IMG/VR virus record: IMGVR_UViG_3300046018_000239
Span: 1 to 63,997 of that record
From: a virus
DNA: 63,997 bases
Strand: one strand, 5' to 3'
In this document: positions 1 to 63,997 of the stretch, piece by piece
Layout: each line of letters starts with the position of its first letter
Position numbering within the stretch: position 1 is the first letter of the stretch
Program-made: the position numbers and the translations under genes
Notes under the pieces: model-generated
Told to the model about the DNA's origin: nothing
Seen by the model: the letters and a program-made list of their open reading frames with translations, nothing else
Database searches by the model: none

Positions 1-176
1 GATGAGGTCGGCGCTCACTGCTTGGTCATCGTCCGGCCAGCAGTGGCGCGCATGGCCTGCATGTTCTGCAGCAACTGCTGGCCGATGTTGCTGGTGATGC
101 TGTCGAGGCTGCCCGGCTCTTTCTCCAGGGCCACGCAGACCAACGCCAGCGCCACGGTAATGGTGTTGATTGCGCG
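1..176. repeat. Contig-end direct repeat, left copy
   Basis: The first 176 bases match 63822-63997 with five substitutions, at positions 128, 135, 138, 143 and 174; the first 127 bases are identical. This marks a circular or terminally redundant molecule of about 63,821 unique bases. In the gene read leftward through it, four changes are silent and one is Leu to Met. That looks like natural variation between co-assembled genomes rather than random error. Confidence 0.9.
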
Positions 177-326
177 CCCCGGCGTCTCGCCGAGTTCGCT
201 CATGACGCCGAGGAAGATTGTCTCGGCGCACTCCATGCACGGGATGTTCTTCGCGCGCAGGATCGGGTCAGCGTTCGGGTCGTCCGAATGCACCAGATTG
301 AACGGGGCGATGCTGGGCTTGCTCAC
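15..326 (-). CDS. Hypothetical phage protein, 103 aa
   Basis: Small soluble protein of unknown function. It starts at GTG 326, overlapping the stop of the gene before it (GTGA), and its own stop overlaps the GTG start of the RecB-like nuclease across the contig junction. This tight coupling places it inside the leftward recombination operon. The middle holds a CMEC pair (residues 30-33), perhaps metal binding but too little to name. The C-terminal half is helical. The second, partial copy at the window end shows it under purifying selection (four of five differences silent). No family recognised. Confidence 0.75.
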   Translation of the reverse strand: MSKPSIAPFNLVHSDDPNADPILRAKNIPCMECAETIFLGVMSELGETPGRAINTITVALALVCVALEKEPGSLDSITSNIGQQLLQNMQAMRATAGRTMTKQ

Positions 327-607
327 TGGCCCGCCTTCCGCATTGGCAGGCCGTTGTGCAGCGTCGGCAGGCGGACCACGAACATGGCCTCCACCCGCGT
401 CGCAGCGCCTTTGCCGCTGTTCCCGCTGATCTGCTCGACGACCGGCCTGACATCATGGCCGTACCGCGCCCACACATCGCGGATCTTGTCGGCCAGGCGC
501 TGGGCGCCGTCATGCGTCAGCGTGTTGTGTTCGACCAGCGCCGGCCCCGGGTGGAACGGCGGGTGCGGCAGCGGCTTGCCGGGGCTGTTCAGCGTGCGGT
601 TGCTCAT
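323..607 (-). CDS. Hypothetical phage protein, 94 aa
   Basis: Begins at ATG 607, which overlaps the TGA of the upstream methyltransferase-like gene (ATGA), and ends in a GTGA overlap with the next gene. Longer readings of this frame run into the methyltransferase and are unlikely. The first 25 residues are Pro/His-rich; the rest is mixed helix with a basic middle. Tight translational coupling is the main support. Function unknown. Confidence 0.7.
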   Translation of the reverse strand: MSNRTLNSPGKPLPHPPFHPGPALVEHNTLTHDGAQRLADKIRDVWARYGHDVRPVVEQISGNSGKGAATRVEAMFVVRLPTLHNGLPMRKAGQ

Positions 608-1185
608 GCGATCCATCCGATCTGCGTTCCAGAGGGTGAAAGCCGACGCCACACGAACCAGGCGTAGGCGGAGGCACCGCGGTCGATGACCACTTCGGCG
701 GGGATGTCGCCCTGGCGCAGCGTCACGCGGCGGCTGAAAACCCACACGCGGCATGGCGGCGTCTCGGCGAAGATCGCCTGGCGCTTGTCGCCCTCCAGGA
801 AGGCGAGGCGGCAGAACATCGCCAGCACCTCGGGCTTCAGCGCGAGCGCGTGCTGGAGGAACTTGGTGCCCAGGTTGAAAGGCGCGTTGCAGATGATCGA
901 CTTCGTGCCGCGCCACATGGCCGGCTCCATCAGGAAGTCGATGCCGCCATGCGTGCCGCGGGCGCCGCGAGCCACGAGGTCGGTGTTCGCCACCTCATAG
1001 CCGCGCACTTCGAGGCAGCGGCCCATGACGCCCTCGCCGCAGCAGGGGTCCCACACGCGGCCGACGAACTGCTCGCGGTCCAGCAGCGCATCTACGGCCC
1101 AAACCGGGGTGATCCAGAAGTCGGCGCCGTTGCGCTTGCCCAGCCGCTTCTCGGTCGCGTGCTTGTTGCCCTGGACGCCGCTCAC
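604..1185 (-). CDS. DNA adenine methyltransferase-like protein
   Basis: 193 aa with a class I SAM-dependent methyltransferase layout: motif I DPCCGEGVMG at residues 46-55, an acidic residue after strand 2 (TD, 68-69) and a motif IV-like NAPFN at 100-104. In N6-adenine methyltransferases motif IV is [DNS]PP[YFW]; here the second position is Ala, which may weaken catalysis or mark a divergent subfamily. There is no obvious separate target-recognition domain, as in compact phage enzymes. It starts at GTG 1185, overlapping the upstream stop (GTGA). Likely role: self-methylation against host restriction. Enzymatic activity is inferred. Confidence 0.72.
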   Translation of the reverse strand: MSGVQGNKHATEKRLGKRNGADFWITPVWAVDALLDREQFVGRVWDPCCGEGVMGRCLEVRGYEVANTDLVARGARGTHGGIDFLMEPAMWRGTKSIICNAPFNLGTKFLQHALALKPEVLAMFCRLAFLEGDKRQAIFAETPPCRVWVFSRRVTLRQGDIPAEVVIDRGASAYAWFVWRRLSPSGTQIGWIA

Positions 1186-1538
1186 TGGCCGGCCTCGACC
1201 AGGGCATCCTGTGCGGGGGCATCCGGCAGGGGCGGCCGCAGGACCGCGTAAGCCTCGGGGTCCCAGGCCGCGAGGTGCGCCTCCAGGTGTTCCCGGACCA
1301 GCAGCACCAGCGCCTTGCGCACCAGGTCCTGCCAGCGCGGCTCCGGCACCCAGCGCCGGTCCCCGCTGGTGTGCGGCTTTGCAAAGAAGCCCACCGACTG
1401 CCGCGTCACCAGCCCGTGGGCCTTGGTCGCCACCTGGAGGGGCGTGATGCCCCAGCGCGCCATTTCATCCCGCAGCGAGGTCCGCAGAGCCTTCAGCGAG
1501 TGGTCCTGCAGCGGGGTTATCGGCGGGGCTGGCGGCAA
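1182..1538 (-). CDS. Hypothetical protein, 118 aa, first gene of the leftward operon
   Basis: Helical, Leu/Arg-rich protein with no recognised family. The longest frame begins at TTG 1538 and I see no convincing ATG or GTG before residue 26 (MARWGI), so the start is uncertain. The stop overlaps the next start (GTGA). Residues 30-45 (ITPLQVATKAHGLV) could form part of a helix-turn-helix, but this is weak. It lies just downstream of a leftward promoter-like sequence at 1702-1730. Confidence 0.6.
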   Translation of the reverse strand: MPPAPPITPLQDHSLKALRTSLRDEMARWGITPLQVATKAHGLVTRQSVGFFAKPHTSGDRRWVPEPRWQDLVRKALVLLVREHLEAHLAAWDPEAYAVLRPPLPDAPAQDALVEAGQ

Positions 1539-1683
1539 GGCGGGCGCTCCTGGCGATGGCTCTCCCGCGCTGTGGTCCCGGCCGGCGACGGGGTGACAGG
1601 CCCAAGGGTGGGGCTCGCCGCCGAAGCTGGTGGGGTTTCCGGCTTCTCTGCCGGGACCATCGCGCTACGTGGTAATGGAGGAT

Positions 1684-1731
1684 GTTGACCACGCATTAGG
1701 AGGTAATCACGACAATGCGGCCCTTGTCAAC
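1684..1731 (-). promoter_or_regulatory. Leftward promoter-like site within a nested dyad
   Basis: On the minus strand a perfect TTGACA (1730-1725) is followed after 17-18 bases by ATTACC/TTACCT (1707-1701), a sigma70-like arrangement with a weak -10. The region is also a nested inverted repeat: GTTGAC (1684-1689) with GTCAAC (1726-1731), and CGCATT (1692-1697) with AATGCG (1714-1719). It sits between divergent genes starting at 1538 and 1782, so it may be a regulated promoter or operator. Confidence 0.4.
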
Positions 1732-1781
1732 ACCGCGCGAGTAGTGCCATCTTCCCGTCAGTTGGTAGGGACCATTCGCCC

Positions 1782-2399
1782 ATGGCAGGCGCCAAACGCC
1801 CCACGAAAGCGCCGCGCCCGGCGCCGCAGATCCGCATGTCATCCGCAGAATACCGGGACTTAATGGCGAAGGCAGCCGCCGAACCTCCCGCGGCTCGACA
1901 TAGCCAAGCGCCCCGAGTCAGCGCCGCGCCGACTGCGGGGCGGATGCCTCCAGGTGGTCCTGTAGGTTGCGGCGGCTTCGCCCCGATCGTCATCACCATC
2001 CCGGGCGAGATGCGGGGCAAGGGCCGCCCGCGGTTCTCGGTCCAAGGCGGCTTTGCCAAGGCCTACACCGACGCCAAGACGGCCAACATGGAGACCTGGG
2101 TGAAGGCTTGCGCCATCGGCTCCGCGCCGCCGGCTCCGCTGGATGGCCCCTTGGAACTGGCGGTGGACATCGTGGTGGCGGTGGCCCCGAGTTGGCCGAA
2201 GCGGCGCCGCGAGGACGCCCTGGCCGGCCAGATATTCCCCACGAACAAGCCCGACCTGGACAACTGCCTGAAGTTGGTCGCTGACGCGCTGAACGGCATC
2301 ATCTGGCAGGACGACAAGCAGCTGGTCCGCATGGTCGCCAGCAAGCGGTTCGGCCTGGCGCCGCAGACCGTGCTGACCATCAGCCGGGTGCCGGCATGA
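1782..2399 (+). CDS. rusA: RusA-family Holliday junction resolvase
   Basis: 205 aa endodeoxyribonuclease that resolves four-way junctions arising in phage recombination and replication. The C-terminal 140 residues carry RusA hallmarks: GKGRPR (79-84) near the start of the fold, KPDLDN (156-161), DAL (168-170) and the acidic pair at 177-178, matching the metal-binding aspartates of the family. The first 60 residues are Ala/Pro-rich and probably disordered, so initiation further in (Met19 or Met54) is possible. It is the first gene of the rightward early block and overlaps the next gene by ATGA. Resolving junctions before packaging fits the recombination genes encoded elsewhere in the window. 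Confidence 0.88.
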   Translation: MAGAKRPTKAPRPAPQIRMSSAEYRDLMAKAAAEPPAARHSQAPRVSAAPTAGRMPPGGPVGCGGFAPIVITIPGEMRGKGRPRFSVQGGFAKAYTDAKTANMETWVKACAIGSAPPAPLDGPLELAVDIVVAVAPSWPKRRREDALAGQIFPTNKPDLDNCLKLVADALNGIIWQDDKQLVRMVASKRFGLAPQTVLTISRVPA

Positions 2400-3187
2400 A
2401 GCAGGGCAGCGTCTGGATGCCGCTCTACATCGGCGACTACCTCGCAGACACCATGCACCTCGATGGCGCTGCGCACGGAGCCTATCTGCTAATGCTTATG
2501 CATTGCTGGCGCATGGGCCCGCTACCCGATGATGACCGCCAGTTGGCCATCATCGCCCGAACAGCCCCAGACACCTGGCGGGATGAGGTTGGGCCGGTTG
2601 TCCGGCGGTTCTTCACGGCCACCGACGCTGGCTTGATCCAAAAGCGCCTTGAAGAAGAACGGGTTGCGGCAACCGAGAACGCTGACCGCAAGACCACGGC
2701 GGGGCGGAAGGGCGCCGAAGCGCGATGGCAGAGGCATAGCGACCGCATAGCGACCGCAGAGCGGGACCAATGCCCGTCACCTTCACCTTCACCTATAGAG
2801 GGTACTACCTCTCCATCTAGCGATGGAGAGGTAGAGGCAGCCGGCCCGCCGGCCGCCCCTCTCGCCCGCCAGAAGCCCGAGATCGGCGACGCGCTGCTGT
2901 GGGACCTCTGCGGCGCATGGAACGAGGTGGTCGCCAACGCGGGGCTGCCCCAGGTCAAGGATCTGACCCTCAAGCGGAAGACCGCGCTGCGCGCCCGGAT
3001 CAAGGAGCGGTGGCAGCAGGACCCGGTGCGGCAGTTCCGCGCCTATGCCCGCCGCATCGCCACCTCGCCCTTCCTGACCGGCGGGAATGACCGCGGCTGG
3101 CGCGCTGACTTCGATTGGGCGCTGAAGCCCGACAACGTGCTGAAGGTCGCCGAGGGCAAGTTCCATCCCGAGCAGGAGGTGGCGTAG
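2396..3187 (+). CDS. DUF1376 (YdaU-like) protein, probable replication accessory
   Basis: 263 aa. The N-terminal ~90 residues (WMPLYIGDYLADT, then a hydrophobic helix with HGAYLLMLMHCW) are the typical DUF1376 start found in phage replication modules. A basic region with TAGRKGAEARWQ follows, and a linker leads to a C-terminal helical part rich in Lys/Arg. These proteins commonly sit beside primases or helicase loaders. Here the gene lies immediately upstream of the primase-helicase, with the stop TAG directly followed by its GTG start, so a role in replication initiation or helicase loading is inferred. No catalytic motif is visible. Confidence 0.82.
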   Translation: MKQGSVWMPLYIGDYLADTMHLDGAAHGAYLLMLMHCWRMGPLPDDDRQLAIIARTAPDTWRDEVGPVVRRFFTATDAGLIQKRLEEERVAATENADRKTTAGRKGAEARWQRHSDRIATAERDQCPSPSPSPIEGTTSPSSDGEVEAAGPPAAPLARQKPEIGDALLWDLCGAWNEVVANAGLPQVKDLTLKRKTALRARIKERWQQDPVRQFRAYARRIATSPFLTGGNDRGWRADFDWALKPDNVLKVAEGKFHPEQEVA

Positions 3188-5077
3188 GTGGCCCGGCGCA
3201 TCGACGGCAAAGACTTCGTGGTTGGCGATTCCATCGCCGACATTCTGGCCGAGGCCGGTATCAGCACCCGCGGCGTGACCCTGCGCGCCGGCAGCGACGT
3301 GAAAGCCATGTGCCCGGCCTGTGGCGGCGGCCGGAGCAAGGAGCGGTCCCTGTCGATCAAGATGGACACGGACGGCGCCGGCGTGGCCTGGCACTGCTTC
3401 CGGGGCCAATGCACCGCCGGGGGAGGCTGGCCGGCAAAGGGAAACGGCCGCATCGAGAACAGCGACCGAGGCGGCGACCACCAGCCGACGCAGCGCGTGC
3501 GGCCCAATCCGGTGAAGCCGCAGCTGGACCCGGAGAGCGACCAGCACCGCCCCGAGGGCATGTACCAGTGGTTCCTGGCCCGAGGCATCAGCGCCGACAC
3601 GGTGGACGCCTTCGGGATCTACGCTGCGCCGAAGTTCCGCTGGGCTGGCGCCGGCGGCGTGTGGGTCGAGAAGCCGACGATCGTCTATCCCTACGCATTC
3701 CGCGGCGAAGTGGTGAACCGCAAGTTCCGCTCGATCGACAAGGACTTCCGCCAGGACATGGGCGCGGCGCGCACGATCTACAACATCGACGCCTGGACCA
3801 GCCCGGACGTGGCCATCCTCGTCGAGGGCGAGAACGATGTGCTGGCCCTGTGGGAGGCCGGCTATCGCCAAGTCGGCAGCCTGCCCGATGGGGCGCCGCA
3901 AAGCCTGCTGGACGAGGACGACGACAAGCGCCTTACCGACAAGCGGTTCGACGCGATGGAAACCTGCGCGGACGAACTGGCGGCGGTGCAGAAGATCATC
4001 ATCGCCACGGACGCGGATGTGCCCGGGGGCTACCTCGCCGAGGAGTTCGCTCGGCGCCTGGGCCGCACCCGCTGCTGGCGCGTGACCTGGCCGGCCGGCT
4101 GCAAGGACGCGGGCGAGGTGCTGCAGAAGCACGGGCCCGGCGCCGTGCGCGACGCCATCGAGGCAGCGCACCCGTGGCCCCTGGCCGGGCTGTGGGAGCC
4201 GGAGCAGGGCAGCCTCGTCGAGTTCCTCCACTCGGGCCAGCAGGTCCAGGGCCTGGACTGCGGCATCAAGGCCGTGGACGCCATCGCCAGGATGCCCCGC
4301 GGCGGCGGCTGGCTGACGGTCGTGACCGGCATCCCCAGCCACGGCAAGAGCCGGTTCCTGAAAGCCTGGATGGTGGGGCTGCTGTCGCAGAACCCGGACC
4401 TGGGCATCGTGTGGTGCAGCCCCGAGGACAACCAGCCCCAGGTGCTGGCGCTGGAGTTGGTGTCCATCCTCGCCGGCCAGCCGACGCGCGAGGCAGGCAC
4501 CTTCATGCCCCGCGACATGATCCAGAAGGCGGAGCGGTGGATCAGCGAGCGAATCACCTTCGTCTGGAACAACAACCCGGACGTGGAGATGACGCTGGAG
4601 TGGATCTTGGCGCGGGCCGAGGAAGCGAAGACCCGCCGGCGGCGCAATCTGCTGTGGATCGACCCGTTCAACGAAGTCGAGTTCACCTTCAGCAAGGGCG
4701 AGAGCGAGACGCAGTTCATCGGCCGCTGGCTCCGGCGCCTGAAGGCATGGGGGAGGGCTGAGGGCTTCGGCGTCGGCATCGTCGTCCACCCGAAGAACCA
4801 GGTGCCGCTAAACCCGAAGACCAAGGAGTACCCGGTCGTCGATGGCTACGACATCAACGGCGGCGCGAACTGGAACAACAAGGCGGACCTAGGCCTGACG
4901 GTCTATCGGCGCCGCGAGGGCGCGATGGAACTGCACACTTGGAAGGCCCGCTTCCCCGCCTTCGGCCAGCGGAAGGGCACTGGCCACCTGCAGCTGGACC
5001 ACCGCACGGGCCGCCTCAGCAGCATCAGCACAGACCAGCAGGAGAGCATGGAAATGGAGGACCGCGGTGAAGGGTAG
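3188..5077 (+). CDS. Fused DNA primase-helicase
   Basis: 629 aa, organised like T7 gp4. An N-terminal zinc finger has CPAC (about 42-45) and a second pair in WHCFRGQC (68-75). A TOPRIM domain carries VEGENDVLAL (about 211-220) and the ATDAD motif (about 274). A DnaB-like RecA helicase domain has Walker A GIPSHGKSR (about 380-388) and Walker B LLWIDPFN (about 488). It starts at GTG 3188 straight after the upstream stop. It would prime and unwind the phage genome; no separate DNA polymerase is seen in the window, so the host polymerase is presumably recruited. Confidence 0.9.
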   Translation: MARRIDGKDFVVGDSIADILAEAGISTRGVTLRAGSDVKAMCPACGGGRSKERSLSIKMDTDGAGVAWHCFRGQCTAGGGWPAKGNGRIENSDRGGDHQPTQRVRPNPVKPQLDPESDQHRPEGMYQWFLARGISADTVDAFGIYAAPKFRWAGAGGVWVEKPTIVYPYAFRGEVVNRKFRSIDKDFRQDMGAARTIYNIDAWTSPDVAILVEGENDVLALWEAGYRQVGSLPDGAPQSLLDEDDDKRLTDKRFDAMETCADELAAVQKIIIATDADVPGGYLAEEFARRLGRTRCWRVTWPAGCKDAGEVLQKHGPGAVRDAIEAAHPWPLAGLWEPEQGSLVEFLHSGQQVQGLDCGIKAVDAIARMPRGGGWLTVVTGIPSHGKSRFLKAWMVGLLSQNPDLGIVWCSPEDNQPQVLALELVSILAGQPTREAGTFMPRDMIQKAERWISERITFVWNNNPDVEMTLEWILARAEEAKTRRRRNLLWIDPFNEVEFTFSKGESETQFIGRWLRRLKAWGRAEGFGVGIVVHPKNQVPLNPKTKEYPVVDGYDINGGANWNNKADLGLTVYRRREGAMELHTWKARFPAFGQRKGTGHLQLDHRTGRLSSISTDQQESMEMEDRGEG

Positions 5078-5405
5078 CGTTTTCGAGGAGCCGCGCATCC
5101 GCGACGGCGGCGTCCAGGGCCTGATTGCTGCGGTCATCGAGCAGGCTTGGGCCGACCTGACGGCGCGGCTGGAACCGCCGGGCTGCCGCTCCTACTCCAA
5201 CACTGTCACCACGCGCGAGCAGACCGAGACGCGCCTGTTCTTCACCCAGCGCACCGGGCCGTGGGCCGAATCCCGCGCCAGCCTCTGCGGCCAGGTCGGG
5301 CTTGACCCGGACGTGCTGCGCGCCAAGGCCATCGAGGCGCTGGAGATCCACAACGCGAGGAAGGAGCGGGCGCATGTCGAAGCAGCAGACCAACACGCGG
5401 CCTGA
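5067..5405 (+). CDS. Hypothetical protein, 112 aa
   Basis: Starts at GTG 5067, overlapping the last codons of the primase-helicase, so it is translationally coupled. The protein is mixed alpha/beta with an acidic N-terminus and a helical C-terminus ending in a short His/Ala tail; the tail overlaps the next start at 5374. No motif identifies a function. Position suggests an accessory to replication. Confidence 0.65.
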   Translation: MKGSVFEEPRIRDGGVQGLIAAVIEQAWADLTARLEPPGCRSYSNTVTTREQTETRLFFTQRTGPWAESRASLCGQVGLDPDVLRAKAIEALEIHNARKERAHVEAADQHAA

Positions 5406-5574
5406 GTACGAGGTGACGCGGCGCTGGCAGTACCGGGCGCTGAAACTGCCGCCGCACCTCGACTGGTATGCGAGTTTCCTCAATGCCGCCGACGCGGACG
5501 GGTGGGAACTGGTAACGGTAGATGGTGGCGTGGCCTTCTTCCGCCGCGACGCCCGCGACCAGGTGCCGGCATGA
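5374..5574 (+). CDS. Small DUF4177-like protein, 66 aa
   Basis: ATG 5374 lies inside the end of the preceding gene. The pattern of a strand (WQYRALKLP), a helix, then DGWELVTVDGG and FFRRD resembles the small DUF4177 fold, in which a strand-helix-strand unit carries a GWELV signature. Function of that family is unknown. The stop overlaps the next ATG (ATGA). Confidence 0.6.
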   Translation: MSKQQTNTRPEYEVTRRWQYRALKLPPHLDWYASFLNAADADGWELVTVDGGVAFFRRDARDQVPA

Positions 5575-6194
5575 ACGCGGTCCAGGCCCTGCGCGCCAGG
5601 ATGGAGGAGGCGGCCCGCACCCTGCGCCGCACGCCCCTCGGCAAGAACCACATGCCCGCCGGCATCCGCGTGGCGTGGCCCGATGTAGTCCACTCCCGCG
5701 CCGAGGCATACGGCTGGGACGCTGCCGAGACGCCCCGCATGCTGGCGTCCTCCGCCGAGATCGCCGACCTGGATGCCGTGCTGGGCGACATAGCGAGCCA
5801 CTGGAGCCGCCAGGGCCTCGCCGGCACCGATCTGCCCCACGACTGCGGCTGGGTGGCCTGGATGCGCGCCGCAGGCTGGTCCTGGGGCAGGATCGGCGCG
5901 ACCCGGCTGGCCAAGAGCGGCGAGAGGGACGGCAAGAGCCTGCCCTGGGGGAACAGCCGACCGTCACTGGCGAAGATCGAGGAGGCGGCCCTGGCGCATA
6001 TGGCGCGGCGCCTGGGTGCGCTGGTGGAGGAGCCGGAACCCGCCCTGCCCGAGGTGCGCGAGGAGGTGGTGGTGGACTACTCGCCGGCTGTCAGCTTCGC
6101 CAGCACCACCGATCGGAAGGGGAAGCCGCAGTTCGTCATGCGGCAGCGCCATGCCAGCGCCCGCTCGCAGCTGGTGCCGCGGGGGCGCCGGTAG
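5571..6194 (+). CDS. Hypothetical protein, 207 aa, possibly DUF6362-like
   Basis: Starts at ATG 5571 in an ATGA overlap. Features are a helical N-terminus, then RVAWPDVVHSRAEAYGWD, a central helix with the DLDAVLGDIASHW pattern, and GWVAWMRAAGWSWGRIGA around 100-120, which looks like a DNA-binding or protein-contact helical bundle. This layout recalls DUF6362 proteins of alphaproteobacterial phages, from memory and unverified. The C-terminus is basic. Last gene of this rightward block, eight bases from the convergent gene at 6203. Confidence 0.68.
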   Translation: MNAVQALRARMEEAARTLRRTPLGKNHMPAGIRVAWPDVVHSRAEAYGWDAAETPRMLASSAEIADLDAVLGDIASHWSRQGLAGTDLPHDCGWVAWMRAAGWSWGRIGATRLAKSGERDGKSLPWGNSRPSLAKIEEAALAHMARRLGALVEEPEPALPEVREEVVVDYSPAVSFASTTDRKGKPQFVMRQRHASARSQLVPRGRR

Positions 6195-6202
6195 ATCGGG
6201 GT

Positions 6203-6466
6203 TTACGAGACGGTTTCGGCGCGGTGGGCATTGATAGCGTCCACGATGGCTTGCACCTGCATCGGCACCTCTCGGCCCGCAACGTAGATCGTGGTGGTGT
6301 GCTTGGCGCCGGGGAGCCGCAGGGCAGAGCCAGCAGGCCCGTGCTTCACCTTGGACAACTCGGGGAAGTCGATGCACTCGTAGGTGTTGGAGTAGAAGTC
6401 CTCGCCATCGAGAAACATGACGCCGCGCATCTTGGCGGCCTTCAGCATTTCAACGGTCACGGTCAC
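6203..6466 (-). CDS. Hypothetical protein, 87 aa
   Basis: Start chosen at GTG 6466 because GGAGG lies six bases upstream; the frame can be extended to 6523 but that invades the neighbour. The protein contains MFLDGEDFYSNTYECID and TTIYVAGREVPMQVQ segments, consistent with a small beta-rich fold. Function unknown. It is the last of four small leftward genes transcribed from the promoter at 7321-7349 and meets the rightward block tail to tail with almost no gap. Confidence 0.6.
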   Translation of the reverse strand: MTVTVEMLKAAKMRGVMFLDGEDFYSNTYECIDFPELSKVKHGPAGSALRLPGAKHTTTIYVAGREVPMQVQAIVDAINAHRAETVS

Positions 6467-6482
6467 GGGTGGCCTCCGGGGT

Positions 6483-6704
6483 TTATGGGAACGCGCGCCG
6501 CACGGCCCAACTGGCGGTGCCATACGCTTCGCGTTTGGTGTCGGCGTAGAAGCTGAAAAACAGGCAGCTTCCGGTGCTCGTATCTACCAGCCGAACCGTC
6601 CACCGCTTGCGGTAGCGACGTTGGCCGGCGGGAACCAGCGCGTACCAAATTCGCCTTGGCGGCGGCTCTGGCTCACAATCTGGCGCGTGGCCATCGAACG
6701 GCAT
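6483..6704 (-). CDS. Hypothetical protein, 73 aa
   Basis: ATG 6704 has AGGAGG seven bases upstream, a near-ideal ribosome-binding site. The product has an acidic/Pro N-terminus followed by strands such as RRIWYALVPAG and a repeated W/Y pattern. Family not recognised. Confidence 0.6.
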   Translation of the reverse strand: MPFDGHAPDCEPEPPPRRIWYALVPAGQRRYRKRWTVRLVDTSTGSCLFFSFYADTKREAYGTASWAVRRAFP

Positions 6705-6725
6705 TGGCTGGCCTCCTGGCTGGGG

Positions 6726-6950
6726 TTAGGTGGACGAACGCAGGGCGGCATGCTCGGCCGCAGCCGCCCACGCCTCGCCTTGGGTGCGGTGCCCGGCGCC
6801 GATGGGCCGGAACGGCTCGCCCTCGCGGCCGAAGTACCAGCGGCCCAGGCGGTCATCCGTGGTGCCCTGGTAGGCGCCCTCGCGAATGTAGTAGCCGGCC
6901 GCCTCTGCGGCGCGGCGATTGGCGGGGCTGCGGTTGGGGTGATTGGCCAT
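6726..6950 (-). CDS. Hypothetical protein, 74 aa
   Basis: ATG 6950 follows GGAGG with eight bases spacing. The product contains GYYIREGAYQGTTDD and RLGRWYFGREG, then an Ala-rich helix. It resembles the small substrate-modifying or accessory proteins common in phage early regions, but no family is recognised. Confidence 0.58.
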   Translation of the reverse strand: MANHPNRSPANRRAAEAAGYYIREGAYQGTTDDRLGRWYFGREGEPFRPIGAGHRTQGEAWAAAAEHAALRSST

Positions 6951-6953
6951 GTC

Positions 6954-7271
6954 TCAGCCCTCCATGCGGCTGGTGTGCAGCAGCTTGCGGACGGTGGCGG
7001 CGTGGTCGTCAACCGCGTCGATCTTGGAGTAGGCTCGCGCCGGGAGGCTGGCAGCGTAGGCGGCAACTGCCGCTGTGTGGATCGCGTACTGGTCGGCGGT
7101 CAGGCCGATCATGTCCAGCTTGCCGTTGGCGCCCTTGATGCCGGTGTTGACCACCCACTTGAGCGCGCTGCCGGCCGGCGGCGGCACCAGAGATGCCTGC
7201 TTGCCGTTGACGTAGATGGCGCGGCCATTGGTGGTCATAGTGTAGGGGCCGACTTGGCGAATGGTCTGCAT
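6954..7271 (-). CDS. Hypothetical protein, 105 aa
   Basis: Start chosen at ATG 7271, about 50 bases downstream of a good leftward promoter; a longer frame to 7349 would begin inside the promoter. The N-terminal half looks like a small beta sheet (YTMTTNGRAIYVNGKQ), the C-terminal half is an Ala-rich helix. First gene of the four-gene leftward block. Unknown function. Confidence 0.62.
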   Translation of the reverse strand: MQTIRQVGPYTMTTNGRAIYVNGKQASLVPPPAGSALKWVVNTGIKGANGKLDMIGLTADQYAIHTAAVAAYAASLPARAYSKIDAVDDHAATVRKLLHTSRMEG

Positions 7272-7320
7272 GGTCTTTGTCCTGCCCCTGATGTCCAGCG
7301 AGGCGCCCGGTGTGGTTGCT

Positions 7321-7349
7321 TTATGACTTACTCTCTGCCAGTGTGTCAA
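7321..7349 (-). promoter_or_regulatory. Leftward sigma70-like promoter
   Basis: The minus strand reads TTGACA (7349-7344), exactly 17 bases, then TCATAA (7326-7321), placing transcription start near 7314, about 45 bases before ATG 7271. The repeated octamer GTGTGTCA occurs at 7341-7348, over the -35, and again at 7369-7376, inside the start of the divergent gene. That pair could be an operator. Confidence 0.55.
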
Positions 7350-7370
7350 TCAGCAATCGCGAAGCAGAGT

Positions 7371-7958
7371 GTGTCAGTGGACGTAGCCTACATCAACCGC
7401 TCCCGAGGCGGCCCGGCCGAGGAAGACCAGCGCGCGGCGTGCGTGGCGGCCGGCGTCGATCCTGCCGACCCGGATGCCTGGTACGTCGAGCCGCCAGCCA
7501 AGCGGAACCGGCCGGCGACGTTCGTGGAGCGCGGGTTTGCTATTCAGGCGCTGCACCCCGGCGACAGGCTGGTGGTGCATTCGGCGCCGAGGCTCGGGGC
7601 CACAGAGGCGGAAATCCGCGCCGCTGCGGCTGCCGTCGCGGCGCAGGGCGCCAGCATCTACGACTGCGAGGCGGCGGCCGAGGTGCGGTTCCACCCTGAT
7701 GCCGGGAGGCTGCTGGCCTGGGCTGCCGCTGGCGCCAAGCTGGCCGCGGCAGAGAGGGCAGGGACGGCGCGCCGGGCCATCATCAACCGCGGCGCCCCGC
7801 CGAAGGCGCTGGTGGGCGACAAGCTGGTCGAGGCCCGCCGGCTCCTGAAGGAAACCGATCTAAGCGTGGCGGCCATCGCCAAGGCCGTAGGCGTGTCGGA
7901 TCGCACGCTCTACCGGGCCATGAAGCAAGGCATTCTGCGGAAGCGAGGTGACAGATGA
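7371..7958 (+). CDS. Resolvase-like protein with C-terminal HTH
   Basis: About 195 aa from GTG 7371 (GTG 7377 is equally possible; an ATG at 7323 lies inside the opposing promoter). The N-terminal ~105 residues follow the serine-recombinase plan: AYINRS near the start, where the catalytic serine would sit, then GDRLVVHSAPRLG, then a strand after AAQGASIYD. The C-terminus ends with a clear helix-turn-helix of the Hin/resolvase type (LVEARRLLKETDLSVAAIAK, then VSDRTLYRAM). Several conserved arginines are not evident, so it may be a divergent recombinase or a regulator derived from one. It heads a rightward run of small genes. Confidence 0.66.
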   Translation: MSVDVAYINRSRGGPAEEDQRAACVAAGVDPADPDAWYVEPPAKRNRPATFVERGFAIQALHPGDRLVVHSAPRLGATEAEIRAAAAAVAAQGASIYDCEAAAEVRFHPDAGRLLAWAAAGAKLAAAERAGTARRAIINRGAPPKALVGDKLVEARRLLKETDLSVAAIAKAVGVSDRTLYRAMKQGILRKRGDR

Positions 7959-8206
7959 GCGACGAGAACAAGACCACCGAGACCGCCTACCCCAGCGGCA
8001 ACCCCTGGCCGCTGCTGGACCGGCTGCGGTCCTGGCTGCCGGGCGCGTCAGTCGCGCCGCACCCCAGCAACATGCGTGCCGATGCAATGGACGCGCTGGC
8101 CGAAATCCAGCGGCTGCGGGCCGTGATCCGCGTCAGCGCACTCCGTTGGGCGCCGCACCTGACCCATGCCGAGATTGACGAGGTGATCAATGACAAGCAG
8201 CCCTGA
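7955..8206 (+). CDS. Small hypothetical protein with recurrent leader, 83 aa
   Basis: ATGA overlap with the gene before. The N-terminus MSDENKTTET belongs to the recurrent M-x2-[DE]..TT leader seen in eight successive proteins. The rest is a Pro-containing linker and a helical part rich in Ala/Arg/Leu. No function recognised. Confidence 0.6.
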   Translation: MSDENKTTETAYPSGNPWPLLDRLRSWLPGASVAPHPSNMRADAMDALAEIQRLRAVIRVSALRWAPHLTHAEIDEVINDKQP

Positions 8207-8414
8207 GACCACCCTGGGGCTGCCGGATGTGCTTCGCATCCTGGCGAACCAGATTGGCGGCGACGAGCAAGACCGGCTGCTTGAAGCTGCCGCCGAGATC
8301 GAGAAACTTCGCGCCGCTATCCATGGGATGCTCACCTGGGTCGAGCAGCGCCCAAGGCCCCACCCCTACGACACTTGGAAGGCGGCCCGCGTGGCCGTGG
8401 GTCTGCCAGAATGA
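8190..8414 (+). CDS. Small hypothetical protein with recurrent leader, 74 aa
   Basis: Begins MTSSPETTLG and overlaps the previous gene by 17 bases. Composed mainly of two helices (ILANQIGGDEQDRLLEAAAE, then an IEKLRAAIHGML segment), as in small coiled-coil phage proteins. Overlaps the next start by ATGA. Function unknown. Confidence 0.6.
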   Translation: MTSSPETTLGLPDVLRILANQIGGDEQDRLLEAAAEIEKLRAAIHGMLTWVEQRPRPHPYDTWKAARVAVGLPE

Positions 8415-8734
8415 GCGGTTCTGAAACCACCGGGGGCCGAGTGCGCCGCGTGGACGGCCGGGTTTACATCACGCTTGGCGGGGTAGAGCACGGCATGACG
8501 GCGGCCGAGGCCATGGCGCTTATGCGTGCCATCGGCAAGAGCATCGTGGCCGCTCCGCGCCTCCGTACCGCCTTGGCGCGCGGGGATGCCATTGTCGAGA
8601 TGCGTACCGCCTTGGTTCACCGCAACGACCTGTACCACCATGGCGACGCGGTGCTGCGGTGGGTGAATGAAGGCGACCTGTGGATGCTGCCGGTGCTTGG
8701 CATCCCCGTGGAGGATTTGCCCTATGCCGAATGA
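8411..8734 (+). CDS. Hypothetical protein with recurrent leader, 107 aa
   Basis: Starts MSGSETTGG at ATG 8411 (ATGA overlap). A short beta region (VYITLGGVEHGMTAAEAM) is followed by an Ala/Arg-rich helix and a C-terminus that overlaps the methyltransferase start by 11 bases. No family recognised. Confidence 0.6.
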   Translation: MSGSETTGGRVRRVDGRVYITLGGVEHGMTAAEAMALMRAIGKSIVAAPRLRTALARGDAIVEMRTALVHRNDLYHHGDAVLRWVNEGDLWMLPVLGIPVEDLPYAE

Positions 8735-9512
8735 CCAGGGCAGTCCACCAACCACCGGCTTGCGGCCAGTGAGCGTCGATCTAATCACTGGCGATTGCAT
8801 GTCTTGCCTGTGGGACCGCGGGCCGTTCGACATGATCCTCGCCGATCCGCCTTATGGCGATACTTCGCTGGCCTGGGATCAGCACGTTCGCGGCTGGGAA
8901 GCGGTCGCGCATGACCTGCTGAAGCCGAGCGGTTCCATGTGGGTATTCGGCAGCATGCGCTTCTTCATGGCAACGGCCGAGCGGTTTGCTGCAGCCGGCT
9001 GGCGGTATGCCCAGGACGTTGTGTGGGAAAAGCACAACGGATCGGGCTTTCAGGCCGACCGCTTCAAGCGGGTGCATGAACACGCAATCCAGTTCTACCG
9101 GGCCGATGCGCCATGGTCCGGCGTCTGGAACGAGGTCCAGGTGACGCGGGACGCGGTGCAGCGGTCGGTGAAGCGGAAGAAGGGGCGGCCTGCCCACATG
9201 GGCAACATCGACCAGGCGCCCTATGCGAGCGAGGATGGCGGCCCGCGCATCATGCGCAGCGTCATCCCCATGCGTTCCTGCCACGGCATCGCCATTCATC
9301 CGACTGAGAAGCCGGTAGGGCTGCTGCAGTTGCTGGTCCGGTCCTCCTGCCCGCCGGGCGGGACGGTAGGCGACCTGTTCGCCGGCTCCGGTGCTGGCGG
9401 CGAAGCATGCGCCTCTGCAGGCCGCTCCTACGTGGGCACCGAGATTGACCCGGTGATGGCCGACAAGGCCCGCGCCCGGCTGGCCGGCAACCTGTTTGGA
9501 GCAGCAGCATGA
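8724..9512 (+). CDS. DNA methyltransferase, DPPY type
   Basis: 262 aa amino-methyltransferase. The catalytic motif DPPY (residues 41-44) comes before the SAM-binding motif FAGSG (about 217-222), the permuted order of beta-class N6-adenine or N4-cytosine enzymes. The segment between (about 95-190) contains a basic region (VKRKKGRPAHMG) and probably the target-recognition domain; HPTEKP (about 193-198) is typical of this class. ATG 8724 was chosen because longer frames invade the previous gene. It would methylate phage DNA and block host restriction. The N-terminus (MPNDQGSPPTT) carries the same leader as its neighbours, as if swapped onto an unrelated enzyme. Confidence 0.88.
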   Translation: MPNDQGSPPTTGLRPVSVDLITGDCMSCLWDRGPFDMILADPPYGDTSLAWDQHVRGWEAVAHDLLKPSGSMWVFGSMRFFMATAERFAAAGWRYAQDVVWEKHNGSGFQADRFKRVHEHAIQFYRADAPWSGVWNEVQVTRDAVQRSVKRKKGRPAHMGNIDQAPYASEDGGPRIMRSVIPMRSCHGIAIHPTEKPVGLLQLLVRSSCPPGGTVGDLFAGSGAGGEACASAGRSYVGTEIDPVMADKARARLAGNLFGAAA

Positions 9513-9838
9513 CAGACAAGGCAGACAGTCCGGCAACCACCCCGCAGCCCATCGGGCCGCACACGGTTACGGTGCTGGGCTCGATTTGGCGGCCTAGCGC
9601 TCCATGGGCGGGGCTGGATTTCTCGCGCGCCAAGCTGCGCGACACCTCGATCTGGGGCGATGACTACCACCTGAACGTTCCGTGGTGCCATCCGAGCGAT
9701 CAGGACGAGACGTGGGGCACGCCGGCCTATGAGCCGGATTGCTGGTATCGCGTTCGCCCGCGCCGGAAAAGCTGGCGCTTCGTTCAGGTTGATGGCGTGT
9801 GGATGGTCGCGGAAAGGGAGCCTGCCAATGCCAAGTGA
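9509..9838 (+). CDS. Hypothetical protein with recurrent leader, 109 aa
   Basis: ATGA overlap with the methyltransferase. Leader MTDKADSPATTPQP, then a beta-rich body with several tryptophans and CWYRVRPRR. The C-terminus ends EPANAK because the junction sequence gagcctgccaatg is shared with another gene boundary at about 10354-10366. Unknown function. Confidence 0.62.
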   Translation: MTDKADSPATTPQPIGPHTVTVLGSIWRPSAPWAGLDFSRAKLRDTSIWGDDYHLNVPWCHPSDQDETWGTPAYEPDCWYRVRPRRKSWRFVQVDGVWMVAEREPANAK

Positions 9839-10118
9839 CGACCAGAAGACGACGCCTAGGCACGCCTTAAATGCAGTGCGTGTGGCCAGCGATCCGTCTC
9901 CAGTGGTCCTACTGACCGCCTCGGCCGACGACGCGCTGCTGATGATTGCAATCGAGGCTGAGGTAATCCAGCGCGACAACGGCGCTCGCATCCGGGGTTC
10001 TTTCGGCTGGGAGGAGGCGCGTCGATTTGCCGAGGGGATGCTGGTCGTTGTGGCCGATGCGGAGGAGCGCAGCCGCGAGCGGGACCGCCAGAGATTGGAG
10101 GACGACAATGCCGAATGA
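9828..10118 (+). CDS. Hypothetical protein with recurrent leader, 96 aa
   Basis: ATG 9828 with GGGAG upstream. Leader MPSDDQKTTPR, then VVLLTASADDALLMIAIEAE, an Asp/Ala-rich helix, and a charged C-terminal helix (ERSRERDRQRLEDD). Overlaps the next gene by 11 bases. No family recognised. Confidence 0.58.
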   Translation: MPSDDQKTTPRHALNAVRVASDPSPVVLLTASADDALLMIAIEAEVIQRDNGARIRGSFGWEEARRFAEGMLVVVADAEERSRERDRQRLEDDNAE

Positions 10119-10374
10119 CGCACCAGCCCAGCAATCGACCCCGGATCGTGGCCGGATGCACGACTTTGCGGAGTGGAAGCGGCGGCAGAATTTCAATGTG
10201 CCGTCGCCCGGTCCACGCCCCGCCGACACCGCCCACTTCGATGTTCGCCGCTCCTGGGCGATGGATAAGTGCCTCTGGCGGATGGCCGAGGCGCAGACCC
10301 CGCAAGCTTACGACGACGCGCAGCGCGACTGGCTGACGGTCACGATGAGGAAGGAGCCTGCCAATGTCGAGTGA
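10108..10374 (+). CDS. Hypothetical protein with recurrent leader, 88 aa
   Basis: ATG 10108 with GGAGG upstream. Leader MPNDAPAQQST. The body contains FAEWKRRQNF and a helical C-terminus ending KEPANVE at the shared gagcctgccaatg junction. Its first 12 bases match those of the methyltransferase gene at 8724. Unknown function. Confidence 0.58.
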   Translation: MPNDAPAQQSTPDRGRMHDFAEWKRRQNFNVPSPGPRPADTAHFDVRRSWAMDKCLWRMAEAQTPQAYDDAQRDWLTVTMRKEPANVE

Positions 10375-10624
10375 TCCCCAGCAAACCACCGACGAAGGCC
10401 CGACCCCGGCGCCGCGCATCGGGCGTCTGAACGGGGCGCCGCCCTACCGGGCATGGGAATTGCGGGCCGACCGACGCGCTGGTGGGCCATGGGGCATCCA
10501 GTGCGCTGGCGGGTTTAACTGCGTGTCCGGGCTGGGTGGCTCCACGTTCCTGCCGTCGCAAGCTGCGGCAGAGGCGATGATCCGCTCGCACGGGCATGAG
10601 CCGATGGAGCCGACGCATGGCTAA
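10364..10624 (+). CDS. Hypothetical protein with recurrent leader, 86 aa
   Basis: Leader MSSDPQQTTDEG. The remainder looks like a small beta fold with Gly-rich loops (GGPWGIQCAGGF). Last gene of the rightward run; a strong terminator follows 33 bases later. Unknown function. Confidence 0.6.
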   Translation: MSSDPQQTTDEGPTPAPRIGRLNGAPPYRAWELRADRRAGGPWGIQCAGGFNCVSGLGGSTFLPSQAAAEAMIRSHGHEPMEPTHG

Positions 10625-10656
10625 CCAGCCCCAGCCCACCCGGCCCTGATTGAAGA

Positions 10657-10686
10657 AGCCCCGCCGGAGTGACCGGCGGGGCTTTC
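10657..10686 (+). terminator. Rho-independent terminator
   Basis: Perfect 11-bp stem: AGCCCCGCCGG (10657-10667) with CCGGCGGGGCT (10673-10683), loop AGTGA, then a short T-rich tail (TTTC). Ends the rightward run 7371-10624 just before the convergent leftward block. The remaining 122 bases to 10809 hold no gene I can support. Confidence 0.85.
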
Positions 10687-10808
10687 TGCGTCTGGCCTGC
10701 TGCCCTTGCCACCGTGCCAGTCGGGATGAGCCAGCGCGGCGGTAGGGGGTGCAGGTCGCCACCAGCGTCTCAGATCGGCGGCGCGCGGGCTTGGGGGTGC
10801 AGGCGCAT

Positions 10809-11522
10809 CTACGCCTCCCGCACCGCGAGGTGGTCGCGCAACGCCGCAGGGTTCCAGCGCATCACGGCCTCGGCCCGCACCGTGAGCCGGGCGGCACCAG
10901 CCCGCCAGCGGTGGGCAGCGCCACCAGCCCGCGCCGTCGCGGCCGAGTGGCCCAGCACCCGGAGCATGGCCCGGTGCAGGTCGCCTACCAGCACCCGGCC
11001 GGCGCGGTGGACCTGCGCGGCCGAGAATGCCTCGGGGAAGGCCAGCGCCAGGATATGCGCGTCCTCGTCCTCCTCGAACCAGCCGGCCAGCCCGGCGCCG
11101 TCGTGCGTCGCGGCCTGCACGTCCTCCGGGATCGTGGCCAGCAGCAGCCCGGCGACGTGGAATCCCCCGTGGCCAGCGCACCCGTAGCGCGTCAGGCCCG
11201 GCGCGTAGGACCACGCCATCTGCGCCTTTCCCCATGGCGTCGAGCGACCTGGCTGCCGGTCCACCGGGTAGCGCGCCCGCGCCGTGGTCCCGTCAGCCAG
11301 GGTCCATTGCGCCGAACCAGTGGCCAGGGGCAGGAAGTCGGCGGCCCAGGAGCGCGCCGCGTCCTCCTCCGGGTGCATCTCCAGCAGCTGCGCCAGCGTG
11401 CGCTCCACCGGCGCCACGCCGCGCGCCTCCAGCACCAGCAGCGTATCGCCCTCGCCCGGCGCCAGGGTACGCGAGAGGGGCCAGCGCGTGGACGGCTGGC
11501 GGAGATCGACGAGCATGTTCAT
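10809..11522 (-). CDS. DUF7007-like protein, 237 aa
   Basis: Starts at ATG 11522, overlapping the stop of the preceding gene (ATGA). Residues around 100-125 carry TPWGKAQ, a Tyr-Ala-Pro-Gly segment and HGGFHV, the pattern I associate with DUF7007 in phages and plasmids (from memory). The C-terminal half is an acidic then Arg-rich helical region. Function of the family is unknown; it is often found with DNA-processing genes. Last gene of an eight-gene leftward operon. Confidence 0.68.
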   Translation of the reverse strand: MNMLVDLRQPSTRWPLSRTLAPGEGDTLLVLEARGVAPVERTLAQLLEMHPEEDAARSWAADFLPLATGSAQWTLADGTTARARYPVDRQPGRSTPWGKAQMAWSYAPGLTRYGCAGHGGFHVAGLLLATIPEDVQAATHDGAGLAGWFEEDEDAHILALAFPEAFSAAQVHRAGRVLVGDLHRAMLRVLGHSAATARAGGAAHRWRAGAARLTVRAEAVMRWNPAALRDHLAVREA

Positions 11523-11851
11523 GGGGTGGTTCCCTTCGCTGCGGCGACTGCGGCCTTCGCTGCCTGCATCCGCTCGTCGCTGATGATGTACGCGGTCGTG
11601 CCGGCCGGGCCGGTCATGCTTGGGCTGCGCGTGAGCCACTCCAGCGCCTCCAGCAGCGCGGGCGCGGCCGCGATCAGCCGGGCGTTGGCGTCGTCCTCGG
11701 CCCGCTTCCAGCCGCGAACCATGGTGCAGATCGGGTAAAGCGTCGTGCCGTTCTCGAACCGCATGCGGCCTTCGCCGGTCATGAAGATCGAGCCTTCGCC
11801 ATTCCCCTCGCCCATGTGCCACGGGCCGGGCGTGTGCTGGTCCTGCGGCAT
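11519..11851 (-). CDS. Phage protein with ANARLIAAAPALLEAL motif, 110 aa
   Basis: ATG 11851 starts MPQDQHTPGPWHM. The HTPGPW opening and the helix ANARLIAAAPALLEALEWL (about 67-85) are hallmarks of a widespread small early protein of phages and prophages whose function is unknown. The frame extends to 11890 but the HTPGPW context supports 11851. Coupled to both neighbours by overlapping stop and start. Confidence 0.78.
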   Translation of the reverse strand: MPQDQHTPGPWHMGEGNGEGSIFMTGEGRMRFENGTTLYPICTMVRGWKRAEDDANARLIAAAPALLEALEWLTRSPSMTGPAGTTAYIISDERMQAAKAAVAAAKGTTP

Positions 11852-12264
11852 CACGCGTCCTCGCTTTCGTCTTCGGGCTGGGGCACCCACACCCAGGCGG
11901 CTACCCAGAAGCCGTCATCGGCATGGGAGACCAGCGCGTCTTCGTCGATCTGCGTCTCGGTCGGATCGTCGATCCGGTCGCGTGCCGCCTCGCGCTCTGC
12001 CTCGGTCGCCAGCAGCGTGGACTCGTGCATGAACGGGTACAGCCCGTCGATCAGGTCCTCCTCGTCGAGGTAGAACGGTTCTGCCGCTTCGGGCTGGAGG
12101 CAGAACTGCAAGCCCTGCGGCGCTGGCAGGATGGCCACGCTTTCGACCATGCAGATGGCGCCGGCCGATATCAGCACCTCGTTGCCCTTGGGGTCCGTGG
12201 TGCCGAAGTCGGCGGTCAGGCGAACCTTGTCGCCTGCCATCGGGATGCGGGTTCCGATCGGCAT
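11851..12264 (-). CDS. Hypothetical acidic protein, 137 aa
   Basis: ATG 12264, sharing one base with the upstream stop. The N-terminal 75 residues look like a small beta barrel (IGTRIPMAGDKVRLTADFG, then VLISAGAICMVESV). The C-terminal region is strongly acidic, with AEREAARDRIDDPTETQIDE and an acidic tail. It could be a DNA-mimic or interaction protein, but this is speculation. Confidence 0.62.
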   Translation of the reverse strand: MPIGTRIPMAGDKVRLTADFGTTDPKGNEVLISAGAICMVESVAILPAPQGLQFCLQPEAAEPFYLDEEDLIDGLYPFMHESTLLATEAEREAARDRIDDPTETQIDEDALVSHADDGFWVAAWVWVPQPEDESEDA

Positions 12265-12770
12265 CACGCGCCCCCCTCGGAGTTGGCGACGGCTTCCGCC
12301 AGCACCTGGACGGCTTGGGCGAGGTTGCCGGTTTCCCACAGGGAGACCACGCACTTCGCCGCAGTCAGCAGGTCTTGAAGCGTCTCCATCGCGTCCTCCG
12401 CGTCGTCGATGGCGCGGCCCGTCTCGCGGTCCTGGCTGTCCTCGTTCAGCGCCGGGCAGTCCAGCAGGGCGCGGAATGCCTGCACCATGCCGGCCTGCGG
12501 CTGGTCGATATCGCCATCCTCGATGGCGGCCTCGATGATCCACTTGTCGTCAGGGATGGTTTCGCTGCGCGGGTCACGGTCGCCAGCCAGCAGCCGCGCC
12601 GCCTCCAAGATGTGGGTCAGGTTGTTGTCGGCGTAGGCGTCCTCATAGGTCGCCGCCACCTCGCCGGCCGCGTCCACGATCTCCAGCTTCAGCAGCACGC
12701 CGCTACCGCCATCGGCGCGTATCTGGCGCACCGTGTAGGCCGGCGGCGGTTCCAGGGGTGTCTCGGGCAT
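12264..12770 (-). CDS. Hypothetical acidic protein, 168 aa
   Basis: ATG 12770 has AGGAGG eight bases upstream. Residues 10-60 appear beta-rich (YTVRQIRADGG, then VLLKLEIVDA). Two acidic helices follow (WIIEAAIEDGDIDQPQAG and a DDAEDAMETLQDLLTAAK segment). No motif recognised. Confidence 0.63.
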   Translation of the reverse strand: MPETPLEPPPAYTVRQIRADGGSGVLLKLEIVDAAGEVAATYEDAYADNNLTHILEAARLLAGDRDPRSETIPDDKWIIEAAIEDGDIDQPQAGMVQAFRALLDCPALNEDSQDRETGRAIDDAEDAMETLQDLLTAAKCVVSLWETGNLAQAVQVLAEAVANSEGGA

Positions 12771-12851
12771 GGGGTAGTCCTCCTTCAGCGGGCGTGATGC
12801 CGGCCTTCGCCTTCCCCGGCACCGCACGGGCGCCGGGTGGGGTGAGGGTCG

Positions 12852-12989
12852 TCAGGCTTGGGGCTTGCGAGCGATGCAGAACGAGAAGCGGAGCCGGCCA
12901 AGGGCCAGGAACCGGATGCCGCCGACGCGGCGGTAGCTGAACAGCCGAGGGCGCGGGGCGGGCTGGAAGGAGGTGCCGTCGAAGGGCAT
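12852..12989 (-). CDS. Short basic protein, 45 aa
   Basis: A 45-residue frame from ATG 12989, overlapping the upstream stop (TGATG), rich in Arg and aromatic residues with a C-terminal RLRFSFCIARKPQA. The coupling and the strand-like hydrophobic/basic alternation suggest a real small phage protein that standard length cut-offs would miss. I recall similar short phage proteins ending in FSFC.ARK, unverified. Confidence 0.5.
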   Translation of the reverse strand: MPFDGTSFQPAPRPRLFSYRRVGGIRFLALGRLRFSFCIARKPQA

Positions 12990-13306
12990 CACGCGGCCTC
13001 CAGCGTGGCGAAGAATGCGTCGCGGCTGGCGATGCCGGCGGCGCGCAACTCGCGTGCTACCTGCGCCAAGTTCCGCCCGGCAAAGCGGTCAGCCGCAGCC
13101 TTGGCACTCTCGCCGAGATAGCGGGGCAGGTTGGCGGCCAGCTTCGGGGTGCGCTCCGCACGCCGCACCAAGGCAGCAGCAACCGCGTCCCCATCGTACA
13201 TCTCGAAGCACGTATCGAAGTGGCGCGTCGCTTCCCCGCGCCGGCATATCGTCGCTGCGGCGTGGTTGACGCGCGCGGCGAAGTCCTCGGGATCGTACAC
13301 GCCCAT
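12989..13306 (-). CDS. Hypothetical helical protein, 105 aa
   Basis: ATG 13306 (TGATG overlap). Predominantly Ala-rich helices with a central CRRGEATRHFDTCFEMYDG segment. No function recognised; support is from operon coupling and good third-position GC. Confidence 0.6.
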   Translation of the reverse strand: MGVYDPEDFAARVNHAAATICRRGEATRHFDTCFEMYDGDAVAAALVRRAERTPKLAANLPRYLGESAKAAADRFAGRNLAQVARELRAAGIASRDAFFATLEAA

Positions 13307-13542
13307 CAGCGGGGTGCTCCCTGCTTGGGCGCGGGGACGACGCGGTACTCGATCAGCCGGCCATCGGTGTAGGCCGGGACCAACTCGCGGGCGCGCTCCA
13401 GCGCCGCCCAAGCCGCGTCAGGCGTCTCGAACCGCATCGCATGGGCGGGCGAGATGCCGCAGCAGGTGCCCCAGCGGGCATCCCAGCCGTTCAGGTAGTC
13501 GGTGATCGTGGCGTGGCGGGCGACGAGGTAGTGCTGGGCCAT
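13306..13542 (-). CDS. Hypothetical protein, 78 aa
   Basis: ATG 13542. Contains YLNGWDARWGTCCG, an adjacent Cys pair and a helix ending in a VPAYTDGRLIEYRV strand. Coupled to the next gene by TGATG. Unknown function. Confidence 0.58.
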   Translation of the reverse strand: MAQHYLVARHATITDYLNGWDARWGTCCGISPAHAMRFETPDAAWAALERARELVPAYTDGRLIEYRVVPAPKQGAPR

Positions 13543-13546
13543 CGTC

Positions 13547-13789
13547 TCAGCCCTCCTTGCCGGCGCAGCCGGAGGTGTCCAGGCCGAGGCGCTTGCCGGC
13601 CGCCGCCAGCCACTCGTTGGCGGTCATGGTCGCCTGCCACGTATTGGCCAGCGCCTCTGTGGCGGCCTTGCCAGCCTCGCCCTCGGGGGAACCGGGCATC
13701 AGCGCCGCAAGCTGCTCGCCGAGGTGGACCACCAGGGTTTCGTAGTCGCCCTCGGTGATGCGGGTCATGGGGGTGTTCGCGTAGGCCAT
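13547..13789 (-). CDS. Hypothetical protein, 80 aa, first gene of leftward operon
   Basis: ATG 13789. An N-terminal TRITEGDYETLVVHLGEQLA helix and an Ala-rich C-terminal helix. It lies nearest to the divergent control region (13790-14212), so it is probably the first gene transcribed leftward. Function unknown. Confidence 0.58.
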   Translation of the reverse strand: MAYANTPMTRITEGDYETLVVHLGEQLAALMPGSPEGEAGKAATEALANTWQATMTANEWLAAAGKRLGLDTSGCAGKEG

Positions 13790-14212
13790 GGTGGAAGGTC
13801 ATCCCGTTTTCTAGCCGGGCATCCAGATGGTTGCCCTAGACCGAAGGAAACACCCTACAGGATACCTACGTCAACAGAAAAACACCTGACGGTTCACCAC
13901 AATCTGTGAAATCCGCAGAAAATCGCCAAATATGCTTGCATCTCTTTCCGATTCGCAGTCAGCCTCCGGCCACACTGAGGCATCTATGAGCGGGAGAGGC
14001 GAGGGGGCAGGGGGAGTGGAGAGGGAGTTCACCTCCATCACTTCCCAAGACCATCCCTAGACTCCTTCGCCCGCGTGAGGCTGGGATGCCTTCACCACCT
14101 CACCACACCGCGTAGGACCACCTACCGCCGGCCAGCCACCTCCAGGCAGAGGCAGGCACCCACCACCACACCAGCGGGACCACCAGCCCCCAAACCCCAG
14201 GCGGCAAAACCC
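13790..14212. promoter_or_regulatory. Divergent intergenic region between early leftward and late rightward operons
   Basis: About 420 bases with lower GC than the surroundings and no gene I trust. A leftward -35-like TTGACG (13874-13869) precedes TTTCCT (13850-13845) at 18 bases. That resembles the TTGACA-18-TTACCT reading at 1730-1701, so it may be the promoter of the leftward operon. A frame open from GTG 14075 exists on the plus strand, but its first 46 codons are Thr/Pro-rich and look non-coding. Confidence 0.4.
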
Positions 14213-14770
14213 GTGACAGTCCAACGCCCACGCACCAACACACCCCGCAAAATAGGCACCTCCCAAGCCAACGGAGGGAAGGCGAACCGCCCGTTGCCGC
14301 AGCGAAACGCCACCGTTTCCTCGGAAACAGCGGTTTCTCCCTCCGCTAAGGCCCTGGCACAGCACGTTTTCACCTCTGCGGAGGACAGAACGGCGGCTGA
14401 AGCTATGGAAAGCGACCTGCCCGCCGTGATGCAGGCGGTACTCGACGGGGCGAAGATGGCTGGCACACCCGGCCGGGCCGACCGCGATTTCCTGGGCAAG
14501 CTGCTGCAGCTACCGGGGTTCAAGGGTGCCGCCGCCGCTACTGCCACCAGGGCCACGGACCTGCGGGCGCTGGGCGATCGGCTGGAGCGGGCATTGGGTT
14601 CGGCCGGCGGCAGGGGTGACGCCAGGCTGGAGGGTCGGCCGGTGGTGGACGTGGCGCCGGATGGCAGCCTCGCACCGCCGGTCGCTCCCTCCTCGAAGGC
14701 GGTTCCGGCCCTGTCTGGTCGCGTTGCGGTCACGCCGGGCAAGCCGGCTCGGGTCAAGCTGCCGTTCTAG
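14213..14770 (+). CDS. Hypothetical protein, about 185 aa, first gene of late operon
   Basis: Start uncertain: GTG 14213 (with AGGCGG upstream) is preferred to GTG 14075, and ATG 14405 is also possible. The first ~50 residues are Ser/Thr/Pro/Arg-rich with unusual codons (ACA, CCA, CAA, ATA). The reliable part starts near MESDLPAVMQ and runs through KLLQLPGFKG with good coding bias, then a Gly/Ala-rich tail. By position, opening the late operon ahead of the large terminase, it could be the small terminase subunit, but no HTH is evident. Treat as hypothetical. Confidence 0.5.
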   Translation: MTVQRPRTNTPRKIGTSQANGGKANRPLPQRNATVSSETAVSPSAKALAQHVFTSAEDRTAAEAMESDLPAVMQAVLDGAKMAGTPGRADRDFLGKLLQLPGFKGAAAATATRATDLRALGDRLERALGSAGGRGDARLEGRPVVDVAPDGSLAPPVAPSSKAVPALSGRVAVTPGKPARVKLPF

Positions 14771-15140
14771 GCCGACTTCGGGCGGTAGCGCCCATGTTGA
14801 GGGAACAAGAGCGCTACCCAAGGCAGGCCCGAGGAGGGATCGGCAGGGGTAGGGCAGGGCAGGTCGAGGGGCGGCGGCAGGGGAGGAGGAGGGCAGAGGC
14901 AGGCGGCAGCCTCGGCCGCGACCGCCTCGGCGGGCCGGGCCGGGCCGCCCCCCCGGCAGATCGAAGTGCGGGGGGGAGTGGGTCGTTGAAATGCACCCCC
15001 TCCTAAATTCTTTCCTTCCGGCATGCGGCGCACATGCCCCCCGGGGTGGTGGTGCTTCTGGCGAGAGTGCGCTGGCTCAAATCTGAATATTTTTCTGGCG
15101 CCGCGATCATGCGGGGCTGTGTGAGAGAGGCATCCCCCTG
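14771..15140. other. G-rich intergenic tract upstream of terminase cluster
   Basis: 370 bases without a supported gene. From about 14820 to 15000 the plus strand is a purine/G-rich run (repeated gggcaggg and ggaggagg blocks, then alternating ccggg units and long C and G runs). A lower-GC island follows (15060-15100, with aatattttt). G-rich asymmetric tracts next to terminase genes can be packaging (pac/cos) or structured-DNA sites, but nothing here proves it. Confidence 0.35.
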
Positions 15141-15518
15141 ATGTCTGGTGCAGCGACGACTTGGTGCCCTTCCTGCAACCGAGGGCCTGACTATGAGTGC
15201 AATCGGGACCCGTGCGGGAAGTGGGGGCGTGTGGTGTCGAACTATCCGCCGCCGGTGGGCTGCATCTGCCCGCCTGGCGCAAACAAGGACTGCGAGGCGC
15301 CGCTGTGCCCGCGGAAGCCGCTGCGCATGACGAGCGCGGTGGCGACGGCGTTGACGGGTGACGACGCGCTGAAGGCTGCGAGGTGGCTGGTGCCGCCGCA
15401 GGCCCGCAAGGCGTGCGCGCATGGCTTCGACGAACTCTGCCCGGAGGATGAGGGCTATTGCGGGCAGGGTGGTTCCTGCGTGGTGCTGGGCCGGCGCGCT
15501 GCGGGGAGCAAGGACTGA
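15141..15518 (+). CDS. Cysteine-rich hypothetical protein, 125 aa
   Basis: Thirteen cysteines, including CPSC near residue 9, CNRDPC, CICPP and CEAPLC, and a later pair of clusters (CPEDEGYC, then GGSC). Such spacing suits zinc binding. The opening WCPSCNRGPDY resembles a zinc ribbon. ATG 15141 is preceded by a GAGAGAGG purine stretch. Function unknown; it lies ahead of the large terminase with two more small genes. Confidence 0.62.
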   Translation: MSGAATTWCPSCNRGPDYECNRDPCGKWGRVVSNYPPPVGCICPPGANKDCEAPLCPRKPLRMTSAVATALTGDDALKAARWLVPPQARKACAHGFDELCPEDEGYCGQGGSCVVLGRRAAGSKD

Positions 15519-15715
15519 TGGCTGCCCATGCTCTGCAGTTTGGTGGCGCTCGCATCACTCCCATTGACCTGCTTGAGCGAACACCGCGGGAAATGGAGCA
15601 GTTGGTGGACTGGCTGAAGTGCCGGCAGATGGAAGGCACCGAACCGCGACGCGTTGGCTTGAGCGCCTTTGGCAAACCGATCTACCGCGTGCGAGCGGTG
15701 GGTGTTGCGGTATGA
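15518..15715 (+). CDS. Hypothetical protein, 65 aa
   Basis: ATG 15518 (TGATG overlap). Contains ITPIDLLERTPREMEQLVDW, a helical unit, followed by a YRVRAVGV strand. Overlaps the next gene by ATGA. Function unknown. Confidence 0.55.
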   Translation: MAAHALQFGGARITPIDLLERTPREMEQLVDWLKCRQMEGTEPRRVGLSAFGKPIYRVRAVGVAV

Positions 15716-15936
15716 GCGACAATATCGACACGGAAAGTTGGCCGCCGGCAGATGCTTGGTACCCGGCGCCGCAGCAGGCTACTCGCCGTGGGGAAGTGCG
15801 AATGGAGGCGACGGGTTGCGCGGGCGGCCGTCCTTGCATTTGGGCGCCGATGGCCATGAGGAACAGCCTTATTCCCCGGCCAAGGTGCGCTTGCTTGGAA
15901 GGTGAAGTGCTCGCGCGAGTGTTAGGCGGGCTGTAA
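15712..15936 (+). CDS. Hypothetical protein, 74 aa
   Basis: ATG 15712 overlaps the preceding stop; its TAA overlaps the terminase ATG (TAATG). Contains three Cys and no clear fold. Retained mainly because of the unbroken translational coupling. Confidence 0.5.
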   Translation: MSDNIDTESWPPADAWYPAPQQATRRGEVRMEATGCAGGRPCIWAPMAMRNSLIPRPRCACLEGEVLARVLGGL

Positions 15937-17528
15937 TGGCGCGTCGCGCGGTAACGCCTGTTGTCGCGGAGGAGTCCGGCGATGACATGGTGGCGCTTGT
16001 CTCTCGGTACGCGCTGGACCCGCTGGGTTTTGTTGAGGCTGTGTTCCCGTGGGGTGAGGCGGGGACGGTGCTGGCGCAGGAGACTGGGCCGGATCAGTGG
16101 CAGGCTGAGTTCCTGGCGACGGTGCGTGACCACCTGACGAATGGTGGTGAGGTGCAGGACGCCTTGCGGATGGCGGTGGCCAGTGGGCACGGCGTTGGCA
16201 AGACGGTGATGGTGGCGTGGATCATCATCTGGTTCATGTCCACGCGGCCGAACCCGCAGGTAGTGGTGACGGCGAACACGCTGGGGCAGTTGTCGGGCAA
16301 GACGTGGCGCGAGTTGTCGAAGTGGCACAAGCTGTCGATCAACGCGGCCTGGTTCCAGTGGACGGCAACGCGGTTCTATTTCAAGGGCGCCCCGGATACG
16401 TGGTGCGCGAACGCGGTGCCGTGGTCGAAGGAGAAGGCGGAGTCCTTCGCGGGCACGCACGAGAAGCATGTGCTGCTGATCTTCGATGAGGCGTCGTCGA
16501 TTGATGACGTGATTTGGGATGTGGCCGAGGGTGCGATGACCACGGCCGGGGCGATGTGGTTCTGCTTCGGGAACCCGACGCGGAACACGGGCCGGTTCCG
16601 GGAATGCTGGCGGCGGTTCCGGCACAGGTGGCTGACGTACCAGGTGGACAGCCGGACGGCGAAGAAGGCGCACAAGCCGCAGCTGCTAGCGTGGATCGAG
16701 GATTACGGCGAGGACAGCGATTTCGTTCGAATCCGGGTGAAGGGCGAGTTCCCGCGGGCTGCGTCGTCGCAGTTCATCCCGGAGGACGTGGTTGAGGATG
16801 CGCGCAAGCGGTATCGCGTGCTGCTGCGGCGGAAGCGCGAGAGGGCTGGGGTCGGGCACAATGGCGGCCCGGTGCTGGAGGATGACCCGACTGCGCCGGT
16901 GGTGCGGGTCACGCTGGCGGATGCGGGGAATGAGCATGCGCCGCTGATCATGGCGGTGGACATTGCGCGGTTCGGTGATGACCAGACAGTGGTCGGGTTC
17001 CGCCGCGGCAACCTGTTCCTGGTGCATGAGAAGTGGCGCGGGCTGGACCTGATGCAGACGGCCTCGAAGGTGGCCGAGGTGATCGACACGCTGCGGCCTG
17101 ACGCGGTGTTCCTGGACGAGGTTGGTGTGGGCGGCGGCGCCATGGATCGGCTGACGCAGCTTGGCTACGCCATCCAGGGCGTGAACGGTGGGATGCGGCC
17201 GCTGAACGACCGGCTCTACTTCAACCGCCGCGTCGAGATGTGGGACCAGATGAAGATCTGGCTGAAGGACGGCGGGATCATCGAGGACGATGATCAGTTC
17301 CGCGACGACCTGACCGGGCCGGAATATGGGTTCGACGTGAAGAACCGATTTCAGCTTGAGAGCAAGGACGACATGAAGGCCCGGGGGTTGCCGAGCCCGG
17401 ATACGGCGGACTGCTTGAGCATGACGTTCTTCATGCCGGTGGCGCCGAAGAATGCGGACGCCGGCGGCGCGCTGGCGAAGCTGGACATGCTGATGGCCGA
17501 AAGCGGCGCATCGCACATGGCGTACTGA
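15936..17528 (+). CDS. terL: Terminase large subunit
   Basis: 530 aa packaging motor. The ATPase half has Walker A SGHGVGKT (residues 83-90) and Walker B VLLIFDEAS (about 178-186), with FGNPTR as coupling motif. The RNase H-like nuclease half has acidic residues in VDIARFGDDQT (about 341-351), FLDEVG (about 391) and DTADCL (about 489). It cuts concatemers and drives DNA into the procapsid through the portal encoded at 23381. The start overlaps the preceding stop. Confidence 0.95.
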   Translation: MARRAVTPVVAEESGDDMVALVSRYALDPLGFVEAVFPWGEAGTVLAQETGPDQWQAEFLATVRDHLTNGGEVQDALRMAVASGHGVGKTVMVAWIIIWFMSTRPNPQVVVTANTLGQLSGKTWRELSKWHKLSINAAWFQWTATRFYFKGAPDTWCANAVPWSKEKAESFAGTHEKHVLLIFDEASSIDDVIWDVAEGAMTTAGAMWFCFGNPTRNTGRFRECWRRFRHRWLTYQVDSRTAKKAHKPQLLAWIEDYGEDSDFVRIRVKGEFPRAASSQFIPEDVVEDARKRYRVLLRRKRERAGVGHNGGPVLEDDPTAPVVRVTLADAGNEHAPLIMAVDIARFGDDQTVVGFRRGNLFLVHEKWRGLDLMQTASKVAEVIDTLRPDAVFLDEVGVGGGAMDRLTQLGYAIQGVNGGMRPLNDRLYFNRRVEMWDQMKIWLKDGGIIEDDDQFRDDLTGPEYGFDVKNRFQLESKDDMKARGLPSPDTADCLSMTFFMPVAPKNADAGGALAKLDMLMAESGASHMAY

Positions 17529-17557
17529 GCGCCGCAACCCCGAAGGGATACCCCATC

Positions 17558-18091
17558 ATGGATCTCGTCACGATGCTGGAGGCCTTTGGCCTCTCGGCCC
17601 GCATTGCCGTGCCTAGCGCCTTGCTGCTGGTCGGCCTGGCCTCGATCGCCAACGCGCTGCTGCCGCGGGTGCCGGCAGCATCGCCCTGGGCACCGACGCG
17701 CGCGCTGCTGAACAACGTGGCCCTCGGGCTGGGCCATGCCCGCCCGGTGCCGCTCGCGGCTCCGGTGGAGGAACTGACGCCGCCCCTGCAGCCTGTGGCG
17801 CCCACCCCGCCCGGGCCGGTGTCGAACACCCTTGGCGCCGCGCTGGGCTTCACGCTGCTGCTGGGGCTGACGGCCTGCGGCGGAGTGAACTGGAACGCCC
17901 TGCTGCCGGCGGCGCTGCCCGCTGCGGTATGCGCGCTGGATGCGGCCGGCCAGGTGCAGGCGGTCGCGGCGGCCGACGACGAGAACCAGGTGAAGGCGGT
18001 GAACGCCGCGCTGGCGACCGGCGGCGTGCTGATCCACGACAGCGCGTGCCAGGCGGCATTGGCCGCGGCCGCGCAGGCTGCCACGAAGTGA
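17558..18091 (+). CDS. Membrane protein fused to a lipoprotein-like domain, 177 aa
   Basis: Residues 16-36 (VAVPS-type start, then ALLLVGLASIANALL) form one hydrophobic segment, followed by a Pro-rich linker. From residue 88 a second hydrophobic stretch (LGAALGFTLLLGL) ends in a textbook lipobox, LTAC, then GG. An in-frame GTG at 17819 would give a separate 90-aa lipoprotein. Two-component arrangements (a membrane protein plus an outer-membrane lipoprotein) are typical of spanins, and the next gene looks like a cell-wall protein, so a lysis role is inferred. Alternatively these are two genes fused in this phage. Confidence 0.6.
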   Translation: MDLVTMLEAFGLSARIAVPSALLLVGLASIANALLPRVPAASPWAPTRALLNNVALGLGHARPVPLAAPVEELTPPLQPVAPTPPGPVSNTLGAALGFTLLLGLTACGGVNWNALLPAALPAAVCALDAAGQVQAVAAADDENQVKAVNAALATGGVLIHDSACQAALAAAAQAATK

Positions 18092-18621
18092 GCGCCGCGA
18101 TCTCGCCGCTGCTGGCCGGGCAGAGGCCGGGCGCGGTGCGCGCCTGGCGCAACTTCAACCCGGGCAACATCCGGCCGCCGAGCAAGCGGAAGGTGCATGC
18201 GAAAATGTCGGGAATCGACACCACCCCCGGCGGGCCGTTCCTGATCTACGCGAGCGAGATGGACGGCTGGCGCGACCTGGCTGACCTGCTGCTGCAGTAC
18301 CGCGAATGGGGCTGGGTGACGGTCGGCCAGATCGTGTCGAAGTTCGCGCCCGCGCAGGACGGGAACAACGTCAGCTTCTACAGCCGCATGGTCATGGAAG
18401 GCCTGGGGCTGCTGAAGAAGGGCGAGCCGCCCACGGCCGAGCAGGTGGTGCGCGGCCTGGAGACGGCCATCGACGTGCGGCAGTGGGCGGTCATGGACAA
18501 GGTGACGACGATGATCGCCACCGTCGAAGGCGCCCCAGTCCTGGGCGGCGCCAAGTCGCCCCCATGGTCCCTGTCGATGCGGGAACTTGGGTTCAAGGCC
18601 GCCGGCTTGAGCCACGGCTGA
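18088..18621 (+). CDS. Putative endolysin or cell-wall structural protein (RNFNPGNIR family), 177 aa
   Basis: GTG 18088 overlaps the previous stop (GTGA). Residues 15-30 contain AWRNFNPGNIRPP, the N-N-P-G-N-[IL]-R signature seen in phage cell-wall-degrading or virion lysozyme-like proteins. Also present are F-x-x-Y-x-S-x-x-x-G and an A-L-L-x-Y-R-x-W-G-W segment. No classic muramidase catalytic triad can be assigned by eye. Its position after the membrane/lipoprotein gene supports a lysis role. Confidence 0.6.
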   Translation: MSAAISPLLAGQRPGAVRAWRNFNPGNIRPPSKRKVHAKMSGIDTTPGGPFLIYASEMDGWRDLADLLLQYREWGWVTVGQIVSKFAPAQDGNNVSFYSRMVMEGLGLLKKGEPPTAEQVVRGLETAIDVRQWAVMDKVTTMIATVEGAPVLGGAKSPPWSLSMRELGFKAAGLSHG

Positions 18622-18638
18622 CGCAAAGGAACAGCCGC

Positions 18639-18959
18639 ATGACGCTGGATGTAATCGTTGACGGTGATAAGGCTTACACCCCGGTCGCGCCGTCTGGCGC
18701 CACCACGATCACCCAAGGCGGAACGGCGCAGGTGCTGTGTGTGGCTGGTGAGGTCACGCGTGGCGGCATCCTAAAAAACCCCAGCACTGCGACTGAACTG
18801 TTGCTCTACACACTGGATGGCACGACGCCGGCCGCGACTGAGGGCGGCAGCACGTTCGGATTGCAGGCAGGCGAAAGCGCGGTGCTGCCGGCATCAACGG
18901 CGGCGGTTTTGGTGCGCGCTGCGACCACGGGGCACGTCTTCAGCGCGTGGGTACACTAA
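18639..18959 (+). CDS. Small structural protein, 106 aa
   Basis: Beta-rich product of Thr/Gly/Ala-rich strands (VIVDGDKAYTPV, then TTITQGGTAQVLCVAGEV), like a single-domain virion decoration or spike-associated protein. The stop is one base from the start of the spike gene. Function inferred from composition and place. Confidence 0.58.
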   Translation: MTLDVIVDGDKAYTPVAPSGATTITQGGTAQVLCVAGEVTRGGILKNPSTATELLLYTLDGTTPAATEGGSTFGLQAGESAVLPASTAAVLVRAATTGHVFSAWVH

Positions 18960-18960
18960 G

Positions 18961-20769
18961 ATGCTGCCGCAGCCTGCAAGCCCACCTGTACGTATTGGCA
19001 CCACCGCCGGCACCGTCGCGGCCGGCGATGACAGCCGGCTGGTGGCGAACGGCGCGATCACCTCCACCACCGACACCGGCGTGACCTGGCAGGTCATCAC
19101 CTCGCCGGCTCGCCAGATCCTCATGCGCTGGCGGGACGCCGTGGCGGCGGCGGCCAGTGGCGTGGCCAGCGCCTGGGCTGGGCTTGAGGTGGCGATTGGC
19201 ATCAAGGCGCCGGTCATCAACGCCTCGCAGTCCGTCACCATCAACGCCGAGACGCTGACCGGCGGCAACGACGGCGTGACCGCCTGGCGGGTGCTGGACA
19301 GCCGCGGCTACATCATCGCGCGGCTGCTGCTGAGCGGGTTGTGGGAGGTGCCCAGCCTGCTGGTGCGCGGGGCCGCGACGTTCAGCGGCGCGGCTGGGCT
19401 GGCGGTGCAGAAACTCAGCGTCGGCGCCGAGGCGTTGGTATCCACCACGCAGGCGCTGAGCCTCTGGAACGTCGTCGATCCGGCCGGCCGCGTGGTCATG
19501 CGGCTGCTGAATACAGGCCGGCTTGAGGTGCCCTCGATCAAGGCCGGCATCGTCATCGCCAGCCGGTTCTATCTGCGCGAGCCGGCGATCCCGACGCAGG
19601 TGGGCATCTCGGCCGACGCGATCAGCACGCTCAACGCCAACCTGCCGACCATGCCCAGCGGATCGCCGCCCGCGCCGACGCTCTCGGCCAGCGTGGCGAC
19701 CTATGGGCCGACAACGCGCCACGCCTCGGAAAGCATGGGCGTGGCCGTGACGGGCGACCGCGTTTGGGCCGCGTTCTACGGCCAGAACTCGGTGGTCGGG
19801 CAGGGCGCGGAAATCGACAGCAGCTATGTCGTGCTGGCCTATTGCGACACCTATCCGGCAGGGCCGTGGACCGAATGCCTGTACGTGCTGCCGACCGCCT
19901 ACACCGGCAGCGGCGGCGCGGGCGTGGGCAGCAATATCGACCCGGTGCTGTACGCCACGTCAGACGGCCGGCTGTTGGTGATGTGGAAGGGCATCGGCAT
20001 CAACAACGTCGCCGATACCACGGTGACGAATAGCGCTGTCATGGCGCTGCTGATCCAGAACCCGCAGGCGACGGCGGGTAGCTTCATCGTCGGGCGGATC
20101 AACTATCTGGGCGTCGGCCGCCCCGAGGCGCCGGGCGTGCTGGGCAACGACGTCTACATGCTCAACGACTCGCCGGGCGGCAGCATCACCTGGGGCCGGC
20201 TGACGGCGAGCGGCGCCGATGCCATCGCCTACACGCCGCTCAACACGCTGCCATCGCTGCCGGGGCCGGCCGGCGTGGGGCTGGAATGCTCGTGGGCGCC
20301 GTTGTCGGGTGGGCGTGTCATGGCGCTATTCCGCACGGCCTCGGATGGCCTGTACACGATGACCAGTCTGCCCGGCGTCACCGGCTGGAATACCGCGGTC
20401 AAATGGACCGCGTGGCCTAATCCAAGTGGCGGCGTACCGGCTGGCGCGCGCGCGTGCATCATCCGGCTGCCGAGCGGGCTGCTGGCCATCGGGTTCAACT
20501 GGCATGCTAGCCTCCGCTACAACATGAGCCTGACGCTCAGCGCAGATGGCGGCGTGACCTGGCCCTACATCGCGCTGGTGGATACCACGCGCGGCAAGGG
20601 GGCCTATCCGGCGCTGGCGTTCGACAATGCCGGCCGCATCCTGATGGCCGAGGACTACCAGCGCGCCAACAGCGATCAGGAAATGATCGTCTGGCGGGTG
20701 GATGAGCAGAGCATCCTCGCCGGGTCACCGCTCATCGAAAAATCAGTCGTCGTTTCGGGCATCGTGTAG
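18961..20769 (+). CDS. Tail spike with sialidase-like beta-propeller, 602 aa
   Basis: Residues 1-230 form a repetitive beta region with segments that recur roughly every 50-60 residues (VTINAETLTGGNDG-VTAWRVLDSRG and a parallel VVDPAGRVVMRLLNTG-RLEV), a likely fibrous stem. From about 240 the sequence changes to a BNR/sialidase-type propeller, with SADGGVTW near residue 523 as an Asp box and related blade patterns. It probably binds or cleaves host surface glycans. Start at ATG 18961. No Arg triad was verified, so enzymatic activity is uncertain. Confidence 0.65.
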   Translation: MLPQPASPPVRIGTTAGTVAAGDDSRLVANGAITSTTDTGVTWQVITSPARQILMRWRDAVAAAASGVASAWAGLEVAIGIKAPVINASQSVTINAETLTGGNDGVTAWRVLDSRGYIIARLLLSGLWEVPSLLVRGAATFSGAAGLAVQKLSVGAEALVSTTQALSLWNVVDPAGRVVMRLLNTGRLEVPSIKAGIVIASRFYLREPAIPTQVGISADAISTLNANLPTMPSGSPPAPTLSASVATYGPTTRHASESMGVAVTGDRVWAAFYGQNSVVGQGAEIDSSYVVLAYCDTYPAGPWTECLYVLPTAYTGSGGAGVGSNIDPVLYATSDGRLLVMWKGIGINNVADTTVTNSAVMALLIQNPQATAGSFIVGRINYLGVGRPEAPGVLGNDVYMLNDSPGGSITWGRLTASGADAIAYTPLNTLPSLPGPAGVGLECSWAPLSGGRVMALFRTASDGLYTMTSLPGVTGWNTAVKWTAWPNPSGGVPAGARACIIRLPSGLLAIGFNWHASLRYNMSLTLSADGGVTWPYIALVDTTRGKGAYPALAFDNAGRILMAEDYQRANSDQEMIVWRVDEQSILAGSPLIEKSVVVSGIV

Positions 20770-20777
20770 GGGCCGCC

Positions 20778-21731
20778 ATGACACTCACGCTCAACGTATC
20801 CGGCGCGGCCAGTGCCTTCCTGGCGCTGTCCCCGGCCAGCGCCAACGGCATCCAGGCGTGGCATATCCTGGGCGGCACCGATGCGGCCGGTATTGCCAAT
20901 CAGCTGGAGGGCGGCGCTGCCGGCGCCATGGCTGGCGCCCCGGTGGAAAGCGCCAGCTACACCACGTTCACCGGGCTGGCGTCGTGGCTGAAAATGGGTG
21001 TGGCGGCGTCGTCCACCTGCACGCTGATCGCGCTGATGCAGGCGGGGGCGACGCCGGCCGGAAACAGTACGTCGGCGGTGGGCGTCAGTGACAGCACGCT
21101 GACCGGCACGGCGCTGACCAGCCCGAGCGTGGCCGTCACCAGCGCCACGCTGTTGACCGTCACCGCCACGCATTCGTTGATCCCCGGCGCTCCGGTCACG
21201 CTGGCCGGGTGGTCCGGCACCGGCATCAACGGCACCTACAACGTGGCATCGGTCAACGGCACCACGTCATTCACCGTGGCGACCACCGGGGCCAGCGGCA
21301 CGCCCACCGGCGGCACCGTCACCCCGGCGATTTCGGGCCAGCACATCGCCATGGCGTACAGCAGCGGCGTGGTGCTGCGCGGCACGCGGGTGGTCAACAG
21401 CAGCGGCACGCCAACCGTAGTCAATGCGACACTATCCCTCGCATCCCCGACCGCCTGGAACCTGGTGGCGCTAGTCTGCGCGGCCGGGGTTGGTTGGACG
21501 CTGTACAACCTGACCGCCGGTACGTCGATCACGGTCTCCAACACCAACGCGCTGGTGGCGAGCGGGACCAACCTGATGGCCGGCAGCGGGTTCACCACCT
21601 ATTCGGGCGCGTCGAACATCGCCTTCGCCGGGGTGCATAACGCGGCGCTGACCTCCACTGAGTTGGCGGCCATCCGCACGCAGCTGCTCGCCATCATGGC
21701 GGGCCTCACCACGCCGATCACCGGATTCTGA
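20778..21731 (+). CDS. Adhesin or fiber protein with LamG-like fold, 317 aa
   Basis: Thr/Ser/Ala-rich beta protein. An N-terminal part (about 1-115) and C-terminal part (about 185-317, with NTNALVASGTNLMAGSGF and YSGASNIAFAGVHNAALTS) look like one jelly-roll/LamG sandwich. Between them lies an Ig-like insert (SATLLTVTATHSLIPGA, then GINGTYNVASVNGTTSFTVA). This organisation is common in phage receptor-binding accessories. No catalytic motif. Confidence 0.6.
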   Translation: MTLTLNVSGAASAFLALSPASANGIQAWHILGGTDAAGIANQLEGGAAGAMAGAPVESASYTTFTGLASWLKMGVAASSTCTLIALMQAGATPAGNSTSAVGVSDSTLTGTALTSPSVAVTSATLLTVTATHSLIPGAPVTLAGWSGTGINGTYNVASVNGTTSFTVATTGASGTPTGGTVTPAISGQHIAMAYSSGVVLRGTRVVNSSGTPTVVNATLSLASPTAWNLVALVCAAGVGWTLYNLTAGTSITVSNTNALVASGTNLMAGSGFTTYSGASNIAFAGVHNAALTSTELAAIRTQLLAIMAGLTTPITGF

Positions 21732-21736
21732 GGGGC

Positions 21737-21919
21737 ATGAGCATGACCTTGACTGACGCGCACGGCCGCACCGTGCAGATCACCGAGACCGCTGAGGAGC
21801 GGGTGTTCACCGTCTTGGCCGCCGGGCTGGAGGTGCGGACGCGCCTAACCGCCAGCATCGCCGAGGGCATGGCGTTGGTGAACCTAAATGGTCCAGACGA
21901 CCTCGGGCAGGAGGGGTAA
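21737..21919 (+). CDS. Small hypothetical protein, 60 aa
   Basis: Short acidic beta/alpha product (MTLTDAHGRTVQITETAE, then a VFTVLAAGLEVRTRL strand) lodged between two fiber genes. It may be a fiber chaperone or trimerisation helper. ATG 21737 is followed in frame by a second ATG at 21743. Function unknown. Confidence 0.5.
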   Translation: MSMTLTDAHGRTVQITETAEERVFTVLAAGLEVRTRLTASIAEGMALVNLNGPDDLGQEG

Positions 21920-21922
21920 GCC

Positions 21923-22975
21923 ATGGCGTTTGGCACTGAGGTTGGCACTGCCGCGCCGGCTGCGGCGCCCATCGCCAGCCCGGCACTAACCGGCACGCCA
22001 ACCGCGCCGACCCCTGCGGCGGGCGATAGCAGCTCGCAGGTGATGACGACCAACGCACCGCGCTGCTTCGTGGACGTGTTCACCAGCGGTGGCACCTGGA
22101 CCAAGCGCGCGGCTGCGATCAGCGTTCGAGTGCTCGCGTGTGGTGCTGGCGGCGGCGGCGGCTTCGGCGGCTCCTACGCAGCAGCGGGTGGTGGATCGGG
22201 TGGTGGGGGCGGTGGCGGCGGCTCTGCCTCCATCGCCGAATACGCCGCAGCAGACCTGGCCGGCTCAGTGACTGTCACGGTGGGCGCCGCAGGCGCGGGC
22301 GGCACTTCGGGATCGGTAGTAGGAGCCGCAGGTGGCATCAGCAGTTTCGGAGCAAATCAGTACGGCAGTGGCGGCGGCGGCGGCTCTGGCGGCTCCGCTG
22401 CGACGGCATCCGGCGGCGGCGGTACGTCTGGCCCGATAAATGCGCAAGGCGGGTCTGCCAGCGGCGCAACGGCAGGAGCCGCTGGCACGTCGGGCGCTGC
22501 CGGCGGTAGCGGCGCGAATGGCGGCGTTGCCACCTACCCGCTGGTTGGCTCTGGCGGCGGCGGTTGCGGCGCGACCGGCACCGCCTTCCGCGCGGGAAAC
22601 CCGCTGAACTGCGGGAACTCAGGTGGTGGTAGTGGCGGCGGATTTGCGGCGGGTGTCGCGCAAGCCGGCGGAACCGCTGGCTTGGCGATAACGCCGACAG
22701 CCCAGGTTGCCGCACCAGGGGGCGCCGTTTCGACGGCCGGCAGCAAATCCTCTGACCCCGCGATCAAAAACTTCATCTCGACCACGCATAGCATTGGCCT
22801 GGGCGGCGGGGGCGGGGGCGGCGGCTCCTCGGCCAACGGCGGCGTGGGCGGTGCTGGTGCGGGGTATGGCGGCGGCGGTGGCGGCGGTGGCGCGGGCAAC
22901 AGCACGGGCGGGTTTGTTGGCGGCGCTGGTGGCGCTGGCGGCGCGGGCGTCGTCATTGTCGTGACGTACTGCTGA
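21923..22975 (+). CDS. Glycine-rich tail fiber tip/adhesin, 350 aa
   Basis: N-terminal ASPALTGTPTAPTP is a motif of tail-fiber linkers. Next comes VDVFTSGGTWTKRAAAISVR, the start of the glycine-rich fiber domain family, and then about 280 residues of poly-Gly-rich repeats that could form polyglycine-II helices, as in T-even gp38-type adhesins. Gly dominates the region. It probably contacts the receptor. The tandem GC-rich repeats invite slippage, so the length may vary between isolates. Confidence 0.68.
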   Translation: MAFGTEVGTAAPAAAPIASPALTGTPTAPTPAAGDSSSQVMTTNAPRCFVDVFTSGGTWTKRAAAISVRVLACGAGGGGGFGGSYAAAGGGSGGGGGGGGSASIAEYAAADLAGSVTVTVGAAGAGGTSGSVVGAAGGISSFGANQYGSGGGGGSGGSAATASGGGGTSGPINAQGGSASGATAGAAGTSGAAGGSGANGGVATYPLVGSGGGGCGATGTAFRAGNPLNCGNSGGGSGGGFAAGVAQAGGTAGLAITPTAQVAAPGGAVSTAGSKSSDPAIKNFISTTHSIGLGGGGGGGGSSANGGVGGAGAGYGGGGGGGGAGNSTGGFVGGAGGAGGAGVVIVVTYC

Positions 22976-23072
22976 TGGTCGCCGCGCAATCCACGCTGGG
23001 ATCACGGGCGATGGCGCATGCCGTGCGGCATGGCTCGCCGCAACCCATCTTGCCGACCTGACGGGAGCAAAC

Positions 23073-23384
23073 ATGACCGCCAGTGAGAACGAGGTGAAGT
23101 TCATTCTCGCCGCCATTGCGGACGGTCGTGAGGCATCAGCGCGCGAGCATGCCGCGCTGCGCGAGTTGGTGCTTCGGCAGGATCAGGATGTCGAGCGCAA
23201 CCGCTCCATGATCCAGGCTGTGGACGACAAGGTAGGCAAGATCAACGAGACGCTGGCAGGCGCCAAGGGTGGAGTTGCCGTCCTGAAGATGCAGGGCGCC
23301 TTCATCACCGGCGGGTCGTTTGCTGGCTTCCTGGCTTTCCTCAAGGTGCTGTTCGACGCGGCAAAGGGCAGTGCATCCCCATGA
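23073..23384 (+). CDS. Holin-like or XhlA-like protein, 103 aa
   Basis: The N-terminal ~75 residues form a charged coiled coil (ALRELVLRQDQDVERNR and a VDDKVGKINETLAG segment). It ends in one C-terminal hydrophobic segment (about 80-97, with AFITGGSFAGFLAFLKVLF). This coiled-coil plus single membrane helix resembles XhlA-type holin accessories. The overlapping next start (ATGA) couples it to the portal. The 97 bases before it hold no gene. Function inferred. Confidence 0.6.
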   Translation: MTASENEVKFILAAIADGREASAREHAALRELVLRQDQDVERNRSMIQAVDDKVGKINETLAGAKGGVAVLKMQGAFITGGSFAGFLAFLKVLFDAAKGSASP

Positions 23385-25375
23385 ACGCCCTGATGCCGGT
23401 AACGCAGCGCAAGATGCCGGAGCAAGATGCGAACCGCATCCTGCTGCACGCAACCCGGTTCCAGCGCGCAGCAGAAGCGCAGCGGAAGTGGGCCGAGCCG
23501 GCGAAGAAGGCGGTGGACTACTACGAGGGGCGCCAGTGGTCGGCGGCTGACTTGGCCAAGCTGGCGGCGGAAAAGCGGCCGGCCCTGACGCTCAACAAGA
23601 TCCGGCCGATCGTGAACCTGGTTCTCGGCTACCAAATCAACAACCGCTCCGACATCAAGTTCATGCCCGGGTATGACGGCACCGGCATGGCGGAGATCGC
23701 GTCGGCATTGACGCATGTGGAGAAGGAGATCGCCGAGCGGAACCTCCTGCCTTTCGTCGGCTCCGAGGTATTCATGGACGGCGTGGTCGCCGGCCGCGGC
23801 TTCTACGACAGCCGCATGGACTTCAGCCAGAACAAGCTGGGCGAGGTGAAGGTGCGGGCGCAGGACCCGTTCAGCACCTACCCGGACCCGGACGGCTTGG
23901 ACTACGACCTGAACACCGGCGCCTTCGTCTGCACCAGCCGCATGGTCAGCCCGGAGGAGGTAGGCCTGTTCTACGGCAAGTCGCTGGCGACGATGGTTGG
24001 CCCATTCATGCAAGCCGGCGGTGTCACCAGCGGCCTGCCCAGCGGCTACGTCTATGCCGCCGACGAGATCACGCCGGTTCGCTCCTTCGCGCAGAACAGC
24101 GACAAGGAGTTCCTGGCCAGCCACTACGCCGACTATTTCCACGACTGGATCGACGCGGCGCGCAAGTCGGTGCGGCTGGTGGACATGCAGCACTACGTCC
24201 TGACGCGGCGCTGGTTCTTCGTGGACCTGGAGACGGGCGACCAGCGGCCGGTGCCGGATAGCTGGACGCCGGACCAGGTGAAGAAGACGCTGGCCTGGGC
24301 GCGTGCCCAGGGTGAGCCGCTAGTGGTGCAGGAGCAGCTGGTGCGCCGGGTGCGCTGGACCCACCTCATTGGCGATGTGATCGCCTTCGACGACTGGTCG
24401 CCCTACGACACCTTCACCATCACGGGGTTCTTTCCCTACTTCCGCCGCGGCACCTCGCAGGGGCTGGTCGAACACCTGACCGACGCGCAGGACGAGGTGA
24501 ACAAGCGCCGCAGCGCGCGACTGAACCTGCTGGGCCGGGCCTCGGCGGCGGGTTGGCAGTACGAGAAGGGCAGCCTGGACGCGCAGCAGAAGCGGAACCT
24601 GGAGCGGTTCGGCAGCACGCCAGGCATCAACATCGAGTGGGATTCGAAGAACGGCAGCTTGTCGTCGCCGAAGCCCATCAGCATCGAGCCAGCGCAGGCC
24701 GGTGTGGTCGCGGCGGAAAAGGATGCGGCCCAGGACCTGAAGGAAATCGCCGGCGTGAACGACGCGGCGATGGGCCAGGTGGACCAGTCCATCATGTCCG
24801 GCCGGGCCATTCAGGCGCGGCAGCGGCAGGCGCTGGTGGGGCTGGAGGGCTTCATCAGCAACTTCCACCGCAGCACGCAGATGCTGGGCAAGAAGCACCT
24901 GGAACTGATCCAGCAGCACTACACCGAGCGGCGCATCATCCGCGTGACCGGTGCCGGCAATACGCCGGTGCAGGTCGCCATCAATGAGCGCACGGCGGGC
25001 GGCATCGTCAACGATGTCACGCTGGGCAGCTACGCGGTGGCTGTGACCGAGACGCCGATCAGCAAGACCTTCCTGGAGGCGCAGTTCCAGGAACTGATGG
25101 AAATGAAGCAGATGGGGATGCCGATCCCCGATGATTTCCTGATCGACGCCTCCTCCGTTGAGCGGAAGGAGGAGATGAAGATGGCCGTCAACGCCGCCCG
25201 CCAGCAGCAAGCGGCCGCAGCCGTCGCGGCGCCGCCGGCGGCGCCTGGCAAGGCAGCCGGCCCCGGACCCGGTGGGTCACGCCTTGGCCGTGATGGCGGT
25301 TCGCTCCCGGCCGGTCCGGAACCGGGCGCCCCGCCCGCCGGGCCGTCCATCACCAGCGCATCCCCGGCGCTGTAG
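23381..25375 (+). CDS. P22-like portal protein
   Basis: 664 aa. The N-terminal third carries YYEGRQWS, RPALTLNKIRPIVNLVLGYQ and NRSDIKF, the signature of P22-family portals; the middle contains FSTYPDPDG. The C-terminus is Pro/Gly/Ala-rich. The dodecameric portal forms the DNA channel and docks terminase and the gp4-like adaptor encoded at 29666. Starts ATG 23381 in an ATGA overlap. Confidence 0.92.
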   Translation: MNALMPVTQRKMPEQDANRILLHATRFQRAAEAQRKWAEPAKKAVDYYEGRQWSAADLAKLAAEKRPALTLNKIRPIVNLVLGYQINNRSDIKFMPGYDGTGMAEIASALTHVEKEIAERNLLPFVGSEVFMDGVVAGRGFYDSRMDFSQNKLGEVKVRAQDPFSTYPDPDGLDYDLNTGAFVCTSRMVSPEEVGLFYGKSLATMVGPFMQAGGVTSGLPSGYVYAADEITPVRSFAQNSDKEFLASHYADYFHDWIDAARKSVRLVDMQHYVLTRRWFFVDLETGDQRPVPDSWTPDQVKKTLAWARAQGEPLVVQEQLVRRVRWTHLIGDVIAFDDWSPYDTFTITGFFPYFRRGTSQGLVEHLTDAQDEVNKRRSARLNLLGRASAAGWQYEKGSLDAQQKRNLERFGSTPGINIEWDSKNGSLSSPKPISIEPAQAGVVAAEKDAAQDLKEIAGVNDAAMGQVDQSIMSGRAIQARQRQALVGLEGFISNFHRSTQMLGKKHLELIQQHYTERRIIRVTGAGNTPVQVAINERTAGGIVNDVTLGSYAVAVTETPISKTFLEAQFQELMEMKQMGMPIPDDFLIDASSVERKEEMKMAVNAARQQQAAAAVAAPPAAPGKAAGPGPGGSRLGRDGGSLPAGPEPGAPPAGPSITSASPAL

Positions 25376-25392
25376 CCAGAAAGCACCCCAGC

Positions 25393-25914
25393 ATGAATCT
25401 GCCCCTGATTGGCGGCGGAGCGGGTATCCCGTTCCACGCGCCCTTCCGCACGCACAAGTTGGACGACGCCGTGGTGCAGGCATCCCTTGGCCAGCACCTA
25501 GTCGAGAACGTGGGCTGGGGCTGGTACGCCTGGGTCTGCTTCAGCGATGGCCGCGGCCTGGCGCTAGGCCACACCGCGGGGACGCGCAAGCCAGACGCCG
25601 AGGTGTGCAACCTGCTGCAGCAGACTGCCATCCTGCTGAACGCCACCTTGGCCGAGGATGGCCACTGGATCGTCGCCTACAACCTGGAGAATGAACCTGT
25701 CGTCCTGTGGCGCGACCACGGCGGCGACATTCATGTCTGCTTCGAGATCGGCGTGCCGGGCGTAGCCCTGCTGTCCTGGCGCCCGTCCGACATTTTCACG
25801 CTCGCCCATGAGGCGCTGATGACCTACCGCGCCCAGGTGGCGCCGCTGGAACTCAAGCCAAGCGAGCAGATCTTCAAGGCGCTCGGCCAGAAGGCCACCC
25901 CCACGCGCCACTGA
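25393..25914 (+). CDS. Hypothetical protein, 173 aa
   Basis: Beta/alpha protein with NVGWGWYAWVCFSDGRG and HGGDIHVCFEIGVPG. It lies between portal and scaffold and so may assist head assembly. No family recognised; coding bias is good. Confidence 0.6.
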   Translation: MNLPLIGGGAGIPFHAPFRTHKLDDAVVQASLGQHLVENVGWGWYAWVCFSDGRGLALGHTAGTRKPDAEVCNLLQQTAILLNATLAEDGHWIVAYNLENEPVVLWRDHGGDIHVCFEIGVPGVALLSWRPSDIFTLAHEALMTYRAQVAPLELKPSEQIFKALGQKATPTRH

Positions 25915-25996
25915 GTTCGTCTGCCTCGGGACGATACCCGGGGTCCCGCCGCCATGGGTCAAGGGCGCACCCGCACTCCCGCGAAAGTGGAACCAC

Positions 25997-27097
25997 ATGA
26001 CTGTCGATACGATGAACGGGCTGCCCGATGGGCAGAACCCGGCGATACCCGATTCCGGGACCGCCAATGCTGCGCCGCCGGATACCTCCGGCAGCATGGC
26101 AGACCGCGATGCTTCTGAACTGGCCGCGGCTCTTGCCGCTGCGCAGGCGGAAGACGTGGTCGCGGACCCGGCCGCAGTAGTCCCCGCTGCTGATCCCCCG
26201 CCCGCGGCGCCCCCGCCGGCCCCCGCTGCCCCGGCCACTCCGCCGGCGCCGCAGGGCCAGGTGATGGTGCCGAAGGCGCGGCTCGACCAGGAGGCCCGTG
26301 CCCGCCGAACGGCGGAGCAACTGGCCGACTATCGGGCTGCCGAGATCGAGGCGTTGCGGAATGGCGCTGGCACCCCGCCAGCACCGGCCACCGCACCGCA
26401 GGGCGCATCCACCACGCCGGTTTCCGAGCAGATCAATGCCCGGCAAGCCGAGGTGCTGGATGCCGCCCGCAAATACGATGCCGGCGAGATCACGAGCGAG
26501 GAGTTGGTCCGCACCCAGCAGGCGGCAGATGCAGCGATTGCGGAACTCCGCTTCGCCGCATTCCAGGCGCCCCAGCAGGCAGCGGCCCAGCCAGGCATAG
26601 CCGACCAGATTGTGCTGCAGACGCAGTTGCAGACCCTGGAAGCCCAGCACCCCTACACGCGGGCGCTGGACAGTCGGCAGGCCCAGCTACTGGCCAACAT
26701 TGCACGCACCGAGGCAGCGGCAGCCGGGCAGCCCTATGGCTCCACGGCCGCCGATACCATGAACCTCCGCGCGCATGTGGCGGCATTGTCGGACCTGTAC
26801 GGGCCGCGGTGGGGCTTGACCCTGCCGCCGGGTGCGCAAGCGCCGGCCGCCCCTCAGTCGCGTCAGCAGGCACAGCAGCCACGACCCACCGGCGCGCAGG
26901 CCCCGGCCATGTCAGCGGAGGCGCAAGCGCGCCTGGCCGCGATGGACCGGGCGGCGGGCCTCCCTCCCGACACCGCGGCAATCGGCGCGGCCGGCATGAC
27001 GGGCGACGACATCACCGAAGCGCGCATCGCCACGATGAGCGACGAGGAGATCGGTGCCCTCCCGGCGGCCGTGCGGAACCGCATCCTTTCAGGATGA
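25997..27097 (+). CDS. Capsid scaffold protein (inferred)
   Basis: 366 aa, highly Ala/Gln/Pro-rich with few hydrophobic blocks. Residues about 60-90 are a Pro/Ala linker, then VPKARLDQEARARRTAEQLA and a long helical stretch, as in P22-like scaffold proteins. The C-terminal ~45 residues (TGDDITEARIATMSDEEIGA) are a helical module that typically contacts coat. Position between portal and major capsid supports the call. Confidence 0.75.
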   Translation: MTVDTMNGLPDGQNPAIPDSGTANAAPPDTSGSMADRDASELAAALAAAQAEDVVADPAAVVPAADPPPAAPPPAPAAPATPPAPQGQVMVPKARLDQEARARRTAEQLADYRAAEIEALRNGAGTPPAPATAPQGASTTPVSEQINARQAEVLDAARKYDAGEITSEELVRTQQAADAAIAELRFAAFQAPQQAAAQPGIADQIVLQTQLQTLEAQHPYTRALDSRQAQLLANIARTEAAAAGQPYGSTAADTMNLRAHVAALSDLYGPRWGLTLPPGAQAPAAPQSRQQAQQPRPTGAQAPAMSAEAQARLAAMDRAAGLPPDTAAIGAAGMTGDDITEARIATMSDEEIGALPAAVRNRILSG

Positions 27098-27103
27098 AAT
27101 CCC

Positions 27104-28216
27104 ATGCCTACCACTGATTTTGGCGCGCTCTCCTCGGCGAAGAAGCGCGTTTGGGCCTCGCAGATCTGGATGGCCGGCCGTGACCAGAACTTCTTCATGG
27201 CCAACGGCTTCGTCAGCGACGGCATCAACAGCGTCATCCAGCGCATCAACGAACTGACGGAGACGGCCCGTGGGCGCGTCTGCGTCATGCAGCTGGTCGG
27301 CGACCTCGCCGGCGACGGCGTGGTTGGCGACAACCTGCTGGAAGGCCGCGAGGAGGCGATGTGGAACGACACGCTGGAAATCCGCATCGACCAGATTCGC
27401 AACGGCGTCCGCTCCAAGGGCAAGATGGCCGAGCAGGATACCGTGGTGCGCTTCCGCGCCGTGGGCAAGGAACGCCTGGCCTTCTGGCTCGCCGACAAGA
27501 TCGACGAGTTGATGTTCCTGACGCTCTCCGGCACCGCCTACACGAAGAACCTGGACGGCTCGACGCGCTCGACCTCCAGCCAGCTTTCGTCCCTGACGTT
27601 CGCGGCGGACGTGACCGCCCCGAGCAGCGCCCGCATCATGTACGCTGGCACCAACACCAGCACTGCGACCCTGACCACCGCGGACAAGATGAACTGGAAC
27701 CTGATCGTCAATGCCCAGGCGCAGGCGAAGCGCAAGCGCATCAAGCCGATCCGCTCCAGCGGGCGCGACTACTACGCCTTCCTGCTTTCGACCGAGCAGG
27801 CACGCGACCTGAAGACCGACAGCACCTACCAGACCAACGTGGGCCGCGCCGGGGCGAAGGGCGACAGCAACCCGCTGTTCAAAGGCGCGATGGCGGTCAT
27901 CGACGGGGCGGTCATCTACGACCACCAGAAGGTGCCGAATACGCTGGGCCTGGCCTCGTCCAGCAAGTGGGGCGCCTCGGGCACCGTGGACGGCGCGCAG
28001 GCGACGCTTCTCGGCGCGCAGTCGCTGGGCCTCGCCCTGCTGGGGAACGTGGACTACTCGGAGTCCGACAACACGGACTACCAGAACCGTCCCGGCATGG
28101 CGGTCGGCCGCGTGATCGGCATGGTGAAACCGAAGTACCAGAGCAAGTACGACAGCCGTACCAGCCAGGACTTCGGCCTTCTGTCGATCTACACCGCCGC
28201 CGGCGCCACGCAGTAA
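27104..28216 (+). CDS. Major capsid protein, N4-gp56 type
   Basis: 370 aa. Characteristic features are the early QRINELTETARGRVCVMQLV region, GDNLLEGREEAMWND (about 79-93), DQIRNGVRSKGKM, VVRFRAVGKERLAFWLADKI and a C-terminal extension of beta strands. These match the N4-gp56/DUF4043 major capsid family, HK97-fold. ATG 27104 has AGGA upstream. Very probably highly expressed; a hairpin follows the gene. Confidence 0.88.
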   Translation: MPTTDFGALSSAKKRVWASQIWMAGRDQNFFMANGFVSDGINSVIQRINELTETARGRVCVMQLVGDLAGDGVVGDNLLEGREEAMWNDTLEIRIDQIRNGVRSKGKMAEQDTVVRFRAVGKERLAFWLADKIDELMFLTLSGTAYTKNLDGSTRSTSSQLSSLTFAADVTAPSSARIMYAGTNTSTATLTTADKMNWNLIVNAQAQAKRKRIKPIRSSGRDYYAFLLSTEQARDLKTDSTYQTNVGRAGAKGDSNPLFKGAMAVIDGAVIYDHQKVPNTLGLASSSKWGASGTVDGAQATLLGAQSLGLALLGNVDYSESDNTDYQNRPGMAVGRVIGMVKPKYQSKYDSRTSQDFGLLSIYTAAGATQ

Positions 28217-28235
28217 GCCCTCGGCTGCTGCTGAA

Positions 28236-28266
28236 GCGGGCCGGCGCATCCGCGCCGCCCGCCTTC
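28236..28266 (+). terminator. Hairpin after capsid gene
   Basis: GCGGGCCGGCGC (28236-28247) pairs with GCGCCGCCCGC (28252-28262), with one bulged base, loop ATCC, then CTTCTCCC. The short pyrimidine tail is weak, so this is probably a partial terminator or mRNA-stabilising hairpin that helps set capsid stoichiometry. Confidence 0.5.
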
Positions 28267-28318
28267 TCCCACAACCACCTGCGGGCGCCATGCGCTCCAT
28301 CGGAAAGAGGGCCATCAC

Positions 28319-29047
28319 ATGCCCACCAACTACTCCGTCTATGACGTGCAGATCGCCGATCTGAACCGCGGCCAAAATATCGGCGGCGGCGGTTCCTGCT
28401 TGGTGATCGCGGCGGGCCTGACCAACAAGGTCACGCTCTACGACCCGGACAACAACTATGCCGCGCTGACGCAGCCGGTCGTGCCGAAGAACGGCAAGAT
28501 CCGCTTCGCCACGGTTTCCACCGTGACCTCGGTGGACCTGTACGGCATGGATAGCGTGGGGCGCTTCTTCGTTCGCCGGGGCATGTATCCCGGGGCGGAG
28601 TCGGAAGCCTTCATCATCGGCGACGACTACGAGCAGAATGCCATCGTGCCGTTCGATCCCGCCGACTACACGGCCGGCACCGAACTGCAGACCGGCTTCG
28701 TGTTCCCGATCGGTTCGCTGATCCGGCCGGCGATCTCGATGACGGTCACGGCGCTGCATGCGGCCAAGACCATCAACGTGGGCCTGCTGTCCTCGGAAAG
28801 CGGCGGTTCGGCCTCGGGCCTGATCAACGGCCTGTCGCTGGCCACCGTGGGCGCGATCAAGCCCACCGCGGCGGCGACCATGGGCTCGTTCCTGATCGAG
28901 ACCATCGCCACCACGCCGGCGGTCAACCTGCCTGTGCCGAAGGCCATTGCCGTTGGCGCCGCGCAGACCCTGACGCTGACGACCTCCTCGGCGACGACCA
29001 CGGCGAAGGGGTTCCTCCAGATCCCCTACGTCCGGCCGATCCCGTAA
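28319..29047 (+). CDS. Head decoration or minor capsid protein, 242 aa
   Basis: Immediately after the capsid gene, as in phages with capsid-stabilising proteins. Beta-rich, with YDVQIADLNRGQNIGGG, AIVPFDPADYTAGTELQTGF and Thr/Ala-rich C-terminal strands (TLTLTTSSATTTAKG). AGAGGG is positioned upstream of the ATG. Function inferred from location. Confidence 0.6.
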   Translation: MPTNYSVYDVQIADLNRGQNIGGGGSCLVIAAGLTNKVTLYDPDNNYAALTQPVVPKNGKIRFATVSTVTSVDLYGMDSVGRFFVRRGMYPGAESEAFIIGDDYEQNAIVPFDPADYTAGTELQTGFVFPIGSLIRPAISMTVTALHAAKTINVGLLSSESGGSASGLINGLSLATVGAIKPTAAATMGSFLIETIATTPAVNLPVPKAIAVGAAQTLTLTTSSATTTAKGFLQIPYVRPIP

Positions 29048-29052
29048 TGCCA

Positions 29053-29084
29053 GGGCCGGGGCTTCGGCCCCGGCTCCCCCTTTC
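29053..29084 (+). terminator. Rho-independent terminator with UUCG loop
   Basis: Perfect 8-bp stem GCCGGGGC (29055-29062) and GCCCCGGC (29067-29074) around a TTCG tetraloop, followed by a pyrimidine-rich run (TCCCCCTTTCC). It separates the head genes from the tail-accessory genes, so downstream expression probably needs readthrough or another promoter. Confidence 0.7.
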
Positions 29085-29109
29085 CACCCCAGCCTGAAGG
29101 AATGCCGCC

Positions 29110-29658
29110 ATGAGCGGGACGAAGACGAAGCCGACGCTCGCCGCCGAAAAGCCGGTGCAGTGGTCCGTGCTGGACACCAACGCCAAGGACCGCAACCTCA
29201 AGCGGTATCACGAGTCCGGCGGCCAGCTTTACGGCCTGTCCGCCTATGAGGCGGAACCGATGCCCAAGGAGCATGCCCTGGTGTTCCTGCGTGACCCGTC
29301 CTTCACCGTCCGCGATGAGGCCGGCACCATCGTCCGCACCCTGCCGAAGGCCGCGCTGGCGGCGAAGGGCGAGAAGCTGGAACTGGAAGCCAACCAGACC
29401 ATCGCCACCTACGACGAACTGACCAACGACGCCCTGCTGGCCCGCGCGTCCCTGCGCCCCGGCGGCGCCGTGACCTTCGGCATGCCGCGCGAGGCGCTGA
29501 TGGAGTTCCTGTCGAAGGCCCCGGCCGTGCTGGAACTGGCCCCCGAGGACCGTGCGCGCGACACCGGCACGCCCGAGGACCCGGACATGATGAGCGATGA
29601 GGAACTGGCGAAGATGCCGGGCCGCAGCGCCGACGAACTGCTGATGGGCGGGGGCTGA
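29110..29658 (+). CDS. Hypothetical structural protein, 182 aa
   Basis: Beta/alpha product with EAEPMPKEHALVFLRDPSF and GEKLELEANQTIATYDEL, and an acidic C-terminus (SDEELAKMPGRSADELLMGGG). AAGGA lies eight bases upstream of the ATG. It lies directly before the gp4-like gene, so a role in head completion is plausible. Family not recognised. Confidence 0.58.
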   Translation: MSGTKTKPTLAAEKPVQWSVLDTNAKDRNLKRYHESGGQLYGLSAYEAEPMPKEHALVFLRDPSFTVRDEAGTIVRTLPKAALAAKGEKLELEANQTIATYDELTNDALLARASLRPGGAVTFGMPREALMEFLSKAPAVLELAPEDRARDTGTPEDPDMMSDEELAKMPGRSADELLMGGG

Positions 29659-29665
29659 ACCCGCC

Positions 29666-30373
29666 GTGCCCGTCACCCTGGAAATCCGGCAGGTCTGCGA
29701 ACTGGCCCTGCAGAAGATCGGCGCCTTCTCCATCAACGACGCGGCGGCTTCGGCCGAGGAGTTGGAGCGCGCCCGGTCCTGGCTGGACATGGTGGTCGGG
29801 CATATGTGCGCGCAGCGGCGGCGCTGGTGGCTGGTGGAGAACACCGGCACCGTGACGCTCGCCGCGGGCATCAACAGCTATGTGCTGCCGACCGCGCTGG
29901 GCGTCGCTGCCGACTCCATCGAGTTCGTCATCGGCGCTTGGCGCGTGCAGGTGGATGGACCGGAGCGGGTGCCGTTCGACCTGATGCGCCGGCAGGAGTG
30001 GGAAGCAACCACGCGCCTGACCAGCGGGCCGCCCAACCAGGGCTACATCGACCGGGCGACGACCCCGACGCTCTACGTCAACCCGGTGCCCTCGGACCTG
30101 TCCTACAACCTCGACGTGGTGTGGCAATCTTTCTCGCCGGACCTGGTGAGCACCAGCGCGGCCACCCCGCTGCCCAAGATTCGCCGCGCCTGGAATTTCG
30201 CCCTGGTCCACGCCCTGGCGGCAGAGATCGGCGACGGCCCGATCCGCAAGCTGCCCGCCGACGAGGTGAAGGGGATGCGGGACACGGCGAAGCGCCTGCT
30301 GGCGGACCTGGACGCATACGAGGACCAGGAACACGCCGACGAGCCGCGGCGCACCGAATACAACGACTTCTGA
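29666..30373 (+). CDS. P22 gp4-like head-tail adaptor
   Basis: 235 aa, mostly helical, starting at GTG 29666 eight bases past the previous stop. Features such as QVCELALQKIGAF, ELERARSWLDMVV, RWWLVENTGTVTL and EWEATTRLTSGPPNQGY match the P22 gp4/tail-accessory family, which bonds to the portal and closes the head. Together with the gp10-like protein at 33914 it defines a short tail of P22 type. Confidence 0.85.
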   Translation: MPVTLEIRQVCELALQKIGAFSINDAAASAEELERARSWLDMVVGHMCAQRRRWWLVENTGTVTLAAGINSYVLPTALGVAADSIEFVIGAWRVQVDGPERVPFDLMRRQEWEATTRLTSGPPNQGYIDRATTPTLYVNPVPSDLSYNLDVVWQSFSPDLVSTSAATPLPKIRRAWNFALVHALAAEIGDGPIRKLPADEVKGMRDTAKRLLADLDAYEDQEHADEPRRTEYNDF

Positions 30374-30386
30374 GGGGGATGCCGCG

Positions 30387-32033
30387 ATGCGCGCTCTGCT
30401 GACCGACTTCCAGCTGAACAACCCCTACTACGCCGGCTGGACCATCACCGTGTTCGAGGTGAACCAGAACCTGCAGCGCACGACCACTCTCGCTTCGGTG
30501 TTCTCCGACCCGGTGGGCAGCGGGGCGCGAAGCAACCCGATGACGCTGGACAGCAATGGCGCCTTCCCCGGCGGCCCCTGCTACGTCGAGAAGCCGGTCA
30601 TCCTGGAGGCGTCCAACGGGACGCTGACCGTGGACCTGGGCGCGGCCGGCCTGTTTGGGCGCTGGCGCGGCGTGTGGGCCACCTCGACGCTCTACTATGC
30701 TGGCGAGCGTGTGCGGCACCCCAGCAGCCCCAGCACCTACCTGGTCACGACCGGGCATATCAGCGCCACTTTCGCCACGGACCTGGCGAACGGGCTGCTG
30801 GAGCAGGAGATCGACGCCAACAGCATGGCGACCGCCGCCGGCGCGACGCTGCTGGGCACCACCATCCCCACCTCGCCCGCGCCGGGCTACCTGCGGGTCA
30901 ACTCCGCGGGCAACGCAATCGAGGGTTTGGACGGCCCCACCTTGCGCAGTGCCATCCAGGCGGCGGACAGCACGAAGGCCATTCTGAAGGACGGGAGCGT
31001 TGCCTTCCTGGCGGAGCAGGCCCTGGCCGGCGACCCGACGCAGCAACTGAGCGCCGCCCCGAAGCAGTACGTGGATGCTGCGGCCGGCTGGAACCGGGTC
31101 ACCAACGGGGACCAGGAGATTGACCAGCGCCATGAGGGCGCCGCGCAGACCTTCACCGCCGGCGCGGCCTTGGCCATGGCGGTGGACCGGTTCTACGGGT
31201 TCTGCACCGGGGCTAATGTGACCGGGCAGCGGGTGGGCGGTACCGCGCCGAACACCGCCAACTACCGCTTCACCGGCGCGGCCAGCGTCACCGGCATCGG
31301 CTACGGCCACCGCATCATCGCGGAGGACAGTCGGGACCTAGCCGGCAGCACCGCCTCCCTGCTGGTGGACCTGGCTAACACGCTGCTGACCAACGTCACC
31401 TGGGCGCTCTACTACGCGAACAGCACCAACACCTTCGGTTCGCTGGCCAGCCCGACGCGGACCTTGATCGCCACGGGGACCTTCTCGGGGATCAGCAGCA
31501 CCATCACGCAGAAGCGTGTTGATGTGGCCTTGCCGGCGGGGGCCACGACCGGGCTGGAACTGGTGCTGTCGGTCGGCGCGCAGACCTCGGGGACTTGGAC
31601 CATTGGCGGCGTCGGCCTGACGCCAACCGGCGGCAGCAGTGCGATTCAGCGGCGCCCCTTCGGCGTGGAACTCATGCTGTGCCAGCGGTTTTTCCGGAAG
31701 ACCTTCCCGCAAGGCACCGCAGTCGCGGCCAACAGCGGCGTGTTGGGCGGGGCGATTGAAACCTCGGTGCCGGCCAGCGTGACCTCCTTCCATGGCGCAC
31801 TCTGGAAGTTCTCGCCGCCGATGCGGGCCGCCCCAACCACCATCACGACATTCAATCCCCTGGCTGCTGGGGCGTTGTGGTCGAACGCTGCCGCTTCCAG
31901 CACCTCGACCGTTTCGACGGCTCGCCCCAGCGACACCGGCGTCAGCATCTTCATGAACGCCGGGACCGCTTTCTCGCTCGGCAGCCCCGACATTTACCTG
32001 ATCCACGCAACCGCTGACGCGGAGCCAAGCTGA
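30387..32033 (+). CDS. Tail fiber/adhesin, 548 aa
   Basis: The N-terminal ~85 residues (WTITVFEVNQ, then ASVFSDPVGSGARSNPMTLD) resemble the start of the next protein (VTVYVGGTTTPASVYSDP), suggesting a shared virion-anchoring domain. The remainder is Ala/Thr-rich with a helical stem and a C-terminal jelly-roll-like module carrying VELMLCQRFFRKTFP, a motif common in fiber receptor-binding domains. The stop overlaps the next start (TGATG). Confidence 0.7.
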   Translation: MRALLTDFQLNNPYYAGWTITVFEVNQNLQRTTTLASVFSDPVGSGARSNPMTLDSNGAFPGGPCYVEKPVILEASNGTLTVDLGAAGLFGRWRGVWATSTLYYAGERVRHPSSPSTYLVTTGHISATFATDLANGLLEQEIDANSMATAAGATLLGTTIPTSPAPGYLRVNSAGNAIEGLDGPTLRSAIQAADSTKAILKDGSVAFLAEQALAGDPTQQLSAAPKQYVDAAAGWNRVTNGDQEIDQRHEGAAQTFTAGAALAMAVDRFYGFCTGANVTGQRVGGTAPNTANYRFTGAASVTGIGYGHRIIAEDSRDLAGSTASLLVDLANTLLTNVTWALYYANSTNTFGSLASPTRTLIATGTFSGISSTITQKRVDVALPAGATTGLELVLSVGAQTSGTWTIGGVGLTPTGGSSAIQRRPFGVELMLCQRFFRKTFPQGTAVAANSGVLGGAIETSVPASVTSFHGALWKFSPPMRAAPTTITTFNPLAAGALWSNAAASSTSTVSTARPSDTGVSIFMNAGTAFSLGSPDIYLIHATADAEPS

Positions 32034-33910
32034 TGCCTCGCTCAACCCGAGTTGCCGAGTTCGATGTTCAGCGGCCAGGCTATGGCGGCAAGACGGTCAC
32101 GGTCTATGTCGGCGGCACCACCACGCCGGCCAGCGTGTACTCCGACCCCGCCCTGACCGTCGCAGCTGCAAACCCGCAGACCCTGACCAATACCCTCGGG
32201 CCGGATGGGGTGACGGCCTATGGCAAGTGGATCGCGCCGATCTATGTCGGAACGCCCTACGAGTTGAAGGTCGGCGGCACGGATGCGACCGGCATCGAGC
32301 GCCTGCCGCTGTACGACTTCGACGGGGTGGATATGTCCACCGGCACGGCGGAAGCGACCCGCGGCACGGTTGCCCGCACGCTCGCGGCCCACTTCGACGA
32401 TGTGATCCACGTCTCCGACTTCGGCACGCTGGGGAACTCCTCGGCGGCGAACACCACCACCCTGGCGGCGGCCATCGGCGCCGCGGCTACGCAGCAGGGC
32501 GGCAAGGTGCTGGTGCCGCCAGGCAACTGGACTTTCACCACCCTCACGCTGCCGGCCGGCGTGATTCTGGCGGGCGACGGTTCCGGCGTCTGCACCCTGC
32601 GCAGCCTGGAAGCCCAGGCCGTGGTGACGCTGGGCGGCAACGGCGCCGGCCTGGCTGGCATCACGCTGGACGGGGTGAACCTGCTGACCGCTTCGATCGG
32701 CGTCTATGCGGTCGGGCGCACGGACGTTGTGCTGGATGACGTGGTGGTCAAGCGGTTCGATACCGGCATCCATGTGAAGGGCGGCGACCGCATGGTAGCG
32801 CGGCGCTTCTACCTCTCGAACTGCAACAAGGGTGCCGACTTCCGCGGTGATGACGACGCCTCTGCCAGCGCCGCCGGCGGGCCGTTCCGTGGCCTGCTAT
32901 GGGAAGGCGGGAAGGTGGACCTCTGCACCACCTGGGGCGTGAAGTTCAGCTTCATCGACGACATTGTGCAGGGCGCTGATATCTTCAGCGTGGACTTCCT
33001 GTCGAATGCCTGCCCGGCGGTGTTCCTCAATGGCGCGCGTTCGGTGCAACTGGACGGCTGCCGGTGGGCCTCGAACACCACCAATATCCAGATCCAGGAC
33101 GACACCAACGCGAGCCGGATCGCCGACAACACCGCGCGCCAGTTCGCCGTGAACAATGGCCGGATGAACGCCGGCCAGATTCTGTTCAACGGCATCTGCG
33201 ACAAAGTGCTGTTCGATCGCTGCGACTTCGTGAACATCAGCTTCGTCCTCAGCATCCCGACGAACGCGATCCTGCTGCTGGACTGCCGCGAGGACGCGGC
33301 CTGCACCAGCACCGGCGCCACCTCCAAACTGCTGCGCTACGCCAGGTCCGGCCGCGGCCAAGTTCCGGGCGTGACCACGGACAACACCTGGACCATCGCC
33401 TGGAGCCTGTCGCTGAACCCGGGCGAGATTGTCCGTCTGCGGGGGCGGTTCCTGGCGCGGCAGCGGGACGGCGTGAACCAGCTTTCCGGCGAGATCGTCG
33501 CCACGGGCAGCCGGGCGCCGGCCAACTTGGGCTTCGATACCGCCGTGGGAACCCTGGCCATCGGCTCCATCGTCAGCGGCGGCACCTCGGGCGCCTCGGG
33601 GCGCGTCGTGTCCAGCACCCAATCCGGTACCGCCGGCAGCCTCGGCGTGCGGGACATTCAGGGCATCTTCGTGGTCGGCGAGACGCTGGCAACCTCGACC
33701 GGGCAGACCGCGCGCTGCGCCTCGCCGCTGGATACCCCGGCGGTCACGGTCAACAGCGCCGATGTGGCCAGCGTTACCCCGGCGCCGAAGACGGACTCGA
33801 CCTGGGACTACACTGTGGACGCGCAAACCCCGCTGGTCCGGGTGAAGGTGAAGGGTGGCGCCAGCCAGATTGTCGAGTGGCTTGTCGAAGTCGATGTGAT
33901 GAGGCCCTGA
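32033..33910 (+). CDS. Tailspike with pectate-lyase-like beta-helix, 625 aa
   Basis: After the shared N-terminal anchor (about 1-95), the central region HVSDFGTLGNSSAANTTTLA, GGKVLVPPGNWTF and PAGVILAGDGSG is the start of a right-handed beta-helix of the Pectate_lyase_3 type; repeated N-x-V/I and turn patterns follow to about residue 430. The C-terminal domain (SGGTSGASGRVVSS) is a beta sandwich. Such spikes bind and often cleave surface polysaccharide; the catalytic residues cannot be assigned by eye. Confidence 0.78.
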   Translation: MPRSTRVAEFDVQRPGYGGKTVTVYVGGTTTPASVYSDPALTVAAANPQTLTNTLGPDGVTAYGKWIAPIYVGTPYELKVGGTDATGIERLPLYDFDGVDMSTGTAEATRGTVARTLAAHFDDVIHVSDFGTLGNSSAANTTTLAAAIGAAATQQGGKVLVPPGNWTFTTLTLPAGVILAGDGSGVCTLRSLEAQAVVTLGGNGAGLAGITLDGVNLLTASIGVYAVGRTDVVLDDVVVKRFDTGIHVKGGDRMVARRFYLSNCNKGADFRGDDDASASAAGGPFRGLLWEGGKVDLCTTWGVKFSFIDDIVQGADIFSVDFLSNACPAVFLNGARSVQLDGCRWASNTTNIQIQDDTNASRIADNTARQFAVNNGRMNAGQILFNGICDKVLFDRCDFVNISFVLSIPTNAILLLDCREDAACTSTGATSKLLRYARSGRGQVPGVTTDNTWTIAWSLSLNPGEIVRLRGRFLARQRDGVNQLSGEIVATGSRAPANLGFDTAVGTLAIGSIVSGGTSGASGRVVSSTQSGTAGSLGVRDIQGIFVVGETLATSTGQTARCASPLDTPAVTVNSADVASVTPAPKTDSTWDYTVDAQTPLVRVKVKGGASQIVEWLVEVDVMRP

Positions 33911-33913
33911 CCT

Positions 33914-35317
33914 ATGGCGCAGTGGGCGAAGTGGCCGACGAAGGACGCGCTGTTCACCAACGCGGACCCGACGATCCTGCGGGTGGCGCCGGCGGCGGTG
34001 GAGAACCTCTATGCCAATGCCGCCGGCGGGTTCTCGCGCACGCCGGGGCTGCAGAGTTTCCTCAGCCTGCCGGGCGCCGGGCGCGTCTATGTCTATGGCT
34101 GGCGCGACAACCTGGTTGCTGCCACGCGCTCGGGGAAGATCTACCGTATTGGCCAGGACGGCGTGGCGGAGGACGTGACCGGCGTTCCGCTCTCCGGCGG
34201 GCAGCGGCCGGTGTTCTCCGGCACCGAGGATGAACTGGTCATCGCCGCCGGCGGGCCGATCCTGCGCCTGGCGTCGCGGCGCACGGAGATCCTGTCGGAC
34301 AACGCGCCGGCATCAACCCATGTGGCCTTTGTGGACGGCTACCTGGTGGCGATCGAGAGCCATAGCGGGCGGTTCTGGTACAGCGACCCCGGCGCCTACC
34401 GGACCTGGAGCGACCTGTCGGTGTTCACCGCCGACGCCAAGCCGGACGACCTGAACGCCTGCATCGTCACGCCCTACCGGGAACTGCTGCTGTGCGGCCA
34501 GGACAGCATCGAGCAGTACGAGCGGCTGGCGAATGGCAAGGCCCCCTTCTACCGGCGCTGGACCACGGGTGAAGGCCTTGGCTACCCCTACACCATCGTC
34601 GCCGATGTGAACGGCACCTGGGGGGTGAACAAGCGCAAGCAATTCGTCGAGTTCCGCGCCCAGGTCAGCCGCGAGCAGAGCGTCAATGTGGCGATGACCA
34701 TGCAGGCGGTGGAAGACTGGACCGACGCATGGGCCGCCCCGATCCTGGTCCACGGCCAGTGGTTCATCATCGTGCAGGCCCCGTTTGCCTCGAACCACTA
34801 CGGCGGCAAGGGCGTCACCTTCCTGCTGGACAACCGCACCCACAAATGGAGTTTCCTCTACGGCTGGAATGCCGCAGCTGGCCAGCCGGCGCGGTGGCCT
34901 GGCTGGTCCGTCGCCGACGCCTGGGGGCGCACCTTCGTCGGCGTCGAGGACGGCATCGCGGAGATGAGCGGCGACACCTACGATAACCTCGGCAGCCCAT
35001 CCCGGGTGCTGATGCGGTCGGCCCACGTTTCCGACTTCGGCCCGAGCCGCATCGACAACGTGCGTATTCGGCTGCGCCGCGGTGCCGGGCCGGCTGGCGG
35101 GCCTGTGCCGCAGGTCGGCCTGCGGATGATCCGCGACAACGCCCGCGCGACGAACTGGTCCTGGCGCAACCTGGGTGGGCCGGGCGACAACGACCTGACG
35201 CTGCGCTTTGGCGGCATGGGCAGCGCGGACACCTGGCAGATGGAAATCTGCTGCACCGACTCGGTGCCGTTCGAGTTGACCGAGGCGTGGGCGCAGGTGG
35301 AGCGGCTGGGGTGGTAG
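33914..35317 (+). CDS. P22 gp10-like tail hub, packaged-DNA stabilisation protein
   Basis: 467 aa, close to P22 gp10 (about 470). A beta-propeller-like pattern of repeated strands runs from residue 20 to 330 (YVYGWRDNLVAATRSGKIYR, HVAFVDGYLVAIE, GRFWYSDPGAYRTWSDL). The C-terminal third is beta-rich. It seals the portal-gp4 complex and forms the tail hub to which spikes attach. Confidence 0.85.
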   Translation: MAQWAKWPTKDALFTNADPTILRVAPAAVENLYANAAGGFSRTPGLQSFLSLPGAGRVYVYGWRDNLVAATRSGKIYRIGQDGVAEDVTGVPLSGGQRPVFSGTEDELVIAAGGPILRLASRRTEILSDNAPASTHVAFVDGYLVAIESHSGRFWYSDPGAYRTWSDLSVFTADAKPDDLNACIVTPYRELLLCGQDSIEQYERLANGKAPFYRRWTTGEGLGYPYTIVADVNGTWGVNKRKQFVEFRAQVSREQSVNVAMTMQAVEDWTDAWAAPILVHGQWFIIVQAPFASNHYGGKGVTFLLDNRTHKWSFLYGWNAAAGQPARWPGWSVADAWGRTFVGVEDGIAEMSGDTYDNLGSPSRVLMRSAHVSDFGPSRIDNVRIRLRRGAGPAGGPVPQVGLRMIRDNARATNWSWRNLGGPGDNDLTLRFGGMGSADTWQMEICCTDSVPFELTEAWAQVERLGW

Positions 35318-35619
35318 CGGCATCCGGCAATACCCTATCGCCGCCGCCGCGCCTTTCCGGCGACCAGCAGGCCGACAACCAGGCGATGCAGCAATGGGTC
35401 CAGTCGCTCTATGTGGCGCTGGCGCTGAACGCGAATGTGGTCGGCACGCAGGAGGACCATGAGGCGCGGATTGCCAAGCTGGAGGCCGCGCTGGCGCAGA
35501 TCGCCGCCCTGACTGCGGCGGCATCGCCGGCCTCGGCCACCTACGCCCAAGCCGACGCCACGGTGCTGGCCGACAACATCAACGCCATCATCACCGCCGC
35601 AGGGAGCGTGACCGCATGA
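35311..35619 (+). CDS. Hypothetical coiled-coil protein, 102 aa
   Basis: GTG 35311 overlaps the end of the gp10-like gene. The product has a short N-terminal Pro stretch, then a helix ALALNANVVGTQEDHEARIA, leading into an Ala/Leu coiled coil. It sits where P22-type phages encode small tail or ejection helpers. Overlaps the next start by ATGA. The tail is uncertain in function. Confidence 0.55.
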   Translation: MVAASGNTLSPPPRLSGDQQADNQAMQQWVQSLYVALALNANVVGTQEDHEARIAKLEAALAQIAALTAAASPASATYAQADATVLADNINAIITAAGSVTA

Positions 35620-38204
35620 CGCCCGATGAATGGCTGCGGAGCCTTGGAACAGGCAATGCGACGCTGGCCAGCTACCGCAACCCGGTGATCAACCTGCCGC
35701 AGGGGCTGCCGGGCTATCAGGTGCCGCTGGCACGCAGCAATGGCGCCGAGTTCCTGTATCCCGGCTTCGGCTGGGACCCGGAGCGACAGGGGCTGCCCGT
35801 CGCCCAGCAGGACTATGCGCCGAGCGCGCTGGCCGGTGTGACGGCAGCCGGGACCCCGGTGCCGAATGCGATCACGGCAAGCCGGCTCACCACCGGCGGG
35901 GGCAGCGACCTTGCCGCGACCCTGCTGACCAAAGCCGGCCTGTTTGGCGCCAGCAAACTGCTGAACAGGGTGGTGAACCCGCAGCAGGGGGCGGCGCCCT
36001 CCAGCCAGCCGACACCAGCCGATGCAGTACCGGCCGACGCAACCGGCACCGATGCGCTGACGGCACCGGACGTGACGCCGGACCCGGGCGCTGGCCAAAC
36101 CCTTGTGCAACCGGATGCTGGCCTCGATGCGTTCCCCGCGGACCCGGCCGGCGGCTACACGCTGAACGCAGCCGATCCCGGCCTGGAGCCTGCCGCGGAT
36201 GCCATCGCGGCGGATGCGCCAGCCAGCGGAGGTGGGCTGTTCGGCCAAGCCTATGACGGCGCCGCGAACTACCTCAGCAACATCAACCCCATCACGGCCG
36301 GCGCTGGGGCGCTGGGGTCCTGGGGCGGCGGCCAGCTTGCCGCATCAATCGCGCCGGGCGATGCGGAGCAGCAGCCCTTGGCGGCTTCCGTGGGCGGCAC
36401 CGCGGGTGGCGTGGCCGGCGGCGCGCTGGCCGGCGCGGCGGCGGGCGCCAGCGCGGGTAGCATCATCCCCGGCATCGGCACCTTGATCGGGGCGTTCGTC
36501 GGAGCGCTCGCCGCCGGTTCGCTGGGCGGCGGCTCGCCGGACATTCCCTATAGCTGGGCCAACGTCCACCTCGGGGATGGCGGGCTTCAGGCGGGCGGCG
36601 GCGAAGCCGGGAATGGTGGCGCCGCGGGCTACTCGACGCGGCTGGCGGGCGACGTTTCGCGCTACCTGACGACCCAGGCCACGCAAGCCGGGAACGTGAT
36701 CGACCCGACTTTCCTGGGCACCAGCTTCGATGTCGGGTCCTACAACGGCAACCTGACGTACCAGTTCAACACGCCGGGCTATGAGGGTTCGCCGCAGGGC
36801 GCGCACGAATACGACTGGCAGGGGAAGAACCCCCTGGACCTGGCGCAGTTCGCCTATTCCGACCTGGTGCGCCGCGGGGTGGTGACGCCGACGCCGCAAC
36901 TGGATTGGGCGACAGCGCAAGGCCAGGTCCAGCAGCAGCAGGATCAGGTCAAGACCGATTGGGAAGCAGCCCTTGCCGCCGGCAACAGCGATGTGCCGGA
37001 CCATTGGGACCCCAATGCGCTGAACATGACCTTCTACACGCAGCCCATGCAGCAGCTGCTTGCCGCCCAGCATCCCCGAGTGCAGACGCCCAACCTGGAG
37101 CAGCAGGGGGGCGGCGGCCCTTCGGGTGACAGCAGCGACAGTGGCGCGGCCAGCAGCGCCGAGGCAGGGACTTCCGGTTCCGCATCAGCAGGCCCGGCGG
37201 CCAGCAACAACTCCTCCGATAGCGTCAGCAGCGAGGACAGCCCCACCAGCGTGGACAGCATCGGCGACGCCTCGGCCAACGCGGGCACGCCTGCGGCCGC
37301 GCCGTCGATAACTGGCGACCCCGGGCCCGGTGGTCCGGGCGAGAGTTCGGCAGCCGCGCCGGCGAATGGCACGGGCGAGAGTTCGGCTGACAGCGGCGGC
37401 GGCCCTGGGGCACCAGGCACTGGCGGCCCCGGCGGGCCGGGTGATGCTGGCCCAGGCGACGCTGGCCCAGGTGCCGGCGAAGGCAGCGGCAGCAGCTACC
37501 GTGTCGGCGGCTTGGTCCCAGGCCCCGGCGGGGCGCCACAACCAGTCCCGATCACGGCGCACACCGGCGAGTTCGTGATCCGTCCCGAGGCCGTCCAGAA
37601 GTACGGCGAAGCCTTCCTTGAAGCCATCAACCAGGGGATTGCTCCCCGTAGCGGAGAAGCCGCGATGCCGATCATGCCGAACATGCGGCCGGGGATGATG
37701 ACGCCCGGGATGCTGCCGGGCCATCAGGAACCGGATGACGACGAGTACGGCGGGATGCCGGACGGCGATGCCGACGACCAGGGCGGTGACAACAGCGCCT
37801 CGCCGGAGTTCCCCTGGAACTCCCCCTACGGGAACGTCGCCACGGGGCCGAGCCCGTTCGAGGCCGCGACCGGGAATCCCGGGGCGCTGACGGGGCAGTC
37901 AGCGGTGGCCAACCTGCAGCGCATGGACCCGAACATGCAGGCGGCGATCCTCACCAGCATGGGCAGCAACCCCATGGTGGCGAGCGCCTGGCTGAACCTG
38001 CTGGGGCCGGGCTTCGAGCCGCTGGTGAAGACGGCGCTCGCGGCGTCCCAGGCGCTCCAGCAGCGGCAGGCGCAGATGATGGGCGGTGGCCAGCCGGGCA
38101 TGCCGCCCGGGGCGCCGCCGCAGGGCATGGCCGGCCCTCCGCCCGGCGCCGCGCCGCCGCAGCCCGGTATGCCCCCGCAGGGCATGCCTCCCGGCCGCAT
38201 GTAA
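35616..38204 (+). CDS. Internal virion/ejection protein, 862 aa
   Basis: Gly/Ala/Pro/Asp-rich protein with low aromatic content. Near residues 258-305 a glycine-zipper hydrophobic run (ALAGAAAGASAGSI, then IPGIGTLIGAFVGALAAGSL) is a candidate for membrane insertion. The middle is disordered (Ser/Gly/Asp-rich). A short conserved-looking block HTGEFVIRPEAVQKYGEAF lies near 650, and the end is Pro/Met/Gly-rich. The layout fits ejection proteins that leave the head with the DNA and form a channel. Sequence-level homology not established. Confidence 0.65.
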   Translation: MTPDEWLRSLGTGNATLASYRNPVINLPQGLPGYQVPLARSNGAEFLYPGFGWDPERQGLPVAQQDYAPSALAGVTAAGTPVPNAITASRLTTGGGSDLAATLLTKAGLFGASKLLNRVVNPQQGAAPSSQPTPADAVPADATGTDALTAPDVTPDPGAGQTLVQPDAGLDAFPADPAGGYTLNAADPGLEPAADAIAADAPASGGGLFGQAYDGAANYLSNINPITAGAGALGSWGGGQLAASIAPGDAEQQPLAASVGGTAGGVAGGALAGAAAGASAGSIIPGIGTLIGAFVGALAAGSLGGGSPDIPYSWANVHLGDGGLQAGGGEAGNGGAAGYSTRLAGDVSRYLTTQATQAGNVIDPTFLGTSFDVGSYNGNLTYQFNTPGYEGSPQGAHEYDWQGKNPLDLAQFAYSDLVRRGVVTPTPQLDWATAQGQVQQQQDQVKTDWEAALAAGNSDVPDHWDPNALNMTFYTQPMQQLLAAQHPRVQTPNLEQQGGGGPSGDSSDSGAASSAEAGTSGSASAGPAASNNSSDSVSSEDSPTSVDSIGDASANAGTPAAAPSITGDPGPGGPGESSAAAPANGTGESSADSGGGPGAPGTGGPGGPGDAGPGDAGPGAGEGSGSSYRVGGLVPGPGGAPQPVPITAHTGEFVIRPEAVQKYGEAFLEAINQGIAPRSGEAAMPIMPNMRPGMMTPGMLPGHQEPDDDEYGGMPDGDADDQGGDNSASPEFPWNSPYGNVATGPSPFEAATGNPGALTGQSAVANLQRMDPNMQAAILTSMGSNPMVASAWLNLLGPGFEPLVKTALAASQALQQRQAQMMGGGQPGMPPGAPPQGMAGPPPGAAPPQPGMPPQGMPPGRM

Positions 38205-38219
38205 TAGGAGAGCAGAGCC

Positions 38220-39191
38220 ATGGGCATGTTCGACGATTGGGGCTTGAGCGACCTGTTCTCCGGGCTGTTCGGCGGTGACGGCGGCGGCGGTGGCCCCGAC
38301 CTGGGAGCGATCGAGCAGACCCCGTTGCCCGACTTGCCCGGCTACACCCCCGGCGGCATCGAAGACCCCTCGCTTCCGATGCCGCCCCCAGCGCCGCCCG
38401 GTGACCCAGGCTCCGCCGGCGGCAAAAGCTGGTTCGGCCAGGCTACCGACGCGCTGGGCGGCGGGCGCGGCCTCGCCTCGCTCGCGGGCCTTGGCCTGGG
38501 CGCTGGGCTATCCGCCTCCGGCAACACCGCGGCGGCGAACACGGCCAGTGACGCGGCGGTGCGCGCGGCGCAGATCCAGGCCGACGCACAGGCGCAGGCC
38601 AGGGCCGCCTACCAGAAGAACGCGCTGGCGGGCATCGACGCGGTGAATACCGGCGTGAACAACTATGCCGCCACCATCAACCCGCTGCTGACGCCGAACC
38701 CGATCATGCTGCCGCAGTACCGCGGCCTGACGACCAGCCAGCAGATCGGCCTCGCCGACCTCGACCGGAACAACAAGGCGACTCTGGCCGCGTCCGGGCT
38801 GCGTGGTGCCGGCCGGGCGGGCATCGGCACGGTGATGGACAGCGAGAGCCGGTACATCGCCAACGCGCAGGATGGCAATGACCGGCAGCGCCTGCAGGCC
38901 ATGCAGCAGGCGCAGCAGACCGCGAACAGCGCCCGCACCGGCCTGGCGGGGGTCTATGCCGGCCAGGGCAGCACCATCGCCAACATCGAGACGGGCATCG
39001 GCAACAACGCCTCTGGCTCGCTGGCGACGACCGGCAACAACACGGCCGCCGCGGTCAACACGGTGGGGCAGACCCAGGCCGGAGCTACCCTGGCGAATAC
39101 GCAACTGGCTGGTGGCGCGCTGGGCAGCATCGGCGCCACGCTGGCGCGGGCCAGCAAAGCCGACAAAGCCGACGCCTACGGTCCCGTTTAA
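38220..39191 (+). CDS. Ejection-like structural protein, 323 aa
   Basis: N-terminus Gly/Pro-rich, then an Ala/Gly-rich hydrophobic run (about 81-100, with GLASLAGLGLGAGLSASG). The rest is a helical, Asn/Gln/Ala-rich body (residues 100-310), typical of P22 gp7/gp16-type ejection proteins. AGGAG sits nine bases upstream of the ATG. Second of three consecutive ejection-like proteins. Confidence 0.62.
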   Translation: MGMFDDWGLSDLFSGLFGGDGGGGGPDLGAIEQTPLPDLPGYTPGGIEDPSLPMPPPAPPGDPGSAGGKSWFGQATDALGGGRGLASLAGLGLGAGLSASGNTAAANTASDAAVRAAQIQADAQAQARAAYQKNALAGIDAVNTGVNNYAATINPLLTPNPIMLPQYRGLTTSQQIGLADLDRNNKATLAASGLRGAGRAGIGTVMDSESRYIANAQDGNDRQRLQAMQQAQQTANSARTGLAGVYAGQGSTIANIETGIGNNASGSLATTGNNTAAAVNTVGQTQAGATLANTQLAGGALGSIGATLARASKADKADAYGPV

Positions 39192-39202
39192 GGAGCAAGG
39201 CC

Positions 39203-40861
39203 ATGTCGCTCGCCTTCATCACTTCCGACCCGGCCGCCGCCGCCTACGACGCGCAGTCCGCGCGCATTCGTAGGGACGACGAGGAGACCAAGGCGCAGAA
39301 CGTAGATGCGGCCATGCGCCGTGGCCTCGGCGGCGTTTATGCCAACAGCCCAGCCACCGCGCCGCCGGTGGTTAGCGATATGCCGACTGATGCCGTGACG
39401 CCGCCGGCCCGGATGGAGCCAACCAATCCAGCGCCGCCGCCGCGGGCGGTGCCAGCCGCTACTGTCCGGCCGGAGAATGCCCCGGCCGTGGCCGCGCGCG
39501 AGCGAATCATGCGCGACCTACCGCCTGACCAGCAGCCTGCCGCGCTCGCGCAGGTCAGCGCCTCGGTCGCAAGCGGCCGAGGGCTGCCCGCAGCGCCGGT
39601 CTATGGCGGCGTCCGGCCTGATGCAGAGGCCCCGGGGTGGGACCGTGGCTTGGCCGCACCCTCTGGCGCCGTCCCAGCGATCGCTCCAGCAGCGGGCGCG
39701 GTGCCCGCCATGCCGCCGCCATCACCGCAATACGCCCAGGCCGGCGGAGGCGGCTACCGTCAGTTCAATCCGCTGGCCGGCGTCGTCGCTGAACTGTCGC
39801 GCACGCCCGGTGGTGGCGCGGCTGCGATGCAGGCGGCCATCGCCGGCGAAGGGATGGCGACGAAGCGCGCCATTGGAGACGGGCGCCTCCAGGCCGCGCA
39901 GGGGACTGACCGTCGCCGGGCCGAGCAGGCTGCCATGACGGCCCTCGGGAAGGGCGACCTGCAGGTCTATTCGTATTGGGCGCAGCGTGCGGGCATCAAC
40001 CTGCCTGACTCGGTGCTGCAGAGCGAGCAGGGCCGGCAGCGCGTAGCGACTGGCTCTCTCCTGGCCCAGCGGTTCTACAGCGACAAAGGCCAGATGCAGA
40101 ACTTCGTGCGGGCCTACATGCAGACCGGCGATGCTATGGCGGCTGCGACGGCAGCCGGTCGGCCCGTGGATGCCCCGGCTCAGTGGTCGCCGTCGTGGGT
40201 GCAGAACGCACAGGGCGAGATCGTCCAGATGTGGCAGAACCGGCGCGACCCGACGCAGGCGCCCGTGTTCGGCCAGATGCCGGCAGCACCGGCACCGGGC
40301 GCGACGGCCGGTCCAGCGGCGGCACCAGCGGGTGGGGCTCCTGCCGCGCCGCCGGCAGCCGGTGCGCCGGGCGGCCAAGTTCTCCGGCCACCCAGCAGCG
40401 GCGCGCAGGCCCGCGAGGCTGACCGGATGATACGCCTGCGGATGTTGAAGGCGGCCGGGCTCGACGATAGGCAGGCGAACCTCATTGCCGGCGGCGCGGC
40501 GATCACGCCGAGTACGTTGGCCCGCGTCTATACCAGCGTCGCCAACGAAGTCGGCGCTGATGTTCTGATTGCGCAGCCGCAGAAGGCCGCGGAAGTCGAA
40601 CGGCGCATGGCCGCATTCGGCCCCAACTGGCGTCAGATGCTTGCAGGCGGTCTCCCAGGTGGAGGGTCCTCGACTACGACCGCGCCCCCGCCTCCAGCCC
40701 CGGCCGCGCCCGCCGCAGCCGCGCCGCCGGCCAACCCTCGTGGCCTGCCCGTGCCCCGTACTCCGCAAGAAGCGAGGATGCTGCCGCCGGGGACTGAGTT
40801 CATGACGCCGGATGGCCGCACCCTACGCGTGCCAGCCGCGGCACCGGCGGCCGCCCCATGA
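39203..40861 (+). CDS. Ejection-like structural protein, 552 aa
   Basis: Ala/Pro/Gln-rich. N-terminal ~45 residues are charged helix, residues 50-190 are Pro/Ala-rich disorder, 195-330 contains a helical core (GGGAAAMQAAIAGEGMATK, then AEQAAMTALGKGDLQVYSYW), with a second module at 405-480. Very similar in composition to its neighbours, supporting a common ejection role. Overlaps the next start (ATGA). AAGGAG sits seven bases upstream. Confidence 0.6.
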   Translation: MSLAFITSDPAAAAYDAQSARIRRDDEETKAQNVDAAMRRGLGGVYANSPATAPPVVSDMPTDAVTPPARMEPTNPAPPPRAVPAATVRPENAPAVAARERIMRDLPPDQQPAALAQVSASVASGRGLPAAPVYGGVRPDAEAPGWDRGLAAPSGAVPAIAPAAGAVPAMPPPSPQYAQAGGGGYRQFNPLAGVVAELSRTPGGGAAAMQAAIAGEGMATKRAIGDGRLQAAQGTDRRRAEQAAMTALGKGDLQVYSYWAQRAGINLPDSVLQSEQGRQRVATGSLLAQRFYSDKGQMQNFVRAYMQTGDAMAAATAAGRPVDAPAQWSPSWVQNAQGEIVQMWQNRRDPTQAPVFGQMPAAPAPGATAGPAAAPAGGAPAAPPAAGAPGGQVLRPPSSGAQAREADRMIRLRMLKAAGLDDRQANLIAGGAAITPSTLARVYTSVANEVGADVLIAQPQKAAEVERRMAAFGPNWRQMLAGGLPGGGSSTTTAPPPPAPAAPAAAAPPANPRGLPVPRTPQEARMLPPGTEFMTPDGRTLRVPAAAPAAAP

Positions 40862-41442
40862 GTGGAGCGGACCCTTGGGCCGACTTCGAGCCGGTGCAGG
40901 GCGGCCCGGCTGGAATGACCTCGCTTGCCCCTGCTCAGGAAGCAGCTTTCCGCGGGACTTGGGCACCTGAAGTGGCCCGCCTTCAGGGCCGCTCAATCGG
41001 CGATCTGATGCGCGACCAGCAGGACTACGACCTGCGTGCCGCATACCGAGCCGGCGCCATGCCGGATGCGGATGGGCACCTCACTGATCTCGGCAAGCTG
41101 CCCAACCATCCGACCTTCTCGGAGGGCTCGGTCTATTCGACCCCAGCGCAGCGCGGTGGCCGGTGGATGGAAGATGGGCGAGGCAACGACCTGTTCTCCC
41201 CAGCGCCGACGAACCTGCGGCACCGCAGCTTGCCGGAGATGCGGCAATATTTCCGCGAGCGCGAACGGCCTGGCGCGCGGGTGCTGACCCCGCGAGGCGT
41301 GACCCCAATTCAGGGATGGGACGAGCCCGCTGCTATCCCGCCGGCCACTGTCCCCCGGCTCATGGGGGAAGACCCACGCCAAGGCCTGGCGTCCGTGACG
41401 GCGCAGCCCGCGCCTCCTCCGATACCCGAGGGCCAACCATGA
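40858..41442 (+). CDS. Hypothetical protein with WADFEPV tag, 194 aa
   Basis: ATGA overlaps at both ends. The N-terminus (MSGADPWADFEPVQ) shares a WA[GD]FEPV tag with the giant protein encoded next, implying common targeting, such as incorporation into the head. The body is helical and basic, with a LTDLGKLPNHPTF segment. The C-terminus is Pro-rich. Function unknown but clearly part of the ejection-protein set. Confidence 0.6.
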   Translation: MSGADPWADFEPVQGGPAGMTSLAPAQEAAFRGTWAPEVARLQGRSIGDLMRDQQDYDLRAAYRAGAMPDADGHLTDLGKLPNHPTFSEGSVYSTPAQRGGRWMEDGRGNDLFSPAPTNLRHRSLPEMRQYFRERERPGARVLTPRGVTPIQGWDEPAAIPPATVPRLMGEDPRQGLASVTAQPAPPPIPEGQP

Positions 41443-44400
41443 CGAACCTCGCTTCTGACGATTGGGCTGGCTTTGAGCCAGTGGCCGCTGACGAGTGGGC
41501 TGGCTTTGAGGCGGCCCCGGCCGTTCCGCCACGCCAGGCCGAACCGCGCAGCCCCACCGAGCCCCCGATCGTGGCCGGGCAACCCTTCTGGCGCCCCGGT
41601 GCTGCCGAAGCTCCCCGCGCGCTGGAGGCGGTATCTGCCGCGCCCCCGCCAGCGCAGGCGGCATCCCCACCTCCGCCGCCCGCAGGCCCGCCGGCCCCGC
41701 GCATGGGCAACCCCGGCGCCCGCATGGCGCGGCCCATCGAAGGGTTCGACGAACCTGCGCCGCTGCCCGGCCCCCAGCCGCTCATGCAGGAAGTGCCGAT
41801 GGAGTTGTTCCCCGGCAGCCCGCGGAATCTGCGGCCGGCGGGGCAGCGGGTGGATACCCTCAACTTCACGGACCCGCAGGGCCGCGTCACCAGCACGGTG
41901 CGCCAGCCGGTGCCCGACGACATGGCGACGCCGCGCCCGCCGCCGGAGTTCCCGGACCCGCAGGAATACACGCGCCCGCAGCAGCGCGACTACGCCAGCC
42001 TGACGCCAGGCCAGCGCGCCGGGGACCAGCTGCGCAGCGGCGTGGAGACGCTGAAGCAGGGCATCGACAGCATGGGGCTGGGCGGCATCTACGGCCAGTT
42101 GCAGCAGATCGACCGGGCCGACCAAGCCGCGGCGAGCGGTACGCCTCTGGCAAGCCCGCGCCGCATGGAGGCGGCGGCCGGCGGCGGCATGGACGCGCTC
42201 TCCCCGCAGCAGCGCGCCATCATGCGCGAGCGGCTGGAGGCCGAGGCCGGCCAGAAGCTGACCAGCATCATCACCTCCTCCAACCGGCAGGCGCTGCTTG
42301 CCAGCAACCCGGCCGCGCGTGCCATCACCGAAGCCGGCAACGAAGGCCGCTGGCGCGACGCCTGGCGCATCTTCCTGACGGACCCGGGCGGAATCATCCA
42401 GCAGTTCGCCGTCGAGAGCGCGCCCCTATCGGCGCCGATGATCGTCGGCGGCTTGGCGGCTGGCCTTGTCGGCGGCCCCGTCCTCGGCGCGCTGACCGCG
42501 TTCGGCGGCAGCTACGGGACCGAGTTCGGCCCCGGCCAGGTGCAGGCCATCCTGGAGGCGCTACGGGCCCGTGGGGTGGACGTGACCGACGAGCGGGCCG
42601 TGGCCGGATTCCTCCGCACGGACCCGCAGATTGCCATCGACGCAGCCAGCGAGGCCGGGCGTGCCGCGCTTGGCCCGGCCGCCTTCGACGCCATGGGCAT
42701 GGGCGCGGCCGGCGGCCTCCGGCGCGGCGCGGGCTTCCTGCGGAATGCCGGGGTCGTGGGGCGGAATACCGGCCTTGAACTGGCGGGCGAGCCGGCTGGT
42801 GCCGCGCTGGGCCAGATCCTCGGCGGCGGCAGCATCGACAAGCCGGGCGATCTGATCGGCGAGTTCCTCGGCGCCGGGCCGCAGGTCGTCGGCAGCACGG
42901 CCTACGGCACGCTGATGGAGATGCGGCAGCCTTCACCCCTGGCCGGCGTGACGGCACAGCAGCCGCAGGACCAGACCACCACGGCGCCCAACCCGGGCAT
43001 GCCGGCAGACCCCCAGGCGCCTCCTCCGGCAGCCGGGGTGCCTCCGTCCCAGGTGCAGCCTACGCAGGACGTCCCGCCTGCCGCGCCTGGGGCGGGGGCT
43101 GCTGTCCCCCCCGCTGGGCCAGCGCCTCCTCCGGTCCACGTCAACCCCGGCGCCCCGGACCTGGAGGCGGACCTTCAGGACCCGCGCCCGGCCGAGCAGA
43201 TCGAGGCGGAGAAGGAGGCAGCCGCACAGGCTGCCCTCCAGCAGGCCCAGGCCGCGCTTCCCCGCGGCTGGACGGTGGAGCGCCAGGACGGCGACTTCCT
43301 GCTGTTGGACCCGCACGGCAACGAGGCTGGGGCGCTGAACCGCGCTCCCGATGCCGAGGCGGTAGAAGGCTGGCGGCGGCTGGCAGAGCAGGCCAACGCG
43401 ACGGGGGTCTATAACGACGCCATCCGCGACGGCGACGGCACGAAGGCCGCGCCGGTGCAGGCCGTGCGCCCGGGTGACGTGGACCATGCTGCCGGCCAAG
43501 CCAACCCCGCGCCGACGCCAGCCCAGGCCGAGGCAGGGAACTACGCCAAGGGGCATGTCCGACTGCATGGCTTGGACATCGCCATCGAGACGCGGAAGGG
43601 CGAGACGCGCACCGGAGTTGGGGCTGATGGGCGCCCGTGGTCCGTCCAGATGCCGGCCCACTATGGCGAGGTGAAGGGCACGGTCGGCAGCGACGGCGAC
43701 GCGGTGGACGTGTACCTCGGCCACGACGCCGAGAACCCGAACGGCACGGTCTATGTCATCGACCAGGTGGATGCCGACACCGGCAAGTTCGACGAGCATA
43801 AGGCCATCATCGGCGCCGGCTCGCTGGCTGAGGCGCAGCGCCTGTACCACGCCGCGTTCAACGATGGCCGCGGCCCGGATCGCATGGGCGCGGTGCTGCC
43901 GCTGACCCTGCCGGAGTTCAAGGCCTGGCTGGCGAGCGGCAAGACGAAGCAGCCGCTGAACCCGGCGCAGATCTCCAAGGGCATCCGCGACCGGCGCGCT
44001 GCGGCCGCCCAGCAGCAGAAGGCCGAGGCTGACGCGAAGGCGGCCCAGGCGGCGGAGGAGAAGGCCCGGAAGGATGCCGAGGGGCAGAAGGTCAAGGCCG
44101 AGGCTGACAAGCGCGCCGACGCGGCCAAGCAGTACCAGCGCGTCCGCAGCCTGATCCACAAGCTGCGTGAAGCGGGCATGACGGACTATGCCAAGAGCCT
44201 GGCCGAGATGGTCCAGAACAACCGCAAGCAGGGCGTGCCGCCGGGCGCCGCCGGCGTGGACGAACTGGAGGCTTCGGTCACGCGGACCATTGCCCAGCAC
44301 ATCGAGAAGCAGGAGGCCGAGCGCGTCCGCAAGCTGGCCGAGCAGAAGCGCCGGCAGGACCTGGAGGCGGAACAGAAAAAGGCCAAGGAGGAGGCCGCGG

Positions 44401-47400
44401 CCCCCGAGGGAGAAAAAGGGGAGAAGAAAGGGGAGAAAACTGCCGCCCCCAAGCCGGAGCCTGTGGCGCCAGCGGTCGATCCAGAACCGTCGCCTGCGCC
44501 CGCCCCGGCCGGCCCTAAGCTGCTAGTGTCCGACGACCGCATGGCGGAACTGAAAGCCAAGCTGAAGGCCAAGATGCAGGGCCAGTTGAACGCTGGCCTG
44601 GACCCCGAGATGATCGCCCTCGGCGCGGAACTGGCGGTTGGCTACCTGGAGCGCGGCACCCGCCGGTTCGCCGCTTGGTCCGCACAAGTTGTTTCGGACC
44701 TCGGGGAAGAAGTGCGCCCTTTCCTCCGGGCATGGTACGAGAGCGCCCGCTACTACCCCGGGTTCGACAATGCCGGCATGACGCCGGCCGCGCAGATCGA
44801 CAGCGGGGAACCCGAAGGAGACGACAATGCTGACGGACAGGGAGGTTCTGACGCTTCAGGCGGAGGCACGGCGCCGGCGGCGGGACCCGCAGTTGATCCA
44901 GAACCTGGAAATGCACAGCCGGATCCTGAAGTCGTGGGAGACGGAGCGCCCGGCGATGTGGGCGCGGCTCCAGACGCAGAACCTGTCGGAGACGATGGCC
45001 TTCCTGGCGCAACAGCGGATGTGGGAGGAACGGGACCGGCTGGTGGAAGCGGGAATGCCGATAACGGACGCCCGCGAGGAGGCCGAGCGCAACCATCTTC
45101 TGCTGGGGCCGGAAGCGGAAACGGAGGAAACGGCGCCGCCGACGGAGGAACTGGAGGAAGCGGTGCAGGAAGTGCCGGAGGTGTAGCCACCCCGAGCCCG
45201 GCGGGCCCTTCCGCCGGCGACTTCCACATTGATGACCCCGCGGCCTACCTGGGCGGCGGGCCGGTCGCGCGGTTCAACCGCAACCGCGCCGCGATCGAGA
45301 CGCTGAACGCCGTCCGGGACAGCGACCGCCCTGCCACCCGCGAGGAGCAGGAGAAGTTGGCCGGCTATACCGGCTGGGGTTCCTTCGGCCAGGACCTGTT
45401 CAAAGGTTCATGGCAGAACCCCAATCCTCGGCCCGGTTGGGAGGAGCGCGACCGCTGGCTACGCGCGCACCTGGGCCGCCCGGCCTGGGAATCAGCCCAG
45501 GCCAGCATCCTCAACGCCCACTACACGGACCCGCCCGTGGTGCTGGCCATGTGGGACATGGTGCGCCGCGCCGGCTTCGAGGGTGGCAGGGTACTGGAGC
45601 CGTCCATGGGCACCGGCAACTTCTTCTCCCTCATGCCGCAGGACTTGAAGGCCCGCAGCGACCTGACGGGAATCGAGTTGGACACGACCACGGCGGAAAT
45701 CTCCAAGCTGCTGTTCCCGGACTCCAACGTGCGGCAGATGCCGTATCAGGACAGCCGCACCCCGGACGGCTTCTATGACGTGGTGATCGGCAATTGGCCC
45801 TTCGCCGGTCAGACCGTCGCCGACCGCCGCCACGGCAAGATGAAGCCGACGCTGCATGACTTCTTCTTCCTGAAGGCGCTGGACCAGGCGCGCGCCGGCG
45901 GCCTTGTCATCGGCATCACCAGCCACGGCACCATGGACAAGGAGGGCACGCGGGTACGCGCGCACCTGGCGCGCAACGCGGAACTTGTGGCGGCCATCCG
46001 CCTGCCGACCGGCGCGTTCGAAGGCTACGCCGGGACTGCGGTGGTCACGGACATCGTGGTGCTGAAGAAGCGGGCGACCCCACTGCTGGAAACTCCGGAC
46101 GAAGCCTGGGTAAAGGCGAGTATGGTGCCGACGCCGGCCGGCCCGGAGGTGCGCCTGAACGAATACTTCCGGCAGAATCCGGAGCGCGTGCTGGGCACCG
46201 TCAACTTCGGCAGCGGCACGACGCAAGGCTCGGCTGGGCTGATCGTGGATCGGCCCGACAACCTGATGGAGAAGCTGACCGCTGCGGTCGAGGCGATCCC
46301 CGAAGGCGCCTATGAGCGCGAGCGCGCCAACGACCACATCACCTACATCACCAACCACACCGCCGACCGCGAGGGCGCCCTGGTGTTCCAGGGCGATGAG
46401 GCGTTCGTCGTGCGCGGCGAGCAGCTTGCCCCGGCCCACCAGGTCGCCAAGTTCCTGGTGAAGTCGGCGAAGGAGAACGCATCGCGGTTGCAGCAGCTGC
46501 GCGACCTGGTGGCCATGCGCCGCGCCTACGCCGAACTCATCACGAAAGAGCGCGCCGGCCAAGATGCCGAAGCGGAGCGCACCACGCTGCGCCAGCAGTT
46601 CGAGGCATTCACCAAGGCGAATGGCCCGCTGAACAAGTCGTTCGGCCTGGCCTACTTGAGCAAGATCGACGACCCGTTCTACCCGGCGCTGGCGGCGCTG
46701 ATGACGAAGGACGGCAAGCCGGCGGCGATCCTGTCGCGCTCGACGATGCGCGCGAAGCCGAAGCTGGAGAACCCCAGCATCGCCGACGCCTTCGTGTTGG
46801 CCCGGCAGCAGAGCATCCGGCCGACGCTGGCCGAGATCGCGGCGCTGACCGGCAAGCCGGCAGACGAGGTGAAGGCCGGGCTAATCAAGTCCGGCGCGGT
46901 GTTCGAGACGGTGGACGGGGACGTGGAACCGTCCGACCTGTACCTGTCCGGAAATGTCCGGGTGAAGCTACGCCAGGCGCAGGCGGCGGTCGCCGAGGGC
47001 CAGAAGCACCTCCAGCGGAACGTGGACGCGCTGAAAGAGGTGCAGCCCAAGGACGTGCCCTACTACGACATCGAGGTGCAGCTTGGCGCGACCTGGGTGC
47101 CGGAGGACGTGTACGAGGATTACGTCGCGCACATGCTGAACCGGCCCAACACCGAGGGCATCAACATCCGGTTCACGCTGGGGCGGTGGAAGGCGCGGTT
47201 GACCGGGCTGAACAACCTCTCCGCGGCCCGCAGTGGCTTCGGCATGGATGACCGGCGCGTGCCGTTCTCCCGCCTCCTCCAGGCGGCAATGTCCAACCAG
47301 ACCTTCAAGGTCATGGCGAAGGACGACAAGGGGACCGAATACGTGGACCCCAAGCCGACCAAGCAGGCGGCCGACCGCATCGCCAATATCCGGGCATCCT

Positions 47401-50400
47401 TCGGGGAGTGGCTGTGGAAGGATGCCGAGCGCCGGGTCGCCCTGGAGCAGTCCTACAACGAGACGCGCAACGCCCATGCCACGCCGAAGTACGATGGCAG
47501 CTTCATGGCCTTCGAAGGCATGGCGCTGTCGCTCGGCCGCGGCGAGTTCCAGCTGCGCCAGCACCAGGTCAATGCCATCTGGCGCGCGGTGGTGAACCGG
47601 AAGTCGATCAACGCCCATGAGGTGGGCACCGGCAAGACGTTCACCATGGGCGGCATCGCCGTCGAGAGCCGGCGCTACGGCATCGCCAAGAAGCCCCTGA
47701 TCCTGGCCCACAACGCCAACAGCAAGGCGGTGTCGAGCGAGATCCAGGCCATGTATCCGGCGGCCAAGGTCCTCTACATCGACAACCTCGCCCCGTCCGA
47801 GGTGGAGGTGCAGCTTCGGCGCATCGCCAACGACGATTGGGATGCGATCGTGGTCCCCCACTCGCAGATCGACCGTTTCGCGCTCTCGAAAGAGACGCTG
47901 ATGGAGATCGCCAAGGAGGAGATCGAGGCGCTGGAGCAGGCTGCCATCGAGGCGGCCAAGGAAGACGGAAGCAGCGTCGATGTGGACGACATGGACGCCA
48001 TTCGCGCCGGCGACAAGAAGGCCTCCGGGCGGCTCCGCTCGCCCACGGCGAAGGACCTGGTGCGCGCCCGCAACTCGGTCCTGAACAAGATCGACGCCCT
48101 GGCCATCCGTGCCAGCCGCGACAAGGCGGTGCAGTTCGAGAACCTGGGGATCGACATGATCCTGGTTGACGAGGCGCATGAGTTCAAGAAGCCGCCCATC
48201 GTCACCGGCATGAAGATGAAGGGGCTGCAGACGCAGACCTCGGATATGTCGATCGCGCTGAACTTCCTGACCAGCTACGTGCGGCGGCAGAACAACGGCA
48301 ACGGCATCCACACCTTCACCGGCACGCCGATTACCAACACGCTGGTCGAGATCTTCCACCAGATGCGGTACGTCATGCTGGAGGAAATGAAGGCCGCCGG
48401 CGTCGATACCTGGGATGCTTGGTTCGGTAGCTTCTCCCGAGAGGTGCAGGACGTGGAGTTGTCCGCGGCCGGCGAGTATGAGCCGATCACGCGCCTCGCC
48501 GCCTTCATCAACGTGCCGGAACTGCGCCGCCTGGTGGGCCAGTACCTGGACGTGGTGTTCGGCGACGACATGCCGGAGATGCAGCCGCGCCGCACCGAGA
48601 GCGGCAAGACGATGGCCTCGCCCGACCTGACCGAGGCGGAGCGCGTCGAACTGGAGAACGGCCGCACCGAGAACGCCGGCGACCGGCCTTACAAGAAGGT
48701 GGTCAACGTCACCTCGGAAATGACGGACGAGCAGGTCGCCCTGTTCGAGCAGTTCCAGCAGGACTCGCGCACCTTCCGCAACGCCAAGGGGAAGGAGCGC
48801 CGGCGCCTGATGGCAATCGGCGACCCGTCCAGCCCGGTCATCGTGGAGGGCGGCGCCAACCTCGCCAGCTTCGACGAGCGGATGTATGACCGCGACCGGC
48901 TCCGCGACAACCCGCTGCACGGCCAGGAAGGCACCGCCCCCCTGGACCCGCGGAGCAAGGTCGCCCAGGTCGTGAAGAACGTGACGGAGATCTACAACTC
49001 CGACCCGCGCGCCAATCAGGTCATCTTCGCCGACCAGGGCTACAACAGCACTTCCGAGCGCGCGATACCTGAGACGGACCCGAAGCAGACCAAGCGGGTC
49101 AAGACTTTCTCCGCCATCAAGGACCTGGTGGAGCGTCTGGTGGCGTCGGGCATCCCGCGCGAGCAAATCGCCCTGGTGACGGGCGGGGCCAGCGCGGAAA
49201 AGAAGTTCGAGATCTCCGAGGCCATGAACGAGGGGCGGCTCCGCGTCGTCATCGGCCTGTCCAGCACGCTTGGTGTGGGCGTGAACATGCAGCGCAACCT
49301 CCGCGCCATGCACCACATGGACGCCCCCTACATGCCGGGCGACCTGGAGCAGCGGAACGGGCGCGGCTGGCGCCAGGGCAACCAGTGGAACACGGTGCTG
49401 GAGTACCGCTACATCACCGATCGGCTAGACGGCCGGCGCTGGCAGATCCTGGCAGTCAAGCAGCGGTTCATCCTCTCGTTCATGAAGGACAACAACGCCG
49501 CCAGCCGCATCATCGAGGGCGAGGCGGCGGCTGACGCTCCGTCCGACTTCCTGGAAAGCTTCGCCGAGGCGGCGGGCGACCCGCGCGCCCTGACCCGGGA
49601 GCAGATGAAGCGGAAGCTGGAAGGGCTGAACCAGGCCGAGCGCATGCACGGCCAGGCGGTGGCCGACTCCAAGAAGATGCTCGCGGACCAGTTGACCGAG
49701 AAGAAGCGCATCGCCGATTGGCTGACCGACGCCGAGAAGGAAGGCGGCCCGGTCGGGGCCGTGGCCGAGTTCGTCGAGCGCACGAAGGGCGACGCCTTTG
49801 AGGCGGTGATCGGCGGGAAAAAGGCGACGACCCGGGCCGAGGCGACCGACGCCGTGAAGGCGCTGACCGCTGACATGCGGCAGGGCGATTCCCAGCGCCC
49901 CGCGGGCCAGATTGCCGATGCGAAGATCACGATGGCCTGGCCGCGCCTGGGGTCCACGCCGGAGATTGCCATCAAGCTGGGCGGCTGGGACTTCTTCGGG
50001 ACCAGCATCGCCAGCCTGGAATCGCAGATCCGCAACTTCCTGAAGGTGCCGGCCACGCGCCGGCAGCAGGCCAGCGAGATCGAGGCGAACATCGAACGCC
50101 TGCGTGAGGTGGTTGCCGCGCCGTTCAGCCGGGCCAAGCAGTTGAAGGCGGCCAAGCAGACGCTGGAGGACCTGGAGGCGGACCTGACCGCCAACCCGGT
50201 CGCCCCGCCCGGCTGGCTCCGCATCGGCACGCCGCGGGAAAGCACGGTGTTCTGGCAGGGCAAGCCCTTCACCGTGACCGGCCACCGCTGGAACAAGGAC
50301 GGATGGTTCGTCCTGGCCGAAGATGACCGCGGCGGCGTCGTCATCCCCTACACCGAGGCGACGGACCAGCAGGGCATCCCCGCCTATGAGGAGCGGCCGT

Positions 50401-53400
50401 TCACGTCGCCGGTGGTGGTGGACCCGAAGGCGGCCGGCGCCCAGGGCGGCACCACCGTCAACTCCGGCCTGCCGTTCAGTCCCGAGAACTTCCGCCGCTT
50501 CATGCTGGAGCCGGCCCAGGCTGGCATCCGCGCCGCGACCGAGGCCTTCCAGCGGGTGCTGGACCGGGTGGTGGAGGCGGTGATGAACCGCCAGCGCCCG
50601 GTGCCCGGCAACATCGTCGTGGCCGACAAGGCGCGGGCGGACACGCTGACGCCGTTCCTGTCGCGGCTGCGGCTGCCCAACCGCATGTTCCGGCGCTGGC
50701 CGGCCCTGGCGTCGCTGGTGGACCAGGGCATCAAGGCCGAGGAGCATATGTCCATCTGGACGAAGCGCCTGGCGGCCAAGCTGGACAACCTGCTGGGCTC
50801 GCTGAAGCGCGGCCGCGGCGACCGCGAGAAGGTCATGGCGGCGCTGCTCGACGCCGATGCCAACGAGGTGGACATTGAGAAGGGCGACGTGGCGGATGCC
50901 CATTGGGCGGCGCACGGGCTGAACGCGGCCGAGGCTTCGGCGGCGGCCGGGCTGAACCGGCTGCTGGTGGAGGTGGCCCGCTTGGTGGACCAGCACCGGC
51001 GGGCCATGCTGCCCAAGGTGGTCGAGGCCAAGGCGACCGTGTGGCGCCAGATGAAGGCGCTGATGGACAGCGCCAGCGTGGCGGGCCCGCAGTACCAGCA
51101 GGCCTACCGCCGCCGGTCCTACCTCAACCGGCGCATCCGCGAGGGCAAGGGCGACCTGGCGGCGCACGCGGCCGAGATCCGGCAGATCAACGACGACCTG
51201 CGGGCCATGCGCGCCAGCGACCCCAGCATCCAGGACAGGCTGGACGACCTGCGCGAGCAGTACGACGCCCTGGAGGCGCGGCTGCAGGCGACCAGCGTGC
51301 GGACCCGGAAGGGCTACTTCCCCCACAAGTTCTTCGGCAGCTGGAGGCTGTACGAAATCACGAAGGAGAAGGACCCCGACACGGGCGAGCCTGTCCGCCG
51401 CGAGATCACCAGCGATCAGGGGTTCTACGACACCCAGGGCGAGGCGATCGCCGCGGCCGAGGCGTTCCTGAAGGAGAACCCTGGCGCGTCGCTGCGGGTA
51501 GAGCCCAAGGTGACGGTGTTCCCGGGCAACTCCGGCGGAGCGGTCCTGTCCGATGCGGCCTTCGGCAAGCTGACCCGGCAGTTGCAGAAGCAGGCCGGGC
51601 TTGAGGGCGAGGCGCTGGCCGAGGCGCTGAAGGGCGTGGCCAAGCGCCAGAGCCGCCGGCGCGTCTTCAGCCCCAGCCTCCAGCGGAAGGGCGCCGAGGG
51701 CTTCGCCGAGGACCTGGAGCGGGTGATGCGGACCCACATCGCCCAGGCGGTGCGGTACGTGGAACTGGACAAGCTGAAGTGGGCCTACGTCTCCACCATG
51801 GAGCGGCTGGGCCTGTCGGCGGCTGACCCCCGCAAGGTGGAGCGCAGCGGCCAGCAAGAGGTGCAGCGCACCATGGCCGCCTGGTTCCGCGACGTGAACG
51901 GGACCAAGCAGCCTGGCGAGAGCCAGCTTGACGCCGCGATCCAGCGCGCGGGCATCCCCCGGGCGACGCTGGTTGCCTTCGGCGGCATGAGCATGTTCGC
52001 CGGCCTGGTCGGCGCCCCCATCATCAGCCTGCCGGTGGGCGCCTATTTCGCGCTGCGGACGGCCAATGCCCTGAAGAAGGGCGGCGACTTCCCCACCCGG
52101 ACGATCGTCGGCGACATCGCCAGCGACTTTGCCATCCTGAAGTTGGGCGTGCTGAACATCGCCTCGGCGGTGGTCAACCTGACGCAGACGGTGGTGAACA
52201 CCTACCCGGTCCTCGGCGAGAAGTGGACCGCCATCGGCATGAAGCGCGCCTCCGCGGCCTTGTGGTCGCAGGCCCGGAACGCCGCGACGCCTGGCCGCAT
52301 GTCCACCGATGCCATCCTCCTCCAGCGCGCGGACATTGCCAGCCGGTTCAACCTGCAGAGCGAGAACCCGGTGCTGGCCCACAACAAGGACCTGGTGGAC
52401 CGGGTGCGCGGCTGGTTCATGCTGCCCTTTGAATCCGTCGAGCGGTTCAACCGGGCGACGGCGTTCCTCGGCGCCTATGCCAGGGCCGAGGACCAGGGCC
52501 TGTCGCCGGCGCGGGCGACCCAGGCAGCGCAAGACGTGCTTCGCCGCACGCAGTTCCACCAGGGCAACGCCACCCGGCCGGAGATCCTGCGCGACCAGCT
52601 GCTGCGGCTGCCGGCGCAGTTCAAGAACTTCATGGCGCAGCAGATCGGCTTCGTCGTCGGGCTGGAGGGCAAGGAGATCGGCCGCTTCCTGGTCGGCGTG
52701 CTGCTGGTGGCCGGGCTCCTCGGCTTCCCCGGGCTCCAGTTGCTGGACTGGCTGGTGCTGGCCTTCACCGGCGTCAGCGCCATCGGCGAACTGCGCAATG
52801 CGATCCTGACGAGCGGCGCGGCCGGCGAGTTGGCCGGGACCTTCATCGACGCCCTCGGCCGAGGGTTGCCGGCGCTGCTGGGCACCGACATTTCCAGCCG
52901 CGTCGGTGTCGGCGCCGGGTTCCTCCCGGACAGCGGCAGCGACTTCTCCGGCCCGCTGACCGGCACCATCCGGTCCCTCTCCCAGGTGGCGCAGGGGCAT
53001 GGCGGCCTGGCCGACTACCTCACGGCCCTCGGTCCCTTCGGCAACCCGCTGAAGGCGATGGAGGCGGCGGCGAACGGCGCCAGCGCCACCTCCTCCAGGT
53101 TCTGGACCGGCGGCGTGATCGGCGACGGCGAGAGCCGAATGACCAACCCGCGGAAGCGGTCGGAGACGGAGTACCGCCCCACCAACGGCGAACTCGTCCG
53201 GTACGGCCTCGGCTTCCGGCCCCTCAGCCAGTCCCTCCAGGCGGACCAGCGCGCGGTCCAGGCGCGGGAGACGAAGGAGCGCACGGACAAGCAGAACCGG
53301 GCGCTGGCGGCCTACGTGCAGGCCCGGTGGGATGGCGCCCCGCAGGAGAGGCTGGTGGAACTGGCCAACGCCGCGCGCCGGGCCGGCGTCACGCAGCGCC

Positions 53401-53522
53401 GCATCGTGGACACGGTGCGGGACAGCGAGCGGACCCGGGCGGAGCGGGATCTGCGCCGCGCGCCGAAGGAACTGCGGCCGGGGGTGCGGGAGCGCCAGCA
53501 GGCGATCGAGGCGCGGGAGTGA
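41439..53522 (+). CDS. Giant polyvalent protein: pyrophosphatase-like, methyltransferase and SNF2-helicase domains, 4027 aa
   Basis: ATG 41439 overlaps the previous stop (ATGA). Two WAGFE tags (W9, W20) open the protein. Further domains: hydrophobic segment (about 334-352); inorganic-pyrophosphatase-like polyvalent domain (about 700-835); coiled coil (about 850-990); Gly/Pro linker (about 1130-1250) overprinted by another gene; class I methyltransferase with EPSMGTGN (1387-1394) and motif IV NWPF (1452-1455, instead of NPPF); SNF2-type helicase with GTGKT (2063-2067), DEAH (2244-2247) and QRNGRGWRQG (from 2638); two C-terminal hydrophobic segments (about 3514-3538 and 3749-3776). Comparable DarB-like polyvalent proteins travel in the virion and protect incoming DNA from restriction; that role is inferred. 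Last gene of the late operon. Confidence 0.85.
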   Translation: MTNLASDDWAGFEPVAADEWAGFEAAPAVPPRQAEPRSPTEPPIVAGQPFWRPGAAEAPRALEAVSAAPPPAQAASPPPPPAGPPAPRMGNPGARMARPIEGFDEPAPLPGPQPLMQEVPMELFPGSPRNLRPAGQRVDTLNFTDPQGRVTSTVRQPVPDDMATPRPPPEFPDPQEYTRPQQRDYASLTPGQRAGDQLRSGVETLKQGIDSMGLGGIYGQLQQIDRADQAAASGTPLASPRRMEAAAGGGMDALSPQQRAIMRERLEAEAGQKLTSIITSSNRQALLASNPAARAITEAGNEGRWRDAWRIFLTDPGGIIQQFAVESAPLSAPMIVGGLAAGLVGGPVLGALTAFGGSYGTEFGPGQVQAILEALRARGVDVTDERAVAGFLRTDPQIAIDAASEAGRAALGPAAFDAMGMGAAGGLRRGAGFLRNAGVVGRNTGLELAGEPAGAALGQILGGGSIDKPGDLIGEFLGAGPQVVGSTAYGTLMEMRQPSPLAGVTAQQPQDQTTTAPNPGMPADPQAPPPAAGVPPSQVQPTQDVPPAAPGAGAAVPPAGPAPPPVHVNPGAPDLEADLQDPRPAEQIEAEKEAAAQAALQQAQAALPRGWTVERQDGDFLLLDPHGNEAGALNRAPDAEAVEGWRRLAEQANATGVYNDAIRDGDGTKAAPVQAVRPGDVDHAAGQANPAPTPAQAEAGNYAKGHVRLHGLDIAIETRKGETRTGVGADGRPWSVQMPAHYGEVKGTVGSDGDAVDVYLGHDAENPNGTVYVIDQVDADTGKFDEHKAIIGAGSLAEAQRLYHAAFNDGRGPDRMGAVLPLTLPEFKAWLASGKTKQPLNPAQISKGIRDRRAAAAQQQKAEADAKAAQAAEEKARKDAEGQKVKAEADKRADAAKQYQRVRSLIHKLREAGMTDYAKSLAEMVQNNRKQGVPPGAAGVDELEASVTRTIAQHIEKQEAERVRKLAEQKRRQDLEAEQKKAKEEAAAPEGEKGEKKGEKTAAPKPEPVAPAVDPEPSPAPAPAGPKLLVSDDRMAELKAKLKAKMQGQLNAGLDPEMIALGAELAVGYLERGTRRFAAWSAQVVSDLGEEVRPFLRAWYESARYYPGFDNAGMTPAAQIDSGEPEGDDNADGQGGSDASGGGTAPAAGPAVDPEPGNAQPDPEVVGDGAPGDVGAAPDAEPVGDDGLPGATADVGGTGPAGGSGNADNGRPRGGRAQPSSAGAGSGNGGNGAADGGTGGSGAGSAGGVATPSPAGPSAGDFHIDDPAAYLGGGPVARFNRNRAAIETLNAVRDSDRPATREEQEKLAGYTGWGSFGQDLFKGSWQNPNPRPGWEERDRWLRAHLGRPAWESAQASILNAHYTDPPVVLAMWDMVRRAGFEGGRVLEPSMGTGNFFSLMPQDLKARSDLTGIELDTTTAEISKLLFPDSNVRQMPYQDSRTPDGFYDVVIGNWPFAGQTVADRRHGKMKPTLHDFFFLKALDQARAGGLVIGITSHGTMDKEGTRVRAHLARNAELVAAIRLPTGAFEGYAGTAVVTDIVVLKKRATPLLETPDEAWVKASMVPTPAGPEVRLNEYFRQNPERVLGTVNFGSGTTQGSAGLIVDRPDNLMEKLTAAVEAIPEGAYERERANDHITYITNHTADREGALVFQGDEAFVVRGEQLAPAHQVAKFLVKSAKENASRLQQLRDLVAMRRAYAELITKERAGQDAEAERTTLRQQFEAFTKANGPLNKSFGLAYLSKIDDPFYPALAALMTKDGKPAAILSRSTMRAKPKLENPSIADAFVLARQQSIRPTLAEIAALTGKPADEVKAGLIKSGAVFETVDGDVEPSDLYLSGNVRVKLRQAQAAVAEGQKHLQRNVDALKEVQPKDVPYYDIEVQLGATWVPEDVYEDYVAHMLNRPNTEGINIRFTLGRWKARLTGLNNLSAARSGFGMDDRRVPFSRLLQAAMSNQTFKVMAKDDKGTEYVDPKPTKQAADRIANIRASFGEWLWKDAERRVALEQSYNETRNAHATPKYDGSFMAFEGMALSLGRGEFQLRQHQVNAIWRAVVNRKSINAHEVGTGKTFTMGGIAVESRRYGIAKKPLILAHNANSKAVSSEIQAMYPAAKVLYIDNLAPSEVEVQLRRIANDDWDAIVVPHSQIDRFALSKETLMEIAKEEIEALEQAAIEAAKEDGSSVDVDDMDAIRAGDKKASGRLRSPTAKDLVRARNSVLNKIDALAIRASRDKAVQFENLGIDMILVDEAHEFKKPPIVTGMKMKGLQTQTSDMSIALNFLTSYVRRQNNGNGIHTFTGTPITNTLVEIFHQMRYVMLEEMKAAGVDTWDAWFGSFSREVQDVELSAAGEYEPITRLAAFINVPELRRLVGQYLDVVFGDDMPEMQPRRTESGKTMASPDLTEAERVELENGRTENAGDRPYKKVVNVTSEMTDEQVALFEQFQQDSRTFRNAKGKERRRLMAIGDPSSPVIVEGGANLASFDERMYDRDRLRDNPLHGQEGTAPLDPRSKVAQVVKNVTEIYNSDPRANQVIFADQGYNSTSERAIPETDPKQTKRVKTFSAIKDLVERLVASGIPREQIALVTGGASAEKKFEISEAMNEGRLRVVIGLSSTLGVGVNMQRNLRAMHHMDAPYMPGDLEQRNGRGWRQGNQWNTVLEYRYITDRLDGRRWQILAVKQRFILSFMKDNNAASRIIEGEAAADAPSDFLESFAEAAGDPRALTREQMKRKLEGLNQAERMHGQAVADSKKMLADQLTEKKRIADWLTDAEKEGGPVGAVAEFVERTKGDAFEAVIGGKKATTRAEATDAVKALTADMRQGDSQRPAGQIADAKITMAWPRLGSTPEIAIKLGGWDFFGTSIASLESQIRNFLKVPATRRQQASEIEANIERLREVVAAPFSRAKQLKAAKQTLEDLEADLTANPVAPPGWLRIGTPRESTVFWQGKPFTVTGHRWNKDGWFVLAEDDRGGVVIPYTEATDQQGIPAYEERPFTSPVVVDPKAAGAQGGTTVNSGLPFSPENFRRFMLEPAQAGIRAATEAFQRVLDRVVEAVMNRQRPVPGNIVVADKARADTLTPFLSRLRLPNRMFRRWPALASLVDQGIKAEEHMSIWTKRLAAKLDNLLGSLKRGRGDREKVMAALLDADANEVDIEKGDVADAHWAAHGLNAAEASAAAGLNRLLVEVARLVDQHRRAMLPKVVEAKATVWRQMKALMDSASVAGPQYQQAYRRRSYLNRRIREGKGDLAAHAAEIRQINDDLRAMRASDPSIQDRLDDLREQYDALEARLQATSVRTRKGYFPHKFFGSWRLYEITKEKDPDTGEPVRREITSDQGFYDTQGEAIAAAEAFLKENPGASLRVEPKVTVFPGNSGGAVLSDAAFGKLTRQLQKQAGLEGEALAEALKGVAKRQSRRRVFSPSLQRKGAEGFAEDLERVMRTHIAQAVRYVELDKLKWAYVSTMERLGLSAADPRKVERSGQQEVQRTMAAWFRDVNGTKQPGESQLDAAIQRAGIPRATLVAFGGMSMFAGLVGAPIISLPVGAYFALRTANALKKGGDFPTRTIVGDIASDFAILKLGVLNIASAVVNLTQTVVNTYPVLGEKWTAIGMKRASAALWSQARNAATPGRMSTDAILLQRADIASRFNLQSENPVLAHNKDLVDRVRGWFMLPFESVERFNRATAFLGAYARAEDQGLSPARATQAAQDVLRRTQFHQGNATRPEILRDQLLRLPAQFKNFMAQQIGFVVGLEGKEIGRFLVGVLLVAGLLGFPGLQLLDWLVLAFTGVSAIGELRNAILTSGAAGELAGTFIDALGRGLPALLGTDISSRVGVGAGFLPDSGSDFSGPLTGTIRSLSQVAQGHGGLADYLTALGPFGNPLKAMEAAANGASATSSRFWTGGVIGDGESRMTNPRKRSETEYRPTNGELVRYGLGFRPLSQSLQADQRAVQARETKERTDKQNRALAAYVQARWDGAPQERLVELANAARRAGVTQRRIVDTVRDSERTRAERDLRRAPKELRPGVRERQQAIEARE
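44827..45186 (+). CDS. Overprinted small gene nested in the giant gene, 119 aa
   Basis: In the +1 frame of the giant gene. ATG 44827 is preceded by AGGAG with good spacing. The product is a well-formed helical protein (LTDREVLTLQAEARRRRRDP, SRILKSWETERPAMWARLQ, GMPITDAREEAERNHLLLG) with an acidic tail. Its third codon positions are almost all G or C, whereas over the same bases the giant frame has many A/T third positions and encodes low-complexity Gly/Asp/Pro. So the coding signal switches frame here. Either a truly embedded gene or a former separate gene engulfed when flanking genes fused. Confidence 0.7.
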   Translation: MLTDREVLTLQAEARRRRRDPQLIQNLEMHSRILKSWETERPAMWARLQTQNLSETMAFLAQQRMWEERDRLVEAGMPITDAREEAERNHLLLGPEAETEETAPPTEELEEAVQEVPEV

Positions 53523-53578
53523 ACCATCAAGTCCCGCTTGATAGTTGCCCGGTCGGGTCAGGACCGCAACGTAACCGC

Positions 53579-53619
53579 CAGGAAGTGAGGCTATCTGCCG
53601 AAAAGCGCGTCACTTCCTG
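53579..53619. repeat. 10-bp inverted repeat left of attP candidate
   Basis: CAGGAAGTGA (53579-53588) is perfectly inverted as TCACTTCCTG (53610-53619), 21 bases apart. It lies 57 bases after the giant gene and could be a protein-binding site in the attachment region or the stem of a transcription terminator for the late operon; no T-tract follows, so the former is preferred. Confidence 0.45.
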
Positions 53620-53704
53620 AAATGCCACCGCTGCGGCACCGGCTGAGTCCAGGAATGGTGTTTTTCGGCAGTCGCTTGCGGGTTTCAGCGGCTGGGGATC
53701 ATGC

Positions 53705-53743
53705 CCCCCAGACAAGTGCGCTACCAGGCTGCGCTACACTCCG
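53705..53743 (-). other. Candidate attP core, 5' half of tRNA-Pro
   Basis: Read leftward from 53743 the 39 bases match the 5' half of a bacterial tRNA-Pro(GGG): acceptor strand CGGAGTG, the D-arm (GCGC .. AGCCTGGTA .. GCGC) and the anticodon arm CTTGTCTGGGGG. The homology stops at the anticodon loop, so no complete tRNA is present. Tyrosine integrases commonly use tRNA genes as attB, and one is encoded 2.1 kb away. Flanking GCCGAAAA sites (53597-53604, 53663-53670 inverted, 53782-53789) would serve as integrase arm sites. The remaining bases of 53523-53916 hold no supported gene. Confidence 0.65.
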
Positions 53744-53916
53744 ATGGCCGTTTCTCTAGGGTTTCCTGCCTTTGCCGGCAAGCCGAAAAACCCGCGTGAC
53801 GCCTACGTGGCGGAACAAAAGGGATATGGAGGGAGGGTTCAGCCACCGATCCGTCACGGGGGCGTTCTGCCCCTGTTCGCAGAATGCTTCCCATGGGGTG
53901 GCGGGGTGAACCGCCA

Positions 53917-54135
53917 TCAAAGGCCCATCCCCCAGCTAATCGCCTCCAGCCGCCGGGCCGCCTCCGTGACCTGGGCGGCGACGGTCTGCACCGCGAAGGC
54001 GATGGCCATCTGCTGGACGGCATCACCAGACTCGGCCTGGGCAAGCAGGTTGAACACCTCGGCCACACCAGCGAGTTGAGCGAGCGCGTTGCGGGCCTCG
54101 ATGAGGTTGGCACGGAACGCCTTGTCTTGGGGCAC
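53917..54135 (-). CDS. Small hypothetical protein, 72 aa
   Basis: GTG 54135 with AGGA eight bases upstream. Helical product, Ala/Gln/Val-rich (ALAQLAGVAEVFNLLAQAES, then AIAFAVQTVAAQVTEAARRL), suited to a small coiled-coil bundle. Lies leftward between the attP candidate and a 3x12-bp repeat. Support is moderate, from an uninterrupted frame with sensible composition. Confidence 0.5.
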   Translation of the reverse strand: MPQDKAFRANLIEARNALAQLAGVAEVFNLLAQAESGDAVQQMAIAFAVQTVAAQVTEAARRLEAISWGMGL

Positions 54136-54153
54136 AGTATAGTCCTACGCACG

Positions 54154-54189
54154 GCGGCCAAAGCGGCGGCCAAAGCGGCGGCCAAAGCG
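54154..54189. repeat. Three tandem copies of a 12-bp unit
   Basis: The 12-mer GCGGCCAAAGCG occurs three times in exact tandem (54154-54189). It lies just upstream of the divergent starts at 54135 (leftward) and 54295 (rightward), so it could be a spacer whose copy number varies, or a regulator binding array. Confidence 0.7.
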
Positions 54190-54294
54190 GGGAATGGCGT
54201 ATACGTGATGACCGCCACGTTAACTCGCGCCGCATTCGGCGCTTGGTTCCGCGCCCGGAATCCTTCTACCTTCCGGCGAAACGGAGGTGCCCTT

Positions 54295-54426
54295 ATGCGC
54301 GTGATCTTCCTGTGCCTGTTCCTGACGGGTTGCCAAACCGCGCCGACGACCGGCCAGGTGGTGGGCGACGTGCTGGACGTGGCGTTCTACACCGCCGTCT
54401 CCGTGGCGCTCGGCGCCATTCGGTAG
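54295..54426 (+). CDS. Small lipoprotein, 43 aa
   Basis: ATG 54295 has GGAGG seven bases upstream. The product begins MRVIFLCLFLTGCQTAP: a short signal peptide and an LTGC lipobox, so the cysteine at residue 13 would be lipidated after signal peptidase II cleavage. The remaining 30 residues are mostly hydrophobic (VGDVLDVAFYTAVSVALGA). Small lipoproteins beside attP often act in lysogenic conversion, superinfection exclusion or as outer spanins; which is not resolved. A hairpin follows. Confidence 0.7.
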   Translation: MRVIFLCLFLTGCQTAPTTGQVVGDVLDVAFYTAVSVALGAIR

Positions 54427-54435
54427 CCAGAACGC

Positions 54436-54469
54436 AAAAGCCGCCCGCCCCGTGAGGAGCGAGCGGCTT
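54436..54469 (-). terminator. Terminator, mainly for the leftward operon
   Basis: AAGCCGC (54438-54444) pairs with GCGGCTT (54463-54469), reinforced by inner CGC/GCG pairs; on the minus strand it is followed by TTTTG (54439-54435). It would stop transcripts of the sulfotransferase operon (genes at 54597 and beyond) and may also end the small lipoprotein message from the other side. Confidence 0.6.
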
Positions 54470-54596
54470 AAGGGCACATGCTACGGGCCGGGCGCAACGC
54501 CGGCATCTCTTTGCCCCGAGAATCCCGAGGCTAGTTACCGCCCCAGCGTCCAGGGCGGTGTGGCGGGTAGCTGTTCCGCCGTCCGCAGTGGGCCGA

Positions 54597-54800
54597 CTAT
54601 GCCTTGGCGGCCTCGGCCCGCGCAACCTCCTCCTCGGTCCACTGGCTCCCGGTCAGGAGCGCCGCTTTACGCAGCACGTCTCGGTACGCGGCGACTGCTT
54701 TCGCGCCGGCGACCACCTCGGCGTAGCCCCCGGGGGCTGGCGGGACGCGGACGTTGGCCGCCCACTCCAGGGTTTTCTTGCAGAGCGGCGCGTCAGCCAT
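54597..54800 (-). CDS. Small hypothetical protein, 67 aa
   Basis: ATG 54800, overlapping the end of the previous gene by eight bases. Product is helical with a WTEEEVARAEAAKA tail and a central VVAGAKAVAAYRDVLRKAAL helix. Third gene of the sulfotransferase operon; function unknown. Confidence 0.6.
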   Translation of the reverse strand: MADAPLCKKTLEWAANVRVPPAPGGYAEVVAGAKAVAAYRDVLRKAALLTGSQWTEEEVARAEAAKA

Positions 54801-55293
54801 TGGCGGTGGTCCTCAGTTCTTCCTCAGCGGCCACGGCCAGTGCGTCGTTGAGGCGAAGCCGGTGCTTCTCCCTGTCCGTCACCCACTTCATGGGTTGGCG
54901 CCGCGGCAGTGCGTCCAGTGACGCCGCGATCATGCTGGAGGTGGCCTGCGCCGGGACAATGAGGGCGCCCTGCCGCCTCAGCATTTCCGCGACGGCCTGG
55001 CCGTTCCCCCCGAGGTTCAGCGTCGAGAGCGCCTTGCTGACGCGTTCCCCGGCAAAGGAGACGCGGCTGGTGGAGGACAGCCGCTCGCGGATCTCATACG
55101 AGCCATTCAGCACATGCTCGATGAGGTGCTTTGTCATCCCTGGCTTGATCCCGGCCCGGTAGAACGGCACCACCACGCCCCAGCCGAAGTCATGCACCAG
55201 GACGCGCCACTCCGGCGCCAGGGTGTCGATCTCGGCCATGCGCTTGCGGATTAGCGCCAAGCCCGTGGCGTCCATGCCTCCGCTATCGGGCAT
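54793..55293 (-). CDS. Hypothetical protein in sulfotransferase operon, 166 aa
   Basis: ATG 55293, overlapping the sulfotransferase stop by 11 bases, hence co-translated. Alpha/beta protein with HDFGWGVVVPFYRAG, ERVSKALSTLNLGGNGQAV and KWVTDREKHRLRLND. Residue 7 is a second in-frame Met. No family recognised; co-translation suggests it works with the sulfotransferase. Confidence 0.65.
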   Translation of the reverse strand: MPDSGGMDATGLALIRKRMAEIDTLAPEWRVLVHDFGWGVVVPFYRAGIKPGMTKHLIEHVLNGSYEIRERLSSTSRVSFAGERVSKALSTLNLGGNGQAVAEMLRRQGALIVPAQATSSMIAASLDALPRRQPMKWVTDREKHRLRLNDALAVAAEEELRTTANG

Positions 55294-55885
55294 CTGGCGC
55301 CTCCATTAGATGCGTCTCCAGCATCCCATGCAGGCAGTCCGGGGACCGCGGGCGGGCCTGGGCCGCCATCAAGCCGGCGTCCAGGCCGTCCCACCAGGGA
55401 CGCAGCCGCACAGCCATGGTCTCGGCGATCATGTGCGGTTGCCGGATCACGTCTTCAAAGTCCAACGTCAGCAGCGGCACCGGGATGGCATTCAAGGCGC
55501 GTGGTTCATCGGCTTTCAGCTTGGCAACCATCAACCGCCGCGTGTTCCGCGTGTCAGGCACGTTGTGCCCCATGGCGCGCAGCAGCTTGATCTGGCTCTT
55601 TGCCTGCTGGCGCGGGTCACGCCGGAGCCAGATGGAGAAGAACCCGCCAGGGATCGAGACCGGCGCGCTTGGGCGTTGCATGCTGACATGCGGGTCCAGA
55701 ACCTTCACCGCTTTGCCGCCCTGCTGCGTGAGCCAGGACCAGGACATGCTGGGGTAGGTTTCCTGGCACTCAAAATCGGGGTAGCTGCCGGCGACCTTGG
55801 CGCCCCCAGCGGCCAGCATCTGCATGATGAGGCTGGTGCCGCAACGGCCGAGGCCGCAGACCAGCATGATGGGGCGGTCAACCAT
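55283..55885 (-). CDS. PAPS-dependent sulfotransferase-like protein, 200 aa
   Basis: ATG 55885 has GGAGG upstream. The 5'-phosphosulfate-binding loop CGLGRCGTSLI (10-20) and the 3'-phosphate-binding motif RRDPRQQAKS (88-97) match the two signatures of the sulfotransferase fold. It is at the short end of the family. It would transfer sulfate from PAPS to an acceptor, perhaps a surface glycan or phage-modified carbohydrate; acceptor unknown. The gene follows the integrase directly, overlapping by eight bases, a classic place for lysogenic-conversion cargo. Activity is inferred, though both motifs are intact. Confidence 0.8.
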   Translation of the reverse strand: MVDRPIMLVCGLGRCGTSLIMQMLAAGGAKVAGSYPDFECQETYPSMSWSWLTQQGGKAVKVLDPHVSMQRPSAPVSIPGGFFSIWLRRDPRQQAKSQIKLLRAMGHNVPDTRNTRRLMVAKLKADEPRALNAIPVPLLTLDFEDVIRQPHMIAETMAVRLRPWWDGLDAGLMAAQARPRSPDCLHGMLETHLMEAPDAR

Positions 55886-57119
55886 TGGTCCCCTCCTTCC
55901 GTGCTCCGGGTTCTTCATGCTGTTCCACCTCCGCCGGCTGCCCGAACGGCAGCGCCAGGTGCGCCGTCGCCGAGGCAATGGCCGCCTCCTTCCGTCCCGG
56001 CATCAGGTGAGCGTAGCGCATGGTGGTCTGGAGGTTCCGGTGCCCCAGAGCCTCGCCCACCAGCCGCAGATCGCCGCCGTCAGTCAGCAGCCAGGACGCG
56101 AAGGTATGCCGCAGGTCGTGGATGCGGGCGTCGGGCACGCCGGCCGCCTTGGTCGCGGTGCGGAAGCTGCGGCGGAAGTCCTGGATCTGCCGGCCGCGGT
56201 AGAGGTGCGAGGCGCAGTGCGGGCAGCGGCACGCAACCTGCTCCCGGCCATAGACGAACACGGGCCCGGTGCGCCTGGCCGGCTCGGGCTCCAGGAAGGC
56301 CAGCAGCGCGAGCGCCGGCTGGGTCAGGCTGATCGTCAGGCGACGGTCGCCCTTCTGGATCATCACCGCCCGCGCCAAGTCGAAGCTGACGTTCTCCCAC
56401 TGTAGGCCCGTGAGGTTGCCCTTTCGCAGGCCGGTCAGCAGGTCGAAGAACACCAGCGGCCGGGCGTGCGGGATGATGGTCCGCAGCACCTGGCCGGCGG
56501 TGTCGTGGCCGAGAAACCGCTCCCTGCCTTCCGGTTCCTTCATGGTGTGCTTCGCCTTCTCCCAGGTGCCGGCCTCGGCGCCCAGGATCTCCGTGGCGTA
56601 CTTGCAGACGACGCGGAGGGTGGAGAGGTAGCGGTTGACCGTCGCCGGGCTGGACGCCGCGTGCTTGGCGTTCTGCTCCTCGGTCGCGCCCTCTCCGTCA
56701 CGCAGGCCGCGCACCAGCCGGGCAATGCAGGCGTCATCGAGGTCGCGCAGGTCCGTCGCCGGCCCCAGCACGCGCAAAATGCGTGCCAGGAAGTAGCGTT
56801 GCGCCTCCTTCCCGTAGCCGCTGTCCTTCCCCTTGTCCTCGTACCAGCGCACGAAGGCCTCGTTCAGGGTGAGCCGGGGCTTTTCCCGCTCGCCGAGTTG
56901 GATGCGGCGCCAGGTGCGCTCCCGCTCCGCCGCGGCGAACGCGGCTGCTGCGGCGTGGTCCGCAGTCCCGCAGCTACCGCGAAGTCGATCACCCCCGATG
57001 CTGAAGTCATAGTGCCACCACGGGCTGCCCGCCCGGGTGACAAGCCACTCCTCCCCCGCGATTTTCCGCCGGCGGCCGGCTGGGGGCTTTGGTCGAGGGT
57101 CTGGTGTTGCTGCTGCCAT
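55878..57119 (-). CDS. int: Tyrosine integrase
   Basis: 413 aa. ATG 57119 has AGGAGG five bases upstream (GTG 57140 is also open). N-terminal arm-binding-like region is basic; a core-binding helical domain spans about 70-190. Catalytic residues lie in TGLRKGN (about 227-233), HDLRHTF (about 333-339), LGHRN (about 354-358) and TTMRYAH (about 361-367), the expected R-K-H-R-H-Y set. A CRCPHC insertion near 290 may bind zinc. It would recombine attP (53705-53743 candidate) with host tRNA-Pro. Confidence 0.92.
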   Translation of the reverse strand: MAAATPDPRPKPPAGRRRKIAGEEWLVTRAGSPWWHYDFSIGGDRLRGSCGTADHAAAAAFAAAERERTWRRIQLGEREKPRLTLNEAFVRWYEDKGKDSGYGKEAQRYFLARILRVLGPATDLRDLDDACIARLVRGLRDGEGATEEQNAKHAASSPATVNRYLSTLRVVCKYATEILGAEAGTWEKAKHTMKEPEGRERFLGHDTAGQVLRTIIPHARPLVFFDLLTGLRKGNLTGLQWENVSFDLARAVMIQKGDRRLTISLTQPALALLAFLEPEPARRTGPVFVYGREQVACRCPHCASHLYRGRQIQDFRRSFRTATKAAGVPDARIHDLRHTFASWLLTDGGDLRLVGEALGHRNLQTTMRYAHLMPGRKEAAIASATAHLALPFGQPAEVEQHEEPGARKEGTNG

Positions 57120-57292
57120 TGCTGCCTCCTGTTCAGCCACTCCGCCAGCAGGGGCCTGGTGTACCGGCGCATTGTGCCGATGGTCACACAGGGCACCCCC
57201 GCAGCGCGGAAGGTCTTTGCATCAAGATGCAGGAGGGCAGCCGCTTGCTTGAGCGTAAGCAGCTGCAGGTCAGCGTCGGTGTATGTCGTCAC
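56864..57292 (-). CDS. Excisionase-like HTH protein
   Basis: GTG 57292 with AGGGGG eight bases upstream. The first ~60 residues (LTLKQAAALLHLDAKTFRAA, then GVPCVTIGTMRRYTRPLLAEWL) match the winged-HTH pattern of excisionases and MerR-like factors. The second half, a Ser/Gly/Pro-rich tail, overlaps the integrase frame for about 256 bases and is probably unstructured. Xis-type proteins bend attL/attR DNA and steer integrase to excision. Its position between repressor and integrase fits. Confidence 0.72.
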   Translation of the reverse strand: MTTYTDADLQLLTLKQAAALLHLDAKTFRAAGVPCVTIGTMRRYTRPLLAEWLNRRQQWQQQHQTLDQSPQPAAGGKSRGRSGLSPGRAARGGTMTSASGVIDFAVAAGLRTTPQQPRSPRRSGSAPGAASNSASGKSPGSP

Positions 57293-57378
57293 TGGTAACG
57301 CCCCCTGCTTGTTGGGAAGGGGGGCAGGGCAGCGCGCCCGTCACATCGCGCTTGCTGCCCAGGGTGGAAGGGTAGGCC

Positions 57379-57849
57379 TCAGTCAGCCTGCAGCGGTTCC
57401 CCAACCTCTGCGGTGACTTCGGCCAAGCGGGCTTCGGCGTCCTGCGCTCGGGCGAACTGCTCGACGGTCTGCCGGATGATGCGCTGCTGCGCCTCGTCCA
57501 GCAGGTTGTACCGCTCCAGCAGGTCCACATTCGCGTGCGTCAGGAGTTCGGCATCGCTGGCGCGCGTGACCTTCGTCGTGCTGGTCGTCAGCGGGTCGAA
57601 GCCTTCGGCGAACCAGGCGATCTCGAATCCCAACGCGCGGGCGATGGCCCACAGCCGGTTGAAGAACATCCGGTTGCGGCCAGTCTCGTACTTCTCGATC
57701 GCCTGCGTGGTGAGGCCAAGCTGCGATGCGAGGTAGTCGCGCGACCAACCTCGCTGTGTGCGGGCCTGCTTGACCCGCTCGCCCAGGTAGATGTCCAGCG
57801 GTTCCACCGCCTCGGCGCGGGTCCGTGCGGCGGTCAGGGCAGACGACAT
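57379..57849 (-). CDS. XRE-family HTH repressor
   Basis: 156 aa. The HTH lies at about 24-78 (RVKQARTQRGWSRDYLASQL, GLTTQAIEKYETGRNR, RLWAIARALGFEI), a clear Cro/C1-type fold. The C-terminal half is helical and acidic, without an apparent RecA-cleavage (S24 peptidase) domain, so control would be by oligomerisation or degradation rather than LexA-like autocleavage. Likely the lysogeny repressor, but it may be one of several regulators. Confidence 0.8.
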   Translation of the reverse strand: MSSALTAARTRAEAVEPLDIYLGERVKQARTQRGWSRDYLASQLGLTTQAIEKYETGRNRMFFNRLWAIARALGFEIAWFAEGFDPLTTSTTKVTRASDAELLTHANVDLLERYNLLDEAQQRIIRQTVEQFARAQDAEARLAEVTAEVGEPLQAD

Positions 57850-57870
57850 GATCGGTACTCCTCAGTTGGG

Positions 57871-58149
57871 CTATTCGCCCGCGGTGACTCGCAGGCGAGG
57901 CTTTGCCGGCTGCTTGTCGCTGGCGGGCATGAAGGCCGCCAGCATTTCGGCGATGAAAGCATGTCCTGCCGGGGGCAAATGCAGCGTCTGGATCGACGCC
58001 TCAGTGGCAGCACGATCAGCGCGACGGTCGGCGCTGACGGTCGCACCGCGCAGGGTGACAACCGGGGCAGAGTGCGGCGGCAGGTCGATGATGATCTGGC
58101 GCAGCGATATGCGGGGCGAGAACGTGTTGGGCGTGTCTTGAGCGGCCAT
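57871..58149 (-). CDS. Hypothetical protein, 92 aa
   Basis: ATG 58149 with GGAGG eight bases upstream. The first half is IIIDLPPHSAPVVTLRGATV, a beta pattern, followed by a helical region (RADRAATEASIQTLHLPPAG). It precedes the repressor in the same operon. Function unknown; the frame continues upstream but with poorer coding character. Confidence 0.6.
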   Translation of the reverse strand: MAAQDTPNTFSPRISLRQIIIDLPPHSAPVVTLRGATVSADRRADRAATEASIQTLHLPPAGHAFIAEMLAAFMPASDKQPAKPRLRVTAGE

Positions 58150-58173
58150 CCGAAAAGCCTCCGGGAGCGGCCA

Positions 58174-58198
58174 CCATAGGCCGTTGCTCGCCCTATGG
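58174..58198. promoter_or_regulatory. Dyad operator-like site
   Basis: CCATAGG (58174-58180) and CCTATGG (58192-58198) form a perfect 7-bp inverted repeat with an 11-base spacer, a 25-base dyad 25 bases upstream of ATG 58149. The geometry suits a dimeric HTH repressor such as the one encoded at 57379, so autoregulation is a reasonable hypothesis. Confidence 0.5.
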
Positions 58199-58285
58199 CA
58201 TGTTGCGTGGTCGCGAAGCAATACTGTTGGGATGCCCTCCCCGATACGTGCGCCTGCATAGTTACCTTCCACCTCTCGTTAATTA

Positions 58286-58307
58286 GCCGCAGGCTTCCAC
58301 CTGCGGT
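58286..58307 (-). terminator. Hairpin at the end of the leftward recombination operon
   Basis: CCGCAGG (58287-58293) and CCTGCGG (58300-58306) with a six-base loop form a 7-bp stem, lengthened by a G-T pair. On the minus strand it follows the last stop (58317) and is succeeded by CTAATTAACG, an AT-rich but not poly-T tail. Probably a weak terminator separating the two leftward operons. Confidence 0.5.
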
Positions 58308-58316
58308 TGTGCCCCG

Positions 58317-58868
58317 TTAATGCTTCGACGCGCTGGGCGGGTTCTTGTCGATCTCGTCACCCGCGACTTCCACGAACTCCGGATCGGAGAGGAGGCGGGG
58401 CTGATCGGGCTTCACCACCACGGGCGCGCGGTCGTCCATGAACTCGCCGGCGTCGGCCAGCACGATGACGACCTGCTTGCTGCCGTAGCCGCTGGCGGCG
58501 CGCAGCAGGGCCATGGCTTCCGTCTCGCTGGAGGCGTCCAGGCCGATGACCGCCTTCATGCCGGCCTTGGCGGTGACGCTCTCCAGCAGCCCGCCGATGG
58601 AGGGCAGGCCGTGATTGGCGAACAGCGCGACGACGCCGCGGACCACCTCCTCCGCGGCGTGCTGGGCGGCGTTGATGGTGGCGCGCTGTTCGTCCTCGCT
58701 GCGATCGGACCAGGCGCGCTTGTCCTGTTCCTGGCGGAGGCGGTGGAGGAGGAAGTCGCGCACGTCGCCGGCGCAGGTCTTCAGCGCGAGGGCTTCGATC
58801 TCGGTCGCGCGGACAACCTTGTCGGCGATGCGCTCCTTGATGGAGGCGGTACGGGGGCGGGTGGTCAT
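58317..58868 (-). CDS. Hypothetical protein, 183 aa
   Basis: ATG 58868; longer readings run into the MarR-like gene. Helical N-terminus (RIADKVVRATEIEALALKTC), then SDEQRA-type helices and a mixed central fold (SKQVVIVLADAGEFMDD). Final ~40 residues are Pro/Asp-rich. Possibly a nucleic-acid accessory, because it lies in the recombination operon; no family recognised. Confidence 0.65.
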   Translation of the reverse strand: MTTRPRTASIKERIADKVVRATEIEALALKTCAGDVRDFLLHRLRQEQDKRAWSDRSEDEQRATINAAQHAAEEVVRGVVALFANHGLPSIGGLLESVTAKAGMKAVIGLDASSETEAMALLRAASGYGSKQVVIVLADAGEFMDDRAPVVVKPDQPRLLSDPEFVEVAGDEIDKNPPSASKH

Positions 58869-58887
58869 GGGGCGTTTCCTTCGTGGT

Positions 58888-59196
58888 TCAGAAGCTGGCG
58901 GCGTCGGGGCCGACGATCTGCTGCAGCAGCGCATTGCCCTTCTTCGTGAGGTTGATGTGGACCGTGCGCCGGTCGTGGACCGACTGGACGCGCGTGACCC
59001 AGCCGGCATCGACGGCCTTCTGCGCACAGCGCGTGACGACCGGCTTCGTCGTCTCGATGTGGCCGGCGTAGTCGCCGACCGAGAGGTTGCCATTGGCGTG
59101 GACGGCCATCAGGAACGCCAACTGGCGAACGGTGAAGTCCGGGTCGGCTTTGCCGGCGCGCACGCAGGCGGCGCCGAGTGTTGCAGGGGTGAGCAT
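58888..59196 (-). CDS. MarR-like winged-helix regulator, 102 aa
   Basis: The body matches the MarR DNA-binding core: FTVRQLAFLMAVHANGNLSV, then YAGHIETTKPVVTRCAQKAV (recognition helix) and a wing (VQSVHDRRTVHINLTKKG). It is shorter than usual, lacking most of the dimerisation helices. Could regulate this operon or a host target. ATG 59196. Confidence 0.75.
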   Translation of the reverse strand: MLTPATLGAACVRAGKADPDFTVRQLAFLMAVHANGNLSVGDYAGHIETTKPVVTRCAQKAVDAGWVTRVQSVHDRRTVHINLTKKGNALLQQIVGPDAASF

Positions 59197-59214
59197 GGGG
59201 TGTCCTTTCGGGGT

Positions 59215-59538
59215 TCAGCGGTCGAGGTAGGCGAGTTCCCGCCGGGCTTCAGCACGCGCTTCAGCGGCCTCCTCCGCAGCGGATTCGAGGTCTTCCATGG
59301 CAGAGGCGATGGCTTCGCACTCGCCCTCGCGGTTCCACCAGGCGTCGAGGGCGTCCTGGCAGCCGGAGTGCCAGGCCAGGCCGTCGCACCGCTCGACGCT
59401 TTCCACCTCGGCGCTGGGGCCATGGCCGGGCTCGTAGTAGCTGCCGCGGTGTTCCGCCGTGAACCGGAAGCGCACCAGCACCGGCACCTCCAGTTCCAGG
59501 CTGCCACCCAGCAGCAGCGTGTGGTCGAGCGTGTGCAT
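59215..59538 (-). CDS. Hypothetical protein, 107 aa
   Basis: ATG 59538. First ~40 residues are beta (LELEVPVLVRFRFTAEHRG), followed by an acidic helix rich in Glu/Ala (ECEAIASAMEDLESAAEEA). Coupled to the ATPase gene that ends nine bases upstream. Unknown function. Confidence 0.6.
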   Translation of the reverse strand: MHTLDHTLLLGGSLELEVPVLVRFRFTAEHRGSYYEPGHGPSAEVESVERCDGLAWHSGCQDALDAWWNREGECEAIASAMEDLESAAEEAAEARAEARRELAYLDR

Positions 59539-59546
59539 CGCGCGGG

Positions 59547-61244
59547 TCACTCCTGCTCGGCCAGCACGCCGTCCTGCAGCCAGTAGGCGCTGCCGGCGCC
59601 CATCTTCCGCAGGGCCGGGATGGTGCCGGGGTTGTTGTCGGGGAAGGAACAGGCGACGACGCTGGGGATGCCGAGCGCCCACAGCGCCTTGAACAAGCCC
59701 GGCCGCGCCGTCCGCACCAGCACGTCCGCCCGGTCCACCAGCACGAAGGCCGCGCCCTCCAGCTTCGCCAGGGTCAGGGCGATGCAGGTATCAACGCACC
59801 ACTTCTCGCTCTCGGAGAGGTAGGCGAAGGCCCGGCCGTTCAGCGCGGCGGAGAGGTCCTCCTGGAGCGTCACGTCGCCCCACATCGCGGCGGCGCTGAT
59901 CTCGGCCATGCTGGCGTTGAAGCCAGCCACGGCCTTGCCCGCCTTCACGGCGCGGCAGCCGTCCTCCTTCAGCGCGGCGAGCATCGGCTGGGTGCGGTGC
60001 CAGTCCTGGTAGAGCGCGGACGCCTTGACCCAGCAGTCCACGGCCTTCAGTCGCTCCTCCAGCTTGGCCACCACCAGCCGGGCCTCTGCGACCTGCTCGG
60101 CCGGCGGCCTCTTGGCGATTGCCAGGGCGTCCAGCTTGCGCTGGGCGTTCGCCGCGGCGCGCATCGTCACCGCCAGGTCAGCGAGAACGCTGCGCTTGGC
60201 ATCGGCTTCGCGCCGGGCCTTCCGCAGCGCGTCGTCGGTCGCCACGATCTCCGCCGCCATCCGCGCCGCTGCCTTGCGAGCCTCGGCCTCGTTGGTGGTG
60301 TCGGCCACGATGGTCGGCACCCCGTTCGCGCTGCGGCTGAGGCGCAGTGGGGCATGGCAGTGCGGGCAGGGGATGGAGGAGACGGCGACCGTCTCCGCCG
60401 AGGCTGGCAGCACGGCGCGTTCGCGGGTCAGGCGTTCGACGCCGGAATCCAGTTCCGCCAGTTCCGCCGTCAGCGTCGAGTGCCGGGCAGAGACAGCCTC
60501 GCCTTCCGCGACCGTGGCCCGGAGCCGGTCGGCCTCGGCGGCATCCACCGCGCTGGCGCCGACCAGTTTCTCCAGCGCCTCAGAGGCGAGGCGAAGATCC
60601 TCGGCGGTGTCCGCGACGGTGTAATCCTCATCGGGCAGCAGCGCGCCGGGGCGCCAGGTCGCCGCCTTCTTGTCGCCCCAGGCGGTTTTCGTGACCTGCG
60701 ACCACGCGCCCTTCTTCTTCGTCGAGGCCTCGGCCGCCGCCGTCGCCACGGCGTCCCAGCCGCTGGTTTCGATGCGCTCCCACAGGGCTGGCGCCGCCGC
60801 GGGGTCGCCGCCGTTCCCCGCCAGGTACTCGGCCAGGTCCTCGATGGTGGGCTGGGCGTCGCAGCGCGCGGCGAACTCCTGCCGGCGCTCGCTGTCGCTG
60901 CATTGCGACCACAGCCGGGCGCCGATCCCCAGCGACGAGCCGAAGGGCACGCTGCGCAACTGCCCCTCGGTCTGGAGGGTGCCTTCCGGCCACACGACAC
61001 GCTGGCTGCCGGCGCCCCAATCCAGGGTGGCGCTGCCGGCTTCGGCGCCTTCACGCAGCACGTTCGGCAGGTCGCGCTTCTTCACCGCGCCATGGATGGC
61101 CGGTTCGTTGAGCGCGACTGCGGCGACGGCGTTCAGCAGCGAACTCTTGCCGGCGCGGTTCTGCCCGGCGATGAGAACGATGCCTTCCAGGCGGAAGTCT
61201 GCCGACTTCACGCCCAGGACGTTTCTGACCCTGACCTTCAGCAT
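59547..61244 (-). CDS. SbcC/Rad50-like ATPase with zinc-hook motif, 565 aa
   Basis: Walker A GQNRAGKSS (27-35). A Rad50-type zinc-hook CPHC lies at about 292-295 between charged helical arms that fold back. The ABC-type signature LSESEKWC (about 474) and Walker B VLVDRADVL (about 500) sit near the C-terminus. Shorter than SbcC but complete in motif order, as in compact phage recombination ATPases. It probably works with the nuclease encoded at 62988 to process DNA ends. ATG 61244. Confidence 0.85.
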   Translation of the reverse strand: MLKVRVRNVLGVKSADFRLEGIVLIAGQNRAGKSSLLNAVAAVALNEPAIHGAVKKRDLPNVLREGAEAGSATLDWGAGSQRVVWPEGTLQTEGQLRSVPFGSSLGIGARLWSQCSDSERRQEFAARCDAQPTIEDLAEYLAGNGGDPAAAPALWERIETSGWDAVATAAAEASTKKKGAWSQVTKTAWGDKKAATWRPGALLPDEDYTVADTAEDLRLASEALEKLVGASAVDAAEADRLRATVAEGEAVSARHSTLTAELAELDSGVERLTRERAVLPASAETVAVSSIPCPHCHAPLRLSRSANGVPTIVADTTNEAEARKAAARMAAEIVATDDALRKARREADAKRSVLADLAVTMRAAANAQRKLDALAIAKRPPAEQVAEARLVVAKLEERLKAVDCWVKASALYQDWHRTQPMLAALKEDGCRAVKAGKAVAGFNASMAEISAAAMWGDVTLQEDLSAALNGRAFAYLSESEKWCVDTCIALTLAKLEGAAFVLVDRADVLVRTARPGLFKALWALGIPSVVACSFPDNNPGTIPALRKMGAGSAYWLQDGVLAEQE

Positions 61245-61432
61245 GGGGCTGGCTCCTTTGCCGAGGTGTCGCCGGCCAAGCGCTGGCTGATAAGCGCCAG
61301 CACGCCGGCTTCGTCAGGCGCATAAAAGCGAGTGGGCGAGCCGGGCTTTCCGGGCGTTGTCGTCCAGGACTGCCCGAACGTGACCAGGAATCCGTTCGAA
61401 ATCGCCTCGATGGTGATGCTGATCGATGCCAT
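61238..61432 (-). CDS. Small hypothetical protein, 64 aa
   Basis: ATG 61432, overlapping the ATPase start by seven bases. A short beta strand pair (SISITIEAISNGFLVTFG), then FYAPDEAGVLALISQRLAG. Function unknown; coupling implies co-expression with the ATPase. Confidence 0.55.
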   Translation of the reverse strand: MASISITIEAISNGFLVTFGQSWTTTPGKPGSPTRFYAPDEAGVLALISQRLAGDTSAKEPAPC

Positions 61433-61433
61433 C

Positions 61434-62609
61434 TCAGCCCCCGAAGTTGAAGTCGGGGACGGGCTTCTTGCCGGCCGGGGCAGCGGGCGCTTCGGGCTCG
61501 GCCTCAGGCGGGATCTCGCCATAGTCCTCGCCGGTCTGCTCCTCCTCCTCCGGCGCAGATGCCACTTCCTCCTCGGGCGGGGCTTCCACCACGGGTTCCG
61601 GCTTCGGCGCGGCCTTGGGCTGGGCCTTCGGCTTCGCGGGCGCGGCGGGCTTGGCCGGCTCGGGCTTCGCGGTCGGCGCGGCAGCGCGCGGCTTCAACGG
61701 CGGCTGCTCCTCCGCATCCTCGGTCTGCACCGCGCCGGCTGCGGCCGCGGCTTCGGACACGGTATCGCCGGCCACTACGCCCTTGCCGCCGGCAGAACCC
61801 GGCCAGAGGTCGTCGGGCTGCACCATGCCGTCCTTCACGGCCTTCAGGTCGGCGTAGGTCCGGGCCATCTGCGACGCGGACCAATCGCGGTAGGTGGTCG
61901 CCAGCGCGCTCTCGATTGCCGCCAGGCTGAGGCGCATGCCCTCGATCGTGCCGACCAGCCACTCCCGGAACTTCTCGGGGTTCTGCTCGACGCGGCCGAG
62001 GATGCTGTCCTTCGCCGCCATGTACGCGACGTTGGTGATGGTGGGGATGGCGGCCACCACCACGTTGCGGATCGCCTTGGACTGGCCGATCTGGAACACG
62101 ATGTCCAACTGGCGGCCACCGTCCTTCATGCCGGTGTTCTGGCCCTTCCGCTGCTGGAACTCGCGGACGACCGTGACGCCCTTCTCCAGGTCCTGGAACG
62201 TGGCTGAGAACGTCCAGGCGTCGTGCGTCTCACGCACTACCGTCGCGCCGACGCGGCAGTTGCCGTAGCAGCTGGCGACGGCCATGGCGCAGTCGATGGA
62301 CGGCCCCTCGACGAAGGTCGTGGAAAACCCTTCGCCGTCCTTGTTCCGGCTCTTGAAGGGGATGCGGTAGTAGAAGTCGTTGCCGCTGGCATTGCCGAGG
62401 GCCTTCGCCTCGGTCAGCACCTCCTTCAGGTTCCGCTTCACCGCGACGCGCTGCGCCGTGACGAAGTTGGCCAGGGCCTGATCGGTCGCGGCGCCGCCAA
62501 CGCGGGGGGTCAGCGCGGGCAGCATGTCGCTGCCGGCGCCCGAGGTGGCTTCCTCGTAGGAATCGCGCATGGGGTCACGCAGCGCGGGGCGGGTACGGGT
62601 TTCCGACAT
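61434..62609 (-). CDS. Candidate single-strand annealing protein, 391 aa
   Basis: ATG 62609. The first 230 residues form a folded domain: KRNLKEVLTEAKALG, NDFYYRIPFKSRN, FVEGPSIDCAMAVASCYGNC, RQLDIVFQIGQSKAIRN. The C-terminal ~110 residues are a Pro/Ala/Glu-rich acidic linker ending DFNFGG, reminiscent of the acidic tips of SSB and some annealases. It lies two genes from a RecB-like nuclease and an SbcC-like ATPase, the neighbourhood in which phage annealases (Red-beta, RecT, Erf, Rad52-like) are found, but I cannot assign a specific annealase family. Confidence 0.6.
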   Translation of the reverse strand: MSETRTRPALRDPMRDSYEEATSGAGSDMLPALTPRVGGAATDQALANFVTAQRVAVKRNLKEVLTEAKALGNASGNDFYYRIPFKSRNKDGEGFSTTFVEGPSIDCAMAVASCYGNCRVGATVVRETHDAWTFSATFQDLEKGVTVVREFQQRKGQNTGMKDGGRQLDIVFQIGQSKAIRNVVVAAIPTITNVAYMAAKDSILGRVEQNPEKFREWLVGTIEGMRLSLAAIESALATTYRDWSASQMARTYADLKAVKDGMVQPDDLWPGSAGGKGVVAGDTVSEAAAAAGAVQTEDAEEQPPLKPRAAAPTAKPEPAKPAAPAKPKAQPKAAPKPEPVVEAPPEEEVASAPEEEEQTGEDYGEIPPEAEPEAPAAPAGKKPVPDFNFGG

Positions 62610-62613
62610 GGCG

Positions 62614-62970
62614 TTAGCCCTCGCCCGTCTGCGTGGCGAAGGACGCCTCGCTGAACACGGGGGCCGGCGCGACGGGCAGCGGTTCGGCTTCCGCCTCGTC
62701 CATGACCAGCAGGTCCGCCACGCCCAGCCAGAAGCCCGCGGCGGTCAGAGCATCGTTCGGCGCCATGTCGTCGAACATGCCGCCCATCGCCATGCTGCTG
62801 GAGGTGGCGGCGGGCACGTCGATGCTGCCATCGGTGTTCACGAAAACGCAGACCCCGCGCAATTTCAGGTTGAACGACGCACCTTCGGGGCGGCCGTTCA
62901 GGGTGGCACGCGCCCAGGCGCGGGCTTCCTCGGCGCGCGGGGGCAGGGCTGCAATCGGGGGCAGGGGCAT
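62614..62970 (-). CDS. Hypothetical acidic protein, 118 aa
   Basis: ATG 62970; AGAGG upstream. Middle section contains SFNLKLRGVCVFVNTDGSID (beta) and the C-terminus is acidic and Pro/Ala-rich. Lies between the nuclease and the annealase candidate, so probably a recombination accessory. No family recognised. Confidence 0.6.
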   Translation of the reverse strand: MPLPPIAALPPRAEEARAWARATLNGRPEGASFNLKLRGVCVFVNTDGSIDVPAATSSSMAMGGMFDDMAPNDALTAAGFWLGVADLLVMDEAEAEPLPVAPAPVFSEASFATQTGEG

Positions 62971-62987
62971 AGGGACGGTCCTCTTGT

Positions 62988-63839
62988 TCAGCGACGATGG
63001 GAGCGGCAGGAATCGGTGCCAAAAGCAGGACACCACCTCGCGCTGCAGAGGGCAGACGCGGGATTCGGCAGGAAGGCGTTGATCGGCGCCTCGCCCTTCG
63101 GATTGGCAGCGCGCATGGCGAACTCGGCCACGTCGCGCTTGATGGAGCCCAGCACGGACCACGCATCCTGCCGGGCCTGCGCCACGTCGATCGCGTGCGT
63201 CTCGGCCGGCGGCTGCTCGTCCCGCAGCGGGACGCGCTTGATGTAGTCCTCGGCGATGCGGCGGATGTTGAAGCCGTGCGCCTGGAAGATCATCGAGTAG
63301 GCGCCGTACTGGACGGCGTTCATGCGGCGCATGCGGCCCGTCTTCAGGTCGTGCAGCCCGTCTCCATCGTCGCCAGCGTCGGCGGCCATGAGGTCCAGCT
63401 GCCCGGACAGCACCAGCCCGGGGGCAAACTCGGCCTCGGCGCGCTCCTCGATTAGCACCGGGCGCAGATCCACCGCGACCTGGTGGCGGTACACCCGCGT
63501 CATGCGGACGACCTGCTTCTCCGCCACGTTCGGCGTGGGGCTGGTGTCGTCCCACTCCGCGCCCTCGGCCTCGATGCGCTGGCGCAGGCCGATGACGGCC
63601 TGTTCCGCCGCGTCGGCGTCGGTGCCGGGGCCGCTGCCGGCCTTCATGCACTCCAGCGTCCAGCCGGCGCCCGCATGCACGCCGGACCCCACCAACGCAC
63701 CAGCGCCAGCCGCGCGCTCGGCGTTGACCGTGTAGCCGGCTGCGGCGAGGTGGTCGCGCAGATGCCGCGCGCTCCAGCGCCTCGGACAATCGAGGTACGT
63801 GACCAAGCTGCTCGGCCGGATGATGAGGTCGGCGCTCAC
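62988..63839 (-). CDS. RecB/Cas4-like PD-(D/E)XK nuclease with candidate Fe-S cluster, 283 aa
   Basis: GTG 63839 overlaps the stop of the preceding gene (GTGA), a start repeated at position 18 of the left contig copy. Catalytic pattern: H55 (GSGVH), D149 (GQLD), D164-x-K166 (HDLKTG) and Q177-x3-Y181, as in RecB, AddB and Cas4 nucleases. C18 (YLDCPRRW) and C265, C270, C278 are positioned to ligate a 4Fe-4S cluster, though with C-x4-C-x7-C spacing rather than the usual one. It would make or trim single-stranded tails for the annealase candidate. Confidence 0.85.
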   Translation of the reverse strand: MSADLIIRPSSLVTYLDCPRRWSARHLRDHLAAAGYTVNAERAAGAGALVGSGVHAGAGWTLECMKAGSGPGTDADAAEQAVIGLRQRIEAEGAEWDDTSPTPNVAEKQVVRMTRVYRHQVAVDLRPVLIEERAEAEFAPGLVLSGQLDLMAADAGDDGDGLHDLKTGRMRRMNAVQYGAYSMIFQAHGFNIRRIAEDYIKRVPLRDEQPPAETHAIDVAQARQDAWSVLGSIKRDVAEFAMRAANPKGEAPINAFLPNPASALCSARWCPAFGTDSCRSHRR

Positions 63840-63997
63840 TGCTTGGTCATCGTCCGGCCAGCAGTGGCGCGCATGGCCTGCATGTTCTGCAGCAACTGCT
63901 GGCCGATGTTGCTGGTGATGCTGTCGAGGCTGCCCGGCTCTTTCTCCATGGCCACACACACCAGCGCCAGCGCCACGGTAATGGTGTTGATTGCACG
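63822..63997. repeat. Contig-end direct repeat, right copy
   Basis: Second copy of bases 1-176 with five differences (equivalents of positions 128 G to T, 135 G to A, 138 G to C, 143 A to G, 174 G to A). It also contains the start of the RecB-like nuclease gene (GTG 63839), which spans the junction in the circular map. Confidence 0.9.
63836..63997 (-). CDS. Partial copy of the gene at 15-326, cut by the window end
   Basis: Encodes the last 53 residues of the same hypothetical protein in the other repeat copy, with one amino-acid change (Leu67 to Met) and four silent changes. It is not a second gene; on the circular map it is the same locus, in a slightly different sequence variant. Confidence 0.85.
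   Translation of the reverse strand, partial: RAINTITVALALVCVAMEKEPGSLDSITSNIGQQLLQNMQAMRATAGRTMTKQ

Follow-up and report, generated by a model that had tools for sequence, protein, structure and literature searches.

Organization of the locus

The window analyzed herein is the whole of the virus record IMGVR_UViG_3300046018_000239 (63,997 bases), in which a giant open reading frame (ORF) comes after phage packaging and tail genes, namely those for the terminase large subunit, portal, head closure and tail fibre. This polyvalent, DarB-like gene (41439..53522, + strand) likely starts at the ATG at 41439, as judged from the overlap with the end of the upstream ORF at 41442 and from third-position GC content (GC3), the frame itself being open from 41163. 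It encodes an InPase domain (PF18823; 43521..43931, + strand, residues 787-923, E = 4e-44), a conserved helical domain (44580..44795, + strand, residues ~1140-1211) and, further downstream, a block made up of LPD36, an N6-adenine methyltransferase and an SNF2 helicase (45219..50420, + strand, residues ~1353-3086), which matches the DarB-like phrog_10089. LPD36 was assigned by means of the GWGS motif described in PMC5512222, and the domain order of the block agrees with that paper. With LPD36, the methyltransferase, SNF2 and other effector domains in a single chain, the giant is of the same kind as the DarB-like proteins that include phage P1 DarB and Bcep22 gp75 (Iyer et al. 2017). P1 DarB shields injected DNA against type I restriction (PMC5512222), and the giant of the related phage JC1 (gp69) is a virion protein represented by 51 unique peptides (PMC9144972).

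Directly downstream of the helical domain, a second ORF on the + strand (44827..45186) is read in the +1 frame relative to the giant and encodes 119 residues, with five predicted helices and an acidic, disordered tail. A Shine-Dalgarno motif, AAGGAG (44815..44820, + strand), lies 6 nt upstream of its ATG; a search at this start for a promoter, a terminator or an unusual RNA fold found none. The giant frame reads the same DNA (44829..45183, + strand) as a stop-free, unconserved linker rich in Gly, Ala, Pro and Asp (38 G, 22 A, 13 P and 12 D among 118 residues), in which 9% of the residues are hydrophobic, as against 29% downstream. Over the nested ORF only, the GC3 of the giant frame drops from ~0.9 to 0.45, while that of the +1 frame climbs to 0.92. 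The sequence-only reading of this DNA had described a helical 119-residue +1 protein with its own AGGAG site within a Gly/Asp/Pro low-complexity stretch of the giant, a helical domain before it and methyltransferase and helicase domains after it, together with a change in codon bias between the frames. All of this was borne out, the change, measured as GC3 by frame, lying exactly at 44827-45186 and LPD36 preceding the methylase and helicase on the downstream side.

Conservation of the nested ORF and selection on the two frames

Homologs of the nested protein, at 73 to 41% identity, were found in phage records, viral contigs and bacterial genomes, spanning divergent phages and prophages, and the small ORF occupies the +1 frame of each intact giant that was found. 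A profile built from the first 22 brought up distant homologs at the corresponding position in Microcystis phage Mwe-JY07, Itty13, SopranoGao, POI1126, PEp14, VvAW1 and Atu_ph08, and tblastn with the VvAW1 small protein gave matches in 21 phage records and none in plasmids. Nesting in +1 was also seen in 72 of 73 further viral loci, the exception (L090) having the appearance of a decayed, rearranged copy. Taking the initial, the profile-found and the 73 further loci together, with some near-duplicates among them and two Skermanella loci left out, the small ORF lies in the +1 frame of a DarB-like giant, immediately ahead of or close to the LPD36-methyltransferase-SNF2 block, in 98 of 99 phage or viral loci; the helical domain is found upstream of it in 72 of 100 loci. 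When the family profile was run over 398 Pseudomonadota genomes, the sole match was the Skermanella genome that had served as a sampling centre. Distances among the small proteins and among the methylase blocks are correlated at r = 0.94 over 82 loci (permuted maximum 0.16), so the nesting is not recent, and the arrangement is ancient and common to nearly all relatives found.

Wherever the annotation under a match was listed, the nested gene was absent from it, and the giant, an antisense ORF or nothing was given instead. The record of Pseudomonas phage Itty13 (L032, MW460249.1), in which long antisense ORFs are annotated opposite the DarB-like giant, appears to have missed the giant gene as well. 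In the 8P, Y7 and BcepIL02 lineages the corresponding position holds a +1 ORF that shows little or no similarity to the family; those of phage 8P (L044, 7642-7914) and phage Y7 (L037, 4465-4761), in which the GC3 switch is present and similarity is undetectable, are either very diverged or replaced. The nested gene does not always lie directly before LPD36, since an extra conserved giant-frame domain is found between the two in Atu_ph08 (L040, ~7440-7940) and PBC5 (L035, ~7450-7950).

While the window has a high GC content, for which reason ORF length alone was rejected as evidence for a nested gene, the substitution patterns of the two frames are distinct. Between the window and its closest relative (L001), the small frame has a dN/dS of 0.21, as against 2.8 for the giant frame. 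Pairwise values among homologs range from 0.09 to 0.57 in the small frame, and at the same nucleotides they are mostly 1-3 in the giant frame, values of 0.56-0.96 being confined to closely related pairs in which changes are few; thus the amino acids of the giant show no conservation in this stretch. This is the reverse of the pattern that the sequence-only reading had set against its own proposal, namely a +1 dN/dS near 1 beside a conserved giant linker. The changes per site at giant codon positions 1, 2 and 3, again between the window and L001, are 0.38, 0.19 and 0.11 inside the nested ORF and ~0.08, 0.04 and 0.34 downstream of it; hence the periodicity of substitution rotates at the borders of the nested ORF, within which the wobble position is that of the small frame.

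The giant frame is nevertheless free of stops in all of the loci counted, 30 of phages and 13 of TnpV, the family discussed below, while the alternative +2 frame contains 3-19 stops and has them in every counted locus. When the small protein was recoded with the codon usage of the giant, the probability of an open giant frame was at most 0.002 in each of the AT-richer loci L003, L027, L037 and L038 and at most 0.017 in each of the TnpV loci; the product over all phages, 5e-41, is overstated, the lineages being related. With the small frame constrained and the giant frame kept stop-free, selection maintains both frames, one for its protein and the other for its openness, and these comparative sequence data strongly support 44827-45186 as a real, conserved gene nested in the giant. 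An open frame arising by chance in GC-rich DNA is a practically negligible explanation that conservation refutes: long spurious ORFs are indeed common in the window (245 of at least 100 residues), but the nested ORF is conserved also in AT-richer genomes (42-54% GC; L027, L038 and L003), with dN/dS well below 1 and an enriched Shine-Dalgarno signal.

That signal also bears on how the small frame is entered. A Shine-Dalgarno match of at least four bases precedes 93% of 82 distinct nested starts, compared with 14% of random ATGs. The small frame is open upstream of its ATG in many loci, often for tens of codons (median 28), and the small domain lies in frame behind upstream domains in PBC5 and in the same frame as the helical domain in a Skermanella locus (L021), as might be expected if ribosomes shifted by +1 out of the giant frame and made a shortened giant ending in the small domain. 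We regard such frameshifting as very improbable, given that both the start and its Shine-Dalgarno motif are conserved and that RNA structure at the window site is no more than chance. Moreover, the nested start follows an in-frame stop by just 1-2 codons in 11 loci, which argues that this start is internal and leaves hardly any room for a shift out of the giant frame.

Relationship to TnpV and origin of the nesting

Over the aligned members of the small family, the best Pfam family is TnpV (PF14198), at E = 4e-4 and below the family cut-off. PF14198 matches the nested ORF of five phage records (E from 1.5e-5 to 0.0035), the best of them at ~21 bits as against the curated cut-off of 27 bits, and does not match the window protein itself. 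In profile comparisons by hhalign, a Lastavirus-type phage set aligns with TnpV at E = 5e-4 and a score of 27.5, as against 17.8 for the best of 60 column-shuffled controls, and the window's subgroup is linked to that set at E = 1.3e-9; the window's 22-sequence group alone aligns with TnpV at E = 0.13. The Lessievirus copies link to both the phage set and TnpV (E = 0.0014 and 1.8e-4, respectively). The AlphaFold2 model of the window protein has five helices and a disordered tail (mean pLDDT 82), and helix order and lengths are alike in the predicted structures of the window protein (27-40, 42-50 and 54-74) and of TnpV (28-40, 42-51 and 54-80). A Foldseek search of the PDB with the nested-protein model (P0001) gave no match, and a sequence search of the PDB gave just one weak match, to a designed repeat protein. 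Both the window-protein and the TnpV models picked the BFVD entry Q8W6J4_2 (probabilities 1.00 and 0.90), which very probably is the second half of orf33 of phage PBC5, small domain included, 1093 being half of 2185. The small domain also forms the C-terminal end of phrog_938, which is as long as PBC5 orf33 with its in-frame small domain and whose endolysin label does not fit that domain.

Judged by profile and predicted helix layout, the nested protein is a probable homolog of TnpV, a protein of ~115 residues from Tn4451 and its relatives. TnpV differs in having an extra N-terminal beta hairpin and a conserved C-terminal W..MN..AEE, both absent in P0001, and in occurring as a standalone gene as well, and the window protein scores under the Pfam cut-off. 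The likeness extends to genomic context, since the Bacillota elements that carry TnpV share the +1 nesting in a polyvalent methylase-helicase gene. As predicted from the Pfam lead, TnpV is nested in +1 in 3 of 3 gut-element contigs tested that have a methylase-helicase gene, and the TnpV loci that contain such a polyvalent gene are nested in +1 with the same GC3 switch in 14 of 14 cases. The Firmicutes domain upstream of TnpV and the helical domain of the phages are unrelated by profile. In one of the TnpV loci (L041) an upstream polyvalent ORF contains the nested copy, and a distinct ORF encodes the methylase. Standalone TnpV copies adjoin tet(O) or recombinase genes in places where there is no giant, and hence the protein is able to act without one. 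Six faecal contigs filed as phages (MT83xxxx 'Bacteriophage sp.'; L041-L043 and L065-L067) look like the plasmid loci of Bacillota in which TnpV is nested in a polyvalent gene, and they probably represent conjugative or mobilisable elements.

A Skermanella aerolata genome without a detectable methylase giant has two copies of the small family. One stands alone (L026, 10007-10303), and the other, at the end of a contig, forms an in-frame fusion with the helical domain (L021, 6763-7464). Together with the constraint on the small frame, these standalone and in-frame forms favour, without proving, an older gene that would have been trapped when the giant was read through it. The alternative, that the small gene arose by overprinting inside an existing linker of the giant, has in its favour that nested genes of viruses usually originate in this way, that the linker is a tolerant position and that the phase is always +1. 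We consider it quite unlikely, since the family has standalone and in-frame forms and the giant-frame sequence seems to be a side effect of coding in the small frame, and since the stops in the +2 frame of every counted locus mean that composition alone can explain the fixed phase. The sequence-only reading had proposed a fusion of two genes by readthrough across an intervening gene that stayed functional. Such a history fits the constrained small frame, the merely open giant frame and the standalone and fused copies, although it was no event of this phage. The comparison with relatives that it suggested likewise succeeded in part, with standalone small genes (Skermanella and TnpV) and a separate methylase ORF (L041), but three cleanly separate genes in that order were present in none of the relatives found.

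Sinorhizobium phage PBC5 (L035, AF448724.1, ~7080-7130) might be taken for a split ancestor, as its orf33 continues in frame into the small domain and its methylase frame is a separate ORF that overlaps orf33. We rejected it as such evidence because the split is explained by a 1-nt indel relative to Atu_ph08, located between the helical and small domains, which may be a sequencing error.

Proposed function and comparison with known systems

We propose double decoding of the giant gene's mRNA. Ribosomes beginning at the giant's own start would make a protein of ~4,000 residues in which 44827-45186 supplies only a flexible linker, while others would initiate internally, at the Shine-Dalgarno motif and ATG in +1, and produce a separate helical TnpV-like protein of 100-130 residues. 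Selection retains the amino acids of the small protein and just keeps the giant frame free of stops. The constant linkage to the LPD36-methyltransferase-SNF2 module suggests that the small protein serves this module, and it may be a dedicated partner of an antirestriction or transfer machine, co-produced from one message and acting, for instance, in assembly, loading or DNA docking. Taken as a whole, double decoding with a TnpV-like protein as the dedicated partner of the methylase-helicase module seems to us a likely account of the sequence data. The wider proposal, that most phage and many Bacillota LPD36-methyltransferase-SNF2 genes encode a giant plus a hidden TnpV-like +1 subunit as an overlooked second component, has in our estimation an even chance of being correct.

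The main competing view of function is that the nested protein is a trans-acting DNA-binding regulator or excisionase-like factor that is functionally unrelated to the giant and was merely trapped in it. TnpV of Tn4451 has been postulated to act in excision, as it resembles lambda Xis (PMC3158075), which is the sole published idea on TnpV that we found, and its standalone copies occur without the giant. This role is, however, merely postulated for TnpV itself, the nested gene lies in the late virion module of annotated phages, adjoining structural and lysis genes, and its co-inheritance with the methylase block (r = 0.94) is close, such that an unrelated regulator appears unlikely, and we prefer the dedicated partner.

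In the openly readable literature we found no paper that describes the nesting. The main text of PMC5512222 is without the terms overlap, frameshift and TnpV, and for the DarB-like proteins (Iyer et al. 2017) no annotation that we saw lists the nested gene. DarB-like giants rank with the largest proteins of phages and are candidates for injected antirestriction factors. If each giant has a small hidden partner, studies of the giant alone may fail for want of that partner, and existing virion proteomics can be re-searched for the small protein. TnpV would also gain a recurring genomic home, and the locus would offer a clear natural example of an overlap in which one frame is functional and the other a spacer.

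Small genes that lie wholly within another gene, in a shifted frame and with their own start, are known from Rz1 in Rz of phage lambda and from E in D of phiX174. The pair in the window differs from Rz1/Rz and E/D in that one of its frames is an unconstrained linker of a giant gene and, unlike them, it probably recurs both in phages and in the mobile elements of Bacillota.
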